From a bacterium (GTDB lineage Bacteria; Acidobacteriota; Thermoanaerobaculia; Multivoradales; JAHEKO01), in the NCBI GenBank assembly GCA_024224155.1, contig JAAENP010000515.1, positions 1-57,835 on the forward strand: a stretch of DNA of 57,835 nucleotides, written 5' to 3'. Position 1 is the first letter of the stretch. Every line of letters begins with the position of its first letter. The notes below the pieces were generated by a model, which worked only from the letters and a program-made list of their open reading frames with translations, did not search any database and was not told where the DNA came from. A program made the position numbers and the translations under genes. This document shows, in pieces, positions 1-57,835 of this stretch.

Positions 1-3000
1 ACCAGGTAGTCGAGAGACGCCGACTGCAGGTTTGCCAGACTGAAGGAGTTCGAGATCAGCTCGGTGTCGAATTCGACAAAGCCGGCAGCGTCACTCGAGA
101 CACTGGCCGCCTCGCCGTCGCCGCCGGTGTAGTTCCCGCCCAGGCCCGAGCTCGCGATGTCGGTCCAGACCACGCCGGTGCCTTCGTTGTCGACCACGGT
201 CCAGCCACCGGCGATGCCGTTGTCCCAGCCCACGACGGCGTTGCAGGCAAGATCATCGGCGAGGGGCAGGCAAACACTGGGTGTGGCCGGCGTCGGCGTA
301 TTGTCATTGAGGACCACGTCCTCTACAAAGAAGTTGCTGTGGGTACCGTTCGTACCACCAACGGTGCCACCAATGAAGAGGGTGTGCGACCCGCCGTCAT
401 TGAAGGGCGCCACCGGGAAGGTCTGTTCGACCCAGCCTCCATCGACGCCATCACAGACGACCGTCCCGATGTCGGTGCCATCGAGGCTGACGTGCAAGGT
501 ATCGCTCGGGTCATCACAGATTCCGCGCCATGTGTACAGCTTCAGGTCGGTTGCTGCCGCGGGAATGGTGATGTCCTGGTCGACGCTGCTGGTCACACCG
601 GTGGAAAGACCGCCAACCCAAACGAGCCAACTGCCTGTCCTGGCCAAGCTGGTGGCCGGACAACCGTTGCCTGGGCCGCACAGCGGGAACTCTGCGAATC
701 CACCAAAGGTCGAAAACGCCGTCCAATCCGCATTGGGTACACCACCTTCGAAGCTCTCGTCCGCGACGACGTTCGAGCCGTCGGGGTTCGAGGGCACCGG
801 ATCCGCACAGATCCAGCCGTCTTCGACCTCACAGGTGCTAGAGCAGCCGTCGCCGTCGGCCATGTTGCCGTCGTCGCAGACCTCGTCCGGATGATTTAGC
901 AGACCGTCGCCGCAGATCGGCAGCGGCTCGTCGGAGCAGGTGTAAACGTGGACGTCATCGACGTACCAGCCGACCAAGCCGTTGCACTCATCGACGCCGA
1001 AGTCGAAGCGCAGGCGCACCGTGTCGCCGGGGAAAGCCAGACCGAAGAGATTGACCTGGGACTGCCCCCAGCTGCCGCCGGTGGAACCCCCGTCTGAGCC
1101 GGTAAAGGCGTCTTCACCCCCGAGCGGACTGCCGAGGAGCGTAGCGTTGTAGGCATTGAACGAGTAAGCACTGCCTGGTACCGGCGTCCAGGGGCCGCCG
1201 TTGGCGCTTACCTTGACGTTGCCGCCGTCATATCCGAACTCGGTCGCCACCCAGTGGTCAAAGGCCACGTGCGGTACTTCGCCGACCGGGAGCACAATCG
1301 CCGGGCTGTCCAGAAAGAGCGCGCCCGCCGCGTTTTCAGAAGCGCAGTTATCGCCCGCGTCGATGATGTCCTCCACGAAAGCGGCGTAGGTGCCGTTCGC
1401 ACCGGCCGGCAGGCCGGTGACGACCGCCCAGTCGGGCGTGTCGAAGTCCGCGGGAACGACCGCGTCATGGCCGACGGTCCAGCCCGCGGGCAGAGAACCA
1501 CTCTCGAAGTTCTCGAAAGAGGTGGTCTGAGCCGTGCCGAAGCCTTCGCAAAGCGCCGGCGCGTCGGGATCGAGCAGCGCCGTGAAACCGCACTGGGTAG
1601 GTGGCGTCCGGAACTCGACCGCATCGACGATGTCGGACACCTGGGAGCAATCCGCGGCGTCGATCATCATCCCGGAAGGAAGGCCGGTGCTCAAGTCGAG
1701 CAGGTTTGCGCCAATGAGGCTCGAGCAGGCCGCTTCCAGGGCGTCGGCGTTATCCAGGAAGTTGCTCGCTGGCGTGAGCATGATCTGGGCGGCCCATTCG
1801 ATGTGGGCGGCCTTGGTCAGGCCCAGGCCGGCGCCGCTGTAACCGTTGAAGGTACCGCCATCGACCATCAGGGAGAATGCGTGGTTGGGGATACCCGAGT
1901 TGATGTGCACACCGCCAAAGTCGCTCCCGACCGGTCCGCAGTGGTATTGCGTGTCAGTGACCTTGCCGGGGTCGCCGTAGCAGGTGGGGGTCCACATGTC
2001 GCGGATCGCACCCACCAGGCCGGGAGCGTTGACGTCTTCGCCCATGAGCCAGCGCAAGCTGTTGTCGGTGCCGCCGGTGTGAACGGCGCAGGCTCCGTCG
2101 GTGCGCGGGCCGCCGGGCAGGTCAGTTTGGCGACCGTTGATCAGGTCGACGGTCTCACCCCAGATATCCGAATAGGACTCGTTGAGAGCGCCCGACTGCC
2201 ACTGGTAGATGAGGTTGTTGGTGAAATCGGTATAGGCGTGGCCCCACTCGTGGGCGGTCACGTCGTCGGTGGTCAGCCCCGGGCAGAACGAGATGTAGAT
2301 GCCGTTCCAGGAGGCGTTGGGGCAGCTGTCGCCCCGGTTGAAGATCGCGTCCATGGTCGCGCCGGCGGCGTCGAAAGAGTCGCGGCCGAAGGCGTTGTCG
2401 AACAGGTCGTAGGTCTCCTCCGAGGCGTAGATCATGTTGTCGGCCTCGACGTTGCCGGTCGGGAACGGATCGCCCTCGACCCAGAACGGGAACCCGTCGT
2501 AGTTCGGTCCCGGATGGGGAAAACCCTCGGCGTCATACGCCCGGCGGAAGAGTGCGTCGTGAATGCCGGTGATCCGATCGAGCACCTTGCCGCCGTGGGC
2601 GTCGACGTAGACGAACTCACGCACCGTGGGCCCGTCGTTGACCACCTCCACCTCGTAAGCGAGATAGTCGCGGCCGGGCACCCCTTGCACGAGGCCGGTA
2701 CGGAAAACCATCAGCGTGGTGGCCGCCACGCTCAGACTCTCGAAGCTCTCGTCGGGGCCGACGGGCTCATCGCCCACTTCAAGCCCGCCTCGGGCGCGCT
2801 TGAACTGCATCAAGGTCACGTCACGGATCGCTCGCCCTTCCGCCTCTTCTTGACTCAGGCTCGGCGTCATGTCGAGCTTGCTGACCGGAACGAAGTTGCC
2901 GTTGGCCGCGTAGAGCTCGCCTTGGTTATTGAAATGCGCGCGCAGCTCGCCGCCGAACACTGGAATACCCATGTAGTTCTGCTTGAAAATCGCGTGCTCA

Positions 3001-3332
3001 TTGCCGTAGCCATCGCGGACCATTCTCACAGCCTGGAGCTCGTCGTCGGCCGCGGTCACGCCGAAGGCGCTGCCGTAGGCGCGGAAGAAGTTCATCGCTC
3101 GATCACCCGCAGGAGCGATGGGACCGCGAGCGAGCGGAGCTTTCCCCTTTGTCGGCATCTGGACAAACCTCGCCAGGCCGGTCTGGTCGTCAACGCTGAT
3201 TAGCGCCTCGCCCAGGGTGTCGTTGATCAGGTTTTGCACGCCTTGTGCGTGCGGGGACGGTCCCTGTGCCACCGCCAAAGATGCGGTAAGAACAAAGCCC
3301 ATCACGACGGCTAGCTTCCGAGATAGCGACAT
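1..3332 (-). CDS. secreted M4 (thermolysin-like) zinc metalloprotease, 3' end missing
   Basis: Starts at ATG 3332 behind a GGAG ribosome site and runs off the left edge with no stop, so the C-terminus is missing. A signal peptide (about residues 1-23) is followed by an FTP/PepSY-like propeptide. The catalytic domain has HEWGH at 361-365, the third zinc ligand in NESYSD (E385), and the M4 proton-donor motif VHINSGIPNHAF downstream. The C-terminal half carries beta-sandwich (MAM-like) segments and a Cys-rich unit beginning CGDG at C807 with CDDGN and GDGCSSTC, the myxobacterial disulfide repeat (DUF4215 type). The family consists of secreted broad-specificity endopeptidases that self-process the propeptide. 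Function is confident; the C-terminal modules probably mediate surface or substrate binding (inference). Confidence 0.9.
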   Translation of the reverse strand, partial: MSLSRKLAVVMGFVLTASLAVAQGPSPHAQGVQNLINDTLGEALISVDDQTGLARFVQMPTKGKAPLARGPIAPAGDRAMNFFRAYGSAFGVTAADDELQAVRMVRDGYGNEHAIFKQNYMGIPVFGGELRAHFNNQGELYAANGNFVPVSKLDMTPSLSQEEAEGRAIRDVTLMQFKRARGGLEVGDEPVGPDESFESLSVAATTLMVFRTGLVQGVPGRDYLAYEVEVVNDGPTVREFVYVDAHGGKVLDRITGIHDALFRRAYDAEGFPHPGPNYDGFPFWVEGDPFPTGNVEADNMIYASEETYDLFDNAFGRDSFDAAGATMDAIFNRGDSCPNASWNGIYISFCPGLTTDDVTAHEWGHAYTDFTNNLIYQWQSGALNESYSDIWGETVDLINGRQTDLPGGPRTDGACAVHTGGTDNSLRWLMGEDVNAPGLVGAIRDMWTPTCYGDPGKVTDTQYHCGPVGSDFGGVHINSGIPNHAFSLMVDGGTFNGYSGAGLGLTKAAHIEWAAQIMLTPASNFLDNADALEAACSSLIGANLLDLSTGLPSGMMIDAADCSQVSDIVDAVEFRTPPTQCGFTALLDPDAPALCEGFGTAQTTSFENFESGSLPAGWTVGHDAVVPADFDTPDWAVVTGLPAGANGTYAAFVEDIIDAGDNCASENAAGALFLDSPAIVLPVGEVPHVAFDHWVATEFGYDGGNVKVSANGGPWTPVPGSAYSFNAYNATLLGSPLGGEDAFTGSDGGSTGGSWGQSQVNLFGLAFPGDTVRLRFDFGVDECNGLVGWYVDDVHVYTCSDEPLPICGDGLLNHPDEVCDDGNMADGDGCSSTCEVEDGWICADPVPSNPDGSNVVADESFEGGVPNADWTAFSTFGGFAEFPLCGPGNGCPATSLARTGSWLVWVGGLSTGVTSSVDQDITIPAAATDLKLYTWRGICDDPSDTLHVSLDGTDIGTVVCDGVDGGWVEQTFPVAPFNDGGSHTLFIGGTVGGTNGTHSNFFVEDVVLNDNTPTPATPSVCLPLADDLACNAVVGWDNGIAGGWTVVDNEGTGVVWTDIASSGLGGNYTGGDGEAASVSSDAAGFVEFDTELISNSFSLANLQSASLDYL

Positions 3333-3507
3333 TTCCAGCTCCTACTTGTCAGTGATCGGACCCGCCTCCTGCGGCTTCGCGATCGGATCAGCTCTCCTTG
3401 GATGCCGGGGAACCTAGCACACTCGAGCGCAGAAAGGAATCGACGATCATGAATATATTCCCGCCGCAAGGACTTCCTCCACACCGTGTCGGGGTCTCTT
3501 GCCCAGC

Positions 3508-4404
3508 CTAGACGATCCGATTCAGCACCAGTCCCAAGCACAGCGCCGGCAGATAGACCACCGACGCCAAGAGCAGACGCTTCGCCGTGCGCTCTTCCAC
3601 CGACCTGGCAAACCCCACGGCCGTGCCCAACAGCCCGAGCGAGAGGAGCAGACCCACTCCAAGATACCAGCTGCCGGTGACTCCGAGCACGGTCGGCAGG
3701 AGACTCACCGGCACCAGCGCGGCGGCGTAGAGAACCGCCTGCCGGGCGGTCGATCCCCCATCGGGCTCCACCACCGGCAGCATCGGCAGCCCGGCGCGCG
3801 CGTAGTCATTGCGGCACATCCAGGCGATGGCCATGAAGTGCGGCAGCTGCCACAGGAACAGAATCGCGAACAGCGCCCAGGCGCCGGGCCCGAGCCCTCC
3901 GCTCGCCGCGGCCCAACCCATCATGGGCGGCAGAGCGCCCGGCACCGCGCCCACAAGCGTCGATAGGTGGGATACCCGCTTGAGCGGCGTGTATACCCAA
4001 ACGTAGCTCACCAGGGCGACCGCGCCCAGAAGTGCCGCCAATGGATTCGCCTGCCAACCCAGGATCACGATGCCCGCGGCACTCGCTCCTAGCCCGAGAA
4101 CGATCGCCGACCACGGCTCCAGACGCCCGGCCGGCAACGGCCGGTTGCGGGTTCGCTCCATGAGGGCGTCGATCCGGCGCTCGCCATGGTGGTTGAACGC
4201 CGACGCACCGGCGGAAACCAGCGCGGTTCCGACCACCGTCCAGGCGCAGGCCAGCCAGTCGACTCGCGCGGACGAGCCGAGCACGAAGCCCATCGCCGCC
4301 GTCACCGCCACCAGGAAGGTGATTCGCGGTTTGGTCAGCTCCCAGATGTCGTGAGCGCGGCTGCGTCCTGGCTCCTCCGGGACGGCCGGCTCCGCGATCG
4401 TCAC
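3508..4404 (-). CDS. ctaB: protoheme IX farnesyltransferase (heme O synthase)
   Basis: Membrane UbiA-family prenyltransferase of 298 residues that adds farnesyl to heme b, giving heme O for the oxidase. LTKPRITFLV opens the first membrane helix. The prenyl-binding region NHHGERRIDALMERTRNRPL follows, then further hydrophobic helices to the C-terminus. The open frame extends far upstream, but the start is set at GTG 4404: it overlaps the ctaA stop in a GTGA junction, and the protein then begins just before the conserved LTKPR block. It is cotranscribed with ctaA and serves the caa3 oxidase encoded 25 kb away. Confidence 0.93.
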   Translation of the reverse strand: MTIAEPAVPEEPGRSRAHDIWELTKPRITFLVAVTAAMGFVLGSSARVDWLACAWTVVGTALVSAGASAFNHHGERRIDALMERTRNRPLPAGRLEPWSAIVLGLGASAAGIVILGWQANPLAALLGAVALVSYVWVYTPLKRVSHLSTLVGAVPGALPPMMGWAAASGGLGPGAWALFAILFLWQLPHFMAIAWMCRNDYARAGLPMLPVVEPDGGSTARQAVLYAAALVPVSLLPTVLGVTGSWYLGVGLLLSLGLLGTAVGFARSVEERTAKRLLLASVVYLPALCLGLVLNRIV

Positions 4405-5351
4405 GTCGCGGCCTCCGCCCTTGGAGCGGTAACCGCCACGCGCCGCGGACTGAGCCTCCAAGCGCGAAGCGTGAGCATCAGGCTGGTCGCCAGTACCATC
4501 GCTCCGACCGCCACGTGCACGGTATTGGGGAGCACGGCCTTCTTCGAAAGCACCACGGTCGCCCCCAACGTGATCTGGACCGCCACCAGACCGATCAGCG
4601 CTTGCGCTGGACGGCGGAGATGCCCCACGGATCGTGGGCCGCGGAATACGCGCAGGACGGTCCATGCAACGAGGCCGCAGACGACCAACGCGCCCAGGCG
4701 ATGGCTGAAGTGAATCGCGATCGAGAAGTCGAAGCGTGGTGGAATCAGCCGCCCGAACGCCAGCGGAAAGTCCGGTATGGCCAGCCCCGCCCCGGAGTGG
4801 CGCATCACCGCGCCGACCAGGATCTGAACGTAGACCGCTCCGGTCGTGACCGCCGCCGCCGTGAACACACTCGGTGCCGCCCGCTGGGGGGACGGCTGGT
4901 CCCGCCACCAGCGCGAGGTCGCGACGGCGATCGTTACGATCAGACAGAGGAACAACTGCGCCAGCCCGGCATGGCTGACCGAGATCGGTGTCGGCAGGAA
5001 AAAAAGCACGGTCAGGCCGCCGAGAAGAGCCTGCAACAGCACCGCGACCACGGCGGCGTAGCTCAGCTTCCGCAGCCAGCGCCTCGGCTCGACGCGCGAC
5101 ATCGCGATCGCCAGGCCGACCGCGAGCAGGGCCACCGTTCCCGCAATGAGCCGGTGCCCGTGCTCGGCCCGGACGTTCTCGATCGTCCACCAGCGAGGCG
5201 GGTTGAGAGAACCATACGACAGGGGCCAATCGGGCACCGACAACCCGGCCTCTTTGCTCTTAACCAGGGCGCCGGCTCCGATCAGAAAGACGATGCAAGC
5301 CACCAGCGCGACCGCGTATCGATGGACCCAACCCGGGGTTTCCTCACGCAT
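4401..5351 (-). CDS. ctaA: heme A synthase
   Basis: COX15/CtaA family, 316 residues, about eight membrane helices. It oxidises the C8 methyl of heme O to the formyl group of heme A. The N-terminal half shows GLSVPDWPLSYG and a histidine in the EHGHRLIAG motif; the second half repeats the pattern (GLAIPDFPLAFG, HFSHRLGALV), the internal duplication typical of the family, with the paired His residues that bind heme. The gene ends in a 4-bp overlap with ctaB, so the two are translationally coupled. It is transcribed divergently from the FHA gene, with a 73-bp spacer that must hold both promoters. Confidence 0.93.
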   Translation of the reverse strand: MREETPGWVHRYAVALVACIVFLIGAGALVKSKEAGLSVPDWPLSYGSLNPPRWWTIENVRAEHGHRLIAGTVALLAVGLAIAMSRVEPRRWLRKLSYAAVVAVLLQALLGGLTVLFFLPTPISVSHAGLAQLFLCLIVTIAVATSRWWRDQPSPQRAAPSVFTAAAVTTGAVYVQILVGAVMRHSGAGLAIPDFPLAFGRLIPPRFDFSIAIHFSHRLGALVVCGLVAWTVLRVFRGPRSVGHLRRPAQALIGLVAVQITLGATVVLSKKAVLPNTVHVAVGAMVLATSLMLTLRAWRLSPRRVAVTAPRAEAAT

Positions 5352-5424
5352 TGCCGGTCGAGTCTATCCCCATCTCGATCCCGTCCGCGGGAGCCAGCGA
5401 AGCGAAGCGTACCCGTACAACAGG

Positions 5425-5724
5425 ATGTTAGTATCCCGCTTTCACCCGCCCGACCCGGACCATGGCAAGGCGCTCAAGCTCGACGGCTCCGAAGTGAAGA
5501 TCGGGCGCTCCGGAGATTGCGATCTCGTGCTCACCGAGCCTCGAGCCAGTTCCGAGCATCTCCAGATAGCATGGCAGCCCGAAGAAGGTTACAGACTGGT
5601 CGATCTCGAGAGCCGCAACGGCACTCTGGTCAACGAGCGACTCGCCGACGATCAACTCTTGCAGCATCTCGATCGCATCCGGATAGGGGACACGGTCGTG
5701 ACATTCGAGATACATGGACACTGA
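5425..5724 (+). CDS. FHA-domain phosphothreonine-binding protein
   Basis: A 99-residue protein that is essentially one FHA domain. The conserved FHA landmarks are in order: KIGRSGDCDLVL (strand 3 with GR), ASSEHLQIAW (the SxxH motif) and LESRNGTLVNE (the NGT/N loop). FHA domains bind phosphothreonine peptides. The stop lies 11 bp inside the downstream Ser/Thr kinase frame, so the pair is probably translationally coupled and the FHA protein is a likely adaptor or substrate of that kinase (inference). The start is ATG 5425; the open frame continues upstream, but that region falls in the divergent promoter and would add non-FHA sequence. Confidence 0.82.
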   Translation: MLVSRFHPPDPDHGKALKLDGSEVKIGRSGDCDLVLTEPRASSEHLQIAWQPEEGYRLVDLESRNGTLVNERLADDQLLQHLDRIRIGDTVVTFEIHGH

Positions 5725-6211
5725 TCATCCAAAGAACATCGGTCCTTACGAGATCCTCGGCGTCATCGGCAAAGGCGCCATGGGCAAGGTGTACAAGGCC
5801 GCGCGGCCTTCCTCGAACCAGATCGTCGCGATCAAAGTGCTGCCGGCCGATCTCGCGGAGGATCAAGAACGAGTCGAGCGTTTCAACCGCGAGGCGCAAG
5901 CCGTGGCGCTGCTCAACCATCCCAACGTCGTGCGGATCCTCGAGAAGGAACAGGCAGACGATCTGCACTACTTCGTCATGGAATACGTGCCGGGAACCTC
6001 ACTCGACGCGGTCCTACGCCAACGGCGACTCTCGCTGCCCGAAGCGATCCGAGTTTTCAAGAGCGTATGCAAGGGACTCGACGCGGCCCACCAGAAGACC
6101 ATCGTTCATCGGGATCTGTCGCCACGCAATATCCTGGTCTCGGAAGACCTGTCCGCGGTCAAGATCGTCGATTTCGGCATCAGCCGGATCGAGACCATCT
6201 CGCAAGATTAG
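5714..6211 (+). pseudogene. Ser/Thr protein kinase, N-terminal part, ended by in-frame TAG
   Basis: This 165-residue open segment holds the kinase N-lobe and catalytic loop. It shows the glycine-rich loop IGKGAMGKVYKA (19-29), VAIK lysine K41, helix C glutamate E60, HRD at 132-134 and DFG at 153-155. TAG (6209-6211) then falls inside the activation loop. The same frame continues at once with GTLSTSEFSLGSLHYMAPEQ, so the missing half (APE motif, C-lobe) lies in the next open segment and the full reading is 5714-7705. A kinase ending after DFG cannot fold, so this is a single-base nonsense mutation, a sequencing error, or a read-through site. CAG to TAG is the simplest change. It overlaps the upstream FHA gene. 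Confidence 0.8.
6209..6211 (+). other. in-frame amber codon in a kinase activation loop
   Basis: TAG in the same phase (first base 2 mod 3) as the kinase start at 5714 and the rest of the kinase from 6212. Flanking residues SQD and GTLS belong to one uninterrupted activation-loop alignment. Nothing around it (no insertion, no repeat) suggests a larger lesion. Confidence 0.85.
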
Positions 6212-6256
6212 GGGACCCTCTCAACGAGCGAATTCAGCCTGGGTTCGCTCCACTAC

Positions 6257-7705
6257 ATGGCGCCCGAGCAGGCACGCAACATGGTGAGCGCCGATCACCG
6301 CGCCGACATCTACTCGCTTGGAGTCCTGCTCTACGAAATGCTCACCGGACGGGTGCCGGTCGGCAGGTTCAACCTCCCGAGTCAACTCAACTCCGAGGTC
6401 CCCCCTGAAGTTGACCCGATCGGGCTGAGATGTCTGGAAGCCGATCCCCAGGACCGCTACCCGACCGTGGCCAGGCTGCTCAAGGAAGTCCGCCGCCTGG
6501 AAGACCAGCTGCGGCTCGGCCTCGTCCACGAGGTCAGAGGCATCGGCAGTCAGACCTCGAAGATCCTGCTCAAATCGACCAGCAGCCGCGTGATCCGGAC
6601 GGGGCTGATCGCGGTTGGGGTGATCGCGCTGATCGGAGCGACCTTCCTGGTTGGGCACTCGCTCAAGAGCGAGCGCGAGGCGCCTTCGACGACGGCAAAG
6701 CGGCCGGTGGAAGTTGTCCAACACGAGCGGCCGGAAGTGCCGGAGACGGAAACCGACCCCTTCGCCGGCGCCCTCGACGGCCTGAACGCGCCCGACACCG
6801 AGGCGTCCGACGAAGATCCGACTGCCTCTGACGACCCCGGCGGGGCTGGCTCCCCTGGCTCCGCTGTCACCGCTGGCTCCACTGGCTCAAATCGAAAGCC
6901 TGACGCCGAGGCGGCCGCGCCGGCCGCCACGCAGTCCATGGCTGCTTCCGCGCCCGAGCGAAGCCCAGCCGGATTGGCGGCGGACCTCGAGGTGGCGCGC
7001 AACCAGCTCGAGGCCGGTCTGCTCGACGAGGCTCGACAGGACCTGGAGAACCTGATCGCGCAGCACCCCCGCGCGGAGCTGACTCCGCGAGCGTACCTGT
7101 TGCTCGGGCGGATCCACGAGAAGCGCGCCAACCGCGACAGAGCGCGCGCAACGTATGTCGAGCTTCAGAGCCGCTTTGGAGAATCCGATGAAGCGGCGGA
7201 GAGCGTGTATCGCAGCGCGAAGCTGTTGCAGGACCAAGGCGGTCGGGATCGCCTTCGCGAGGCACGCTCACTGCTGGGCGAGCTCGCGAAACAGCACCCC
7301 GATAGCCCGTGGGGCGCCAAGGCACTGCTCGAGAAGGCCGCCCTCGAGACCAAGGCCAAGTGGACCCTGGTGGACCCTATTCTCCAGACTCGCGTTCCAG
7401 CGGCCCTGGCCACCTACCGCACGCTGGTTACCAGGTACCCATGGCACGCCGGCTCCGAGGACGCTCTCTGGAACCTGGGTGAAATGTACTTGGAGCTCAA
7501 GAAGTTCGACCTGGCGGTCGAGGCCTTCGAGAACCTGGGAGACCACTTCCCGTCCACCAGGCATGACACCTGGTGGCGCGCGGGCCAGACCTACGATCGC
7601 CGTCTCGACGACAAGACGAAGGCTGTGGCCGCCTATCGCAACGTGCCCTCCAGCTCGCGGCGTTACGGCGAAGCCCAGCGCCGTATCAACAAGCTGAGCA
7701 AGTAG
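6257..7705 (+). CDS. kinase C-lobe, membrane helix and periplasmic TPR domain (continuation of split kinase)
   Basis: Open segment of 482 residues whose first Met is the M of the kinase MAPEQ motif, so it is not a natural start. It is the continuation of the frame that begins at 5714. It contains the C-lobe (ADIYSLGVLLYEMLTG, then DPQDRYPT), one transmembrane helix (113-133), an acidic Ser/Pro/Gly-rich linker, and a C-terminal TPR region resembling the YbgF/BamD-type fold (LLGRIHEKRANRDRA, YPWHAGSEDALWNLGEMY). The restored 663-codon product would be a membrane kinase with a periplasmic TPR sensor or scaffold. Without read-through or repair there is no obvious ribosome site for independent expression. 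Confidence 0.75.
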   Translation: MAPEQARNMVSADHRADIYSLGVLLYEMLTGRVPVGRFNLPSQLNSEVPPEVDPIGLRCLEADPQDRYPTVARLLKEVRRLEDQLRLGLVHEVRGIGSQTSKILLKSTSSRVIRTGLIAVGVIALIGATFLVGHSLKSEREAPSTTAKRPVEVVQHERPEVPETETDPFAGALDGLNAPDTEASDEDPTASDDPGGAGSPGSAVTAGSTGSNRKPDAEAAAPAATQSMAASAPERSPAGLAADLEVARNQLEAGLLDEARQDLENLIAQHPRAELTPRAYLLLGRIHEKRANRDRARATYVELQSRFGESDEAAESVYRSAKLLQDQGGRDRLREARSLLGELAKQHPDSPWGAKALLEKAALETKAKWTLVDPILQTRVPAALATYRTLVTRYPWHAGSEDALWNLGEMYLELKKFDLAVEAFENLGDHFPSTRHDTWWRAGQTYDRRLDDKTKAVAAYRNVPSSSRRYGEAQRRINKLSK

Positions 7706-7731
7706 CGAGCCGGGATCCGGCGCAGGCAACA

Positions 7732-7781
7732 AGAGCGGCCGCCTGGCCAGGCGACCGCTCTCTCAAAAAGGGGCTTTTTCT
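7732..7781. terminator. bidirectional terminator between convergent genes
   Basis: A near-perfect palindrome at 7732-7761 (arms AGAGCGG and CCGCTCT around GCCTGGCCAGGC) is followed by a second A-stem-T structure, AAAAAGGGGCTTTTT, at 7765-7779. It lies between the stops of the kinase gene (+) and the cupredoxin gene (-), and can serve both directions. Confidence 0.75.
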
Positions 7782-7785
7782 CGCT

Positions 7786-8562
7786 CTAGCTGGCAGCGGG
7801 AGCGAAATCGAAGGAAACGCCGACGGCGCCGTCGGCCGCGACGGAAACAGACTGAGTCTGGGTTCCGAGGGTCTCGTGCCACGCCTCGAGGACGTAGTCA
7901 CCCGCGGGCAGGCCGTCGATCTCGAAGGAGCCGTCGGCTCCGCTGACCGCGAAGAAGGGGTGGTCCAGGACCGCCATGTAGGCGCCCATCCACGGATGGA
8001 CGTCGCACTTGAAGCGGACCATCACCTCTGCCGTGGTGAATTCCTTCTCGAGCTCCATCCCCTGGAACGGCTGCCCCTGGTTGAACTCCTCGTTGTTCTG
8101 CGGCAGGGCGTGGACATTGTGGAGCGTCGGATCGCTGTTGCGAACCACGAGCTTCTGCCCGGTCATGACGCCCGAGACATGCGGTCTGTAGGTGCAACCT
8201 TCCTGATTCAGCAGGTGGGTATCTTCGGGAGCCGAGTAACTTCCGGACACGCCCTCTTTGACGTAGACGAAGACGTTCGCCAGTTTGCCGGCATCGGCCA
8301 CGACGGTTTCGGTCTCGACCGTTTCCCCGTGGAGACCGGCGCATACCGGATCGGCATCCATCTTGATGGCGGTATCCGGGTCTCCGTTCGAGTAGTTGAC
8401 CACACCGGCCACGGAGCCACTACCGGCGCCCGGGGCCGGGGCCGCGGTCGGCGCCGGAGCACTTTGCTCGGCAACGGTCGTGTCACCACCACCGCCGCCG
8501 CACGCGACGAACATCGGTACGAGAAGAATTGCTGAGAGCGTGGTTAGTCGAGTTTTGTGCAT
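7786..8562 (-). CDS. cupredoxin-like lipoprotein with carboxypeptidase-regulatory-like domain
   Basis: A 258-residue lipoprotein with lipobox MFVAC (C21) and good ribosome site AAGGAGG. A Ser/Ala/Pro linker leads to a first beta-domain and then a plastocyanin-like copper site: HNV at H148, then KCDVHPWM (C186, H189, M192), the type I copper ligand set. The C-terminal DGSFEIDGLPAGDYVLEAWHE is a carboxypeptidase-regulatory-like beta-sandwich. It is the last gene of the b6f-like operon, 57 bp after the octaheme cytochrome, so it is a plausible membrane-anchored electron acceptor of that complex (inference). Two extra Cys (C74, C123) may form a structural disulfide. Confidence 0.78.
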   Translation of the reverse strand: MHKTRLTTLSAILLVPMFVACGGGGGDTTVAEQSAPAPTAAPAPGAGSGSVAGVVNYSNGDPDTAIKMDADPVCAGLHGETVETETVVADAGKLANVFVYVKEGVSGSYSAPEDTHLLNQEGCTYRPHVSGVMTGQKLVVRNSDPTLHNVHALPQNNEEFNQGQPFQGMELEKEFTTAEVMVRFKCDVHPWMGAYMAVLDHPFFAVSGADGSFEIDGLPAGDYVLEAWHETLGTQTQSVSVAADGAVGVSFDFAPAAS

Positions 8563-8619
8563 TTCGACAGACCTCCTTGTGATCTTGATTATGGAAAAAC
8601 ACTCGGGCCGAAAAGCCCC

Positions 8620-11553
8620 TCAGTTAGGAGACAGATTCCACCAGATGTGATCACGCAGCGCAACCACAACCTGGTCGGGATCGGAAAGAAAGGCCTTGAG
8701 CTCTTCCTCGGACTCGAAATGGTGCATCATCTCGCGCTTCTGGGAGGCGAACATCGGCGCCGCGAGCGCCTGGGCCAGGGGCGACTGATAACTGCCATCC
8801 TTCATCTTCTGGAAGTTGGCGGGCATGTTGGTGCCGCGCACCCACGACTGCGGATCCTTGATCCACTCGGGCACCCAGTCATGCCGTAGGCGGCCGGGAG
8901 CCAAGAGGAGAGATGGAGCGAGCTCCGCTGCGCTGACCCCTGCCGTTCCCGCTTGAGGTCCTGCCGGGTGGCACTTTGCACACTGCAACATACTGAACGT
9001 CACCCGGCCGACAGCCCGGCTGCGCGCGTCGGCAACCGTTGGCGTCGAAAGAAACGCGTCCCGCTCGTCTCGTGTCTGGAAGTAGGAAACGACGGTATTG
9101 ACTTCCTCGTCCTCGAACCCGAACGTCGGCATACGTACGCCCAGCCAGGGTCTCATGGAGACTTTCGAAGGATCGTGCAAGTAGCCAAACAGCCATTCGC
9201 CCTGGACGCGAGCTCCCTGCGACGCCAGATTCGGCGGCAGCTGACCTACGTCTTCGATCGCCGACTTGATAGCGTGCCCCTGGCCTTCGATCAAATGGCA
9301 ACCCTGGCAGTTGTAACTCGTGATGAGCTTGCGCCCGGCTGCCAGGGCAGCGGCACCCGGGCTCTGGTCAGCGCGCCGGCTCGTTATCACGTAATCCTTG
9401 GTGAAGCCGAGCACATTGGCCACGACGGCTTCGGCCTCGCGCTCCGACATCCCGAAGTCGGGCATTCGGTAGAGCTCCTGGTAGGTCTTGACCGCTTCCT
9501 TGCCCTCGTCCCAGATCCGCGGCTCCAGCATCTTGGTCTTGAGCCAGTCATGCCTCGTATGCGGCACGTCATGCACGTGGCCGAAGTCGAACTGGTGAAT
9601 CGGTTTTGAGCCCTCTTCTGTCAGCTCAACGCCAATCGGTTTGGCGTTCTCGAATCCCTCGACGTCGTGGCAGCCCCAGCAGCCGTACTTTTGAATGGTC
9701 TCCTCACCGAGATAGCTATCTCGCTCACCGTCGTCCATCTTGTCGAGCGCGGCATGACTGGCCTCGATGGTGAGATTGTTCTGGAGATAGATGAGTACGA
9801 GCTCGTCTCGAATGTCGCTGTCCACCTCCGGCAGCGACAGGTTCTCGAACGCGGGCTCCCGGCTCGACAGCAGGTAGGCGGTGATGTCGGCCGCCTCCTG
9901 GTCGGTCAGACGCATGCTCGGCATGCGCGTGTCGAGATTGTACTGCTTGGGATCCTTGATCCAGGCGTAGAGCCAGCCGCTCGAGAGCTTGCTGCCCGCT
10001 CTGATCAAGTTCGGACCGTGCAGGCGGTTGATCTGCGGGAAGAAGTCGTCCCGCTTGGCTTCGGCGTCACGAACATGACAGCCTGTGCAGCCGACCGTCT
10101 CGAACAGCTCCTGTCCGCGCGTCGCATTGCCGGGCGGTGCCGGCAGATACTCGGCCGTCTCGGACTCGCCCCAGAGATAGGCAACGATGGAGCGAATCTC
10201 GGCCCTCTGGCGCTCCAGATTGTCCTCCGAGGTGGTATTGGGCTGGAAGAAGAAATGCGGCATCCAGCTGGTCGGCCTGAAGTCCCGCGGTGCCGAGATC
10301 CATTTGTACGCGAACCCGGGCGAGATCTTGGACGCCACTTTGCGCAGCGAGGGGCCCGGCCGCGGGAGGTCTTCGTAGGCCTCATAGTCGATCTTGTGGC
10401 AAACGTAGCAGCCCATCTTGTTGATCAGCTGACGGCCGGTGTCCTGAAGCTCGGAGCCGGGAGTCCAGAGATTGCCCTGATGACATCCGATGCAGCCGGC
10501 CTCGGAATACTTCGCAGGGAAGATCGGGCTCTCGAGGTACTTCTGCTTCTTCCAGCCCCACTTCTCGATCCATTCCTTCTCTTGCTCGTCGTCGATCGGC
10601 GAATGGCCGGCGCGAGCAAAATCCGTCGCCCGATCGAGTCCGCCGTGACAGGTCGTGCATCCGAACTCGTTGTACGGATGGGGTGAGCTCGCGCTCAGGA
10701 AGATCTCAGGCCTGGGGTGACTGCGAAACGGCTCTTCCCATTCCTCGCCTTCGAAACCGACGCGCGTAGCCGCTACGTGACAGGTCATGCAGCGATCCAC
10801 CCGATCCACGTCGGTGAAATTGATGTCGTTGTAGAGGCCGGAGAGGATCACCTGCTCGATCTTGAGGTCCGGGAGAACGAAGTCCATGAAGGGCGCGTTC
10901 AACACGAAGTAATCGATTCTCTTGTCGAGACTCGCCACCTGCTGCTGGAGGTTGTCGTAGCCCGAATGGAGCGCCGTGAGTCGTTGCTCGGCTTCTTCAA
11001 CGCCGCTGCGCTTGCTCTCGATCTCCGCCTCGAGCGACTTCTTCTGCTCGGTAAAGGCCTCCAACTCTTTACGCTCCTCGGTGAGACGGGCGTTCAGGCT
11101 CTCGACCTTCGCTCGGCGCTTGGCGATGCGACCTTCGTTGCCACTCTGCAGCGCGGAGTCGTACTCGAAGCGTTCGGTATCCAACAACGATTTGGTCGTT
11201 CTCGAGCGCACGTCGGCGGCGTAGAGGTTCTTCCCGGTCTTGATCAGCGTCGCAGCCAGCTCTTCGATCTCACTGCGCTTGCCTTCGAGCGATGCTTCTT
11301 CGGCGGCAATATCCTGCTGGATCTGAGCGATCTCGTTCTCGTTGAGCTTTGCTCTTTCGGCTTCCGCCTCCACCACAAGCTGCTGGCGCTCGCGCTCGCG
11401 GAACTCGGCCTGGAACCGCTTCCACGGTTTCGCATAGTCGTCCCAGACCATCCACAAAGTGGTCGCGAGCAACGCTATGGAGCTCCACGCGAAGACCGCG
11501 TTCATGCCGCGGAAGTTGTAGTGCCGATCGGGAGTCTTTTTCGGTGCCGCCAT
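8620..11553 (-). CDS. membrane-anchored octaheme cytochrome c of a b6f-like complex
   Basis: 977 residues. One N-terminal membrane helix (about 17-37) is followed by a long charged coiled coil (about 50-230), then a heme region with eight CXXCH sites at C255, C299, C354, C382, C489, C625, C749 and C858. Spacing is irregular and several units look like fused monoheme cytochrome c domains, each with a distal Met candidate in RMPS, RMPDFG or RMPTFG-like segments. It lies 4 bp after the cytochrome b C-terminal gene in the Rieske-cytochrome b operon, replacing cytochrome f/c1. Its job is presumably to take electrons from the Rieske protein and pass them along a heme wire. I do not recognise a named family for the whole chain. 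Confidence 0.85.
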   Translation of the reverse strand: MAAPKKTPDRHYNFRGMNAVFAWSSIALLATTLWMVWDDYAKPWKRFQAEFRERERQQLVVEAEAERAKLNENEIAQIQQDIAAEEASLEGKRSEIEELAATLIKTGKNLYAADVRSRTTKSLLDTERFEYDSALQSGNEGRIAKRRAKVESLNARLTEERKELEAFTEQKKSLEAEIESKRSGVEEAEQRLTALHSGYDNLQQQVASLDKRIDYFVLNAPFMDFVLPDLKIEQVILSGLYNDINFTDVDRVDRCMTCHVAATRVGFEGEEWEEPFRSHPRPEIFLSASSPHPYNEFGCTTCHGGLDRATDFARAGHSPIDDEQEKEWIEKWGWKKQKYLESPIFPAKYSEAGCIGCHQGNLWTPGSELQDTGRQLINKMGCYVCHKIDYEAYEDLPRPGPSLRKVASKISPGFAYKWISAPRDFRPTSWMPHFFFQPNTTSEDNLERQRAEIRSIVAYLWGESETAEYLPAPPGNATRGQELFETVGCTGCHVRDAEAKRDDFFPQINRLHGPNLIRAGSKLSSGWLYAWIKDPKQYNLDTRMPSMRLTDQEAADITAYLLSSREPAFENLSLPEVDSDIRDELVLIYLQNNLTIEASHAALDKMDDGERDSYLGEETIQKYGCWGCHDVEGFENAKPIGVELTEEGSKPIHQFDFGHVHDVPHTRHDWLKTKMLEPRIWDEGKEAVKTYQELYRMPDFGMSEREAEAVVANVLGFTKDYVITSRRADQSPGAAALAAGRKLITSYNCQGCHLIEGQGHAIKSAIEDVGQLPPNLASQGARVQGEWLFGYLHDPSKVSMRPWLGVRMPTFGFEDEEVNTVVSYFQTRDERDAFLSTPTVADARSRAVGRVTFSMLQCAKCHPAGPQAGTAGVSAAELAPSLLLAPGRLRHDWVPEWIKDPQSWVRGTNMPANFQKMKDGSYQSPLAQALAAPMFASQKREMMHHFESEEELKAFLSDPDQVVVALRDHIWWNLSPN

Positions 11554-11557
11554 GGCT

Positions 11558-12637
11558 TTAGATATTGAAGAAAAACTCCTGAATGTGGACGATGTACTTC
11601 AGATTGAAGATCCAGCGGGCGAACATCTTGATCGGCAAGAGCATCATGGTGAGGAATAAGGTGATACCCGTGTAGTAGCGCGCCCCTCCCATTTCGTCGT
11701 AGAAACGCTTGAAGTACTTCACCTTGGTCAGCGCTACCGGCAAGACAATGAAGTACCCGATCATGAGAAGAATGCCGAAGATCTCTCGCGGCAACCAATG
11801 CGAGGGCAGGCCGACGCCGAGCATCTTGATCCAGATGATCTCCGAGAGATCGATGTTGACTAGGGGCTCGATCTTGTTGATGTCCCAGAATTCGTAGGGC
11901 CCGAAGAAGTTCCAGTTCGGCCCGCGCAGGAAGGTGCCGATGACGATCAACTGCACCCACAAAACGATGTAGCCGAACAGAAAGAGAACAATCTCGGTCT
12001 TGCGTTCTTTGAAAGTGTAGTAGCCGTTGCCCCTGGGATTAGTATCGATATATGGAATCGCCATCAGGCCGACGATGATCAATCCGGGCAGCACCACGCC
12101 GGCCATCCAAGGATCGAAATAGACCAGCATTTCCTGTAGGCCCAGGAAGTACCAGGGCGCCTTCGAAGGGTTGGGCGCCACCGACAGGTTGGCCGGCTCT
12201 TCGAGCGGCGCCTTGAGCACGATCGACCACACCACCATGCCGACGGTGAGGACGACCATGCAGATCAACTCGGAAAAGACCAGGTCCGGCCAGGTGAAAA
12301 CTTTGTCCTCCGATTCACTCTTCTCGAACGTGGGCGCGCCGTTCTCGGTGGACTCGTCGTTTTTAATCGCCTTGTACATGGCCAGCCACCAGAAGTACCC
12401 GGCGAGATAGACCATCATGACGATGGGCACGTTGTCGGGCTTCGCCACGACGCTGCGGAAGTTCTCATCGAGCATGCTGACGCAGAAAAAAAGCGTGATC
12501 AACGCCAGCATGATCCAGCCGCCGGTGCGCGTCCAGAGTTTCTTCATCTTCACCGATGCCACAAAAAGGACGACGGAGAGAGTGAACGAAAACTGGGGAT
12601 ACGAGAGCGTATTGATGAGATTCTTGATGGCTTCCAT
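11558..12637 (-). CDS. cytochrome b C-terminal subunit (subunit IV-like, extended)
   Basis: 359 residues with about eight membrane helices, compared with three in plant-type subunit IV. The core segment PNPSKAPWYFLGLQEML (from about residue 155) is the quinol-site loop equivalent to PEWY, but here it reads APWY (160-163) without the glutamate. Three extra helices precede the core, with a charged loop between, and two helices follow. It pairs with the N-terminal cytochrome b gene 19 bp upstream to make a split cytochrome b, as in b6f and in many bacterial menaquinol oxidoreductases. Together they form the Qo/Qi membrane core. Confidence 0.85.
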   Translation of the reverse strand: MEAIKNLINTLSYPQFSFTLSVVLFVASVKMKKLWTRTGGWIMLALITLFFCVSMLDENFRSVVAKPDNVPIVMMVYLAGYFWWLAMYKAIKNDESTENGAPTFEKSESEDKVFTWPDLVFSELICMVVLTVGMVVWSIVLKAPLEEPANLSVAPNPSKAPWYFLGLQEMLVYFDPWMAGVVLPGLIIVGLMAIPYIDTNPRGNGYYTFKERKTEIVLFLFGYIVLWVQLIVIGTFLRGPNWNFFGPYEFWDINKIEPLVNIDLSEIIWIKMLGVGLPSHWLPREIFGILLMIGYFIVLPVALTKVKYFKRFYDEMGGARYYTGITLFLTMMLLPIKMFARWIFNLKYIVHIQEFFFNI

Positions 12638-12656
12638 GGCTTCTCGGGGCTGGCGC

Positions 12657-13442
12657 CTAGACCGGGCCGGAGATTCCGCCGTCCTTGCGCACGCGCCAGA
12701 AATGCACCGCCATCAAGCAGGCTGCGACGAACGGGATACCCAGGCAGTGGAGAACATAGAAGCGAATCAAAGTGCCGCCGCCGATCGTTCGGCCGGCGAT
12801 CAGTCCGAAACGGGCGTCGCTGCCGACGTGAATCAGTTTCTCCCCTCCCAGGGTCAGAAACGCCGCACCGGGCCCCTCATGGCCCAGCAAGGGCGTCGCC
12901 CTTGCCATGTTGGAACCGACCGTAATCGCCCAGATGGCTAGCTGATCCCACGGCAGGAGGTATCCGGTGAAAGAAAGCAGGAGGGTCAGAACCAGCAGAA
13001 TGACGCCGACATTCCAGTTGAACTCGCGCGGGGGTTTGTACGAGCCGGTCATGAACACGCGGAACATGTGCAGCCAAACCGCAATCACCATGGCGTGGGC
13101 CGCCCAGCGATGGAGCTCGCGCATAATGCCGAAGGCCACAACCTCGCGCAGATCGACCATGTCGAAGTACGCATATTCGACTGTGGGCCGGTAGTAGAAC
13201 ATCAACAACAGGCCAGTGATCGTTTCGACCAGGAACAGGAAGAAGGAGGTGCCGCCCATGCACCAGGTGTAGCTCATCCTCAGACCTGATTTCTTGACCT
13301 TGATCGGATGCAAGTGGAGAACGACGTTCCCCAGCGTCGCCAGCGCGCGCTTGCGGTTGTCGGTCGGAATGCCGACCCGGAAGATCGACTTCCAGATCTG
13401 GGATTTGACGATCGCTTTCTGAAGGTCCTTCAGTTGCTGCAT
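12657..13442 (-). CDS. cytochrome b N-terminal subunit (b6-like)
   Basis: 261 residues with four membrane helices binding two b hemes. Heme ligands are H111/H125 (13 residues between) and H232/H247 (14 between); the 14 spacing in the second pair is the b6f pattern rather than bc1. C61 in SYTWCMGG aligns with the cytochrome b6 cysteine that covalently holds heme c-i, ahead of the conserved [11 protein letters not shown]. An amphipathic N-terminal extension (1-45) precedes the core. It sits between the Rieske and subunit IV genes, all minus strand with short gaps, forming the core of the quinol oxidoreductase. Confidence 0.9.
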
Positions 13443-13452
13443 AACGCTCCGC

Positions 13453-14079
13453 TCAGCTCACCTCGATAAAGGAGCTCGGATCGTCCCACTGCCCCTGCTC
13501 CCAGAGATACTTCTGTGATTTGTCGACCAGAATCTGACCGTCGTCGGGATCGATCGAGATCTTTGCCCTCTCGAGCGGCCGCGGCGTCGGTCCCTCGAAG
13601 TTGATGCCATTCTTGTAGTAGCCACTGCCATGGCAGGGACACTTGAACTTGTTCTGGGCCTCGAGCCATGCTGGCGGGCATCCCAGGTGAGTACAGATCG
13701 CGATCAAAGCGGTCAGCCGGCCCTCGTTGTTGACGATCCAAACCCCGTTGGCTTCCTTGAAGCGCTCGTCGACCACGCCGGGAGGAAAGTCCTCCGTGTT
13801 ACCGACCTTGAATGAAGTCGGCGGCTCGAAGAGCACGTTGGGGAACATGAACCGCCCGAACGCGGTCATGCATCCGCCGATGGCGGCGGTGAAACCCACC
13901 CAGCCTACGGCGGCCCACGAGAACAACCCGCGGCGGGTGATCTCGGCCCCTTGGGAGGTCGCCTGTGCCGGTTTCGCTGCCGGCACCCTGGCTACCGTCG
14001 CTTTCGGCGACACCGCCGCCGGGGCCGAGGATCCATCCGCCTCGCTAGCGGCGCCTGAACTGCTCTTTTCGTCGGTCAT
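13453..14079 (-). CDS. Rieske [2Fe-2S] protein of the b6f-like complex
   Basis: 208 residues. An Ala/Ser-rich N-terminus (1-45) precedes a twin-arginine motif TRRGLFSW (49-56) and one membrane helix. The cluster-binding loops are CTHLGC (C129, H131, disulfide C134) and CPCHGS (C147, C149, H150), complete for a functional Rieske centre. It accepts the first electron from quinol at the Qo site and passes it to the octaheme cytochrome. It is the first gene of the four-gene core operon, 10 bp before cytochrome b, with a candidate promoter upstream. Confidence 0.93.
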
Positions 14080-14140
14080 CGGCTATTCGGACCGCGATCC
14101 CGAACCCCAAAAGAGGGTCAAGACTGTTTCGCGTAGCCGT

Positions 14141-14169
14141 GTTTTACGTGAACCGGCCTGTGCTGTCAA
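14141..14169 (-). promoter_or_regulatory. candidate sigma-70 promoter of the Rieske/cytochrome b operon
   Basis: Read on the minus strand: TTGACA (14169-14164), exactly 17 bp spacer, TAAAAC (14146-14141). The Rieske ATG is about 60 bp downstream. The 199-bp gap separates this operon from the upstream monoheme cytochrome c gene. Confidence 0.45.
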
Positions 14170-14278
14170 GGCGCAGAACGCCTGAGCGGCCGGGTCATTT
14201 CGAGTGGACCCGGACGGTCATCCCAAGCTCGTGCTCGAGCGTCTCCAGCCTGCGGTGCCGACCGCTACCCTGCGTTGC

Positions 14279-14659
14279 CTACTGGAGCGACCGGATGTAG
14301 CCCGCGATCAACAGAAAGTCGGCGTCGGTCAAGGTCGGATTCCCGCCCATGGGAGGCATCTCCACGCCGCGCTCGTTCAGCGGATCGGTCGCCGGCCGGC
14401 CCTTCTTGAGGAACGCGACGAGCTCCTGATCGCTCAGGTTCTGGGTGAACTCGTTATTATGAAGGTCCTTGCCCAGCGCCGGCATACCACCGCCATCGGG
14501 ACCATGGCAGGTGGCGCAGGTGCCCTTGAACAACTCGTGGCCCTGGGCTACCTCGGGCGAGGCTCCCGCGCCTCCACCACCACAAGCGACCAGGGCGACC
14601 AACGACAGAGCGGCGACTCCAACGACAAATCCCGACAGAATCATTCTTCGATCAATCAT
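14279..14659 (-). CDS. monoheme cytochrome c lipoprotein
   Basis: 126 residues from ATG 14659, chosen because AAGGAG lies 10 bp upstream; a start 36 bp further upstream is possible. Signal peptide with lipobox LVAC, a Gly/Ala linker, then a small class I cytochrome c: heme motif CATCH, ALGKDLHNN, and axial Met candidate in VEMPPMGG. It is probably anchored to a membrane in the periplasm. Its location just upstream of the Rieske operon suggests a mobile or tethered carrier between the b6f-like complex and the oxidase (inference), although a separate promoter may drive the Rieske operon. Confidence 0.85.
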   Translation of the reverse strand: MIDRRMILSGFVVGVAALSLVALVACGGGGAGASPEVAQGHELFKGTCATCHGPDGGGMPALGKDLHNNEFTQNLSDQELVAFLKKGRPATDPLNERGVEMPPMGGNPTLTDADFLLIAGYIRSLQ

Positions 14660-14762
14660 CAGTAGCTTTCTCCTTCGGCTAACGTACTCGTTCATTATCC
14701 ATCAAAGGAGCGAAACCGGCGAGCATCGCTCGGGGCTCTCGGATTCGCCCGCAAGAGGGTGG

Positions 14763-15671
14763 CTAGAGAATCACCTTGCCTTTGGATTTGACGACGAAAA
14801 CGGGGCACTCGGCCTCTCTGATCACCTGCTCCGCCGTACTCCCCACGAGCATCCGCTCCAAGCCGCTCAGGCCGTGGGTGCCGATTGCCAGCAAGCCAAT
14901 GTCGTTCTCTCTCGCGTGGTCCAGAATCTCGCTAGCCACCCGACCCGAGCGAACCGTTGTGGTGTAGTTGAGGCTCTTGGAAAGGGTCTCTGTCGCCAGC
15001 TTGGCCAGTGCTTGCCGCGCGCGCTCCAGCCGCTCCATCACCACATCCGATTCCGAGGGAACGTAGAAGTACGGATAGGGAATCTCCTCGGTGACGTGGA
15101 GCAGCTCGAGACCGGCATGGTAGAGATGTCCGAGCTTCTCCGCGTACCGAATCGTCAGCTCCGAAGCCTCGGAGAAATCCACCGGTACCAGGATTTTGCT
15201 AATGCTCTCTTCCTTGACACTCGTCGCGTCCGCGCGAACCGTGAGTACCGGGCAGGAAGCGTGACGGGTCACAGCCTCGGCGACACTGCCCAGGAAGAGC
15301 CGGGCCGGACCCCGGCGTCCGTGAGTCCCCATGACGATCAAGTCCGGGTCGATCTCCTCGGCATACGCGAGAATGACGCTGGGTGCCGAGACGCCGCGTC
15401 GCTTGATCTGGTGCAGTGTCAACATCTCGCGACCCTGCTGCTTGAGCAATCCCGCCATGTTCGAGTCGGCGATCTCGAACAGGTGGCGAAAGACCTCCTC
15501 GGAACCGGGGAACTCCTGCTCGGGATTATTCGGATCGAACTCATGCAGCACCACAGCGTGGAACATGTAGAGCTCGGCCTCCAGACGCTCGGCCAGGAAC
15601 AACGCCCGACCGAAGGCCGCGTCGGCCGACTCGGAGAAATCCGTCGGAAAGAGAATCTTCTTGATCTTCAC
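14763..15671 (-). CDS. tandem universal stress protein (UspA), two domains
   Basis: 302 residues made of two UspA domains. Each has the ATP-binding signature: GTHGRRGPARLFLGSVAE in the first and GTHGLSGLERMLVGSTAE in the second (pattern G-2x-G-9x-GS/T), so both appear nucleotide-binding. It starts in a 4-bp ATGA overlap with the upstream Usp gene. Universal stress proteins are cytoplasmic and induced under redox and energy stress; the position between two respiratory operons and a NarL-type regulator fits a redox role (inference). Confidence 0.9.
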   Translation of the reverse strand: MKIKKILFPTDFSESADAAFGRALFLAERLEAELYMFHAVVLHEFDPNNPEQEFPGSEEVFRHLFEIADSNMAGLLKQQGREMLTLHQIKRRGVSAPSVILAYAEEIDPDLIVMGTHGRRGPARLFLGSVAEAVTRHASCPVLTVRADATSVKEESISKILVPVDFSEASELTIRYAEKLGHLYHAGLELLHVTEEIPYPYFYVPSESDVVMERLERARQALAKLATETLSKSLNYTTTVRSGRVASEILDHARENDIGLLAIGTHGLSGLERMLVGSTAEQVIREAECPVFVVKSKGKVIL

Positions 15672-16708
15672 GACACACCACCTTTGTCAGCAGTCTTTAC
15701 GTTCTCAGCACTAGGCTCGCGCCAACGGGGCTCGGTCTGCTCGATCACTGCTTCAGCCACCGATGCCCCCAGGGCGATCTCGGGAGGGATGAAGAGGACG
15801 GCACAGCCGGCCTCGGTCGCAACGACTCTGGCGACGCTACCGAGGAGCGCTCGCTCGACGCCGCCCTGGCCGTGAGTACCCAGAACCACCAGGTCGGACT
15901 GAAATTGCTCGGCTGCCTGGAGAATCTCATCCGCCGGACGGCCCACGGCAATCCGCGACGAAAGCTGCGCTGAACAGGTTCCGGCTGCCTCTCGACCGAA
16001 CCGCGTCAGCTCTTGGGTTGCGAACTTCTCGAGCTGATCCGATGAGAACGGCTCGGACAGCGAGAGCAGAAGCTCGCTGACCGCGAAAAACAGCTCGACC
16101 TTCGGTGCGGGAACGCCGATCTGCAGAAGGAAGCCGAGCCCACACTCGAGTGCGTCACCCGAAAGAAGCGAGAAATCGACCGGCGCAAGCACCCGCTCGA
16201 TCGGAAACCTCCAATCTCCGCGAACCACCAGAACCGGGCACTTGGCCTGACGCAGAATCCGGTCCGCCGTGCCTCCGAGGACCTTCGCGAAGCGACCTCT
16301 CTCCGAGGCGCCGATGACGATGAGTTCGGCACCGAGCCTGTCCGCGTTGTCCAAGATGACGCGATGCGGAGTTCCCGACTCGACCCGTGACTCCATCGCT
16401 ACCGTGATGTCCAGGCGCTCGATCTGTGAGATCAGCTCGGCGCGCTGCATCTCGGACCACTTCCGGTAGAAGTCCGACTCCGCCCAACCCGTGCCGAACC
16501 GCGGTACCAGTGCATCCAACGGCAGTGAGTGCACGATATTCAACCGGCCTTTGACGGCGCGAGCCACGTCGAGCGCCGCGCCGACAACCACGTCGCTACC
16601 CTCCAGCAACGAGGTCCCGACAACTACGGTCTCGATGGGCTTGAGGGCAATCCGGGCACGCCGCCCCTCGGGTCTCGGCTGGTCCACAACAGGCTCCTTC
16701 CTCCCCAT
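15668..16708 (-). CDS. tandem universal stress protein (UspA), two domains
   Basis: 346 residues, a second tandem UspA protein. The N-terminal domain ends with GASERGRFAKVLGGTADR and the C-terminal one with GTHGQGGVERALLGSVAR, both close to the ATP-binding consensus. The protein has an extra Arg-rich N-terminal tail and a C-terminal tail after the second domain. It overlaps the downstream Usp gene by 4 bp. The pair diverges enough in sequence not to be a recent duplication. Confidence 0.88.
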   Translation of the reverse strand: MGRKEPVVDQPRPEGRRARIALKPIETVVVGTSLLEGSDVVVGAALDVARAVKGRLNIVHSLPLDALVPRFGTGWAESDFYRKWSEMQRAELISQIERLDITVAMESRVESGTPHRVILDNADRLGAELIVIGASERGRFAKVLGGTADRILRQAKCPVLVVRGDWRFPIERVLAPVDFSLLSGDALECGLGFLLQIGVPAPKVELFFAVSELLLSLSEPFSSDQLEKFATQELTRFGREAAGTCSAQLSSRIAVGRPADEILQAAEQFQSDLVVLGTHGQGGVERALLGSVARVVATEAGCAVLFIPPEIALGASVAEAVIEQTEPRWREPSAENVKTADKGGVS

Positions 16709-16810
16709 TCCAGCCTATGAGGGCACAGCCTGTCGTTCACCACCCGGCCTGACGGGAGAGGCCCCCACCCTGCCGGGCGGCAGTCAACCTGGACGCGTCA
16801 AAGACCGGTT

Positions 16811-17467
16811 CTATTCCGGCGTCGGAGGCTCTACCAGCCGGTGCTTCAGGGCGTAGGCCACGACTTGCGCGCGGTTGTGAAGATGTAGCTTATCGAGGAT
16901 GTTGCGGACGTGGAACTTGACCGTGTTCTCGCTGATCCCGAGTTGTTTGGCCAGCCGCCGGTTGGTGGTCACACCATCAACCATGAGCTCAAGGACTTCC
17001 TGCTCGCGCACGGTGAGCGCGTCCGGGTCGTCGCTCTTCTTACCGGCCGGCCGCGCGAACTCGTCAAGGAGCTTGCGCGCCAGCGAGGGGGTCAGAGCGG
17101 GCTCGCCGCGCCCGACCGCTCCGAGCAGCGAGAAGAACTCGTCCGCCTCGAGGTCCTTGAGCAGGTAGCCCTTGGCCCCCGCCTTGATGGCCTCGAACAA
17201 GCTCTCATCGTCATCCGAGGCCGTCAAGATGACGACCTTGATCTCGGGTAGCTCCGCGGCCAGGTGCTTGGTCGCGGCGAGGCCGTCTACCTCGGGCATC
17301 GCCAGGTCCATGAGCACGACGTCGGGTTTGAGCTCCCAGGCTTTTTCCACGGCTTCGCGGCCGTTGCTGGCCTCACCCACTACTTCCAGCTCTCGGGCGA
17401 TCAACAAGCTGCTCAGGCTCTCCCGAAACAGGGCATGGTCATCGGCAATCAGAATCCGCATCTTCAT
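16811..17467 (-). CDS. NarL/FixJ-type response regulator
   Basis: 218 residues. Receiver domain with acidic pocket DD (9-10), phosphoacceptor D54 in VLMDLAMPEVDG, and the conserved Thr/Ser and Lys (TASDD, KGYLLKD). C-terminal LuxR-type helix-turn-helix: LTVREQEVLELM then NRRLAKQLGISENTVKFHVR. It begins in a 4-bp ATGA overlap with the histidine kinase gene, so the two form a cognate pair. Likely targets are the neighbouring stress and respiration genes, but no operator can be assigned from sequence alone. Confidence 0.93.
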   Translation of the reverse strand: MKMRILIADDHALFRESLSSLLIARELEVVGEASNGREAVEKAWELKPDVVLMDLAMPEVDGLAATKHLAAELPEIKVVILTASDDDESLFEAIKAGAKGYLLKDLEADEFFSLLGAVGRGEPALTPSLARKLLDEFARPAGKKSDDPDALTVREQEVLELMVDGVTTNRRLAKQLGISENTVKFHVRNILDKLHLHNRAQVVAYALKHRLVEPPTPE

Positions 17468-18801
17468 TCCTCCATCTTGGGCAGCTCGAACAATACACGA
17501 GTACCGCCTCCAGTGCTCGATTCGATCTCGAGACGCCCGCCGGCACTCTCCGCGCGCTCACGCATGATCGTCAGGCCGAATCGGGGTAGTTCCGCGCGCG
17601 CAACCGACTCGGGGTCGAAGCCTACCCCGTCGTCCTCGACCACGGCCTCGAGCCCGCTCGAGTGGCGCCGGATGCTTACCCGGACCTTCGTCGCCTTGGC
17701 GTGCTTGCGCACGTTGGCGAGCGACTCCTGGATCACGCGCAAGAGCTGCAATTCCACACGAGGAGGCACCGAAAGCGGTTCGTCGAGCGTCAATTCACCG
17801 CTGATGCCGCTAGAGATCTGCCACTGCTTGAAGTATTCCTTCAAGACCTCTGCCAGCGGCCGGTTTCCGGAGGGCCGTGACCGAAGCGCCAGAATGCCCT
17901 CACGTACGTCAGTGTACGCCTCTCGCGCGGCCGCCGATAGCTGCTCGAACTGCTGGTTGGCCTGCTCGGTTTTGCCCGCTTTCAAGTACTCGCGGATCGC
18001 CTGTGCCTTGGCGTTCACGTACGCCAAAACCTGGGCCATGCCGTCGTGCATTTCCCGGCCGATCCGGACACGCTCTTCGGCGATCGCCACATTCTCGAGC
18101 TCCTGGTGCAGGTACGACTTGTCGATAGCCACCGCGGCGGTGACGGCGAAGCGAACCAGGGTCGCCTCATCCTCCTCCGAAAACGCTGAGCCATCGGTCT
18201 TCTCGGTAAGGTAGAGATTGCCGCGAAACGGACTCTGACAGAGAATCGGCACCGCTAGCAGGGTACTCATCGCCGGGTGATGCTCGGGAACTCCGTAAGC
18301 GCGGGGGTCCCGACTGATGTCGACCAGCCTCAGGTGGCGCTCCTCGTGCAAAACGACACCCAGCAGCCCCTTGCCCATCGGAGGATGGCCGATCTGCGCC
18401 CGTTCCTCCTCGCTCAACCCGCAGGTAAGGAACTCCAGGATCTGCTTGTGCTCGTCGATCACCGCCAGGGCTCCGTAGCGCGTGCCCAGCAGCTGGCACG
18501 CTTGATCCACGACTTTTTGTAGGATCGCCGCGAGAGCCAGTTCGCCCTGAATATCGCGCGCCGCCTTGTCGAGAGCCAGCAACTCCCGGTTTCGCCGCTC
18601 GAGCCGCTCTTGCGTGTGCGCGAGCACGGTGAAGACGGCGCCCACCAGAAAAAGAACCGTCAGAGCCACGACGCCCGCCCACACCAGCCGCCCCGGCCAG
18701 GTTTGCAGATAGGGGTCGAGTGGCTTGCGCGCCAGCTCGAGGATCAGCAGGACAAGCAACAATCCCGCTAGGTAGGCCCACTTGAGTCTCCGGATATCCA
18801 T
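17464..18801 (-). CDS. sensor histidine kinase with GAF domain (NarX/DevS-like)
   Basis: 445 residues. Two N-terminal membrane helices (about 10-23 and 40-61) without a large periplasmic loop, then a short coiled coil, a GAF domain (about 75-230), a HisKA_3 dimerisation region with phosphoacceptor H252 in GREMHDGMAQ, and a HATPase domain (ESLANVRKHAKA, DDGVGFDP, GLTIMRERAE). GAF domains of this class often sense redox or ligands in the cytoplasm; C127 and C188 are the cysteines within it. It is cotranscribed with the downstream response regulator. On the minus strand TATACT lies about 12 bp before the ATG, so a very short leader is possible. Confidence 0.9.
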   Translation of the reverse strand: MDIRRLKWAYLAGLLLVLLILELARKPLDPYLQTWPGRLVWAGVVALTVLFLVGAVFTVLAHTQERLERRNRELLALDKAARDIQGELALAAILQKVVDQACQLLGTRYGALAVIDEHKQILEFLTCGLSEEERAQIGHPPMGKGLLGVVLHEERHLRLVDISRDPRAYGVPEHHPAMSTLLAVPILCQSPFRGNLYLTEKTDGSAFSEEDEATLVRFAVTAAVAIDKSYLHQELENVAIAEERVRIGREMHDGMAQVLAYVNAKAQAIREYLKAGKTEQANQQFEQLSAAAREAYTDVREGILALRSRPSGNRPLAEVLKEYFKQWQISSGISGELTLDEPLSVPPRVELQLLRVIQESLANVRKHAKATKVRVSIRRHSSGLEAVVEDDGVGFDPESVARAELPRFGLTIMRERAESAGGRLEIESSTGGGTRVLFELPKMEE

Positions 18802-18846
18802 TCGACGCCGGCAGTATAGCGATGCTTTCGGCGGATCGCTCTCGGC

Positions 18847-19056
18847 CTAGCGTCGGATTCTTCGCGTGCTCCAACCCAGCACGGCGTAGAGCGGGGACCA
18901 ACCGATGAGTCCCGTCACCAGCGGGTACCAGCCCAGAATCCGGAACGCCACTCCGGCGAGATCGTCGACGGGGCCGAACCACCCGACGCCGAGAATCAGG
19001 GCACCGGCGATCAAACGGATTGTCTGGTCGAAACGGCTCTCGTTTGGAAAGGCCAT
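18847..19056 (-). CDS. DUF2892 (YgaP-like) small membrane protein
   Basis: 69 residues from ATG 19056. The open frame reaches further upstream, but that part is low-complexity intergenic sequence. Pattern N(x)RFDQTIRLIAGALIL, one or two membrane helices, then GWYPLVTGLIGWSPLYAVLG, the conserved DUF2892 tail in which the usual Cys of GxCPLY is Trp/Ser here. Members are inner-membrane proteins, some fused to rhodanese domains; the function of stand-alone copies is unknown. Confidence 0.75.
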   Translation of the reverse strand: MAFPNESRFDQTIRLIAGALILGVGWFGPVDDLAGVAFRILGWYPLVTGLIGWSPLYAVLGWSTRRIRR

Positions 19057-19209
19057 CAGCCCAGGTCCGTCCTTGGAAACATGAACGCAAGTCTCCCCGA
19101 GCCAGTCGGCCGGTGCCACACCCTCAGGGGTGGGCTTCGCATTACTACCGGGCGGGATTCTTGCGGCCCCGCGACCCGGCTCGGATCCACGAATCGCGAG
19201 AACAGGGGC

Positions 19210-19275
19210 CAGACACCAACAACAGCGGCATGGTTGTTGGAGTGCAAGCGTCGGTTCCCTGTTGTTAGGTGCCTG
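19210..19275. repeat. REP-like hairpin with nested inverted repeats
   Basis: Outer imperfect arms CAGACACCAACAACAG (19210-19225) and CTGTTGTTAGGTGCCTG (19259-19275). An alternative inner hairpin uses CCAACAAC (19216-19223) and GTTGTTGG (19233-19240) with a 9-nt loop. The right arm overlaps the last codons and stop of the HEAT-repeat gene. It resembles the short GGTGCCTGTCC-type palindromes scattered in many genomes. Confidence 0.55.
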
Positions 19276-20161
19276 TCCTCGTTCCCTGCTGCTCGACGTA
19301 CTTGCGCGCGTCGATCGCGGCCTGACGGACGCGGTAGCTGGGGTCGCTCTCGGCCAGTTCCTCGAAGGTCCCGAGCGCGTTCGCTCCGTCGATGCGAGCG
19401 AGAGCGCCAAGCGCGCCGATCATGGTTTCTTCCTGCTGTTCCGGAGTGATCTCGGGCACTTTGCCGATGAGGTTACGATCGAGCATGCGGTGCAACACCG
19501 GCACCGCTTCGCGGCTGCCGAGACGACTCACGGCGAGCGCCGCGTTCCAACGCACGTCGGCGGTGCCGTCGTCCAGCATCGCCTCGAGTCGGGGAATCGC
19601 GGCCAGATCGCCCAGCTCGCCCAGCGCGTAGGCCGCCACCTTACGGATCCCGGCGTCGTCGGAGCCGAGCTCTTCGGTCAACGCCGGCACCGCGCTCGAA
19701 TCTCCGATTCGCCCCAACGCCCACAAAAGATAGATCCGCGTCTGCGAATCGCCCTCCTGCTCCAGCGCGTCGGTCAGCACCGGCACGGCTTCCGGATCGT
19801 GGGTGTAGCCAAGGACCAGAGCGAGATAGCGCTTGATCTCCACATCCTCGGCTTCCAAAAAGAGCCGTCGAACTTCAGCCGCAGCCTCCGGCTGCTCGGC
19901 CAGGGCGTCGGGGTCGGCGATCAGGATCTTCGACAGTTCGTAGGCGGCCTGAGCCCGGCGAGGCCGCCACGACGAGCGCAAGTCGTTCAGATAATCATCC
20001 AGATCTTGGTGGTCGTAGGCGATCCAGCCGAAGCCGACGAAGACCCCAACGCAGATCAGAACCACGACCAGCGGAACGATGAAGAGCCCGAAGAACGCCC
20101 GCAGCGGGCTATTGGTGTCGGCTTCCTCGAGAGACGGCTTCGGCGTGGGTTCTTCGCTCAT
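19265..20161 (-). CDS. membrane-anchored HEAT-repeat protein
   Basis: 298 residues. A cytoplasmic N-terminal tail, one membrane helix (about 25-48), then about five to six HEAT/PBS-lyase-like repeats (for example AVPVLTDALEQEGDSQTR, AVPALTEELGSDDAGIR, AIPRLEAMLDDGTADVR, each followed by ALG.LG or AVSRLG). Such repeats are protein-interaction scaffolds; no enzymatic motif is present. It is divergently transcribed from the ACIII operon over a 160-bp spacer, which makes an assembly or accessory role for the respiratory complex conceivable (inference only). The C-terminal GTRTGT and the stop codon fall in a hairpin repeat. Confidence 0.8.
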   Translation of the reverse strand: MSEEPTPKPSLEEADTNSPLRAFFGLFIVPLVVVLICVGVFVGFGWIAYDHQDLDDYLNDLRSSWRPRRAQAAYELSKILIADPDALAEQPEAAAEVRRLFLEAEDVEIKRYLALVLGYTHDPEAVPVLTDALEQEGDSQTRIYLLWALGRIGDSSAVPALTEELGSDDAGIRKVAAYALGELGDLAAIPRLEAMLDDGTADVRWNAALAVSRLGSREAVPVLHRMLDRNLIGKVPEITPEQQEETMIGALGALARIDGANALGTFEELAESDPSYRVRQAAIDARKYVEQQGTRTGT

Positions 20162-20202
20162 TGAACGCCGGAGTTTACCGCTTCAGAGAAAGAAATCCGA
20201 GG

Positions 20203-20230
20203 TTGACAGCGGCAGGTATCTGTATATCCT
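20203..20230 (+). promoter_or_regulatory. candidate promoter of the act-cox operon
   Basis: TTGACA at 20203-20208, 16-bp spacer, TATCCT at 20225-20230. Transcription would start near 20237, just before or at the palindrome at 20240-20259, and about 85 bp before the actA ATG. Confidence 0.55.
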
Positions 20231-20239
20231 GTCGCGAAC

Positions 20240-20259
20240 CTTGTGAAAGCTTTCACAAG
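20240..20259. promoter_or_regulatory. perfect 20-bp palindromic operator, Rex- or CRP/FNR-type
   Basis: CTTGTGAAAGCTTTCACAAG is its own reverse complement. The inner 18 bp equals the Rex operator pattern TTGTGAA-N4-TTCACAA; the core TGTGA-N6-TCACA equally fits a CRP-family site. It sits 9 bp downstream of the candidate -10 of the act promoter, a position expected for repression of actA, and also within the divergent promoter region of the HEAT gene. Confidence 0.7.
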
Positions 20260-20321
20260 CCCCGGCCGGGGTTGCCCGCCCGGCCCAGGCAAGTTAGTTT
20301 CAGGCTCGCTCCCGACAGCTC

Positions 20322-20981
20322 ATGGCTCAGATCTTCCATCGCAGCACGAATACGCTCTCGAAGGTAACGATCTTCGGAGCCGTTTTCTTCGTCGGAGCGC
20401 TCGGTTGGGTGTTTGCGGAGCTGGATCGGTCGTCCTACAGCACCGGCCAGGGCGTCGTCATCAAGCAGCCGATTCCGTTCAGCCACGACCACCACACCGC
20501 GGCGCTGGGCATCGATTGCCGCTACTGCCACACCTCGGCCGAAGAAGCTGCCAGCGCGGGCATCCCCCCCACGGCCACGTGCATGAACTGCCACAAGCAG
20601 ATCTGGGCCGACAGTCCGATGCTCGAGCCGGTTCGCCGGAGCTACCGCGACGACGAACCCATTCGGTGGGAACGAATCCACGACCTGGCCGACTTCGTTT
20701 ACTTCGATCATTCGATTCACTCGGCGAAGGGAATCGGCTGTGCCTCCTGTCACGGCCGTGTTGACGAAATGCCCCTCATCTACCAGGCCTCGTCTCTGCA
20801 AATGGAGTGGTGCCTGGAGTGCCATCGCAACCCAGAGCGATTCGTTCGGCCGCGATCGGAAATAGTCAATATGGCCTGGAAAGCGCCGGGTGGTGGAAAG
20901 GGCCAGGAACAGCTCGGGAAGCAGCTTGTGACCGAGTACCGCATCCAAAGCAAAACCAACTGTTCCGTCTGTCACCGATAG
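20322..20981 (+). CDS. actA: alternative complex III pentaheme cytochrome c, ActA
   Basis: 219 residues. An N-terminal membrane anchor (about 15-32) and five CXXCH hemes at C66, C87, C140, C164 and C214, with class III-type distal His residues (FSHDHH, FDHSIH). This is the standard ActA layout. In ACIII it relays electrons from the iron-sulfur subunit ActB to the monoheme subunit or the oxidase. First gene of the operon, 6 bp before actB, downstream of the palindromic operator. Confidence 0.92.
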   Translation: MAQIFHRSTNTLSKVTIFGAVFFVGALGWVFAELDRSSYSTGQGVVIKQPIPFSHDHHTAALGIDCRYCHTSAEEAASAGIPPTATCMNCHKQIWADSPMLEPVRRSYRDDEPIRWERIHDLADFVYFDHSIHSAKGIGCASCHGRVDEMPLIYQASSLQMEWCLECHRNPERFVRPRSEIVNMAWKAPGGGKGQEQLGKQLVTEYRIQSKTNCSVCHR

Positions 20982-20987
20982 GACATC

Positions 20988-23900
20988 GTGAGCGAACCGA
21001 AGAACACCGCCAAATTCATGGAGCTGCGCAAGCGCCTCGAGCGTTCGCACGGCAAAAACTTCTGGCGCAGCCTGGAAGAGCTCTCCGGGGATCCGGCGTT
21101 CGAAGAGCTGATTCACCGCGAGTTCCCGGCATTCTCGGCTGAATGGCCCGAGGGCGTCAGCCGACGCCGCTTCCTGCAACTGGCCGGAGCGTCTCTGGCT
21201 CTGGGCGGCCTGACCGCGTGCACGAACCAGCCACCAGAGAAGATCGTACCGTTCGTGGACCAGCCTGAGAACTTGGTCCCGGGCCAGCCGCTCTTCTTCG
21301 CTACATCGCTCGACCTGGACGGTTTCGCCCAGCCAGTCATGGCCGAAAGCCACGTCGGCCGGCCCACGAAGATCGAAGGCAATCCCGAGCACCCGGCAAG
21401 CCTGGGCGCGTCCGACCTTTTTCCCCAGGCTGCGATTCTAGGTTTGTACGATCCCGATCGCTCGCAAGTCGTCAAGCAACTCGGCCGGATATCCTCCTGG
21501 GCCTCTTTTCTAAGAGAGGCTCAAAGCACACTCTCGGCGCTGTCAGCGTTCGGCGATCTGAAGCTCCGGATCCTGACCGAGCCGGTTTCCTCTCCAACGC
21601 TTCGACGCCAAATCGATGGGCTTTTGTCAGCGCATCCCGCCGCTCGCTGGCATCAGTATTCGCCGGTTAGTCAAGAAGCCGTCTATGCCGGCTCCAAGAT
21701 CGCCTTCGGCCGCGAGCTCCAGCCTCGCTATCGGTTCGACCGGGCGCAGGTCGTGATAGCGCTCGATTCCGATTTCCTCACCCAGGGTCCGGGCAGCGTG
21801 CGCTACGCCCGCGACTTCATGGCCGCTCGCCGAGTGCACTCGGCCCAGGATGCAGAAGGCCCGCGCCCGATGAACCGGCTCTACGCGCTCGAATCGAGCA
21901 TCAGTGCCACCGGCGCCAAGGCCGATCACCGGCTTCCGATTCCGGCGGCCGATTTCGAGACCGCGGTGCTCGCCCTGGCTCACCTGCTCGGTGTGCCCGC
22001 TGTTGCCGATATTCCCGCTGCCAGCGGTCTCGGAGAGGCGGAAGCCGCGTGGCTCGAGGCGGCAGCGGAAGACCTGAAACGCCATAGCGAGCTCTCGCTC
22101 GTCGTCGCGGGCGACCACTGTTCCGCGGCGGTCCACGCCTTGGCTCACGCTATCAACGCTCATCTGGGCAACCTCGGCCGAACTGCCGAGCTTCACCAGC
22201 CGAATTTCGAGATCGACGGCCTCGGTGTGGATTCCCTGAGGGAGTTGACGAGCTCTATGCAGGCCGGTGAGGTCGACGTCCTGATCTTGGCCGGAGGCAA
22301 TCCTGTGTTTGACGCGCCCGCCGACCTGGATTTCGCCGCGGCTCTGCTCAAGGTGCCGAACCGCTACCGCTTCGGCCTCTACGAGGACGAGACTTCCGCC
22401 TACTGTCAGTGGCACATACCCCAAGCCCACGATCTGGAAACCTGGGGCGACGGTCTCAGCTACGACGGCACGATTACTCTTCGCCAACCCCTGATCGAGC
22501 CGCTCTACGACGGCAAATCCGCGCTCGAGTTCTTCGCGGCGATGTCGGAGGACGGACAAAAGACGTCGCGCGAGATCCTCGAGGCCTCGTGGTCCGAAGC
22601 CTGGGGAGGGGATTCGGAATCCACCGAGGAAGCCGTAAGCTTCGAGGCGCGCTTTCGCCGTGCCATCCACGACGGTTTCCTGGTCGATTCGGCGCCCGCG
22701 GCCGAAAGTGCCGTTCTCGATCCGGCCGCGGTATCCAAGGCCGCTTCCGGGATCGCCAACAGCGTCACCGGCGAAAGCGCGGTCGTTTTCCGACCCGATC
22801 CGACAATCTACGACGGCCGCTTCGCCAACAACGGCTGGCTCCAGGAATGCCCGAAACCGCTCACCAAGCTCACCTGGGACAACGCTGCCATTGTCGGTCC
22901 GGGAATGGCCGCACGCCTCGGCGTCAAGAACGAGGACAAGGTCGCGGTTGCCGCCGACGGCCGGGAAATCGAGCTGCCTGTTTGGATCCAGCCTGGACAG
23001 CCCGATCGCACCGTGACAGTTCACCTCGGCTACGGGCGAACGGCCGCCGGCCGGGTTGGCAACGGAAACGGCGCCGACGCCTATCGGCTGCGCTCTTCGT
23101 CCCACCCCTGGATCGCTCCCGGGGTCAGTGTGCAGAAGCGTGAGGGATCGATCCCGCTTGCGAGCACGCAGCTCCACAGCAATATCGAGCTCGAAGGCAA
23201 AGAAGCCGAGAAACGGCACCTGGTTCGAACGGCTTCCGTGGAGCACTTCCGCCAAGACCCTGAGTTCGCGAAGCACCTCGGGCACTCGAGCGAAGAGGAC
23301 CTGAGCCTCTATCCCCCGGTCGAGTACAACGGTTACGCCTGGGGACTGTCGATCGACCTGACCAGCTGCACCGGCTGCAACGCTTGCGTGATCGCCTGTC
23401 AATCGGAGAACAACATTCCTGTGGTGGGCAAGGAGCAGGTCGCCCGCGGCCGGGAAATGCACTGGATCCGTGTCGACCGCTATTTCGAAGGCAGCCTCGA
23501 CAACCCGAAGGTGTATCACCAGCCGGTGATGTGCATGCACTGCGAGCAGGCGCCATGCGAAGTGGTCTGCCCGGTGGCGGCGACCACGCACAGCTCTGAA
23601 GGTCTCAACGAGATGACCTACAACCGCTGCGTCGGCACCCGCTACTGCTCGAACAACTGCCCCTACAAAGTACGGCGCTTCAATTTTCTTCTCTACCAGG
23701 ACTTCGAGACGCCGGTGGCGAAGCTGATGCGCAACCCGGACGTCACCGTGCGCTCACGGGGCGTCATGGAGAAGTGCACCTACTGCGTGCAGCGCATCAA
23801 CCAGGCGCGGATCACCAGCGAGCGCGAAGGTCGCCAGTTCCGAGACGGCGAGATCGTGACCGCCTGTCAGCAGGCTTGTCCCACTGAGTCGATTGTCTTC

Positions 23901-24065
23901 GGAAACATCAATGACGCCGAGTCCAAAGTCGCCGAACGCAAGGCGTCACCTCTCGACTACGGAATCCTCGAAGAGTTGAGCACGCGGCCGCGGACCACCT
24001 ACATGGCCGAGCTGCGCAACCCCAACCCCGCGCTCGACGACGAGCCGGAAGCGCATCACGGATGA
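20988..24065 (+). CDS. actB: alternative complex III iron-sulfur/molybdopterin-like subunit ActB
   Basis: 1025 residues from GTG 20988. A twin-arginine signal SRRRFLQLAGASL lies at 58-70. The large N-terminal part (about 80-770) is the molybdopterin-oxidoreductase-like fold that in ACIII carries no cofactor. The C-terminal ferredoxin part starts at C794 (CTGCNACVIAC) and continues with CMHCEQAPCEVVC, CVGTRYCSNNC and CTYC...CQQAC, enough ligands for four clusters (three 4Fe-4S and one 3Fe-4S are known in the family). Located on the periplasmic side. It ends in a 4-bp ATGA overlap with actC. Confidence 0.93.
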   Translation: MSEPKNTAKFMELRKRLERSHGKNFWRSLEELSGDPAFEELIHREFPAFSAEWPEGVSRRRFLQLAGASLALGGLTACTNQPPEKIVPFVDQPENLVPGQPLFFATSLDLDGFAQPVMAESHVGRPTKIEGNPEHPASLGASDLFPQAAILGLYDPDRSQVVKQLGRISSWASFLREAQSTLSALSAFGDLKLRILTEPVSSPTLRRQIDGLLSAHPAARWHQYSPVSQEAVYAGSKIAFGRELQPRYRFDRAQVVIALDSDFLTQGPGSVRYARDFMAARRVHSAQDAEGPRPMNRLYALESSISATGAKADHRLPIPAADFETAVLALAHLLGVPAVADIPAASGLGEAEAAWLEAAAEDLKRHSELSLVVAGDHCSAAVHALAHAINAHLGNLGRTAELHQPNFEIDGLGVDSLRELTSSMQAGEVDVLILAGGNPVFDAPADLDFAAALLKVPNRYRFGLYEDETSAYCQWHIPQAHDLETWGDGLSYDGTITLRQPLIEPLYDGKSALEFFAAMSEDGQKTSREILEASWSEAWGGDSESTEEAVSFEARFRRAIHDGFLVDSAPAAESAVLDPAAVSKAASGIANSVTGESAVVFRPDPTIYDGRFANNGWLQECPKPLTKLTWDNAAIVGPGMAARLGVKNEDKVAVAADGREIELPVWIQPGQPDRTVTVHLGYGRTAAGRVGNGNGADAYRLRSSSHPWIAPGVSVQKREGSIPLASTQLHSNIELEGKEAEKRHLVRTASVEHFRQDPEFAKHLGHSSEEDLSLYPPVEYNGYAWGLSIDLTSCTGCNACVIACQSENNIPVVGKEQVARGREMHWIRVDRYFEGSLDNPKVYHQPVMCMHCEQAPCEVVCPVAATTHSSEGLNEMTYNRCVGTRYCSNNCPYKVRRFNFLLYQDFETPVAKLMRNPDVTVRSRGVMEKCTYCVQRINQARITSEREGRQFRDGEIVTACQQACPTESIVFGNINDAESKVAERKASPLDYGILEELSTRPRTTYMAELRNPNPALDDEPEAHHG

Positions 24066-25447
24066 GCGAGAAGCGCACGAACGTCTCCACCGAGATCCTG
24101 ACGAAGCCGCCGGTGGTCGGTCCCGGACACACTGCAGGGTCGGTTACCGACAAGATCAGCGAGGTCGTCCTTGCCAAGACGCCCAAATGGTGGTTCCCCG
24201 CCTTCGGGGGCGCCTTCCTGCTGATGAACCTGCTGCTGCTGGCCCTGGCCAAGTTGTTCTTCACGGGCACCGGCATCTGGGGCCTGAACATTCCCGTCGG
24301 TTGGGGATTCGCAATCATCAACTTCGTCTGGTGGATCGGTATCGGCCACGCAGGCACTCTGATCTCGGCCATTTTGCTACTACTCAGGCAGCCGTGGCGC
24401 ACCTCGATCAACCGGTTCGCCGAGGCGATGACGCTTTTCGCCGTCGCCTGCGCCGGGATCTTTCCGCTGATTCATGTCGGTCGCCCGTGGCTCGCCTACT
24501 GGTTGCTGCCCTATCCCAACACCATGCAGCTGTGGCCGCAGTTTCGCAGCCCTCTACTTTGGGACGTATTCGCGGTTTCGACCTACGCGACGGCCTCGCT
24601 ACTGTTCTGGTACGTCGGTCTGATCCCGGACATGGCGACGCTTCGCGACCGCACCACGAAGCGCTTCAAGCAGATCGTCTACGGTTTCCTGGCGATGGGC
24701 TGGCGCGGCTCCGCCACGCATTGGCACAACTACGAAACCGCATATCTGCTGCTGGCCGGTCTGGCCACTCCGTTGGTGGTCTCGGTGCACACGATCGTCA
24801 GCCTCGACTTCGCCGTCGGTCAGATTCCCGGCTGGCACGCGACCATCTTCCCGCCGTATTTCGTGGCGGGCGCGATCTTCGCCGGCTTTGCCATGGTGCT
24901 GACACTCTCGGTACCGCTGCGCAAGGTCTTCAACCTCGAAGACTTCATCACCCAACGCCACATCCAGAATATGGCCAAGGTCATGTTGGCGACCGGGCTG
25001 ATCGTGGCCTACGGCTACATGGTCGAGATCTTCATGGCCTTCTACAGCGGCAACCAGTACGAAGAGTTCATGCTCCTCAACCGGATCCAGGGGCCCTACC
25101 GGGTGCAGTGGCACCTGCTGCTCTTGTGCAATGTGTTGGCTCCGCAAATGATCTGGATCAGCAAGGTCCGTCGCACTCCCTGGATGGTCTGGGTGGTCGC
25201 GATGTTCGTCAACGTCGGCATGTGGCTCGAGCGCTTCGTCATCGTCGTAACCAGCTTGCACCGCGACTTCCTGCCCTCTTCATGGGGAATGTTCCACGGG
25301 ACTTTCTGGGACTGGGCGACTTTCATCGGCACGATCGGTCTATTCCTCTCGCTCCTGTTCCTGTTCCTGCGCTTCCTGCCGATGATCTCGATCTTCGAGA
25401 TGCGCACCATCGTGCCCGAACCGGACGTCCATGAGGAGGAAGGATGA
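24062..25447 (+). CDS. actC: alternative complex III quinol-binding membrane subunit ActC (NrfD-like)
   Basis: 461 residues with about ten membrane helices, PsrC/NrfD family. It holds the quinol-oxidation site in ACIII. Characteristic segments include WWIGIGHAGTLISAILLL (with the conserved His), SPLLWDVFAVSTY, RGSATHWHNYETAYLLLAG and the C-terminal ERFVIVVTSLHRDFLPSSWG. Overlaps actB and actD by 4 bp each. Confidence 0.93.
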   Translation: MSEKRTNVSTEILTKPPVVGPGHTAGSVTDKISEVVLAKTPKWWFPAFGGAFLLMNLLLLALAKLFFTGTGIWGLNIPVGWGFAIINFVWWIGIGHAGTLISAILLLLRQPWRTSINRFAEAMTLFAVACAGIFPLIHVGRPWLAYWLLPYPNTMQLWPQFRSPLLWDVFAVSTYATASLLFWYVGLIPDMATLRDRTTKRFKQIVYGFLAMGWRGSATHWHNYETAYLLLAGLATPLVVSVHTIVSLDFAVGQIPGWHATIFPPYFVAGAIFAGFAMVLTLSVPLRKVFNLEDFITQRHIQNMAKVMLATGLIVAYGYMVEIFMAFYSGNQYEEFMLLNRIQGPYRVQWHLLLLCNVLAPQMIWISKVRRTPWMVWVVAMFVNVGMWLERFVIVVTSLHRDFLPSSWGMFHGTFWDWATFIGTIGLFLSLLFLFLRFLPMISIFEMRTIVPEPDVHEEEG

Positions 25448-25986
25448 GCCTGGAACGCCAGCCGCTGTTCGGGCTCATGGCGGAGTTCGGAGGTCCGCGT
25501 CGCCTGATCCGCGCCATCGAGGCCGCCCGCGAAGCCGGCTACACGGAGTTGGAAGCCTACACGCCCTACCCCATCGAGGATGTCTGGGAGGCGCTCGGAC
25601 AGCACAAGTCGAAACTGCCGGGGATCGTTCTCGCCGGCGGCATCCTGGGCGCGATTCTCGGATTCGGACTCCAGTACTGGGCTTCGGTGATCGCCTACCC
25701 ACTCAACATAGGCGGCCGACCGCTCAACAGCTGGCCGGCTTTCATCCCGGTCACCTTCGAGACGACGATCCTGGTGGCCACCTTCTTCACCGTCCTGGGA
25801 ATGTTCGCCCTCAACGGCCTACCGCAGCCGTACCACCCGGTCTTCAACGTCGAGCGCTTCGCGCTGGCTTCGCGAGACCGCTACTTCCTGTGCATAGCGG
25901 CGTGGGACCCGATCTTCGACCGCAAGGGAACCGCCGATTTCCTGAGAGCTCAACAACCCGCCGAGGTCTCCGAAGTTGCGTCTTAG
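25444..25986 (+). CDS. actD: alternative complex III subunit ActD (DUF3341)
   Basis: 180 residues. A soluble N-terminal domain (PLFGLMAEFGGPRRLIRAI, then YTPYPIEDVWEALG) and two membrane helices (about 58-80 and 98-120) closing with LPQPYHPVFNVERF. This is the DUF3341/ActD pattern. It packs against ActC and ActF in known ACIII structures. Coupled by 4-bp overlap to actC; its last 11 bp lie inside actE. Confidence 0.9.
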   Translation: MSLERQPLFGLMAEFGGPRRLIRAIEAAREAGYTELEAYTPYPIEDVWEALGQHKSKLPGIVLAGGILGAILGFGLQYWASVIAYPLNIGGRPLNSWPAFIPVTFETTILVATFFTVLGMFALNGLPQPYHPVFNVERFALASRDRYFLCIAAWDPIFDRKGTADFLRAQQPAEVSEVAS

Positions 25987-26617
25987 CGAGGGGGCGGTCC
26001 TTTGTCTGATTGCCGTCGCCGGCGCCGGCGGCTGCCGTCAGGACATGCACGACCAGCCGGTGCTCGAGCCCAACGAGGCAAGCGACTTCTTTGCCGACGG
26101 CAGAGGAAACCGGATGCCGATCGAAGGTACTGTCGCCCGCGGCCAGCTCCGCGACAACGAGGCTTTCTACACCGGGCTTTCGGGCGACCAGTTTCTGGCC
26201 GAACTACCGGTGGCCAACACGCGCGGACTGCTCGAGCGCGGGCAGAACCGCTACGACATATTCTGCAGCCCCTGTCACAGCCGCATCGGTAACGGCCGGG
26301 GCATGATTGTCCGTCGCGGCTTCAAACAGCCGGCTTCCTTTCACGAGGCCCGCCTCCGCGACCAACCGGTGGGCTACTACTTCGACGTCATGAGCCGGGG
26401 CTTTGGCGAGATGTCGAGCTACGCCCCGCTGGTCAAGGCCGAGGATCGCTGGGCAATCGTCGCCTACATCCGCGCTCTTCAGCTGAGCCAAAACGTGGTG
26501 TTGGCCGATCTCGATGAGCCGAAGCGCAAGGCAATCGAAAGCGCGGTCGAGGCCCAGGCCACGCCAGCCGCCAACGAGGCCGGCGAGGTCAACGAGGAGA
26601 CTGCCGCTCATGATTGA
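25976..26617 (+). CDS. actE: alternative complex III monoheme cytochrome c lipoprotein ActE
   Basis: 213 residues from TTG 25976, the only start that preserves the signal peptide; lipobox AGGC gives a lipidated N-terminal Cys. One heme motif CSPCH lies in the block ERGQNRYDIFCSPCHSRIG and is followed by GFGEMSSYAPLV carrying the axial Met. ActE accepts electrons from ActA/ActB and passes them to the oxidase or a carrier. The C-terminal tail is acidic and Ala/Glu-rich. Overlaps actD by 11 bp and actF by 8 bp. Confidence 0.9.
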   Translation: MRLSEGAVLCLIAVAGAGGCRQDMHDQPVLEPNEASDFFADGRGNRMPIEGTVARGQLRDNEAFYTGLSGDQFLAELPVANTRGLLERGQNRYDIFCSPCHSRIGNGRGMIVRRGFKQPASFHEARLRDQPVGYYFDVMSRGFGEMSSYAPLVKAEDRWAIVAYIRALQLSQNVVLADLDEPKRKAIESAVEAQATPAANEAGEVNEETAAHD

Positions 26618-27803
26618 CGCCGGGCGCTTCTCACCGCCTGCCGCTCTGGGCCGGCTCAACAAACGGGCTCTCCTGATCGGGGCCGTCGCGGCCCTAATCT
26701 CGGTGGCGGGCCTGTTTCTCGACCGGACCCAGTTCTTCCGGTCCTACCTGGTCGCCTGGCTTTTCTGGATGGGCATCGCAATGGGCGGCTTCGCCACCAT
26801 GATGCTGCATCACATGTCATCGGGCGCCTGGGGGCTGATGATCCGGCGCATCTTCGAGGCCGCAGCGCGAACCCTGCCCGCCATCGTCGTTCTGTTCCTG
26901 CCGATTCTCTTCGGCATGGAAGAGCTGTTTCCTTGGGCTCGAGCGGAGGCCACCGACGACCCAGTGTTGCAGGTCAAGGCCTGGTACCTGAACTCACAGT
27001 TCTTCACTCTCCGGGCTTTTCTCTGCTTCGCGATCTGGGGAGGATTCATCTGGGCTCTTCTGCGCTTGTCGAAGCGGCAGGACGAAGCCGGCGATCCCCG
27101 ACTGTTCCGCAAAATGCAGAGTTTCGCCGGTCCCGGTCTCGGCATCTACGGTCTCACCGCGACTTTCGCCTCGGTCGACTGGCTGATGTCGCTCGATCCG
27201 CACTGGTACTCGAGCCTCTTTGGCGTCTACTTCATCGGCGGGCAGGCGGTGGCGGCGATGGCGTTCGCGATTCTCATGGTGGCCTTCCTGGCCCGGCGCG
27301 AGCCGATGCAGGGCACCTTCCGCCCTCAGCACTATCACGACTACGGCAATCTGCTTTTCGCCTTCGTGCTGCTCTGGTCCTACTTTGGGCTGTCACAGTT
27401 CCTGATCATTTGGATGGGCAATCTCCCCGAGGAGACGGCCTGGTATCTCCATCGTCAGCAGCACGGATGGATCTGGGTCTCGCTGGCTCTGGTGATATTC
27501 CACTTCGCGGTTCCCTTCGCCCTGCTGCTCTCGCGAAAACGGAAGCGCAACATCCATGCGCTCGCCAAGGTCGCGATTCTGCTCCTGGTCATGCATTGGA
27601 TCGACCTTTTCTGGCAGGCAGGACCGGCGTTCTCCGACCACCCGGGCTCCGGCTCCTCGGGATACCCGATCCCGCACTGGCTGGATCTCACTACCCTCGC
27701 GGCAGTCGGAGGTCTCTGGTTCGCGGCTTTCACCGCGCAGCTGAACAAGCACTCGCTCCTGCCGGTTGGTGAACCCCACCTCGAAGAGGCTCTCGAGGCA
27801 TGA
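26610..27803 (+). CDS. actF: alternative complex III membrane subunit ActF (NrfD-like)
   Basis: 397 residues with about ten membrane helices, related to ActC. The start is placed at ATG 26610 (MIDAGRFSPP); the open frame upstream belongs to actE sequence in another phase. Segments GIAMGGFATMMLHHMSSGAWG and LQVKAWYLNSQFFTLR are typical, as is FRPQHYHDYGNLLFAFV. The role in ACIII is structural, with proposed involvement in proton movement. It overlaps both neighbours (8 and 4 bp). Confidence 0.92.
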   Translation: MIDAGRFSPPAALGRLNKRALLIGAVAALISVAGLFLDRTQFFRSYLVAWLFWMGIAMGGFATMMLHHMSSGAWGLMIRRIFEAAARTLPAIVVLFLPILFGMEELFPWARAEATDDPVLQVKAWYLNSQFFTLRAFLCFAIWGGFIWALLRLSKRQDEAGDPRLFRKMQSFAGPGLGIYGLTATFASVDWLMSLDPHWYSSLFGVYFIGGQAVAAMAFAILMVAFLARREPMQGTFRPQHYHDYGNLLFAFVLLWSYFGLSQFLIIWMGNLPEETAWYLHRQQHGWIWVSLALVIFHFAVPFALLLSRKRKRNIHALAKVAILLLVMHWIDLFWQAGPAFSDHPGSGSSGYPIPHWLDLTTLAAVGGLWFAAFTAQLNKHSLLPVGEPHLEEALEA

Positions 27804-28180
27804 GCTCGCAATGGAACGAGCAGCTCGATCGCGAGCTCAGCCTGAAGGGCCTGATCATCTTTGCCGTCGGCCTGACCGTGGTCGTCGTCGCCATGGCCGC
27901 TCTCATGTGGGTCTTGGCCGGCACACTGAAGGGGCGGCTGGCGGATCAAGACCCGCCGCGGCCGAAACTACCCGCCGCTCGCACTCAGCCCTTGCCACCG
28001 GAGCCGCGTCTTCAGGCCGAGCCCGAGGAAGACCTGCGGCTCATGCGTGAAGAGGAAGAACACTTGCTTTCTACCTTTGACTGGGTCGATCAAGCTTCGG
28101 GCGTGGCGCGAGTGCCGGTTGCGACAGCGATCGACCTGCTGGCTGAAGAGTCGAGGCCGGGCTCGGAGGAGGCGCCGTGA
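27800..28180 (+). CDS. small single-helix membrane protein of the act-cox operon
   Basis: 126 residues. One membrane helix (about 19-43), a Pro-rich linker (50-70), then a soluble segment EEDLRLMREEEEHLLSTFDW followed by VDQASGVARVPVATAIDLLAE. Proteins with this DW.D...G..R.P...A..LL tail commonly sit beside sco and coxII genes in ACIII/caa3 operons. No catalytic motif is visible. Overlaps actF and sco by 4 bp each, which ties its expression stoichiometrically to them. Likely an assembly or accessory subunit (inference). Confidence 0.75.
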   Translation: MSSQWNEQLDRELSLKGLIIFAVGLTVVVVAMAALMWVLAGTLKGRLADQDPPRPKLPAARTQPLPPEPRLQAEPEEDLRLMREEEEHLLSTFDWVDQASGVARVPVATAIDLLAEESRPGSEEAP

Positions 28181-29055
28181 GCGCGGGTAGAAAGGCGCTT
28201 CTATGGGCGTTCTTGGGTACTGTTCTTTGCGGTGCCGGAGTCGGCATTGGACCCGCTGAGGCGCAACCCACGGCGCCGCCCAAAGTCGGGCTTCCCGCCG
28301 GCCAGGTACCCGAACAGCTGCGCGGAATCGGGTTCGAGCAACGGCTCGGCGAACCGATTCCTCTGGATCTCGAGCTCGTGGATGCCGCGGGACGGACAAT
28401 CCTACTGGGCGATCGCCTCAGCGAGCGCCCGGCATTGCTGGTTCCCGTTTACTACGACTGCCCGATGCTCTGCGGCCTGGTCCTCGAGGCCCTGTCCAAG
28501 AGTCTGAGGGTTCTGTCGCTGGAAGTCGGTCGCGATTTCGACGTCGTCGTCTTCTCGTTCGATTCCACCGAGGGCCACGAGCTGGCGGCAAAGACCCGCA
28601 AGCGGATTCTCCGGTACTTCGACTCGGAGGCCGGCTGGAGCTTCCTGGTCGGTTCGGACGAGTCCATCCGGCGACTCACCACCTCGATCGGCTATACCGC
28701 CAAGCGCGATCAAAAGAGCGGCGAAATGGCACACGCGGCCGGACTTTTCGTTCTGACACCCGAGGGCCGGATCGCCCGAGTTTTCTTCGGCATCGACTAT
28801 CCACCGCGGGATCTTCGACTGGCTCTGGTCGAAGCCGGCGAAGGCACGATCGGCGGCTTTGTCGACCAGGTGCTCTTGTTCTGCTTTCGCTACGACCCGG
28901 CGACCGGGCGTTACAGCACGGCAATCCTGAGAATCGTTCGCGTCGGCGGAATGCTGACGGCCTTGGCCGTCGCTGCCTTCGTCTATCTCGCACGGCGTCG
29001 CGAGCGCGTCCACTCGCCGAACACAACCGCCGGCAGCGCCGAGGGAACCGCCTAA
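28177..29055 (+). CDS. sco: SCO1/SenC copper chaperone
   Basis: 292 residues. Signal peptide (1-29), thioredoxin-fold domain with copper motif YDCPMLCG (C95, C99) and the distal copper ligand H186 in EMAHAAG. A C-terminal membrane helix (about 252-270) anchors it, an arrangement seen in the ACIII/caa3-linked SCO group rather than the N-terminal anchor of mitochondrial SCO. It delivers copper to the CuA site of CoxII, the next gene, which starts at the very next base. Confidence 0.92.
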   Translation: MSAGRKALLWAFLGTVLCGAGVGIGPAEAQPTAPPKVGLPAGQVPEQLRGIGFEQRLGEPIPLDLELVDAAGRTILLGDRLSERPALLVPVYYDCPMLCGLVLEALSKSLRVLSLEVGRDFDVVVFSFDSTEGHELAAKTRKRILRYFDSEAGWSFLVGSDESIRRLTTSIGYTAKRDQKSGEMAHAAGLFVLTPEGRIARVFFGIDYPPRDLRLALVEAGEGTIGGFVDQVLLFCFRYDPATGRYSTAILRIVRVGGMLTALAVAAFVYLARRRERVHSPNTTAGSAEGTA

Positions 29056-30044
29056 ATGTCAGACAGGTTTCCACTCTTTCCCGAAAGCGCGACCAAGCTG
29101 GCGCGAGAGATCGACGCGCTCTACTTCACGGCACTGGGCATCACCGCGGTCTTCTCCCTCCTGATCGCGGTTTTGGTTCTCTATTTCGCGATCCGTTATC
29201 GGCGTCGAAGCGAGGACGAGGTCGGCAAGCCCGAAAAAGGCGGCCTGTGGCTCGAAATCGTGTGGTCCGCGATTCCGCTGGCAATCCTCATGGGTATGTT
29301 CGGCTGGGGCGCCAAGATCTTCTTCGAAGCCCGGAGACCTCCCTCCGACGCCGTCGCCTACTACGTGACCGCGAAGCAGTGGATGTGGAAGTTTCAGCAT
29401 CCCGACGGCCGGCGTGAGATCAACGACCTGCACGTCCCGCTCGGCCAGACCATCAAGCTGGTCATGACTTCCGAGGACGCGATCCATTCATTCTTCGTTC
29501 CCGCCTTCCGGGTCAAGATGGACGTGCTTCCCGGTCGCTACACCACACTGTGGTTTCGGGCCGAAAAAGCCGGTACCTTCAGGCTCTTCTGCACCGAATA
29601 CTGCGGAACAGAGCACTCCTTCATGCGCGGCTCGGTGGTCGTGATGGAGCCGCGGGACTATGAGGCCTGGCTGGGGAACCGGACCCTCGGCCCGCAGCGG
29701 GTCGCGACCGGCGAAGAGCTCTTCGCGCAACTCGCCTGCGACACCTGTCACCGCAGCAACAGCGCGGCTCAAGCTCCAATTCTCGACGGTATCTTCGGCA
29801 AGGTGGAGAAGTTCGCCGACGGCTCTGAGGTTCTGATCGACGAAAACTACTTGCGTGAGTCGATTCTGAATCCCGGCGCCAAGCTCGTCGAGGGATACAT
29901 GGCGATCATGCCTACCGCGCAGGGCCGGCTCTCCGAAGAAGAGCTCCTCCAACTCATTCGCTACTTGAAATCACTCGGCGAGGAAGCACCGGCTGAGCCC
30001 GAGACGGCGGGATCGTCAGAGGGACCGGCAGAGGAACAGGGATC

Positions 30045-30048
<4 letters not shown>
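29056..30048 (+). CDS. coxB: caa3 oxidase subunit II with fused cytochrome c
   Basis: 330 residues. Two membrane helices (about 25-46 and 66-90), a cupredoxin domain with the CuA ligands H144, C179, E181, C183, H187 and M190, then a C-terminal cytochrome c domain with CDTCH (C228-H232) and axial Met in GYMAIMP. The fused heme defines the caa3 type and receives electrons from a periplasmic c heme, most likely ActE or a mobile cytochrome. It follows sco without a gap and overlaps coxA by 4 bp. Confidence 0.95.
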
Positions 30049-31662
<1,614 letters not shown>

Positions 31663-31673
<11 letters not shown>

Positions 31674-32340
31674 CACGGCGTCGGAGGCGCACGTCCCAGG
31701 CCTGGCTCACCACTGGGATAGCCATTTACAGCAGCAGGAGGCCTCGTTCTTCGGAATGTGGGTCTTTCTGATCACCGAGATCATGTTTTTCGGTGGTCTT
31801 TTCACGGCCTACGTGGTCTACCGCACCGCGAATCAGGAAGCCTTCGCCCTGGCAAGCAGCGAGCTCTCGATCGAGTGGGGAGCGTTCAACACGGTCGTTC
31901 TCATCAGCTCCAGCCTCACCATGGTGCTGGCTGTTTGGTCGGCGGCCACGGCTCAACGCAAGGCGACCGTCGGGTTTATCTTCGGCACCATTGTCCTGGG
32001 TTCGGTGTTCCTGGGCGTCAAAGCCATCGAGTACAGCCACAAGTTTCACGAGCACCTGGTTCCGGGCCCGGGCTTCGATGCCTCGCACTTCCCGGAGGCG
32101 ATGGCGAACTCGGCGCAGATGTTCTTCAACCTCTACTTCTTGATGACCGGCCTGCATGCACTGCACATGGTGATCGGAATCGGCCTTCTGATCTGGCTGA
32201 TGGTCTTGGCCTGGAAGGGCAGGTTCACGCCCGAGAATCACAACTTCGTCGAAGGCATAGGCCTTTACTGGCATTTCGTCGATATCGTGTGGATCTTCCT
32301 CTTTCCCCTGCTCTATCTCCTGGGAAGGAACGCGGCGTGA
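31663..32340 (+). CDS. coxC: caa3 oxidase subunit III
   Basis: 225 residues from GTG 31663, preceded by AAAGGA. Five membrane helices, matching the short bacterial subunit III that lacks the first two helices. Conserved features include [20 protein letters not shown], the central glutamate in KAIEYSHKF, and [10 protein letters not shown] and [17 protein letters not shown] at the end. It stabilises subunit I during turnover. Overlaps coxA by 11 bp and coxD by 4 bp. Confidence 0.94.
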
Positions 32341-32624
32341 GCGAACTCGTACCCGCGGTCAGAATCCACATCGCGGTCTTCCTCGCTCTGATGGTCGGAA
32401 CCGCCCTGACCGTGGCCACCGCGTTTGCGGACCTCGGCGCCTTCAACGACGTCGTCGCCCTGACCATCGCAGTCGTCAAGACGACCCTGGTTGTGCTCTT
32501 CTTCATGCATGTCCGCAACAGTGCCCCGATGACCAAGCTGTCGATCATCGCCGGGTTCCTCTGGCTCGCCATCCTCATCGGCCTGACGCTCTCGGACTAC
32601 TTCAGCCGCGGCTTCCTGGGCTAG
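32337..32624 (+). CDS. coxD: caa3 oxidase subunit IV
   Basis: 95 residues from GTG 32337, whose GTGA overlaps the coxC stop; AAGGA lies just upstream. Three membrane helices with the family signature VKTTLVVLFFMHVRNSAPMTKL, followed by GFLWLAILIGLTLSDYFSRG. Prokaryotic subunit IV (CtaF/CyoD type) assists assembly of the CuB site. It is the last gene of the operon; a weak hairpin follows. Confidence 0.9.
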   Translation: MSELVPAVRIHIAVFLALMVGTALTVATAFADLGAFNDVVALTIAVVKTTLVVLFFMHVRNSAPMTKLSIIAGFLWLAILIGLTLSDYFSRGFLG

Positions 32625-32640
32625 ACCTCGGGGCCACCAT

Positions 32641-32684
32641 CATCGGGGACATCCTCATCGGGGACATCATTCCTTGGTGTCCCC
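32641..32684 (+). terminator. direct repeat and hairpin after the act-cox operon
   Basis: CATCGGGGACATC occurs twice with a 15-bp period (32641 and 32656). GGGGACA (32660-32666) pairs with TGTCCCC (32678-32684) over an 11-nt loop. There is no T tract, so it is either a factor-dependent end or simply another repeat; it lies 16-60 bp after the coxD stop. Confidence 0.4.
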
Positions 32685-32714
32685 TCCCGACTGGTTCTCG
32701 GAGCCAGTCAACCT

Positions 32715-32767
32715 TGTAGCGGTCGAGCCCCGCTTGCCCTGGAGCGAAGCGAAGGGTCTCGACCGTC
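32715..32767 (+). repeat. dispersed hairpin repeat, copy 1
   Basis: 53-bp unit with outer arms CGGTCGA/TCGACCG and inner CGCTT/AAGCG. Differs from copy 2 at four positions. A 64-bp companion module follows at 32801-32864. Confidence 0.8.
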
Positions 32768-32800
32768 CTATCGTCACCGACGACCCTTCGATCCCCACTA

Positions 32801-32864
32801 CCGATTGAGGCCGCCGGTGCCGCCTCTCCGCGAGCGAAGAGAGGCTCGCTCCGAGGCGCACGCG
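32801..32864 (+). repeat. companion module of the hairpin repeat, copy A
   Basis: Starts CCGATTGAG and ends CACGCG, with GAGAGGCTCGCTCCG in the middle. The reverse complement of 33563-33626 has the same length and about 45 of 64 identical positions. Confidence 0.6.
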
Positions 32865-32896
32865 GCCGGCCCCCAGCCGCGGCTCGCCGGAGTCCC

Positions 32897-32949
32897 TGTA
32901 GCGGTCGATCTCCGCTTGCCCTCGAGCGAAGCGAAGGGTGTCGACCGTC
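32897..32949 (+). repeat. dispersed hairpin repeat, copy 2
   Basis: 53-bp unit, 49 of 53 positions identical to copy 1 and in the same orientation, 182 bp downstream of it (start to start). It has no recognisable companion module. Confidence 0.8.
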
Positions 32950-33027
32950 TTCTCTGCCGCAAACGGCAGCTCAGCCGACGGGCTCCGCGTTCTGGGGCAT
33001 GGACGCCGCTCGGTGTCCACACCTCCG

Positions 33028-33245
33028 GCCAACGACGACGCCCGCGATGTGAAACTCAAGGAGCGCACCCTGACGAAACTCTCCAGCCAAAGGCCCACCT
33101 GGCTCGCTTCACCCGCAGGGAGCTCGACGAGGCGGTGTTCGCGGCCTACGGCTGGCCGCCGGACCTGACCGACGACGAGATCCTGCAAAGGCTCCTCGCT
33201 CTGAATCTCGAGCGTGCCGAGGAAGAACGGTCCGGCGCGAAGTAA
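33028..33245 (+). pseudogene. C-terminal remnant of a DNA methyltransferase (COG1002/Eco57I-like), frameshifted
   Basis: In one frame 33028 to about 33110 reads [18 protein letters not shown] then [10 protein letters not shown] shift of one base near 33110 continues in another frame as [18 protein letters not shown] then [19 protein letters not shown] up to TAA 33243-33245. The joined peptide matches the conserved tail (TLT.LYN.RPTWL...LD.AV..AYGW...[15 protein letters not shown]) found at the end of large adenine-specific methyltransferases. Everything upstream (catalytic NPPY domain) is missing and replaced by repeats. It is a decayed relic, not an expressed gene. Recognition is from memory of the family. 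Confidence 0.6.
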
Positions 33246-33281
33246 CTTGAGTCTCTCAGCAGACCACTCCACGTTCTCGGT

Positions 33282-33333
33282 GCTATCCGGAAGGATTCTT
33301 CGGCCATCTTCGACGGCCTCAGAATGACAGGGT
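33282..33333. repeat. short interspersed hairpin of the CAGAATGACAGG type
   Basis: GGATTCTTCGGCC and GGCCTCAGAATGACAGG flank a short loop; TTCT/AGAA and GGCC/GGCC pair around a mismatch. It lies between the methyltransferase remnant and the antiporter leader. Confidence 0.4.
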
Positions 33334-33562
33334 GGGACTGATCTGCCGCGAGTCAGAAGCCGAACCTCCGAAGCAAACCGATGCGGCAGGCAGCCGGCCC
33401 AGGGGGCTCGCCGCAAGCGCCCGAGAGGCCGAAACGGACAGCGCTCTCGGCTTGCGCGTAGCGGCGCGCAGGCGAGGGCCCAACCGCCGCAGGCCTCCTA
33501 GCCCGAGCCGGCCCCTGGCCGGGTGCCTGCCGATCGGCGACGACCCGCGCTTGAAGGAGTGG

Positions 33563-33626
33563 CGCGTGGGTTCCGGAGCGAGCCTCTCCGCGCTCGCGAA
33601 GGGACCCACCGTCGCGACTCAATCGG
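33563..33626 (-). repeat. companion module of the hairpin repeat, copy B
   Basis: Read on the minus strand it begins CCGATTGAG and ends CACGCG, matching 32801-32864. It stands 18 bp from hairpin copy 3 in the same relative order as in copy A, so the two form a composite unit in opposite orientations. Confidence 0.6.
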
Positions 33627-33644
33627 CGCACCGACCTCAGAGCC

Positions 33645-33694
33645 GGTCGACACTCTTCGCTTCGCTCGAGGGCAAGCGGAGATCGACCGCTACA
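33645..33694 (-). repeat. dispersed hairpin repeat, copy 3 (inverted)
   Basis: 50 bp; its reverse complement matches copy 2 at 49 of 50 positions. It ends only 9 bp before the antiporter ATG (33704), so it occupies the expected ribosome-site and leader region of that gene. Confidence 0.8.
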
Positions 33695-33703
33695 ATTCCC
33701 GCC

Positions 33704-35095
33704 ATGACGCTCTTCGAAATCTTCGCAACGCTCATCACCCTGGCCGCGATCTTCAGCTACCTGAACTTCCGATTCCTGAAGCTGCCGGCCACCATCGGCC
33801 TGATGGTCATGGCGCTGGTGACTTCGCTGATTCTCATCTGGGTCGGACACTACTCTCCACCGGTCTTCGAGGCCGCCCAGGGGCTATTGAACTCGATCGA
33901 CTTCAATCAGACCCTCATGCACGGCATGCTCGGTTTCCTGCTGTTTGCCGGTGCGCTTCACGTCAATATGAGCGACCTCCGAGAACAGAAGTGGGTGATC
34001 GCGCTTCTGGCAACGGCGGGCATCTTGCTCTCCACTCTTCTTGCCGGCAGCCTGGCCTGGGTCGTCTTCAACCGAGTGCTCGACTTCGACGTCCCGTTCA
34101 TCTACTGCCTGCTCCTGGGGGCCATCGTGTCGCCGACCGACCCGATCGCTGTCATGGGAATTCTAAAGACGCTCGGAGCGCCCAAGTCTCTCGAAACCAA
34201 GATCACCGGGGAGTCCCTGTTCAATGACGGGGTCGGCGTGGTGATCTTCCTGGCGATCGCCGGGGTGATCGGCTTCGGGCACGCCTCGGCTCAGGGGCAC
34301 GAATCCGCAAACCAGCTCAACGCGCCGGCCGCCGTCGTGAGCCATGAGGCGGCCGAGACAGCGCATACAGCATCTGAAGCCGGCGAAGCCGGATCGGAAG
34401 TCTCGGTAGGTGACGTCGCCAAGCTCTTCGCGCTCGAAGCGGTCGGCGGAGCGCTCATCGGGTTGGTCCTCGGGTTCATGGCTTTTTATCTGCTGTACAC
34501 CATCGACAATTACCACCTCGAGGTCTTGATCTCGCTCGCCCTGGTTGCCGGCGGTTACGCGCTTGCCAACCGGCTTCACCTGTCGGGCCCGATCGCCATG
34601 GTCATCGCGGCGCTCATCATTGGCAACCACGGCCGTGAGGTGGCGATGTCGGATTTGACACGCAGCAACCTGGACACATTCTGGGAGCTGATCGACGAGA
34701 TTCTGAACGCCATTCTCTTCCTGTTGATCGGTCTCGAAGTGCTGGTGCTGCGCTTCAACCGGGAGTTCCTGCTCGCAGGCCTGCTGATGATCCCGGCGCT
34801 CCTGGCGGTGCGTTTCGTCTCGGTCGGAATCCCGATCACCCTTAGGAGGCGCTTCAGGGGCTTCACGCCCCATGCGGTGAAGATCCTCACCTGGGGCGGA
34901 CTGCGCGGTGGAATCTCGGTTGCGCTGGCGCTATCGATACCTAGAACGCTCCACGGAGAGCCGGTTGCCTATCGTGAAGTCATCCTTGCCGTGACCTATT
35001 CGATCGTCGTCTTCTCGATCATCGTCCAGGGGCTCACGGTCGGCCCCCTCGTTCGACGTTGCCTGGGCGATCCGACAGCCGAGCCGGCAGCCTGA
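33704..35095 (+). CDS. CPA1-family Na+/H+ antiporter
   Basis: 463 residues from ATG 33704; the longer open frame upstream is repeat DNA. About twelve membrane helices. CPA1 hallmarks are present: GFLLFAGALHVNM, the transport motif SPTDPIAVMGIL, and GESLFNDGVGVVIF with the essential ND pair. A periplasmic or loop insert (His/Ala/Glu-rich, about residues 192-240) separates the two halves. The last part, ILTWGGLRGGISVALALSIP, is also typical. It exchanges cytoplasmic Na+ or K+ for H+. A repeat hairpin fills the leader, so translation signals are weak or masked. Confidence 0.9.
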   Translation: MTLFEIFATLITLAAIFSYLNFRFLKLPATIGLMVMALVTSLILIWVGHYSPPVFEAAQGLLNSIDFNQTLMHGMLGFLLFAGALHVNMSDLREQKWVIALLATAGILLSTLLAGSLAWVVFNRVLDFDVPFIYCLLLGAIVSPTDPIAVMGILKTLGAPKSLETKITGESLFNDGVGVVIFLAIAGVIGFGHASAQGHESANQLNAPAAVVSHEAAETAHTASEAGEAGSEVSVGDVAKLFALEAVGGALIGLVLGFMAFYLLYTIDNYHLEVLISLALVAGGYALANRLHLSGPIAMVIAALIIGNHGREVAMSDLTRSNLDTFWELIDEILNAILFLLIGLEVLVLRFNREFLLAGLLMIPALLAVRFVSVGIPITLRRRFRGFTPHAVKILTWGGLRGGISVALALSIPRTLHGEPVAYREVILAVTYSIVVFSIIVQGLTVGPLVRRCLGDPTAEPAA

Positions 35096-35179
35096 CACCC
35101 CGGCCCGGCAAGGCCCCGTTCAGGCGATCAGCCGTGAAATACTCCCCGCAAAGAGATTGACGTCGAAAGGAGTCGGGGA

Positions 35180-35542
35180 ATGCCCTATACGGTCTACAAG
35201 CTGATTCACCTCAGTGCGATCCTGTTTCTGTTTACGACTGCCGGCGGCGTTGCGCTCTATGTCGCCAACGGCGGCACCCGGGAGAACAACGTTGCCAACA
35301 GGTGGGTCTCCGCGATTCACGGGCTGACCCTGGTCTTGATTCTGATCAGCGGTTTCGGTCTCGTCGCCAGGATCGGCACCGGCTTCGAGCTCTGGGTCTG
35401 GGCCAAATTCGCGCTCTGGTTCATCCTCGGGAGCCTGGCGCTGCTGCCACTGCGCAGGCCCAACCTCGGCTATCTCTTCTTCTTTCTGATTCCGCTACTC
35501 GGTGGCCTGGCCGCCTCGCTGGCGATCTTCAAGCCGTTCTGA
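35180..35542 (+). CDS. four-helix membrane protein of unknown function
   Basis: 120 residues with four membrane helices; ATG 35180 has a strong AAAGGAG site. It begins YTVYKLIHLSAILFLF, with His in the first helix and a second His in the IHGL motif at the next, plus conserved Trp/Lys pair WAKFALWF. The overall pattern resembles SirB/CopD-like small membrane proteins that may bind heme, but identity is not clear. Eleven bp separate its stop from the tryptophan dioxygenase ATG, suggesting one operon. Confidence 0.65.
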   Translation: MPYTVYKLIHLSAILFLFTTAGGVALYVANGGTRENNVANRWVSAIHGLTLVLILISGFGLVARIGTGFELWVWAKFALWFILGSLALLPLRRPNLGYLFFFLIPLLGGLAASLAIFKPF

Positions 35543-35553
35543 AGGGCTGGTCG

Positions 35554-36357
35554 ATGAGCTCCGCAGCCGGCGGCAAGCCTCTCAGCTACAGCAGCTATCT
35601 CAAGATCGACGAATTGCTCGATCTGCAGAAGCCGCTTTCCGAGGGACCGGAGCATGACGAGACCCTGTTCATCATCATTCACCAGGTCTATGAGCTCTGG
35701 TTCAAGCAGATCAACCACGAGATCGACTATGCGCGAATAATGCTCGAGGCCGACCGAGCCGAAGACGCTCTCGCCGTCCTCAAACGCATCCTCACCATCC
35801 TCAAGATCATGGTGGCTCAGGTCGACGTCCTCGAGACCATGACACCGGTTTCGTTCAGTTCGTTTCGAGCCCGTCTGGAGTCGGCCAGCGGCTTTCAGTC
35901 CGCTCAGTTCCGTGAGTTCGAGTTCCGGCTCGGCCTGAAGAAGCACGCAATGGTCAATCACCACCCCGCTGACAGCCCGGGAGGCAAACGGCTGCGCAAG
36001 CTCGTGGATGAGCCGACGATCTACGACTCGTTTCTTCGTTTTCTCGCCGGGCGCGGCTACGCGATTCCAGAGGAGCTCTCGGCTCGCGACGTGCGCGAAC
36101 CGATTCCCGAATCGCGAGCCCTTCAGGACATCCTTGTCGACATCTACCAGAGCGACCACCTTTGCTCCACGCTCTGCGAGCGCCTGGTCGACCTGGACGA
36201 GGGAGTCCAAGAGTGGCGATATCGCCACGTCAAGATGGTCGAGCGCACCATCGGGACCAAGCCGGGCACCGGCGGCTCCGAGGGAGCCGACTACCTGAAG
36301 ACCACCCTGTTCCAACCGTTGTTTCCCGACCTCTGGGCCATTCGAAGCCGGCTCTAG
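35554..36357 (+). CDS. kynA: tryptophan 2,3-dioxygenase
   Basis: 267 residues from ATG 35554. A heme enzyme that opens the indole ring of L-tryptophan to N-formylkynurenine, the first step of the kynurenine pathway. Family blocks: LSYSSYLKIDELLDLQ, ETLFIIIHQVYELWFKQ (substrate-site Phe/His/Tyr), the FSSFRARLESASGFQS loop, and the proximal heme His in WRYRHVKMVERTIGTK. Length is that of bacterial TDO. Two bp separate it from the kynureninase-like gene, so they are coupled. Confidence 0.95.
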   Translation: MSSAAGGKPLSYSSYLKIDELLDLQKPLSEGPEHDETLFIIIHQVYELWFKQINHEIDYARIMLEADRAEDALAVLKRILTILKIMVAQVDVLETMTPVSFSSFRARLESASGFQSAQFREFEFRLGLKKHAMVNHHPADSPGGKRLRKLVDEPTIYDSFLRFLAGRGYAIPEELSARDVREPIPESRALQDILVDIYQSDHLCSTLCERLVDLDEGVQEWRYRHVKMVERTIGTKPGTGGSEGADYLKTTLFQPLFPDLWAIRSRL

Positions 36358-36359
36358 CG

Positions 36360-37565
36360 ATGCCAAGGAATCCCGAGGAGTTTCGGGCGGATCCCTGCCC
36401 TCTCGTCCGCCACTACTCACGCTTCCGCGTCGGCGAGCGCTGGCTTCTGAGCGGCCATTCCCACCAGGCCTGGCCGGACCGCGGCTTTCGCGGCCAGCAA
36501 CGGGCCTGGGAGGACGCCGCCCTCCACGTCGACGACAAGTGGGAGCGGGCGTTCGCCAAGGCCGAAAGGGTTCGCGAGGGCTACCGGTGTCTCCTCGATG
36601 ACTCCGGCGGCCTCTACTCGCTGGCCGCTTCCACCCACGATCTCCTGATCAAGCTCTTCTCCGCCCTTCCGCTCGCCGAACGACCCAAGATCGTGACGAC
36701 GACGAACGAGTTCTACTCGATGGCCCGGCAATTGGCGCGATGGCAGGAGGAGGGGATCGAAGTCGTGCGGGTGCCCTCGCTACCGGCGCTTACCGTCGGC
36801 GAGCGGCTGGCCGAAGAGGTCTGCGAGCGCACCGCCGCCGTTTACACCTCAACCGTCTTCTTCGATACCGCAGCGATCGCCGGAGACCTCACCGCAGTGG
36901 CGGACCGCTGCCGGCACCACGGCGCGGCTCTCGTTCTCGACGTCTACCACCAGTTGAACGTCGTACCGTTCTCGCTCAGACAGCGGGGACTCGAAGACGC
37001 CTTTGTCACCTCTGCCGGCTACAAGTACTGCCAGCTCGGAGAAGGCAACGCGTTTCTCCGTTTTCCGAGGAATTGCAGGCTTCGACCCGTTGCTACCGGT
37101 TGGTTTGCCGAGTTCGGAGAGCTGACGCAGGAGAAGAAGCCCGGCCAGGTCCGGTACGCTTCCGGCAACGATCGCTTCGCCGGAGCGACTTACGATCCAA
37201 CCAGTCACTACCGGGCGGCCGAGGTTTTCGATTTCTTCCAGGAGGAAGAGCTCGAACCAGAGCTTCTGCGAGCGATCAGTCAACACCAGGTCGGCCTGTT
37301 GATGCGCAGGTTCGACGAGCTCGACCTCGATCCCGCTCTGATGTGCCGCAATAGAGACCTCCCGCTGCCCGCGACAGGAGGGTTTCTGGCCCTCTCCTCG
37401 CCCATCGCCGGCGCGGTTCAACGCGCGCTCAAGCGGGCCGGTGTCTTCACCGACAGCCGGGGCACGACCCTGAGGCTCGGGCCGGCACCATATCTCTCCG
37501 ACCGCCAGATAGAGCAAGCCGTCGGGATTCTCGGTGAGACCGTCCGCTCCCTGGCCCGCCAATAA
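36360..37565 (+). CDS. kynU: kynureninase-like PLP enzyme
   Basis: 401 residues from ATG 36360, class V aminotransferase fold. The PLP lysine is K222 in TSAGYKYCQLGEGN and the cofactor-ring Asp is D194 in LVLDVYHQLN. Kynureninase cleaves kynurenine to anthranilate and alanine. The fold and the tight linkage to kynA support the assignment, but the sequence after the Lys (CQLGEGNAFLRF) differs from the usual GYKYLN.GPG loop, so it belongs to a divergent branch. No formamidase (kynB) gene is visible beside it. Confidence 0.8.
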   Translation: MPRNPEEFRADPCPLVRHYSRFRVGERWLLSGHSHQAWPDRGFRGQQRAWEDAALHVDDKWERAFAKAERVREGYRCLLDDSGGLYSLAASTHDLLIKLFSALPLAERPKIVTTTNEFYSMARQLARWQEEGIEVVRVPSLPALTVGERLAEEVCERTAAVYTSTVFFDTAAIAGDLTAVADRCRHHGAALVLDVYHQLNVVPFSLRQRGLEDAFVTSAGYKYCQLGEGNAFLRFPRNCRLRPVATGWFAEFGELTQEKKPGQVRYASGNDRFAGATYDPTSHYRAAEVFDFFQEEELEPELLRAISQHQVGLLMRRFDELDLDPALMCRNRDLPLPATGGFLALSSPIAGAVQRALKRAGVFTDSRGTTLRLGPAPYLSDRQIEQAVGILGETVRSLARQ

Positions 37566-37663
37566 GGAACCTAGGGCTATGCACCGACGCGACCCTATCG
37601 GCCCGCGTTCCGGCATCAGTGATCAAGGGGGAGTTGGGGCGGGCAGTCTGGCCAGCAGGCGGC

Positions 37664-38380
37664 TCAGCCCACCAGAGCCCTGAGCGCGTAACCGACGGCG
37701 TACGCCAACCCCGCGGCGACTCCACCCACCGCCAGCGTCGCGAGCCCGGTCTTCCAGTAGGCGTGCAGCGACCAGCGACTGCGGGCGCACCCGATCAGAA
37801 AGAAGACGACGCCGGTAGCGACAATCGACACAACGAATGCGCTCTTCAGTCCGAGCAGATAGGGCCCGAGAGGTACGGCCCCACAGATCAGAAAGGCCGA
37901 GAAGGTGCTTGCGGCTGCCCACCCGGCGGAGCGAGCTTCGGGCGGCAGACCGTACTCCTCGGTCAACATGGTCTTCACCCAGCGCTCCCGATCGGAGCTG
38001 ATGACCTCGACGATACGATCCAGCGTCTGTCCTTTGAAACCCTTGAGCGCGAATATCTGCCGGAGCTCCTCGCGCTCACCCTCGGGTGCCTCTTCGATAT
38101 GACGGAGCTCGATGCTCCGCAAGTGGTCGATCTGGTCGTGCTCGGCCTTCGTGCCGGAGTAGTTGCCGGCCGCCATGGAGAAGCCGTCCGCCAAGAGATT
38201 GGCCAGTCCCAGTACTACGATGACCGTCGAGGACAGCTCGGCTCCCACGACACCCGAGACGATCGCGAATGTCGTCACGGCCCCATCGATGCCGCCGTAG
38301 ATCCAGTCGTGGAGATAGCTGGCATCGGGACCACCGGCGAGCCGCCTTCCGATTGCCTCGGGGCTGTGGTCGTGTTCCAT
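37664..38380 (-). CDS. VIT1/CCC1-family Fe2+/Mn2+ transporter
   Basis: 238 residues from ATG 38380 (MEHDHSPEAIGRR); a longer frame upstream overlaps the next gene and is ignored. The first helix carries YGGIDGAVTTFAIVSGVVGA and the second LGLANLLADGFSMAAGNY, both defining the family. A cytoplasmic metal-binding loop rich in Glu and Arg (about 85-150) is followed by three helices. These proteins move iron or manganese out of the cytoplasm in exchange for protons. Eight bp downstream of the epimerase-like gene; convergent with kynU over 98 bp. Confidence 0.88.
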   Translation of the reverse strand: MEHDHSPEAIGRRLAGGPDASYLHDWIYGGIDGAVTTFAIVSGVVGAELSSTVIVVLGLANLLADGFSMAAGNYSGTKAEHDQIDHLRSIELRHIEEAPEGEREELRQIFALKGFKGQTLDRIVEVISSDRERWVKTMLTEEYGLPPEARSAGWAAASTFSAFLICGAVPLGPYLLGLKSAFVVSIVATGVVFFLIGCARSRWSLHAYWKTGLATLAVGGVAAGLAYAVGYALRALVG

Positions 38381-38388
38381 GGCAACGG

Positions 38389-39306
38389 TCAGGCGGAACC
38401 GTGAGCCACCGGTGTGGATGCCTTCGTCGCCTGCCAGAGATCCTCGAGCGCACCATTCAGACCGCGCCGGGATCGCCAACCGAGTGCGTTCAGCTTCGAT
38501 GTGTCGGCACACAAGAGCGGAACGTCGACGGGCCGCAGGCGCTCGGCATCGACCTCGACCGATACGGTCATGCCGGTAATCTCGATCAGTCGATCCAACG
38601 CCTCCTGGATCGACACCGCCGTGCCGCTGCCGAGATTGTAAATTTCGCGAGCCTCTCCCCGCTCGACCAGTTTGACGAAAGCGGTCGCTCCGTCCGATAC
38701 ATGGACGAAATCCCGCCGGGCCTCGAGGTTGCCCACCTTGAGGACCGCCGAATCTAGCTCCCGCTGGTCGGCCAACTGAGCGGCAAAGCTCGGCAGGGCA
38801 AACGCGGTTTCCTGACCGGGGCCGACCAGATTGAACATCCGAACGACGATGCCACCGGACGCCAGAGCCAACCTTTCGGCGGCCGCCTTGGTCAATCCGT
38901 ACGGATTCCGCGGCGCCGGCCGGCGGCTCTCGGGAATCGGCTGGCTCGCGGACGGAACCGAGCCATAGACCTCACTGCTTGATGCGAGCACGATCCTGGC
39001 GCCAGGTGCCGCGGCGACGATGTTCTCTACGCCCAGAACATTGGTCGCGAAGTACTGCGGCATCCGATCCCAGGATCGGCCGACGTGGCTCAAACCCGCA
39101 AGATGGATAACCGTCTCCGGAGCCATCTCCGATACGACCCCATTCAACGCGGAGCGATCCAGAATGTCGACCTGCGTCTCGACCACTCCCTCCCGCGGCT
39201 CGCCTCCCTCGAGTCGAATCCCGTAAACCTCGTACCCTTCCGCGAGGAGCTTGGGCGCCAAGTGCCTGCCCAGGAACCCTGAGATACCTGTAATCAGGAC
39301 TCGCAT
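38389..39306 (-). CDS. rmd: NAD(P)-dependent sugar reductase, GDP-6-deoxy-D-mannose reductase type
   Basis: 305 residues, short-chain dehydrogenase/epimerase fold: nucleotide motif TGISGFLG (6-13), catalytic SSSEVYG (109-115), Y136 and K140 in YGLTK. The C-terminal half shows RRDFVHVSDGATAFVKLVE, YNLGSGTAVSIQEALD and RPVDVPLLCADTSKL, the signature of Rmd enzymes reducing GDP-4-keto-6-deoxymannose to GDP-D-rhamnose. The product feeds LPS or capsule synthesis, fitting the adjacent lptD. Close relatives (UDP-glucose 4-epimerases, GMD) cannot be wholly excluded. Confidence 0.78.
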   Translation of the reverse strand: MRVLITGISGFLGRHLAPKLLAEGYEVYGIRLEGGEPREGVVETQVDILDRSALNGVVSEMAPETVIHLAGLSHVGRSWDRMPQYFATNVLGVENIVAAAPGARIVLASSSEVYGSVPSASQPIPESRRPAPRNPYGLTKAAAERLALASGGIVVRMFNLVGPGQETAFALPSFAAQLADQRELDSAVLKVGNLEARRDFVHVSDGATAFVKLVERGEAREIYNLGSGTAVSIQEALDRLIEITGMTVSVEVDAERLRPVDVPLLCADTSKLNALGWRSRRGLNGALEDLWQATKASTPVAHGSA

Positions 39307-39325
39307 GGCGGTCGCCGGTCTCCGA

Positions 39326-41650
39326 TCAGCGGAATCGATCCTGTTCGCCGTGGTTGAGATCGAGAAACGTGCCGATGTTCTTGAGTGACACAGCCATCCG
39401 GATGTCGCGGTCCCTGCGCACGGTCGTCTTGAGCTCGCGGAACTCGAAGCGGATCCCGTAGCACTGGGAGGTGTAGTAGAAAATGTGCCGATGCTGCTGA
39501 ACCAAGCCCGTAAGGAGATCCAGGTTGATCTGGTTCTGCATGCGCAAGTGGTTCTTGACCAGAGTCAAGTCCGTAAACACGCGGGCCTGATGACTGCGTG
39601 TCGTTCCCTGCTCGGGATTGATCGAGGTCACCCATGTGAGTCCGACGGAATCGGCTCCAAACCGGAGACCGCCCAGAAGCGAAGCCGAGCTCAACCGGTC
39701 GAACAGGGCACTGTAGGAAGTTCTCGCCTCCAGACTCGCCCGGTCCGAGGGAGTGAAGCGCAAACGCGCTGTGATCGGCGATTGCTTTCCGAGTCGGCTC
39801 ATGTCGAGGGACTGCTCGAAAGGCTTATCGCTCAGGCTAAAGGACTGACCGATCTCGAACGACAGAATCTCCCGTGCCCCGACCAGGGAGTCCTCGTCCG
39901 CCGGCTTGGCCAGCAGGCGATTGACCAGGCTGACGCTGAAAATCTCCTGATCGACCAGAGTATCGACCTCGTCGAACAGAGGTACGAACTCCTGGTCATC
40001 GAACTCGTCGATGCGCGTATACGACCATCGCGGCTCGATGATGTGCTTGAACTTGCCAAAGCTGCCGACTCTCTTGTCGACGACCTTCGAAAAAGAAGGG
40101 CCGATCAGCGACGCGGAGACCGAGGGCGCGGTTCGAGTCAAGGACTCCCCTCGGAAGGCCGTCTTGCTTGGGATGACGCTATCTTCGTACCAGGTCATGC
40201 GGGCCGAGGCCGCAACCGAGAACGAGAGCCAGGGCACCGTACTGATCGGAAGCGTCAGGCTCGGCAGGAAATCCGCTCTGGCGTAGCTTCCCTGGATGAC
40301 ATTGGTCCGGTCGACCTCGAGCCGGTTGGCCGAGCTCAACAGGCTCAGGTAGAGCGGCAGTCGGCCAAGGCGGGTGGGACGAAGGCGATACTCGATCTCG
40401 GCGAGCTGCCTCTGCGTGACGGTTACGTCTCTTCGAATGAAGGTCTCCCGCTCGTCCGCCAGGATATTGAGGGAGTGCGATCCCCAGTTGCCCGACACAA
40501 AACCGGCCGAATAGAGCGAGCGGATCGAGATGTCGTTGAAGTTGCGCTCGAAGTCCCGAAAGAACTCGAAATCCGAAAAGTCGGTGTAGTTGACGACGCC
40601 GCGCATTCCGAGCGGTAGCCGGTCGCTGGTGTGCTTCCAGGACGCCTTCCAACGCACGCTGTCCTCGATCGGATCATCGATCGCGAACGCTTGGAAGGTG
40701 CCCCCGGTGAACAGACTCGGCCGATAGCGAAACTCCGTGCCGAGGCCGTAGTACTCATTGCCGTAGAGATCGCCGTAGATGGTGGTGTCGTAACTGTCGC
40801 CGAACGGCTGGAAGTACGCGAGTCCCAGAACCGCACCACGGCTCGACGAGTACCCGAGATTGGGAAACAAGAGACCCGGCACCCGGCCGCTCTTGACCGG
40901 GAACAGAGCGTAGGGCATATAGAGGATGGGGAGCTTCTTCACCCGCATCCGGGTGTTCTTGACCTTGGCGAAACCGTCCACCTTGACCCGCGCCTTGCCG
41001 AGCCGGAAGCTCCAATCCGGTGTTCGGTCCTCGCTGCACGAGGTCATGGTGCCGTCGGTGACGGTGTACACATCCTCGTCGACCTTGGAAATCTCGGTGC
41101 CCTCGAAGTACACATCCGGCGAGACGAAAGCCTGCGCTTCGAAGAAAGTACCTTTCTTGGTGTCGAGATCGAAAAGAACTCGCTCGCCGGTGATCCGGCT
41201 GGGGCCCTCATCAAGTATGACTCGACCTTCGGCGGTCAGCTTCTTGGTCTCGAGGTCAACCGTCACCTGCTCAGCCTGCAGCCTGATGTTCTGATAGCTG
41301 AACTCGACCGCATCCGAGGCGGTCACGACGTTCTCTTCAACGTATTCGAGCGTGCCCGCGGTCCCGGACGCGATGCCGCCACCGGTCTCCGAAGCGAACG
41401 GGAGAGAGAAGGTAATCCTCTCGACCGGAGCCGGCTCTTCCTGCTCGGCATCGCCGGCCGGCTCATCGAGCGCGTCGTCGATCGCAGCGGATTCAGAGAC
41501 GTCACCCACTGTCGGCGGTTCTTCGGCCGCCGAAGGGGCTTCGGGCGCTTGAGCCGCCTCCTGTGCCTCAGCGACCGGGATTCCGACCAGCACCAGGGCC
41601 GCGACCACCAAGGCGCTGAGAAGACCCGCTTGCCCCCGCGCCCGCCTCAT
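39326..41650 (-). CDS. lptD: LPS-assembly outer membrane protein LptD
   Basis: 774 residues from ATG 41650. A signal peptide (1-28) and an acidic Ala/Glu-rich linker lead to an OstA/LptA-like jelly-roll (about 95-200, with repeated strands such as AEQVTVDLETKKLTAEGRVI). The C-terminal beta-barrel of about 26 strands begins after IPVKSGR-type sequence (PILYMPYALFPVKSGRVPGL). Its length is within the family range. It inserts LPS into the outer leaflet, so the organism has an LPS outer membrane. The ATG overlaps the thiolase stop by 4 bp. Confidence 0.9.
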   Translation of the reverse strand: MRRARGQAGLLSALVVAALVLVGIPVAEAQEAAQAPEAPSAAEEPPTVGDVSESAAIDDALDEPAGDAEQEEPAPVERITFSLPFASETGGGIASGTAGTLEYVEENVVTASDAVEFSYQNIRLQAEQVTVDLETKKLTAEGRVILDEGPSRITGERVLFDLDTKKGTFFEAQAFVSPDVYFEGTEISKVDEDVYTVTDGTMTSCSEDRTPDWSFRLGKARVKVDGFAKVKNTRMRVKKLPILYMPYALFPVKSGRVPGLLFPNLGYSSSRGAVLGLAYFQPFGDSYDTTIYGDLYGNEYYGLGTEFRYRPSLFTGGTFQAFAIDDPIEDSVRWKASWKHTSDRLPLGMRGVVNYTDFSDFEFFRDFERNFNDISIRSLYSAGFVSGNWGSHSLNILADERETFIRRDVTVTQRQLAEIEYRLRPTRLGRLPLYLSLLSSANRLEVDRTNVIQGSYARADFLPSLTLPISTVPWLSFSVAASARMTWYEDSVIPSKTAFRGESLTRTAPSVSASLIGPSFSKVVDKRVGSFGKFKHIIEPRWSYTRIDEFDDQEFVPLFDEVDTLVDQEIFSVSLVNRLLAKPADEDSLVGAREILSFEIGQSFSLSDKPFEQSLDMSRLGKQSPITARLRFTPSDRASLEARTSYSALFDRLSSASLLGGLRFGADSVGLTWVTSINPEQGTTRSHQARVFTDLTLVKNHLRMQNQINLDLLTGLVQQHRHIFYYTSQCYGIRFEFRELKTTVRRDRDIRMAVSLKNIGTFLDLNHGEQDRFR

Positions 41651-42831
41651 CCGAGCCTTTCCACGACAACGGCCGTAGCTTCGCCACCCCCGAGGCAAAT
41701 GGCGGCACAGCCGCGTCTGGCACCTCGCTGTGTCATCGCGTGCAGGAGGGTCACCAGGATTCGGGCTCCCGAGGCACCGATAGGGTGTCCGAGTGCGACC
41801 GCGCCGCCGTTGACGTTGACCCGATCCTCGGACAATCCCAACTCCTCGATGAACGCCATGGCTACCACCGCAAAGGCCTCGTTCACCTCCCAGAGATCGA
41901 TGTCCTCGATCTCGACTCCGGCGCGGGCGACCGCCCGACGGGCGGCCTCGGCCGGCGCGGTCGTGAACCACTCCGGCTCCTGTGCGAACGAGGCATGAGA
42001 CACCACTCGGGCCATCGGTGGCGTGCAGTCCAGGCTCTTGGCGTGCTCGGCGGTCGTCAGCACGAGCGCCGCGGCGCCATCGTTGATCTTGCTCGAGTTC
42101 GCTGCGGTGATCGTGCCTTCCGGGTCGAACGCGGGCCGGAGCTTGGCCATCTTCTCCAAGTTCACTCGCTCCGGCTCCTCATCGTTGGCTACACGCCGGG
42201 GATCGCCCTTGCGTTGCGGCACCTCGATCGGGACGATCTCCGCTTCGAAAGAACCGCTCTCGCCAGCTCGCTGGGCGCGCCGGTAGCTTTCGGCGGCAAA
42301 AGCATCCTGGCGCTCGCGCGAATACGCGTACTTCCTGGCGCAGAGCTCGCCGCAGTTGCCCATGTGCCCGTCGTTGTATGGGTCCCACAGGCCATCGTGA
42401 ATCATCGAATCGATCAACTTCCCGTGGCCGAGTCGCAAACCGGCCCTGGCATTGAGCGCCAGATAGGGGGCCTGGGACATGCTCTCCATCCCACCCGCGA
42501 CGACCAGATCGAAATCCTCGCAGCGCAGCTCGTTCGCGGCGACCATGACCGCTTTCATCGCCGAACCACAGACCTTGTTCAAGGTAACTGCGCCGGTTGT
42601 GACCGGGCACCCAGCGCCCAGCGCGGCCTGCCTCGCGGGCGCCTGACCGACGCCGGCCGCGAGCACCGAGCCCATGTAAACCTGTTCAACTACCGCCGGC
42701 TCGACCCCTGCCGCTTCGATGGCGCCGGCGATTGCCGCCGCCCCCAGCTGGGGCGAAGTAAGTGAGCTCAACTTCCCCTGGAAGGCGCCGATCGGCGTCC
42801 GCACGGCGCTTAGAATCACGACTTCCCGCAT
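41647..42831 (-). CDS. acetyl-CoA C-acetyltransferase (thiolase)
   Basis: 394 residues from ATG 42831 (MREVVILSAVRTPIG); the frame begins further upstream, but the canonical thiolase N-terminus is here. The acyl-accepting C88 is in NKVCGSAMKAV, and the base and oxyanion residues are in VNEAFAVV, GHPIGASGARI and CLGGGEATA. It condenses two acetyl-CoA or splits acetoacetyl-CoA. The stop overlaps the lptD ATG by 4 bp, an unusual partner for an envelope gene, likely chance operon packing. Confidence 0.92.
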   Translation of the reverse strand: MREVVILSAVRTPIGAFQGKLSSLTSPQLGAAAIAGAIEAAGVEPAVVEQVYMGSVLAAGVGQAPARQAALGAGCPVTTGAVTLNKVCGSAMKAVMVAANELRCEDFDLVVAGGMESMSQAPYLALNARAGLRLGHGKLIDSMIHDGLWDPYNDGHMGNCGELCARKYAYSRERQDAFAAESYRRAQRAGESGSFEAEIVPIEVPQRKGDPRRVANDEEPERVNLEKMAKLRPAFDPEGTITAANSSKINDGAAALVLTTAEHAKSLDCTPPMARVVSHASFAQEPEWFTTAPAEAARRAVARAGVEIEDIDLWEVNEAFAVVAMAFIEELGLSEDRVNVNGGAVALGHPIGASGARILVTLLHAMTQRGARRGCAAICLGGGEATAVVVERLG

Positions 42832-42968
42832 AGCTGTGCTCGGTTTCGCGGTCGGGCTGAAGAAGTCGTAGTGGCCCGAATACCTCCGCTCAAGCAGCGA
42901 AATCCTAGCACACACCAATGGCTCTCGACTCTGTTGACAGATCTCCGAACCGGGGAGAGATTAGGTCG

Positions 42969-43394
42969 ATGAAAGCCCTGGGAATCGACTTCGGCGAGAA
43001 GCGCATCGGGCTGGCGATCTCGGACGCCGACGGCCGCTTCGCGATGCCCTGGAAGACTCTGGCGCGCCGCAATGACCAGCAGGCCATCGAAGAGCTCGGC
43101 GAGATCGCCGCGCAGGAGTCGATCGATCTGATCGTTGCCGGTGACCCGCGAAACCTGGATGGCGACGCGGGCCCCCAGTCCGAGCGTGTGGCCGCTTTCC
43201 TGAAGAAGCTCTCCGCCGCCCTCGATCTGCCGATCGAGACGGTCAACGAGAGCCTGACCAGCCGCGAGGCCCACTCCCGGTTGCGCCAAGCGGGGCTGAC
43301 CGCGCGCCAGCGTCGAGAGCGCGTCGATTCGCTGGCAGCCCAGATTCTGCTGCAGGAGGCTCTCGACCGTCGCCGAAGGGCGGACCCGGCCTGA
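42969..43394 (+). CDS. ruvX: Holliday junction resolvase-like protein RuvX/YqgF
   Basis: 141 residues from ATG 42969 (MKALGIDFG). RNase H-like fold with catalytic D7 in GIDFGEKRIGLA, then IVAGDPRNLDG, TVNESLTSREA and VDSLAAQILLQ carrying the further acidic residues. The family acts on 16S rRNA 5' end processing and possibly on branched DNA. It is divergently transcribed from the thiolase gene and 11 bp before mltG, the common gene pair. Confidence 0.93.
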   Translation: MKALGIDFGEKRIGLAISDADGRFAMPWKTLARRNDQQAIEELGEIAAQESIDLIVAGDPRNLDGDAGPQSERVAAFLKKLSAALDLPIETVNESLTSREAHSRLRQAGLTARQRRERVDSLAAQILLQEALDRRRRADPA

Positions 43395-43405
43395 AACGGC
43401 AATCC

Positions 43406-44512
43406 ATGGGAGCCGCTAGACGCACAGTCGTACTGGCCAGCCTGCTGGCAGTACTGCTCCTGCTCGGCGCCATTGCCGCCGGCCTCGGTCTGGCGTACGC
43501 GCACCGCACGCTCGAGGAGCCATTTCAAGCGTTCCCAGGCTCTGAAACGGTGGTCACGATCTCCTCGGGCACATCCGTGCGGGACAGTCTGAGCCTGCTC
43601 GAACGCCAGGGCGTCATTGCCAACCAGCACCTGGCACGGCTGTATTGGAGGTTCGTGCTCGAGGATCCTGTCCTGATCGCCGGCGAGTATCTATTCAGCG
43701 GACCGGCATCGACCCTGGAAGTGCTGACCAAGATCAGGCGCGGCGAGGTCCTAGCTCATCCGGTAACGATCCTCGAGGGCCTCACCTACGATGAGATCGC
43801 GATGCGTCTTTCCACCGAAGGCTTCGGATCGTACGAGGTATTCCTGTCCGAGATGGCTTCACCAAGCCTGATCGAGGACCTCGATCGGAACGCCGTGGAT
43901 CTGGAGGGCTATCTATTCCCGGACACCTACGCTTTCGCACGCGGCACGAGCGAGGCGGAGATCGTCAAGACGATGGTAGCGGCCTTCCGCGAGCGCTTTC
44001 TGGAGGCCAGGGCGATGGCCAAGGCCGAGGGCTCGAACGGCTCTCCAACCGAGGGTGTGACAAGGACTCCGCGCGAGGTCGTGATTCTGGCGTCGATCGT
44101 CGAGAAAGAGGCGCTTCTCGATCAAGAGAGACCGCTCATCGCCGGCGTCTATGCCAACCGACTCGAACGAGGCATGGGCCTCTATGCCGACCCCACGATT
44201 ATTTACGCCCTCAAGCGTGTCGGCACGTGGGATGGCAACCTGCGTCGCCGGGATCTCGAAATGGACTCGCCCTACAACACCTACCGAACGGCAGGGCTAC
44301 CCCCGGGGCCCATTTGCTCGCCCGGACTCGCCAGCCTGGCGGCAGCGCTGGCGCCCGCGGATGTCCCATATTTGTACTTCGTCAGCAGGAACGACGGCAC
44401 CCACGTGTTCGCCCGGACTCTGGCCGAGCACAACCGAAACGTCCACCAATGGCAGAGGCTCTACTGGCAGCGGCGGTGGGCCGAGAAACGAGAGGGTGAA
44501 AAACTGCATTGA
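43406..44512 (+). CDS. mltG: endolytic murein transglycosylase MltG
   Basis: 368 residues. An N-terminal membrane helix (about 8-30) is followed by a LysM-like segment and the YceG catalytic domain. Motifs include LEGYLFPDTYAFARG, the catalytic glutamate in ASIVEKEA (E233), MGLYADPTIIYAL, SPYNTYRTAGLPPGPICSPG and DGTHVFARTLAEHNRN. It cleaves nascent glycan strands and sets their length. An Asn/Ser/Gly-rich insert near 208-218 is not conserved in family members I know. Confidence 0.93.
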   Translation: MGAARRTVVLASLLAVLLLLGAIAAGLGLAYAHRTLEEPFQAFPGSETVVTISSGTSVRDSLSLLERQGVIANQHLARLYWRFVLEDPVLIAGEYLFSGPASTLEVLTKIRRGEVLAHPVTILEGLTYDEIAMRLSTEGFGSYEVFLSEMASPSLIEDLDRNAVDLEGYLFPDTYAFARGTSEAEIVKTMVAAFRERFLEARAMAKAEGSNGSPTEGVTRTPREVVILASIVEKEALLDQERPLIAGVYANRLERGMGLYADPTIIYALKRVGTWDGNLRRRDLEMDSPYNTYRTAGLPPGPICSPGLASLAAALAPADVPYLYFVSRNDGTHVFARTLAEHNRNVHQWQRLYWQRRWAEKREGEKLH

Positions 44513-44590
44513 CGCGACCCAAGAGACTTCGTTACGAAGGGGTTACCCGATCCAGCCGATTGTCGGTTTCAGGGATCAGGCACGGAGTTA

Positions 44591-46909
44591 ATGATGGACC
44601 AGCCCCAGAATTTCGGCCAGTTTCTCCTATTCCAGAAGAGCGAATCGAATAGCTACCGATCGTGTTATCGGGCCGGTGTCACCCGCGGCCGGGCGATCGA
44701 GCGGATCATCCGGCTGGAAGTCCTCGACCAGCCTGATATCGACGCCGAACGGGTGCTCAGTGGCCTGGATTCCTCGGCAAGTCTCCAGGAGAAGCTCAAA
44801 GACCCCCACATAGCCGCCGGTGCCGGCGTCGGACAGGTCGAGGGAAGCCCGTATGCAGCCTACGATTTCAAGCTGGGCACGACACTCTCGGCATTCCTGA
44901 GCGCCGCGCGGCGACGCTCCTTCCCGGTTCCCTTCGACCAGGCGCTCTTCATAGGCGAACGAATCGCACTGGCCCTGGCCGCCGCCTATCGGATCGAGCA
45001 CGACGATCGTCATGTGCTCCATACGTTCCTGACTCCGGATTCGGTCTTGCTCTCGAACGAAGGCGAGGTCAAGGTCGGCGGATTCGAGTTCGGACGCGCT
45101 CTGCGCGATCAACTTGCCGGGCGCCCCTTCTGCGCGCCTTACCTTTCGCCCAAGTGCCGTGCAGGCCAGGCTCCGCTCGATCAAGACGACGTGTTCTCGC
45201 TCGGTTCAATTCTGTACGAGCTGGTAACCGGAGAGATTCTCGCCATCGAAAACGTCGATCTCGACCATATGGTCGTCCAAGCGACCGGCGAACCGGCCCC
45301 GGAGAGCCTGCGACTTCTCCTCGAGGGGAGCTTCGCACCGACAGCGAGTCGAATCCCGCACGTCATGGCCTGGCAGCAGAGTCTGGGCCGGCTCATCTTG
45401 GACGGCGAGTACAACCCCACGACATTCAATCTGGCCTTCTTGATGCACACTCTCCTTCGAGACGAGCTCGAGCGCGGAGTCGAGGACCTCAAGAAGGAGA
45501 AGAGGTATGTGCTTCCTCAACCGAGAGAGAGTGAGTCGACCGAAGAGGCGACAGCTGAGATCTCGACTACGCTTTCATCAGTAACCGAGGTACCCGAAAA
45601 CGTCGAGGAGCCCGACGTGGAGCTCGCCCCCGGCGATCACGACGAGCCGACGGCCACCGGAGTCGAAGCACTATCCTGGGCGCACGCGGCTGAGGTACCC
45701 GGTATAGCAGCAGACTCGGCCGGCCGCAGACCCTTCTGGCTCGGCTTTGCGGTTTCCGTCGTCGCCGCAAGCGCTGTACTGGGCGCACTCTTGGTTTTCG
45801 GAAGCAGCGCCGAAGAATCCGCCACGAGCCCGCTGGCTGCTCCGGCAAACGCAACCACGCGACTTCCGCTGGTCGAGGAGACGCCGGTGTCCTTGCCAGA
45901 GCCTCCGCCGACCGACCCTGGGGATGCCGAAGGGTCGCAGACCCCGTCGGCGCCCGTGGTGCTCAGCGAGGTCGTCAACGGAGAAGTCGGCCAGCCCCTG
46001 GACGAGGAGGAGGTTCGCCGGGTCGTAGCCGAGCGCGCAGAGGAGATCGAGCGCACACTCAAGGCCGAGTACGAGCAACAGCTGGAGAGCCTGCGCTCAG
46101 AGATCATCGAGAGCCGAGAGCGCGAGCTCGCAGCCGAGATGGAAGCGGCGCCGCCTGAAGAAGTCGTCAGCCCTTTCAGCGAAGCGGCCCGAGTCACCGA
46201 AATCGCATCCCTTCAGAGCGGACTCCAAAGCGAGGGAACCCCCGAGACGCCTCCGATGGATGCCGTGAATGCCCTACCGCAGCCGGCCGGGACCGAACAA
46301 GCCGCTCCAGCCCCGGGCGGCGCGCTCGCGGCTCGGGATGAGCCCTTGACTCCGGCTCCGACGGACCCAGCCGCTCGAGCAGCGGCAGCGACCGAGAACG
46401 AGCCGCTCGAGACCCAGAATGCAGCGAACCGGTCGATGCCGGCGCTGGAGCCTCCAGCAAAGGCTCCTTCCCCTGTCGCGCCGAAGAACCAGGCGCCGAC
46501 TCCGGACGAACTCGTCCGGTTGTCGCCACCGCGGCAAACGGCGAAACCGACGGCGACGGCCCCGAAGCCTGCAGCGCAGGCGCCTTCCCCAGCCGCCGCC
46601 AAGATCCAGGCGCCGACCCCCGTCACCGCCAAGATTCAGGCGCCGACCCCGGCCAAGCTCGTGCGGTTGACTCCACCCACCTACCCGCTGGCGGCGCGCC
46701 GACTCCAACTCTCCGCGACCGCCAGAGTCAAGGTCCTGATCTCGCCCCAGGGCAAGGTCAGGGAGGCCGAAGTCCTCGGTCCGCCGCTCGGCAGCGGCTT
46801 CGACAGCGCCGCGATCGCCGCGGTGCGCAGGTCACGCTGGCAGCCGGCCACCAGGAATGGCGAGCCGGTGGAGTCCTGGACCGCGGTCACGATCCAGTTT
46901 CAGCCCTGA
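44591..46909 (+). CDS. pseudokinase-transmembrane-TonB C-terminal fusion protein
   Basis: 772 residues in four parts. (1) A Ser/Thr-kinase-like fold, about 1-290: it has VFSLGSILYELVTGE but no glycine loop, R41 at the usual Lys position, LHTFLTPDSVLL (143-154) in place of HRDLKPENIL, and EFG (166-168) in place of DFG, so it should be catalytically dead. (2) A membrane helix, 382-404. (3) A Pro/Ala/Glu-rich and coiled-coil stretch (about 470-530) with repeats of KIQAPTP. (4) A TonB C-terminal domain (about 690-772) with YPLAARRLQLSATARVKV and ending SWTAVTIQF. The likely topology is cytoplasmic pseudokinase, periplasmic TonB domain. I know no name for it. Confidence 0.8.
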   Translation: MMDQPQNFGQFLLFQKSESNSYRSCYRAGVTRGRAIERIIRLEVLDQPDIDAERVLSGLDSSASLQEKLKDPHIAAGAGVGQVEGSPYAAYDFKLGTTLSAFLSAARRRSFPVPFDQALFIGERIALALAAAYRIEHDDRHVLHTFLTPDSVLLSNEGEVKVGGFEFGRALRDQLAGRPFCAPYLSPKCRAGQAPLDQDDVFSLGSILYELVTGEILAIENVDLDHMVVQATGEPAPESLRLLLEGSFAPTASRIPHVMAWQQSLGRLILDGEYNPTTFNLAFLMHTLLRDELERGVEDLKKEKRYVLPQPRESESTEEATAEISTTLSSVTEVPENVEEPDVELAPGDHDEPTATGVEALSWAHAAEVPGIAADSAGRRPFWLGFAVSVVAASAVLGALLVFGSSAEESATSPLAAPANATTRLPLVEETPVSLPEPPPTDPGDAEGSQTPSAPVVLSEVVNGEVGQPLDEEEVRRVVAERAEEIERTLKAEYEQQLESLRSEIIESRERELAAEMEAAPPEEVVSPFSEAARVTEIASLQSGLQSEGTPETPPMDAVNALPQPAGTEQAAPAPGGALAARDEPLTPAPTDPAARAAAATENEPLETQNAANRSMPALEPPAKAPSPVAPKNQAPTPDELVRLSPPRQTAKPTATAPKPAAQAPSPAAAKIQAPTPVTAKIQAPTPAKLVRLTPPTYPLAARRLQLSATARVKVLISPQGKVREAEVLGPPLGSGFDSAAIAAVRRSRWQPATRNGEPVESWTAVTIQFQP

Positions 46910-46970
46910 ACTTCTTCCGACAGACTGGCCGGTATTGTCACTTGCCTTCGTATTCTGGATAGAAGCCCTT

Positions 46971-46976
46971 TATAAT
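46971..46976 (+). promoter_or_regulatory. candidate -10 element (TATAAT) upstream of the csgG-like gene
   Basis: Perfect TATAAT 44 bp before the ATG at 47020, in a 110-bp gap. No matching -35 at 16-18 bp (the nearest TTGCCT is 23 bp away), so promoter strength is uncertain. Confidence 0.35.
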
Positions 46977-47019
46977 AAGGTTTTGTGCAGACGATTGGCC
47001 GCAGGCCGGGAGGAGACGT

Positions 47020-47733
47020 ATGAAGCTATTTTTCAGGAGTTCGATTGTGGCCGCCGGGGCGCTGGTATTCATGGCAGGCATTGCTGCCGCGGAAAAACCC
47101 TCGATCGGAGTGGCCGAGTTTCGCAACAAGACCAACGCCGGCTGGTGGTACAGCGGTGTGGGCTGGGACCTCGCCGACACGGTCACCAACGAACTCGCTT
47201 CTCTAGGTTCCTTCACCGTGGTCGAGCGAGCCAACCTCGAGCCGGTGCTCCGGGAGCAGGACCTCGCCGACTACGGTCGGGTGAGCAAGGGCACCGGTGC
47301 CAAGATCGGCAAACTCACCGGCGCCAAGTATCTGGTTATGGGTAGCCTGTCGTCGTACGAAGAGAACGTCAAAGGCGGCAAGGGCGGAATCGGCTACAAA
47401 GGTATCCGGCTCGGCGGCAAGAAGAACGAGGTCTACATGGCCGTCGATCTGCGGGTCGTCGACACCACGAGCGGCGAGGTCGCCTTCACGCGCACAGTGG
47501 AAGCGCGGACCGGCGGCAGAGGCTTCAACGTCGGTGTGTTCAGGAGCGGCTTCGGCGGCAACCTCGCCAAGGAGGAGAAGACACCCGCGGGCAAAGCCAT
47601 TCGCGCATGTCTGATCGAAATCGTCGACTATCTCGAGTGCGCCATGGTCAAGCAGGATTCATGCATGGCCGAGTTCGACGCCAAGGAGCGCAAGCGGAGA
47701 GATAGCGCGAAGGGCTCGATCAAACTCGACTAG
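47020..47733 (+). CDS. CsgG/curli-assembly-like lipocalin-independent secretion protein, periplasmic
   Basis: 237 residues. A signal peptide (1-24, no lipobox Cys) and a CsgG-like domain: IGVAEFRNKTNAGWWYSGV, then LADTVTNELASLGSFTVVER, LEPVLREQDLADYGR and AKYLVMGSLSSYEEN. A region of TGGRGFNVGVFRSGFGGN precedes a final Lys/Asp-rich tail with four Cys. CsgG proper is an outer-membrane lipoprotein pore; this one lacks the lipid anchor and is more like the wider CsgG/TolB-N fold found beside TonB and TPR genes. Its role is therefore uncertain. A strong hairpin follows. Confidence 0.75.
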   Translation: MKLFFRSSIVAAGALVFMAGIAAAEKPSIGVAEFRNKTNAGWWYSGVGWDLADTVTNELASLGSFTVVERANLEPVLREQDLADYGRVSKGTGAKIGKLTGAKYLVMGSLSSYEENVKGGKGGIGYKGIRLGGKKNEVYMAVDLRVVDTTSGEVAFTRTVEARTGGRGFNVGVFRSGFGGNLAKEEKTPAGKAIRACLIEIVDYLECAMVKQDSCMAEFDAKERKRRDSAKGSIKLD

Positions 47734-47742
47734 AACGATTCG

Positions 47743-47773
47743 AACCGGTCCGCGGCCTTGCCGCGGACCGGTT
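47743..47773 (+). terminator. hairpin terminator after the CsgG-like gene
   Basis: Perfect 13-bp stem AACCGGTCCGCGG / CCGCGGACCGGTT with a 5-nt loop, ten bp after the stop, followed by GCTTTCCC (a short, weak T run). Confidence 0.75.
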
Positions 47774-47825
47774 GCTTTCCCGAACAACAAGCTCCCGGAC
47801 GGGCAACCCCCTCCGAAACCAGACC

Positions 47826-48548
47826 GTGATCGTCACTGAGCGAAGTGATGAGCTCTTGCTCTTCACACAACCGGATCATGCCGCGCTGGCCGGCTCCTTG
47901 ATGAATCTATGGCGGAGCGACGGTCTCCCCGAGCATCCGCGACGCCAACAGCTGCTGCACGCGATCCGCGAGCACGACAATGGCTGGCGCGAAGCCGATG
48001 CCGCGCCACAGGTCGACCCTGTGTCCGGCAAGCCCTTGACGTTCAACGAGATACCGTCCGAGGATCGTCTCCGGATCTGGCGGCGCGGCGTTCACCGCGT
48101 CGCCGCCGAGGCCCCCGTCGTCGGACTCCTCGTCCTGAAGCACGCGCTCGAGATTCATCCGGACTACTGGAGCGAGGCCGGCTGGAATGAACTCGGAGAG
48201 GACTTTGCCGAGCTCGAAGAGGAGCTTCTGGCGGTTGCCGGAGTCACTCGATCACTGGTCCAGAACGACTACAAGTTTCTCGAGCTCGCCGACACCCTCT
48301 CCCTGGGGGCCTGTGGGGCCTTGGGCACCGACCCCGTCCAAAGCGTCTCGGACCGCTACCGATTCGAGCTCGAGGTGGGACGTATCGCGCTCAGCCCCTT
48401 CCCGCTTGCCGGGGCGACGACTCTGGGCATCGCCTGCCGAACGCTGACCAAAACGACCTTCGAAAGTGACGCGGCCCTCGCCGCGGAGCTCGCCGTCTCG
48501 ACTTGGAGCCGGCTTCCGGTACACGTAGAGCCCCTCGATGGCAGATGA
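47826..48548 (+). CDS. DUF3891 family protein
   Basis: 240 residues from GTG 47826, giving MIVTERSDELLLFTQPDHAALAG, the typical N-terminus of the family; an upstream TTG would lie in the terminator hairpin. HAIREHDNGWREADAAP carries the His/Asp pair expected of an HD-like helical fold, and FLELADTLSLGACGA is conserved. No reaction is known for DUF3891; the histidine and aspartate set hints at a metal-dependent hydrolase (inference). It is 33 bp before the alkyltransferase-like gene. Confidence 0.78.
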   Translation: MIVTERSDELLLFTQPDHAALAGSLMNLWRSDGLPEHPRRQQLLHAIREHDNGWREADAAPQVDPVSGKPLTFNEIPSEDRLRIWRRGVHRVAAEAPVVGLLVLKHALEIHPDYWSEAGWNELGEDFAELEEELLAVAGVTRSLVQNDYKFLELADTLSLGACGALGTDPVQSVSDRYRFELEVGRIALSPFPLAGATTLGIACRTLTKTTFESDAALAAELAVSTWSRLPVHVEPLDGR

Positions 48549-48581
48549 TCCGGCACCGACTCCGTGATAGCCTTTCGCCCC

Positions 48582-49136
48582 ATGTTGGAATCCGCAGATG
48601 CGGGGCAAGTGGCGACCGAAGCCCCTGAGCCGATTCAGCGTGTGCTGGTTCCGTCCGCACTTGGGGCGCTCGGCCTGGAGCTCACCGGCGAGAAGCTGAC
48701 CCACGTGGTGATCGTTCCCAAGGGTCGGGAGCGAAAGGAATTCACCCCATTCGGAGATCTGAAAAGGTCCGAACGCAGCGACTTTCTGGACGAGACGCTG
48801 GGTCGTTTCTCAGAGTACCTGGCCGGCGCTCGCAGCCGCCTCGGAATCGACTATGACCTCGGCCCGTCGGGCGTGACCGGCTTCCCCAGGCGTGTGCTCC
48901 GCGAGACCGCCAAGATCTCGTACGGGAGAGTCCGCACTTACCAGCAGATCGCTTCGGCGGCCGGAAACGGGGGGGCCTACCGTCAGGTTCTGGCAATCCT
49001 CCTGACCAACCCACTGCCGCTGGTGATCCCCTGCCACCGGGTCGTGACCGTAAAGTCGGGGCCCGGCAGCTATGTTGCCGGGCCCAAGAAAAAGCTTTGG
49101 TTACTGCGCCTGGAACAGCGCGGCTTGACGATTTAG
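48582..49136 (+). CDS. O6-alkylguanine-DNA alkyltransferase-like protein
   Basis: 184 residues from ATG 48582 (a GTG 18 bp upstream is possible). The C-terminal MGMT domain has FPRRVLRETAKISYGRVRTY, YRQVLAILLTNPLPLVIPCHRVV with acceptor C151, and GPKKKLWLLRLEQRG. The family transfers alkyl groups from O6-guanine to this Cys. The N-terminal half is the ferredoxin-like domain. Active-site Cys and His are present, so it may be functional; the catalytic glutamate neighbourhood differs slightly. It ends 4 bp inside the convergent PEGA gene. Confidence 0.88.
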   Translation: MLESADAGQVATEAPEPIQRVLVPSALGALGLELTGEKLTHVVIVPKGRERKEFTPFGDLKRSERSDFLDETLGRFSEYLAGARSRLGIDYDLGPSGVTGFPRRVLRETAKISYGRVRTYQQIASAAGNGGAYRQVLAILLTNPLPLVIPCHRVVTVKSGPGSYVAGPKKKLWLLRLEQRGLTI

Positions 49137-50140
49137 GCCTCGTCGAGCTCGACCCGCAGCGCGGTTTCTTCGCCGGAGTCCACGAAGAAGGCGATCTCCT
49201 CCGAGTCGAAACCGGGCCGGACCACCTCGAGGGTGTGCTTCCCGGGCGAAACCATCAGGCCCGAGTGAAGCCGCGCCAGCTCATGGCCGGAACCGAGGAA
49301 GCGACCGTCCAGATAAATCGAGGCATCCACCGGATCGATTTCCAGGGTGAGCCTGCCCGGCTCCTCGCGAGCGTCCATACGGTCCGAGCGCCGAGCCGAA
49401 CCTCGATCGGTGTCAGCCGGCTGGCGGTAGCTCTGGACTTCTTGGCGTTGGCGCAGCTCATCTCGGTCGAAAGCCGTCAACTCTTCCGCCGGGATTGCTT
49501 CGCCCGGCACCATGTGGTGATCGATATCGAGCACCACGCCTTCGAGCACGTTCACCTCGCGCCGTACGGTCTCGAATCCCTGCCTATAGAGGATTAGCTC
49601 GTGCCGGCCGTCCCCGAGCCAGAGGTGCCCGGGATACCCGTCAAACCGACCGGCCGTTCCGACGTACTGGCCGTCCACCCACACCTCGGTCTTCTTCGGA
49701 CGAACGTTGAGATCCAGCGCGCCAAAGTCGCTGTAGTGCCGAGGATGATAGGGATAGTAGACAGGGTAACCGTAGTAGAACGGGCTGTAGTAGTAGCCCC
49801 CGTAGCCGCCGTAGTAGGCACCCCAGCCGCCGTAGTATCCCAGCCCGAAACCGTAGCTATAGTGAGAGCGGCGGTGGTGGCCCCGGTAGCCGTGATGCCC
49901 GCGAGACCCCCTGCTGCGTTCGCTCCCACCGCTGCGCGTCGAAGCCGCTCCGCGCGAACGACTGGGGCCGCTTCGACTCACGGCGGTTCGACCCGAGCTG
50001 CCCCGGCTCTGTGAGCTGTCCGAAACCGATGTCCTGCTGCGCGCCTGTTCCGCGAAGCTCTGGCTCGCGCTGAAGGCGCCGATCGCCACCACGAGTCCGG
50101 CGGTGAGAACGAGTTTCTTTGAGAGTTGCTTCTGGATCAT
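49133..50140 (-). CDS. secreted PEGA-domain protein with Gly/Tyr-rich region
   Basis: 335 residues. A signal peptide (1-30), then a Ser/Arg/Gly-rich low-complexity zone (33-95), a Gly/Tyr-rich stretch (about 95-130), and two PEGA domains: LDLNVRPKKTEVWVDGQYVG and LTLEIDPVDASIYLDGRFLG. PEGA domains are small beta-sandwiches, in this phylum usually on surface proteins. The aromatic Gly-rich part may form fibres or bind the wall (inference). No catalytic residues are apparent. The leader region upstream (50141-50160) has AGGAGG close to the ATG. Confidence 0.75.
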   Translation of the reverse strand: MIQKQLSKKLVLTAGLVVAIGAFSASQSFAEQARSRTSVSDSSQSRGSSGRTAVSRSGPSRSRGAASTRSGGSERSRGSRGHHGYRGHHRRSHYSYGFGLGYYGGWGAYYGGYGGYYYSPFYYGYPVYYPYHPRHYSDFGALDLNVRPKKTEVWVDGQYVGTAGRFDGYPGHLWLGDGRHELILYRQGFETVRREVNVLEGVVLDIDHHMVPGEAIPAEELTAFDRDELRQRQEVQSYRQPADTDRGSARRSDRMDAREEPGRLTLEIDPVDASIYLDGRFLGSGHELARLHSGLMVSPGKHTLEVVRPGFDSEEIAFFVDSGEETALRVELDEA

Positions 50141-50339
50141 CGGCTACCTCCTTGTTGCCCATCTCCGAGCATGCGTCCATTGGTCTAGTTTGCAAGCTCC
50201 AGACCAGCGTCGCCGAAACTGAGGTAGCCGGAAGGAGCAAGCGCTCCGGTCTCAAACGGCCCGATCGGCACGGACTTGGCTGTCCTCTGACGAGGTCAAT
50301 TCCGCCGATCTCCTGTACACCCTCTCTCCCAGCGCCGCA

Positions 50340-51329
50340 TCATTGGACGCAAAGCTCGAAGGGCCTGACGCTGGGCTTCGCCGGAAGAACCTCGGCGATC
50401 TCGGACAGCGCATCCACGACCTGGCGACGCCTCTCCGGCGGTGCCAGCACGGCCACACAGCCGCCTCCACCCGCACCACAGGCCTTGCCCCCCCAGGCGC
50501 CGGTGTCCGTCGCCAATCGCAACATGTCCTCGATCCGGGGCGTGGAAATGCCTTCTGCCAGTTCGCGTCTGTGGGCCCACTCGCGGGACATCAACTCACC
50601 GACCCGCTCGAGGCTTCCCGCCCGAAAGGCCTCCACGACGGCACGAGCCGTACGCGCGATCTCCGTGAAACCCTCGATCACCGCGGGATCGCCATCGAGC
50701 CGGCGGCGAACGATGCGCCAGTTGTTTCCCGCAGAGAAGTGGCTCTCGCCCGAATAGGCCACAACCAGCGAAGCTCCAAGCGCCTCCCAATCCGCTTCCA
50801 GGCTCTCGACCCGCTCGCCACCCGGCTCGTGCTCGATCGCGAGCAGCCCGCCACAGAGAGCCGGCAGGTGGTCCTGTCGACCGGTCGGCAGGCCCATCAA
50901 CCGGGCTTCGACATCTCGCGCAAACCGGCTCCGAGCGTCAACGCTCTTTTCGACTGTACCGGCGAACTTCTCGGCTGCGGCAACGAAAGCGACCGCGATC
51001 GCGGAGCTCGCTCCCAGGCCTCCGCCTTTCGGTGAATCGCTGTGAATCTCGATCTCGAGCGCCTCGAGCTCGAGACTCGAGACCAGGTGGCCAACCAGAG
51101 CCGTCGAAGGGTCGACCAGCCAGTGGGCCAGATCGCGGGTCGTCCGCACGGTCGCGCCGGTCACCAGCCGGTACTCGCCATGGCTCGGCCGCAGCACTAC
51201 CTGGGTTGCGATGTCGACTGCCAGGCCGACCGTGACCGCACCCGGGTGGAGCAGTCCCAGGGGCCAGATATCCAGGGTACCGCCAGCAAAATCGACACGG
51301 CACCACGTGCGGGCGGAAACCTCTTTCAC
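50340..51329 (-). CDS. GHMP-family sugar kinase
   Basis: 329 residues. N-terminal motif TWCRVDFAGGTLDIWPLG, the ATP-binding SPKGGGLGASSAIAVA, and the C-terminal motif 3 KACGAGGGGCVAVLA are all in place. The closest pattern is D-glycero-D-manno-heptose 7-phosphate kinase (HddA) or a fucose/sugar 1-kinase; both use the DFAGG opening. Such an enzyme would supply LPS or nucleotide-sugar synthesis, consistent with rmd and lptD in the window, but the substrate cannot be fixed from sequence. It is 5 bp after the M23 peptidase. Confidence 0.8.
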   Translation of the reverse strand: MKEVSARTWCRVDFAGGTLDIWPLGLLHPGAVTVGLAVDIATQVVLRPSHGEYRLVTGATVRTTRDLAHWLVDPSTALVGHLVSSLELEALEIEIHSDSPKGGGLGASSAIAVAFVAAAEKFAGTVEKSVDARSRFARDVEARLMGLPTGRQDHLPALCGGLLAIEHEPGGERVESLEADWEALGASLVVAYSGESHFSAGNNWRIVRRRLDGDPAVIEGFTEIARTARAVVEAFRAGSLERVGELMSREWAHRRELAEGISTPRIEDMLRLATDTGAWGGKACGAGGGGCVAVLAPPERRRQVVDALSEIAEVLPAKPSVRPFELCVQ

Positions 51330-51334
51330 GGCTT

Positions 51335-52687
51335 CTACTTGGTACCGACAGACGAGCTCGAAGAGCTGCTCGAACCTGCGTCGGCGAGCTGCGCCACCTC
51401 GGCCAACCGCGAGGGTTCGAACGTCTTGCCCTCGTTCATGCTCAGCCGCAGCTCATCGCGCCATGCCAAGAACTCGGGCAGGCGGCGATGGGGCACCGGA
51501 TCCGCCGGAACGCTTTTCAGAGACAGCGGATCGATCCAGCGGCCATGGCGCTGCACCCGATAGTCGAGGTGGGGCGCGGTCGAAAGCCCGGTGCTCCCGA
51601 CATAGCCGATCACGTCGCCCTGCATGACTCGCCGGCCGGAGCGAATCCTCTTGGCGTAGCCGGACAGATGGAGGTACGCGGTGAGATAGCTATTCGGATG
51701 GCGAATCTTGACGGTCTTGCCTCCGCCCCGATCCCAACCGGCCGAGACCACGGTGCCGTTCGCGGTGGCTCGCACCGGCGTGCCGATTCGAGCTCCATAG
51801 TCGACGCCGTAGTGAGGGCGATAGCGCTTCAGAATCGGGTGGAAACGCTTTCGGCTGAAGCGCGAAGTAACCCGCGAGTAACGCAGTGGCGAGCGTAGGA
51901 ACATCTTCTTCAGCGGCCGGCCGTCGGCATCGTAATAGGCACCGTCGTCGCCGAATCTGTAGGCTTCGAGAAGACGACCTCCGTTCTCGTAGGAAACTCC
52001 GAGAATCGAGCCGAGTCCGTCAGCGACTCCATCCAGGTACACCGTCTCGTAGAGAATTCGAAAACGGTCGCCGGTCCTGAGATCGCGGGTAAAGTCCAAA
52101 TCCCACTGAAACACGTCGGCCATCAGAATGGCCAGGTTGATCTCGCCTCCGGCGGAGGCGATCGCGGTTTCCAGCGCACCCTCCAGAGTCCCCTCTATCG
52201 AGCGCACCTTGACGGAGCGCTCGAACGGGTGCCAGTCTCCCTGCCAGCCATCACCGCTGCGCGCGACTCGCACTCTGCCCTTCCTCGCCATCCAGAGCTC
52301 GAAGAGCTCGACGCTGCCGTCTTCGGCAAAGCTGGCCGAATACTGGTCCGCCGGTCGGATCTTGCGCGGGTCGGCCCAGGGCGAGAGCTCGTCGACGACC
52401 TCCACAACTTCGGATCGAGCCAATCCCACACCGGTGAGTGCGTCGCTCAGGGTTTCGCCGCTCTCAAACGGGTACAGAAGCAGGTAAGGCTCGACGGCGC
52501 CCCGCTCCATCATCGACTGAACCGCCGCAAACGGCACCGTCGGGAAGATCGGATACGGGGACTCGGCATAGGCCGCCAGGCGACGCTCGGTAATGTGCAG
52601 TGCCGCGACGACCAGAAACAGCGGGACGTAGACCCACTTTCTCCAGCTACGCGAAGGGGCTCGTTTGCTGGAAGTGGAGGTCGGCAC
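51335..52687 (-). CDS. M23-family peptidoglycan endopeptidase-like protein, membrane-anchored
   Basis: 450 residues. A membrane helix (about 18-32), an OapA/LysM-like opacity domain with YPFESGETLSDAL, and a C-terminal M23 LytM fold: H292 and D296 in HYGVDYGA, H340 in AYLHLSGY, then H373-L-D375 where the third zinc ligand is usually His. The C-terminus ends with a run of six or more Ser residues. Members cleave D,D- or D,L-peptide cross-links during growth, or act as amidase activators when ligands are lost. The Asp replacement occurs in some families and may still bind metal. Confidence 0.85.
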   Translation of the reverse strand: MPTSTSSKRAPSRSWRKWVYVPLFLVVAALHITERRLAAYAESPYPIFPTVPFAAVQSMMERGAVEPYLLLYPFESGETLSDALTGVGLARSEVVEVVDELSPWADPRKIRPADQYSASFAEDGSVELFELWMARKGRVRVARSGDGWQGDWHPFERSVKVRSIEGTLEGALETAIASAGGEINLAILMADVFQWDLDFTRDLRTGDRFRILYETVYLDGVADGLGSILGVSYENGGRLLEAYRFGDDGAYYDADGRPLKKMFLRSPLRYSRVTSRFSRKRFHPILKRYRPHYGVDYGARIGTPVRATANGTVVSAGWDRGGGKTVKIRHPNSYLTAYLHLSGYAKRIRSGRRVMQGDVIGYVGSTGLSTAPHLDYRVQRHGRWIDPLSLKSVPADPVPHRRLPEFLAWRDELRLSMNEGKTFEPSRLAEVAQLADAGSSSSSSSSVGTK

Positions 52688-52786
52688 TGCCGCTGGGAGA
52701 CCGGCCGGGAGGCCTGAAAGGCTGCTAAAGCTCGACCGGCAAAAGATACCACAGCCCTTTGCCCACCCGTCCAGACGACGAGTCGA

Positions 52787-53263
52787 CTATTCGAAGATCG
52801 GTCGGAGGACCGGCCCGACGTCCGACGGCAGCTTGCCGCGGAAGGCCGGGCTGCCGTCTCTTACGGCCAACAGGCTCGGCAGATAGGTGATCTTGTGCTT
52901 CTTCGAGAACGAGGCATCCGGGTCCAAGAGCACCTTCACTTTCGGCTTCCGGCCCGCGAGGAACTTCTCCACCGCGCCAGCGTCCTCCTGAAAATTGACC
53001 AGAAACACCTGGGCTCGGTCTCCCCAATCGGAGTGGATCTCGTTGACCAACTCGACAATGCCCCTGCATTTCGGAGACCACGTCGAGAAAACCACGAAGA
53101 GGGCGTTCTCTGAGACTTCGTCGGCCGTTATCGCGGTCCCGTCCAGATGGGTCAATCCCGCGACGTCAACCGTCGCCGCGGCGCTCAGCGGTGCCACCAG
53201 AACCGTGGCCAAGGCCAACAGAGCCGCCCAGCCGAGTTTTTCGCGTGGGATCCGGGTAGGCAT
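52787..53263 (-). CDS. thioredoxin-fold periplasmic protein with SxxC site
   Basis: 158 residues. A signal peptide (1-29), then a TlpA/ResA-like domain. The active site reads TWSPKC: the first Cys of WCxxC is Ser63 and the second Cys is C66, so it cannot do normal dithiol exchange. Downstream sequence (LVNEIHSDWGDRAQVFLV, cis-Pro in ITYLPSLLAV) keeps the fold. A chaperone or mixed-disulfide role, or cytochrome c maturation, is possible. Its ATG overlaps the anti-sigma stop (TGATG), tying it to the sigma operon. Confidence 0.75.
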   Translation of the reverse strand: MPTRIPREKLGWAALLALATVLVAPLSAAATVDVAGLTHLDGTAITADEVSENALFVVFSTWSPKCRGIVELVNEIHSDWGDRAQVFLVNFQEDAGAVEKFLAGRKPKVKVLLDPDASFSKKHKITYLPSLLAVRDGSPAFRGKLPSDVGPVLRPIFE

Positions 53264-53499
53264 CAATCCCCGGCCTGATAGTGGCGTAGGCCGCTCAGGA
53301 TGCGCTGTCGCAACTGCTCCGGAGCGACTGCTTTCACGCAGCGTTTCCGCACCACCGTGATCAACCGTTCGGCATAGATCGTCCGGCGCGCGCACTCCGG
53401 GCAAACCGCCACGTGCTTGCGGAACGAGACCAGAAGCTCACCTTCCATCTCGTTGTCAGCGTAAACGAATACGACTTCTCTGACCTTGCGGCAGTCCAT
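53263..53499 (-). CDS. zinc-finger (zf-HC2) anti-sigma factor
   Basis: 78 residues from ATG 53499; a GTG at 53532 would give a longer form. The zinc motif is HVAVCPECA (H29, C33, C36, with C3 probably the fourth ligand), the ZAS anti-sigma type. There is no membrane helix, so it is soluble and probably redox-sensitive like RsrA (inference). It lies between the ECF sigma factor gene and the thioredoxin-like gene, the classical layout for a redox-responsive sigma/anti-sigma unit. Confidence 0.85.
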   Translation of the reverse strand: MDCRKVREVVFVYADNEMEGELLVSFRKHVAVCPECARRTIYAERLITVVRKRCVKAVAPEQLRQRILSGLRHYQAGD

Positions 53500-53537
53500 A
53501 GATCGTCCGAATCCGCCCAAATGGCCCCACACCCCAG

Positions 53538-54185
53538 TTAACGGCTGGCCTTGTCGCGATATTCCTCTGGCGAGCGCTCGCGATTGCGCATCTTGGCGGG
53601 CGATCCGTCGCGAAGATAGCCGTGCTCGCGAGCATAGGTAAGCATGGTTCTCTCCAGGAGCTTTCGACCCCGGTAGAGGCGGCTCATGACCGTGCCGAGG
53701 GGGACCTCGAGGATTTCAGCGATCTCCTTGTACGAGAACCCCTCCAGGTCGGCCAGGACAATTGCCATCCGATAGTCGTCGGGTAGCTCGTCCATCGCCC
53801 GCTGAACGTCCTCGTCGAGCACGTTCTCGAGAAGTTCTTCTTCCGGGCTCTTGATCTTTCGAGTCGCTTCTTCGCTGACGCGACTCTCCAACGCATCTTC
53901 GATCTCGGCGAAGTCGGTCTGAAGAGGTCGGCTCTGCTTCTTTCGGTAGTTGTTGATGAAGCTGTTCTTGAGGATCTTGAACAGCCAGGCCTTGAAGTTC
54001 GTGCCTTCCTGAAACTTGTCGTAGTGACGGTAGGCCTTGAAGTAGGTCTCCTGCACCAGATCCTGAGCGTCCTCGCTATTGCGCGTCATGCGAAACGCGG
54101 TGTTGTAGAGCGAATCAACGAAGGGCATCGCCGCCGCTTCGAAGTCCCAGCCTTCGCTGTGGCTCATGTCGGGTTTGGTGCTCAT
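53538..54185 (-). CDS. ECF RNA polymerase sigma factor (RpoE-like)
   Basis: 215 residues from ATG 54185; an upstream ATG at 54227 is possible but lacks a better ribosome site. Region 2 reads [30 protein letters not shown] and [17 protein letters not shown]; region 4 has [46 protein letters not shown]. It directs transcription in response to a signal relayed by the neighbouring anti-sigma. It ends 38 bp before the anti-sigma start and is divergent in function from, but adjacent to, the nuo genes. Confidence 0.93.
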
Positions 54186-54254
54186 CGCCTCAGACTCCGG
54201 CCCCGTGCTACGCAGAAACCGTGCCAAGAATTACGAAGCCGCGGAGCCCAATCG

Positions 54255-55721
54255 TCAGAGCAGCCCGCCCAGACTGCTCTTCGCAAACTGAACCAGGGGC
54301 CCCGGGAGAATGCCCAGGAGGACCGTGACTACGGCGCAAAGAGCGATCGTACCGACCAGGCCGGGTGCGTGAAGAGCAGAGGGCGTATCGTCCGAGGAAT
54401 CCTTCAAATACATCTGCACGGCGATGCCGATGTAGTAAAACAGCGAGATCGCGCTGGTCAAGACGCCCACGACGGCCACCCAGATCCAACCCGCTTCGAC
54501 CGCCGCGGCAAACAGATAGATCTTGCCGAAGAAGCCGCCGGTCGGCGGGATTCCCGTCAGCGCGAGCATGAATACCAGCATCATCGCCGCCAGAAACGGC
54601 GAGCGTTGAGCCAATCCGGCGTAGTCGTCGTAGGTCTCGCCGGCGTATTCCTTGCGCTCGAGCAGGATAACGGTACCGAAGGTACCTATCGTAATGAAGG
54701 TGTAGGCGAAGAGATAGAACAGCACCGACCAGAGGCCGTCCTCGGTGGCCGCGAGCACGCCCATCAGCACATATCCCGCGTGGGCGACCGAGCTGTAGGC
54801 CAGCATGCGCTTGACGTTCGACTGGGTGAGCGCCGCGAGGTTGCCCCAGATCATCGTGATCACGGCAATGCCCGCCGTAACCCATTGCCAATCCGGCCGC
54901 AGATACGGCAACCCCTGATAGAAGATGCGCACCAAGATGGCGAACGAGGCGGCCTTGGACGCCGTCGCCAGGAAGACCGTGACCGGGGTGGGCGCTCCCT
55001 CGTACACATCCGGCGTCCAGACATGGAAGGGAACCGCCGCGACCTTGAAGAAGAGACCCATCGCGAGCAACAACCAGCCCGCGGCCGCGAGCCGATAGCC
55101 GGCGTCCAAGCTCATCGCACTCGGCAGTGTGGACGCGAGCAGATCGAGTTGCACCGTCCCGGTGGCACCGTACAGAAGGGAAATTCCGTAGACCAGGATC
55201 CCACTCGAGAGAGCACCCAGGATGAAGTACTTGAGCGCGGCTTCGTTCGACTTACGCTCGTGCTTGAAGAAACCCGCGAGAATGTAGCTCGACAGTGCCA
55301 TCAGCTCGAGTGAGATCCAAATCGACAGCAGGCTGTGGCCGCTTGCCATGAACAGCATGCCGGTCGTCGCCAGCAGAATCAGCGAGTAGAACTCCGCCGG
55401 CCTGTAGCCGCCATCGCTCAAGAAGCGATCGGACAGCACGACCGTGAGCGCCGCGGCCATCAGAAACAGCAACTTCCAGAAGAAAGCGTATCCGTCGACG
55501 ATGAACATCCCCGACAGGATCACCCGCGGAGTCTCGGGCACTCCCTGCACCGTGACCAGGAGAACGGCGGTGCCCACAAGAGCCGCCAGTGAAACCGCGG
55601 AGCAGATTCGATAACCGTTGCTGGATTTGAGCGCTCCGCTCAGTAGGAGCAGCATCCCGGCCGTGGCCAGGACGATCTCAGGGAGAAGAACGAGGAACTC
55701 CTGAGGCTGAATCGAATCCAC
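54255..55721 (-). CDS. nuoN: NADH-quinone oxidoreductase subunit N
   Basis: 488 residues with about fourteen membrane helices, the antiporter-like N subunit of complex I. Conserved residues include the helix with ISLELMALSSYILAG (Glu), KYFILGALSSGILVYGISL (Lys), AVPFHVWTPDVYEGAPTPV, and KRMLAYSSVAHAGYVLMG. It moves protons in the membrane arm. It follows nuoM by 5 bp; gene order nuoL-nuoM-nuoN on the minus strand is the standard one. Confidence 0.95.
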   Translation of the reverse strand: MDSIQPQEFLVLLPEIVLATAGMLLLLSGALKSSNGYRICSAVSLAALVGTAVLLVTVQGVPETPRVILSGMFIVDGYAFFWKLLFLMAAALTVVLSDRFLSDGGYRPAEFYSLILLATTGMLFMASGHSLLSIWISLELMALSSYILAGFFKHERKSNEAALKYFILGALSSGILVYGISLLYGATGTVQLDLLASTLPSAMSLDAGYRLAAAGWLLLAMGLFFKVAAVPFHVWTPDVYEGAPTPVTVFLATASKAASFAILVRIFYQGLPYLRPDWQWVTAGIAVITMIWGNLAALTQSNVKRMLAYSSVAHAGYVLMGVLAATEDGLWSVLFYLFAYTFITIGTFGTVILLERKEYAGETYDDYAGLAQRSPFLAAMMLVFMLALTGIPPTGGFFGKIYLFAAAVEAGWIWVAVVGVLTSAISLFYYIGIAVQMYLKDSSDDTPSALHAPGLVGTIALCAVVTVLLGILPGPLVQFAKSSLGGLL

Positions 55722-55726
55722 TTGCT

Positions 55727-57322
55727 TCAGTCTCCGCCGTGCTCAGAGATCCGGTGTATCGAGCCCATATCGGCGTGCTGCCCGGGCTCGGGCCGATTCG
55801 ATTCGACGATCTCGACGATGTAGCTCACCGGCTTCTCCAGAATCCTGAAGAAGGGCTTCGGATAGAGGCCGATCCAGAAACACAGGACCACCACCGGCAC
55901 GAGGTAGAGCAACTCCCTCCGGTTCAGATCGGACAGGCCCTTGTTCTCGGGATTCTTGAGCGGACCGAAGAAGACGCGCTGGTACATCCACAGCATGTAT
56001 GCGGCGCCCAGGACGATCCCGATCGCGCCCATGAGCGCCCAAAACCAGCTGCGGTTGAAAGCGCCGACCAGAATAGTGAACTCACCGACAAATCCGTTCA
56101 AGGCGGGCAGGCCGATCGACGACATGGTGATGATCAGGAAGACCGTCGCGAACAGAGGCATCTCCGCGGAGATGCCGCCGTATTCGGCGATCATGCGCGT
56201 GTGGCGGCGCTCGTAGATGACACCCACGAGAAGGAAGAGAGCTCCGGTAGAGAGGCCGTGATTGATCATCTGGAGGATGCCGCCGTTGAGTCCCGGACCG
56301 TTGAGGGCGAAGACCCCCAGCATCACGAACCCGAGATGGCTCACGGATGAATAGGCCACCAGCTTCTTCATGTCTTTCTGCGCCATCGCCACCAGCGCAC
56401 CGTAGATGATCCCGACGATGGCGAGAAAAGCCATCCAGGGCAGCAGCTCCCAGGTCGCAACCGGCAAGATCGGCAACGAGAACCGGACGAATCCATAGGT
56501 GCCCATCTTCAAGAGGACACCGGCCAGGATCACCGAGCCCGCTGTCGGCGCCTCGACGTGGGCGTCCGGAAGCCAGGTGTGAAACGGAAACATCGGCACC
56601 TTGATCGCAAATCCGACAAAGAACGCCAGAAACACCCAGAACTGCAGCTCCGCTGGTATCTGAGACGCAATGTCGTGGAACTGCGTTATCGAGAACGTGC
56701 GCGGATTGCCCAATCCCTCCATGTCCAGTAGCCCGCCGGCGTTGTAGAAGTAGAGCGCCAGAATGCCGAGCAGCATGAGTACCGAGCCGACCAGCGTGTA
56801 GAGGAAGAACTTGATCGCAGCGTAGAGCCTTCTCGGACCACCCCAGATGCCGATCAGGAAATACATCGGCACCAGCATCACTTCCCAGAAGACGTAGAAG
56901 AGAAAGAAGTCCATCGCCATGAACACGCCCAGCATGCCGGTCTGGAGCAGGAGCATGAACACGTAGTACTCCTTCTCACGCACCCGGATCGCACTCCAGG
57001 AAGAGAGAAAGGCGAGGACGCCGAGCAACGTCGTCAGCAGAACCAAAAGTAGCGCGATGCCGTCGACGCCGAACTCGTAGCGGACTCCGAGAGTCTCGAT
57101 CCAGCTGTGGCTCTCCCGAAACTGGAACAGCTCCCCATCCCTCTCGAAGACGAACCAGAGGGGCAGTGAGATTAAGAAATCCAGGAACGCAATGGCTGTC
57201 GCGAACTTTCGAACTCCCTCGCCCTGCTCCTTCTTGAAAAGGAACATGACCGCCAGCGCGCCCAGCAAGGGCAGATAGCAGACGATGCTCAGGATCGGAA
57301 CTTGTAGAACCCAATCGAACAT
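55727..57322 (-). CDS. nuoM: NADH-quinone oxidoreductase subunit M
   Basis: 531 residues with about fourteen helices. Antiporter-like signature: FYVFWEVMLVPMYFLIGIWGG (Glu), KFFLYTLVGSVLMLLGI (Lys), PMFPFHTWLPDAHVEAPTAGS, and MKKLVAYSSVSHLGFVMLG. A C-terminal extension leads to SYIVEIVESNRPEPGQHADM. It is one of the three proton-channel subunits of complex I, encoded between nuoL and nuoN. Start ATG 57322 is 77 bp after the nuoL stop. Confidence 0.95.
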   Translation of the reverse strand: MFDWVLQVPILSIVCYLPLLGALAVMFLFKKEQGEGVRKFATAIAFLDFLISLPLWFVFERDGELFQFRESHSWIETLGVRYEFGVDGIALLLVLLTTLLGVLAFLSSWSAIRVREKEYYVFMLLLQTGMLGVFMAMDFFLFYVFWEVMLVPMYFLIGIWGGPRRLYAAIKFFLYTLVGSVLMLLGILALYFYNAGGLLDMEGLGNPRTFSITQFHDIASQIPAELQFWVFLAFFVGFAIKVPMFPFHTWLPDAHVEAPTAGSVILAGVLLKMGTYGFVRFSLPILPVATWELLPWMAFLAIVGIIYGALVAMAQKDMKKLVAYSSVSHLGFVMLGVFALNGPGLNGGILQMINHGLSTGALFLLVGVIYERRHTRMIAEYGGISAEMPLFATVFLIITMSSIGLPALNGFVGEFTILVGAFNRSWFWALMGAIGIVLGAAYMLWMYQRVFFGPLKNPENKGLSDLNRRELLYLVPVVVLCFWIGLYPKPFFRILEKPVSYIVEIVESNRPEPGQHADMGSIHRISEHGGD

Positions 57323-57399
57323 GGACTAACTCCCAGACGTGGAGAAAACGGCTTCCAGAACGGCCTCGACTCGGCTCTTGGGCTTCGAGTAGGGCATCA

Positions 57400-57835
57400 T
57401 CAACTCATTCGGACTAGCAGATAGAACACGCTCAGAACCAATACGCCGACGGCTAGCACGGTTGCGGATTGCGACACGAGCCCGGTCTGCAGCGAGCGGA
57501 AAAAGCGCGAGCCCGACCGCATCACCCAACCGTTGAGATTCACCAGCCCGTCAACCACGTACTTGTCGAAGAAGCCCGAGAGTAGAGACACCCCGACCGT
57601 CAAGTGGCGCGAACCGTTGACCAGAAACCCGTCGATAAAGCTCGAGTCGAAACGGAAAAGGCCTCGTGCCGAGGCCCAGGTTCCCTTGACCACGGAGGCG
57701 TCGTAGATTTCATCGACGTAGTACTTGTTGAAGAGCAGCTTGTGGGTGATGGGGAAGCGTAGGGCCCAGCGTTCGCCCCCGGCCAGAGCCCGGGGCTTGC
57801 CTCGAGGGGCGCCATAGAGCGTCCCGGCCAGGTAG
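57400..57835 (-). CDS. nuoL: NADH-quinone oxidoreductase subunit L, C-terminal end only
   Basis: The gene enters from the right edge; only the last 145 or so residues are inside, ending at TGA 57400. LLFNKYYVDEIYDASVVKG is the conserved NuoL segment after the amphipathic lateral helix region, and the rest (FIDGFLVNGSRHLTVGVSLL, then VVDGLVNLNGWVMRSGSR) is the terminal helix that ends VLSVFYLLVRMS. The rest of the nuo operon lies beyond the window. Confidence 0.9.
   Translation of the reverse strand, partial: YLAGTLYGAPRGKPRALAGGERWALRFPITHKLLFNKYYVDEIYDASVVKGTWASARGLFRFDSSFIDGFLVNGSRHLTVGVSLLSGFFDKYVVDGLVNLNGWVMRSGSRFFRSLQTGLVSQSATVLAVGVLVLSVFYLLVRMS

Follow-up and report, generated by a model that had tools for sequence, protein, structure and literature searches.

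The described proteins closest in plan to the one reported here belong to the gliding machinery of Myxococcus xanthus. According to the accessible text of two reports (PMC3169522, PMC5349195), GltG (PglI) and GltJ (AgmX) each combine a single membrane helix, a periplasmic helical part and a TonB_C-type end, and both work with the AglRQS motor and the glt genes. GltG carries a cytoplasmic signalling head and has the order FHA-TM-TonB_C (accessible text of PMC3169522). Canonical TonB is described in the accessible parts of PMC12204202 and PMC8262864 as having an N-terminal transmembrane helix with a motor-contact motif, generally no cytoplasmic domain, and ExbB and ExbD as partners. The TonB-like protein SjdR of Anabaena is short and has no TonB-like periplasmic domain, and no kinase-fold head is reported for it.

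In pseudokinases of the MviN type (ActPs3), the pseudokinase is attached to a lipid II flippase, and EssB/YukC has a role in type VII secretion. A review of pseudokinases lists mviN in its Table 1 and, in its accessible text, credits few bacterial pseudokinases with a known role and characterizes GLW pseudokinases by GLW in place of HRD and poly-Leu at the beta-3 lysine (PMC12599244). Neither 'TonB' nor 'Acidobacteri' occurs in the main text of that review, the word 'kinase' is absent from the TonB/TolA evolution paper PMC12204202, and 'TonB' is absent from PMC1262709, PMC2877116, and PMC11032199. No pseudokinase joined to a TonB domain was described in the searchable papers, and a literature search that was short on subscription papers and excluded preprints returned no description of any kinase-TonB_C protein.

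Here we analyze a gene within a 57,835-nucleotide stretch of DNA (the window) from a bacterium of the acidobacterial class Thermoanaerobaculia. Like GltG and GltJ, its product has a head, one transmembrane helix, a long linker and a TonB_C domain, so the preliminary description overstated the case in holding that no named system has this layout. The heads differ, that of GltG being an FHA domain and that of the window protein a kinase fold in which Pfam reports no FHA (accessible text of PMC3169522 for GltG). The gliding proteins are a precedent for a trans-envelope adaptor plan. The window protein shares its C-terminal fold, single membrane helix and Pro-rich linker with canonical TonB. However, the membrane helix is N-terminal in canonical TonB and TolA, whereas here it begins near residue 384, behind the head. 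Degraded catalytic motifs are common to this protein and the GLW, CP1, MviN-type, and EssB/YukC pseudokinases, of which EssB and the GLW kinases are membrane-attached, but the accessible review text (PMC12599244) points to different replacement motifs and partner domains. In place of GLW, the window protein has HTF and its relatives mostly HGF, with IRLE / VLLR at the beta-3 lysine position, and it contains no Pfam domain of the MviN type.

Results

Architecture of the window protein

The frame listed in Table 1 is a real gene. Along its product, the kinase-fold head is followed by one membrane helix, a 289-residue linker and the TonB C-terminal domain, and Pfam reports only kinase and TonB_C families over the whole protein. 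Among NCBIfam models, tonB_Cterm passes its own cut-off, whereas the PASTA kinase and MADS6 models score far below theirs. A scan of positions 42700-48700 found no sigma-70-like promoter, and its terminator-like matches fell under the shuffle mean, making that scan little informative.

Table 1. Positions of the pseudokinase gene, its parts and its neighbors in the window.
Feature	Position	Strand	Evidence
ruvX (yqgF), which opens the conserved run	42918..43394	+	PF03652 138 bits
mltG (YceG-like lytic transglycosylase), 78 bp upstream	43406..44512	+	PF02618 283 bits
Pseudokinase-TM-TonB_C gene	44591..46909	+	772 aa; translation without internal stop
Pseudokinase fold, about residues 5-272	44603..45406	+	AlphaFold2 pLDDT 92.6; PDB kinases Z 24-26; phmmer E 4e-11
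E43 at the VAIK lysine position	44717..44719	+	Alignments with intact REC-kinases
HTFLTPDSV (144-152) replacing HRDxxxxN	45020..45046	+	Usual family signature HGF..P
GFE (164-166) replacing DFG	45080..45088	+	Alignment of scorable heads
C-terminal helix past the kinase fold, residues 276-304, motif PTTFNLAFLMH (276-286)	45416..45502	+	Helix 278-304 in model
Single transmembrane helix, about residues 384-406	45740..45808	+	Hydropathy 2.40 over 19 residues, no His
Predicted periplasmic linker, about residues 407-694, Pro/Ala-rich	45809..46672	+	Translation; linker lengths
TonB C-terminal domain, residues 695-771	46673..46903	+	PF03544; model; TonB CTD matches
CsgG/LpoB-like secreted protein	47020..47733	+	PF03783 167 bits, PF13036 35 bits

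The kinase-fold head lacks catalytic residues throughout the family

Pfam matches the head to PK_Tyr_Ser-Thr at 24.9 bits (cut-off 23.1) and to Pkinase at 28.3 bits, below the 31.7 cut-off; several relatives with dead heads (L101, L109-L112, L116) still score above the Pkinase cut-off. Searched against solved structures, the head matches StkP by phmmer. Given an alignment of 48 rows, AlphaFold2 predicts a bilobal kinase with an extra helix at 278-304 for residues 1-335, with high confidence in the fold over residues 1-305. The top structural matches are kinases (MAP2K6 at Z 26.1, PknI at 24.6), rows within 1 Z unit being counted as tied. Agreement of this order goes well past what chance would give. 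Structure prediction thus confirms both folds of the pseudokinase-helix-TonB plan put forward in the preliminary description, which had allowed that the N-terminal region might not fold as a kinase. The head is expected to lie in the cytoplasm.

None of three residues that mark an active Ser/Thr kinase is present in the window protein: E43, F146, and G164 stand at the positions of the VAIK lysine, the HRD Asp, and the DFG Asp. R41, earlier taken for the lysine site, aligns instead with the Ala of VAIK. Loss of HRD and DFG had been correctly recognized, with HTF (144-146) in place of the former, but the DFG site reads GFE and not EFG. To place these losses in the family, we used a head alignment of 70 rows (the window, 68 loci, and one tandem copy). 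None of the 68 scorable heads, window included, has the HRD Asp; the His of this motif is present in 63, and its Arg has given way to Gly in 64; most rows therefore read HG where HR would stand, mostly within an HGF..P-type motif. An Asp aligns at the DFG position in four of 69 scorable heads (60 have Gly), and the VAIK Lys persists in 4/66 scorable rows. No row has all three residues, and L112 alone has two. The alpha-F Asp, by comparison, is retained in 67 of the 70 rows. Complete loss of the HRD Asp alongside such retention of the alpha-F Asp indicates that selection keeps a dead kinase.

These data bear directly on whether the head is simply a kinase in ordinary decay, that is, recently inactivated, or an assembly artefact. 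The window's own-family relatives are indeed from draft assemblies split into many contigs. However, the frames are open in many genomes across the phylum, including in single-contig assemblies and two isolates, and conserved motifs stand where the catalytic ones were lost. Orthologues with an intact HRD, which would have marked the window gene as a decayed copy, did not appear among the scorable relatives, and we give this explanation almost no credence. The head could alternatively retain a non-canonical activity, such as AMPylation or glutamylation as in SelO and SidJ, given that some pseudokinases do other chemistry (PMC12599244, accessible text). Apart from the lack of a full catalytic triad in every row, the 48 heads have seven invariant columns (R27, L129, P149, G158, F279, L281, and E303), which in our reading suggest no new active site, and such an activity seems very improbable.

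The helix past the kinase fold is conserved as well. Its motif had partly chosen the loci of the first contig scan, so we rechecked it in 17 heads found by profile, where the helix is also conserved (Phe 17/17, Ala 17/17). The string TFNLA is absent from four of the ten loci from other classes.

An old and widespread family of Acidobacteriota

The contig scan of genomes gave 60 loci, 52 of which the profile assigns to the family. The other eight (L119, L121-L127) are different kinase-like matches without TonB_C and were removed from the counts. Named groups among the family loci are Thermoanaerobaculia/Thermoanaerobaculum (15), Holophagae/Holophagales (4), and Vicinamibacteria (1), the remainder being assigned merely to Acidobacteria, Acidobacteriota or uncultured bacterium. 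Two isolates, Sulfidibacter corallicola (L109) and Acanthopleuribacter pedis (L111), carry a relative.

With a 48-row head profile, we estimate that the pseudokinase is present in 111 of 148 Thermoanaerobaculia genomes, in all 17 families sampled; two of these genomes (G062, G008) were counted by partial matches. The line was drawn after the scores had been seen, at a best match of about 233 bits or more. Matches above it come mostly from frames 600-760 aa long and reach into the C-terminal helix. Those at 219 bits or less are mainly from longer frames (about 950-1060 aa), of which two were examined and are REC-kinases (L147, L148; see below). Among the 37 genomes without a pseudokinase, 21 belong to a single genus (g23). 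Across the phylum, 76 of 396 genomes have a match at E<=1e-66, and 43 of these 76 belong to classes other than Thermoanaerobaculia. In all ten loci of other classes, the profile detects TonB_C and the head has an HG or YG motif, although three (L165, L166, L170) repeat loci already counted. These proteins make up an old, widespread and apparently undescribed family of Acidobacteriota.

A catalytically intact sister clade

The pseudokinases share one origin. A tree of 51 kinase domains places all 31 pseudokinase heads in one clade (100/99), sister (98/98) to a group of kinases here called REC-kinases, with 11 other kinases apart from both. Seven REC-kinase-TonB_C proteins of the same class (L047-L049, L052, L053, L147, L148) share the kinase fold, transmembrane helix, linker, and TonB_C with the window protein, Pfam reporting kinase and TonB_C in all seven. 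They differ in having a full catalytic set in 7/7 aligned, in lying at other loci, and in a long N-terminal part with a receiver domain, which Pfam reports in four (L047, L147, L148, and, below cut-off, L048) and does not report at E<=0.01 in L049, L052, and L053. The window genome encodes a REC-kinase of the same clade, with REC and kinase domains and a hydrophobic end segment but no TonB_C.

At E<=1e-90, 105 of the 148 genomes have a REC-kinase match, nearly all of them a single one. Both kinases are present in 93 genomes, the pseudokinase only in 18, the REC-kinase only in 12, and neither in 25, 23 of the genomes without a REC-kinase having been placed by elimination. A mutual exclusion of pseudokinase and REC-kinase-TonB_C, hinted at by the window's own family, is rejected class-wide by the 93 genomes with both; in two genomes (G143, G029), the REC-kinase found together with the pseudokinase has TonB_C.

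This distribution raises the possibility of a kinase-pseudokinase receptor pair, in which the pseudokinase would allosterically regulate the REC-kinase, both would reach the outer membrane by TonB_C, and envelope state would be reported by phosphorylation. The sister relationship, the intact catalytic residues, and the frequent co-occurrence speak for such a pair. Harder to reconcile with it are the 18/111 pseudokinase genomes without a REC-kinase match, five of them more than 95% complete, the 12 genomes that have a REC-kinase only, and the lack of TonB_C in the window genome's own REC-kinase; moreover, the two genes never share a locus among those examined. We regard the pair as possible, if doubtful. 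As a partner kinase, the REC-kinase sister clade is nevertheless a better candidate than the 'active kinase' proposed earlier at 5714-7705, which is not one open frame and contains one stop, a TAG at 6209-6211.

The TonB_C tail, linker and membrane helix

Pfam places TonB_C (PF03544) at residues 695-771 with 61.4 bits (E 1e-16; cut-off 24.6). The model of the C-terminal piece (pLDDT 87.6) matches TonB C-terminal domains at Z up to 11.8; those of TolA rank under them, at 6.7 or less. A profile built from the window's own family only finds TonB_C in 48 of the 52 family loci. Of the four without it, two are truncated where the contig stops (L074 and L094) and two consist of the head only (L105 and L114). 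A second profile (A3) finds the tail in 63/68 loci; the exceptions are the same four and L149, which is likewise truncated by its contig. The A3 profile was built from many of the loci on which it was counted, and the own-family profile supplies the main count. TonB_C is also found by profile in all 17 loci L130-L146, which are not A3 rows, although L134 repeats L102, which is one.

Pfam agrees on TonB_C for the window and for L045, L112, L116, L143, and L162. It finds none in L109 or L110, and L101 (19.5 bits) and L111 (16.2) are under its cut-off. These tails belong to a second clade, named HIT/SLT after its neighboring genes, which holds both isolates and scores 20-39 bits by our own TonB_C profile; its tail is a diverged TonB_C relative, seen by our profile only. 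Since TonB_C is divergent in sequence, with two invariant columns among 28 aligned rows, one conserved partner for the domain is doubtful. A TolA-like role for the tail is still compatible with these data.

The 'nearly 300 residues' given earlier for the Pro-rich, coiled-coil spacer agree well with our measurement, which makes the window linker the longest of 69 measured (range 144-289, median 182). A charged, coiled-coil-like stretch lies at about 467-525, as judged by eye.

The membrane helix of the window protein lacks an SHLS-type motor-contact motif, which places a His in the transmembrane segment. No His occurs in the core of any of 73 family segments (one, L167, has His at the outer edge), and seven REC-kinase segments examined have none. 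Three of five other TonB_C proteins do have the His, including one about 1 kb from exbB in the window's genome; in this small control, the two without it are headless (L056) or have a signal-peptide-like N-terminus (L157). The earlier proposal that the protein lacks ExbB-type anchoring is thus supported in part. Whereas GltG and GltJ work with a motor, no TolQ-type motor gene lies alongside the window gene, and the genome's two ExbB-type genes (MotA_ExbB) are only on contigs C154 and C129, each near another TonB_C gene.

These observations bear on another possible reading, in which the protein would transduce force in the manner of an energised TonB or TolA: a motor of the ExbBD or TolQR type would drive the TonB_C arm, and the pseudokinase would gate it. 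The TonB-like rather than TolA-like structural matches of the tail are in keeping with such a device. The absence of a core His throughout the family and the location of the ExbB-type genes argue against motor drive. This argument is tempered by GltG, which binds the motor protein AglR in a two-hybrid assay despite its cytoplasmic FHA head (PMC3169522, accessible text), so that the plan alone leaves energy coupling possible. On balance, we think a motor-driven arm quite unlikely.

The gene usually follows ruvX and mltG in one class

An mltG gene lies on the same strand and at most 450 bp ahead of the head in 47 of 68 loci, with ruvX also upstream in 45 of these. The order ruvX, mltG, pseudokinase is found in 11/18 genomes of the window's own family, including that of the window. 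Among the 21 other loci, ruvX is directly ahead without mltG in two (L133, L139), mltG is convergent in L089 and 3.3 kb away in L074, L120 is cut at a contig start, and the reference neighbor genes were not seen at L077, L105, L113, L114, and L149. This constant upstream pair had gone unmentioned in the preliminary description.

In the second clade, a HIT-like gene follows in seven of seven loci (L101, L104, L106, L108-L111) and an SLT-type lytic transglycosylase in six, Pfam having been checked on the examples L101, L109, and L111; MurF-Alr-like and Ddl-like genes lie upstream in L109-L111. Outside Thermoanaerobaculia, the neighbors differ: four members (L112, L116-L118) adjoin F-ATPase genes, named by eye with Pfam run on two genes of L116. 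Among the frames listed, the reference neighbors were not seen in nine of the ten loci of other classes, which weakens a general link to peptidoglycan genes. A link to the cell wall is therefore strong in one class, suggestive in the second clade, and not seen elsewhere, and the mltG arrangement in the one class may represent a single inherited event.

The CsgG-like identity given earlier to the next gene holds, but the weight then placed on this neighbor does not: it runs in the direction of the pseudokinase gene only in the window and its two same-genus relatives, and at each of the 19 further loci found to have it, it is on the opposite strand. We accordingly rejected CsgG as an operon partner beyond close relatives, and the gene is probably not a fixed part of the arrangement. 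An apparent pseudokinase-CsgG fusion in the genome of L037/L068 (a frame of 1027 aa) was also discarded, as its frame crosses unknown bases (X) near the TonB_C end.

Discussion

We propose that the window protein is an unpowered trans-envelope pseudokinase adaptor or scaffold, probably tied to peptidoglycan remodelling, and assign this reading a probability of roughly 0.4. The kinase fold, without residues for nucleotide binding and phosphotransfer, would serve as a cytoplasmic protein-binding platform, probably via the conserved helix that follows it. The single membrane helix, lacking a motor-contact motif, would be an anchor, and the long flexible arm would take TonB_C across the peptidoglycan to its partner, which may be a TonB-box-like peptide at the outer membrane or may lie in the wall. 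Where one end sits, or whether it is occupied, could then be relayed to the other by scaffolding or local recruitment instead of by phosphate. In Thermoanaerobaculia, the most likely client would be the peptidoglycan machinery around MltG. Architecture and conservation are established by the data, whereas the mechanism, including the steps from TonB_C docking to MltG, is inferred.

A bolder extension of the adaptor would make it a phylum-wide, phosphate-free device: a dead kinase wired to the outer membrane would time the ending of glycan strands by MltG. Wall growth would then be set by the state of the outer membrane, and the intact REC-kinase-TonB_C sister would be another reader, either in partnership with the dead kinase or as an alternative to it. 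We consider this rather unlikely.

Within a phylum that has been little studied, the family is old and widespread; every scorable member is dead, and in one class the gene is nearly fixed beside mltG. The family therefore offers a testable example of a kinase fold that is retained as a scaffold spanning the envelope. In these genomes, TonB_C can be seen as a docking module that many heads reuse (dead kinase, live REC-kinase, DUF4388, and TIR), beyond its place at the tip of an import motor. Since the two isolates carry a relative, with a diverged TonB_C C-terminus and at loci that do not have mltG as a neighbor, genetics may be possible.

Variants and relatives of the pseudokinase-TonB_C protein

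Two pseudokinase heads occur as complete proteins on their own, at 369-376 aa (loci L105 and L114; Table), and the MAGs that encode them, OFTM223 and OFTM268, also carry a full-length gene (L092, L093). At four other loci (L112, L116-L118), the pseudokinase-TonB_C gene is directly followed by F-type ATP synthase genes.

Intact kinase-TM-TonB_C proteins, found at seven loci (L047, L048, L049, L052, L053, L147, L148), form the sister group of the pseudokinase heads, and Pfam detected a receiver domain in four of them. Our literature search found no description of these proteins or of the pseudokinase family. Neither pseudokinase nor REC-kinase (sister-clade) matches were present in the 21 genomes of genus g23 (G063-G083), where kinase matches of any kind were few.

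Heads of other types are also joined to TonB_C. The end domain of the headless protein from the window's genome is 52% identical to TonB_C of the pseudokinase at 44591-46909.

Table. Coordinates of related proteins and neighboring features
Feature	Location	Remarks
Pseudokinase head alone, complete	L105:5875-7005	No predicted membrane helix, no TonB_C
Pseudokinase head alone, complete	L114:5770-6879	No predicted membrane helix, no TonB_C
Tandem pair, full pseudokinase-TonB_C genes	L143:1543-5603	
REC-kinase of window's genome, in the clade of the intact kinases	L067:7511-10333	Ends in hydrophobic segment; no linker, no TonB_C
DUF4388 head + TonB_C, single protein	L051:1284-3428	Intervening hydrophobic stretch judged by eye
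DUF4388 head + TonB_C, single protein	L054:5340-6935	Intervening hydrophobic stretch judged by eye
TIR domain + TonB_C, single protein	L159:4110-6146	Same-genus relative of window
Headless TM-TonB_C protein	L056:10669-11421	Window's genome
FHA-domain frame	Window 5425-5724	PF00498, 61 bits; directly upstream of kinase 5714-7705

Interrupted kinase gene in the window

The kinase gene at 5714-7705, which retains VAIK, HRD, and DFG, is split within the activation loop by an in-frame TAG (6209-6211), reflecting either a sequencing error or a broken gene.
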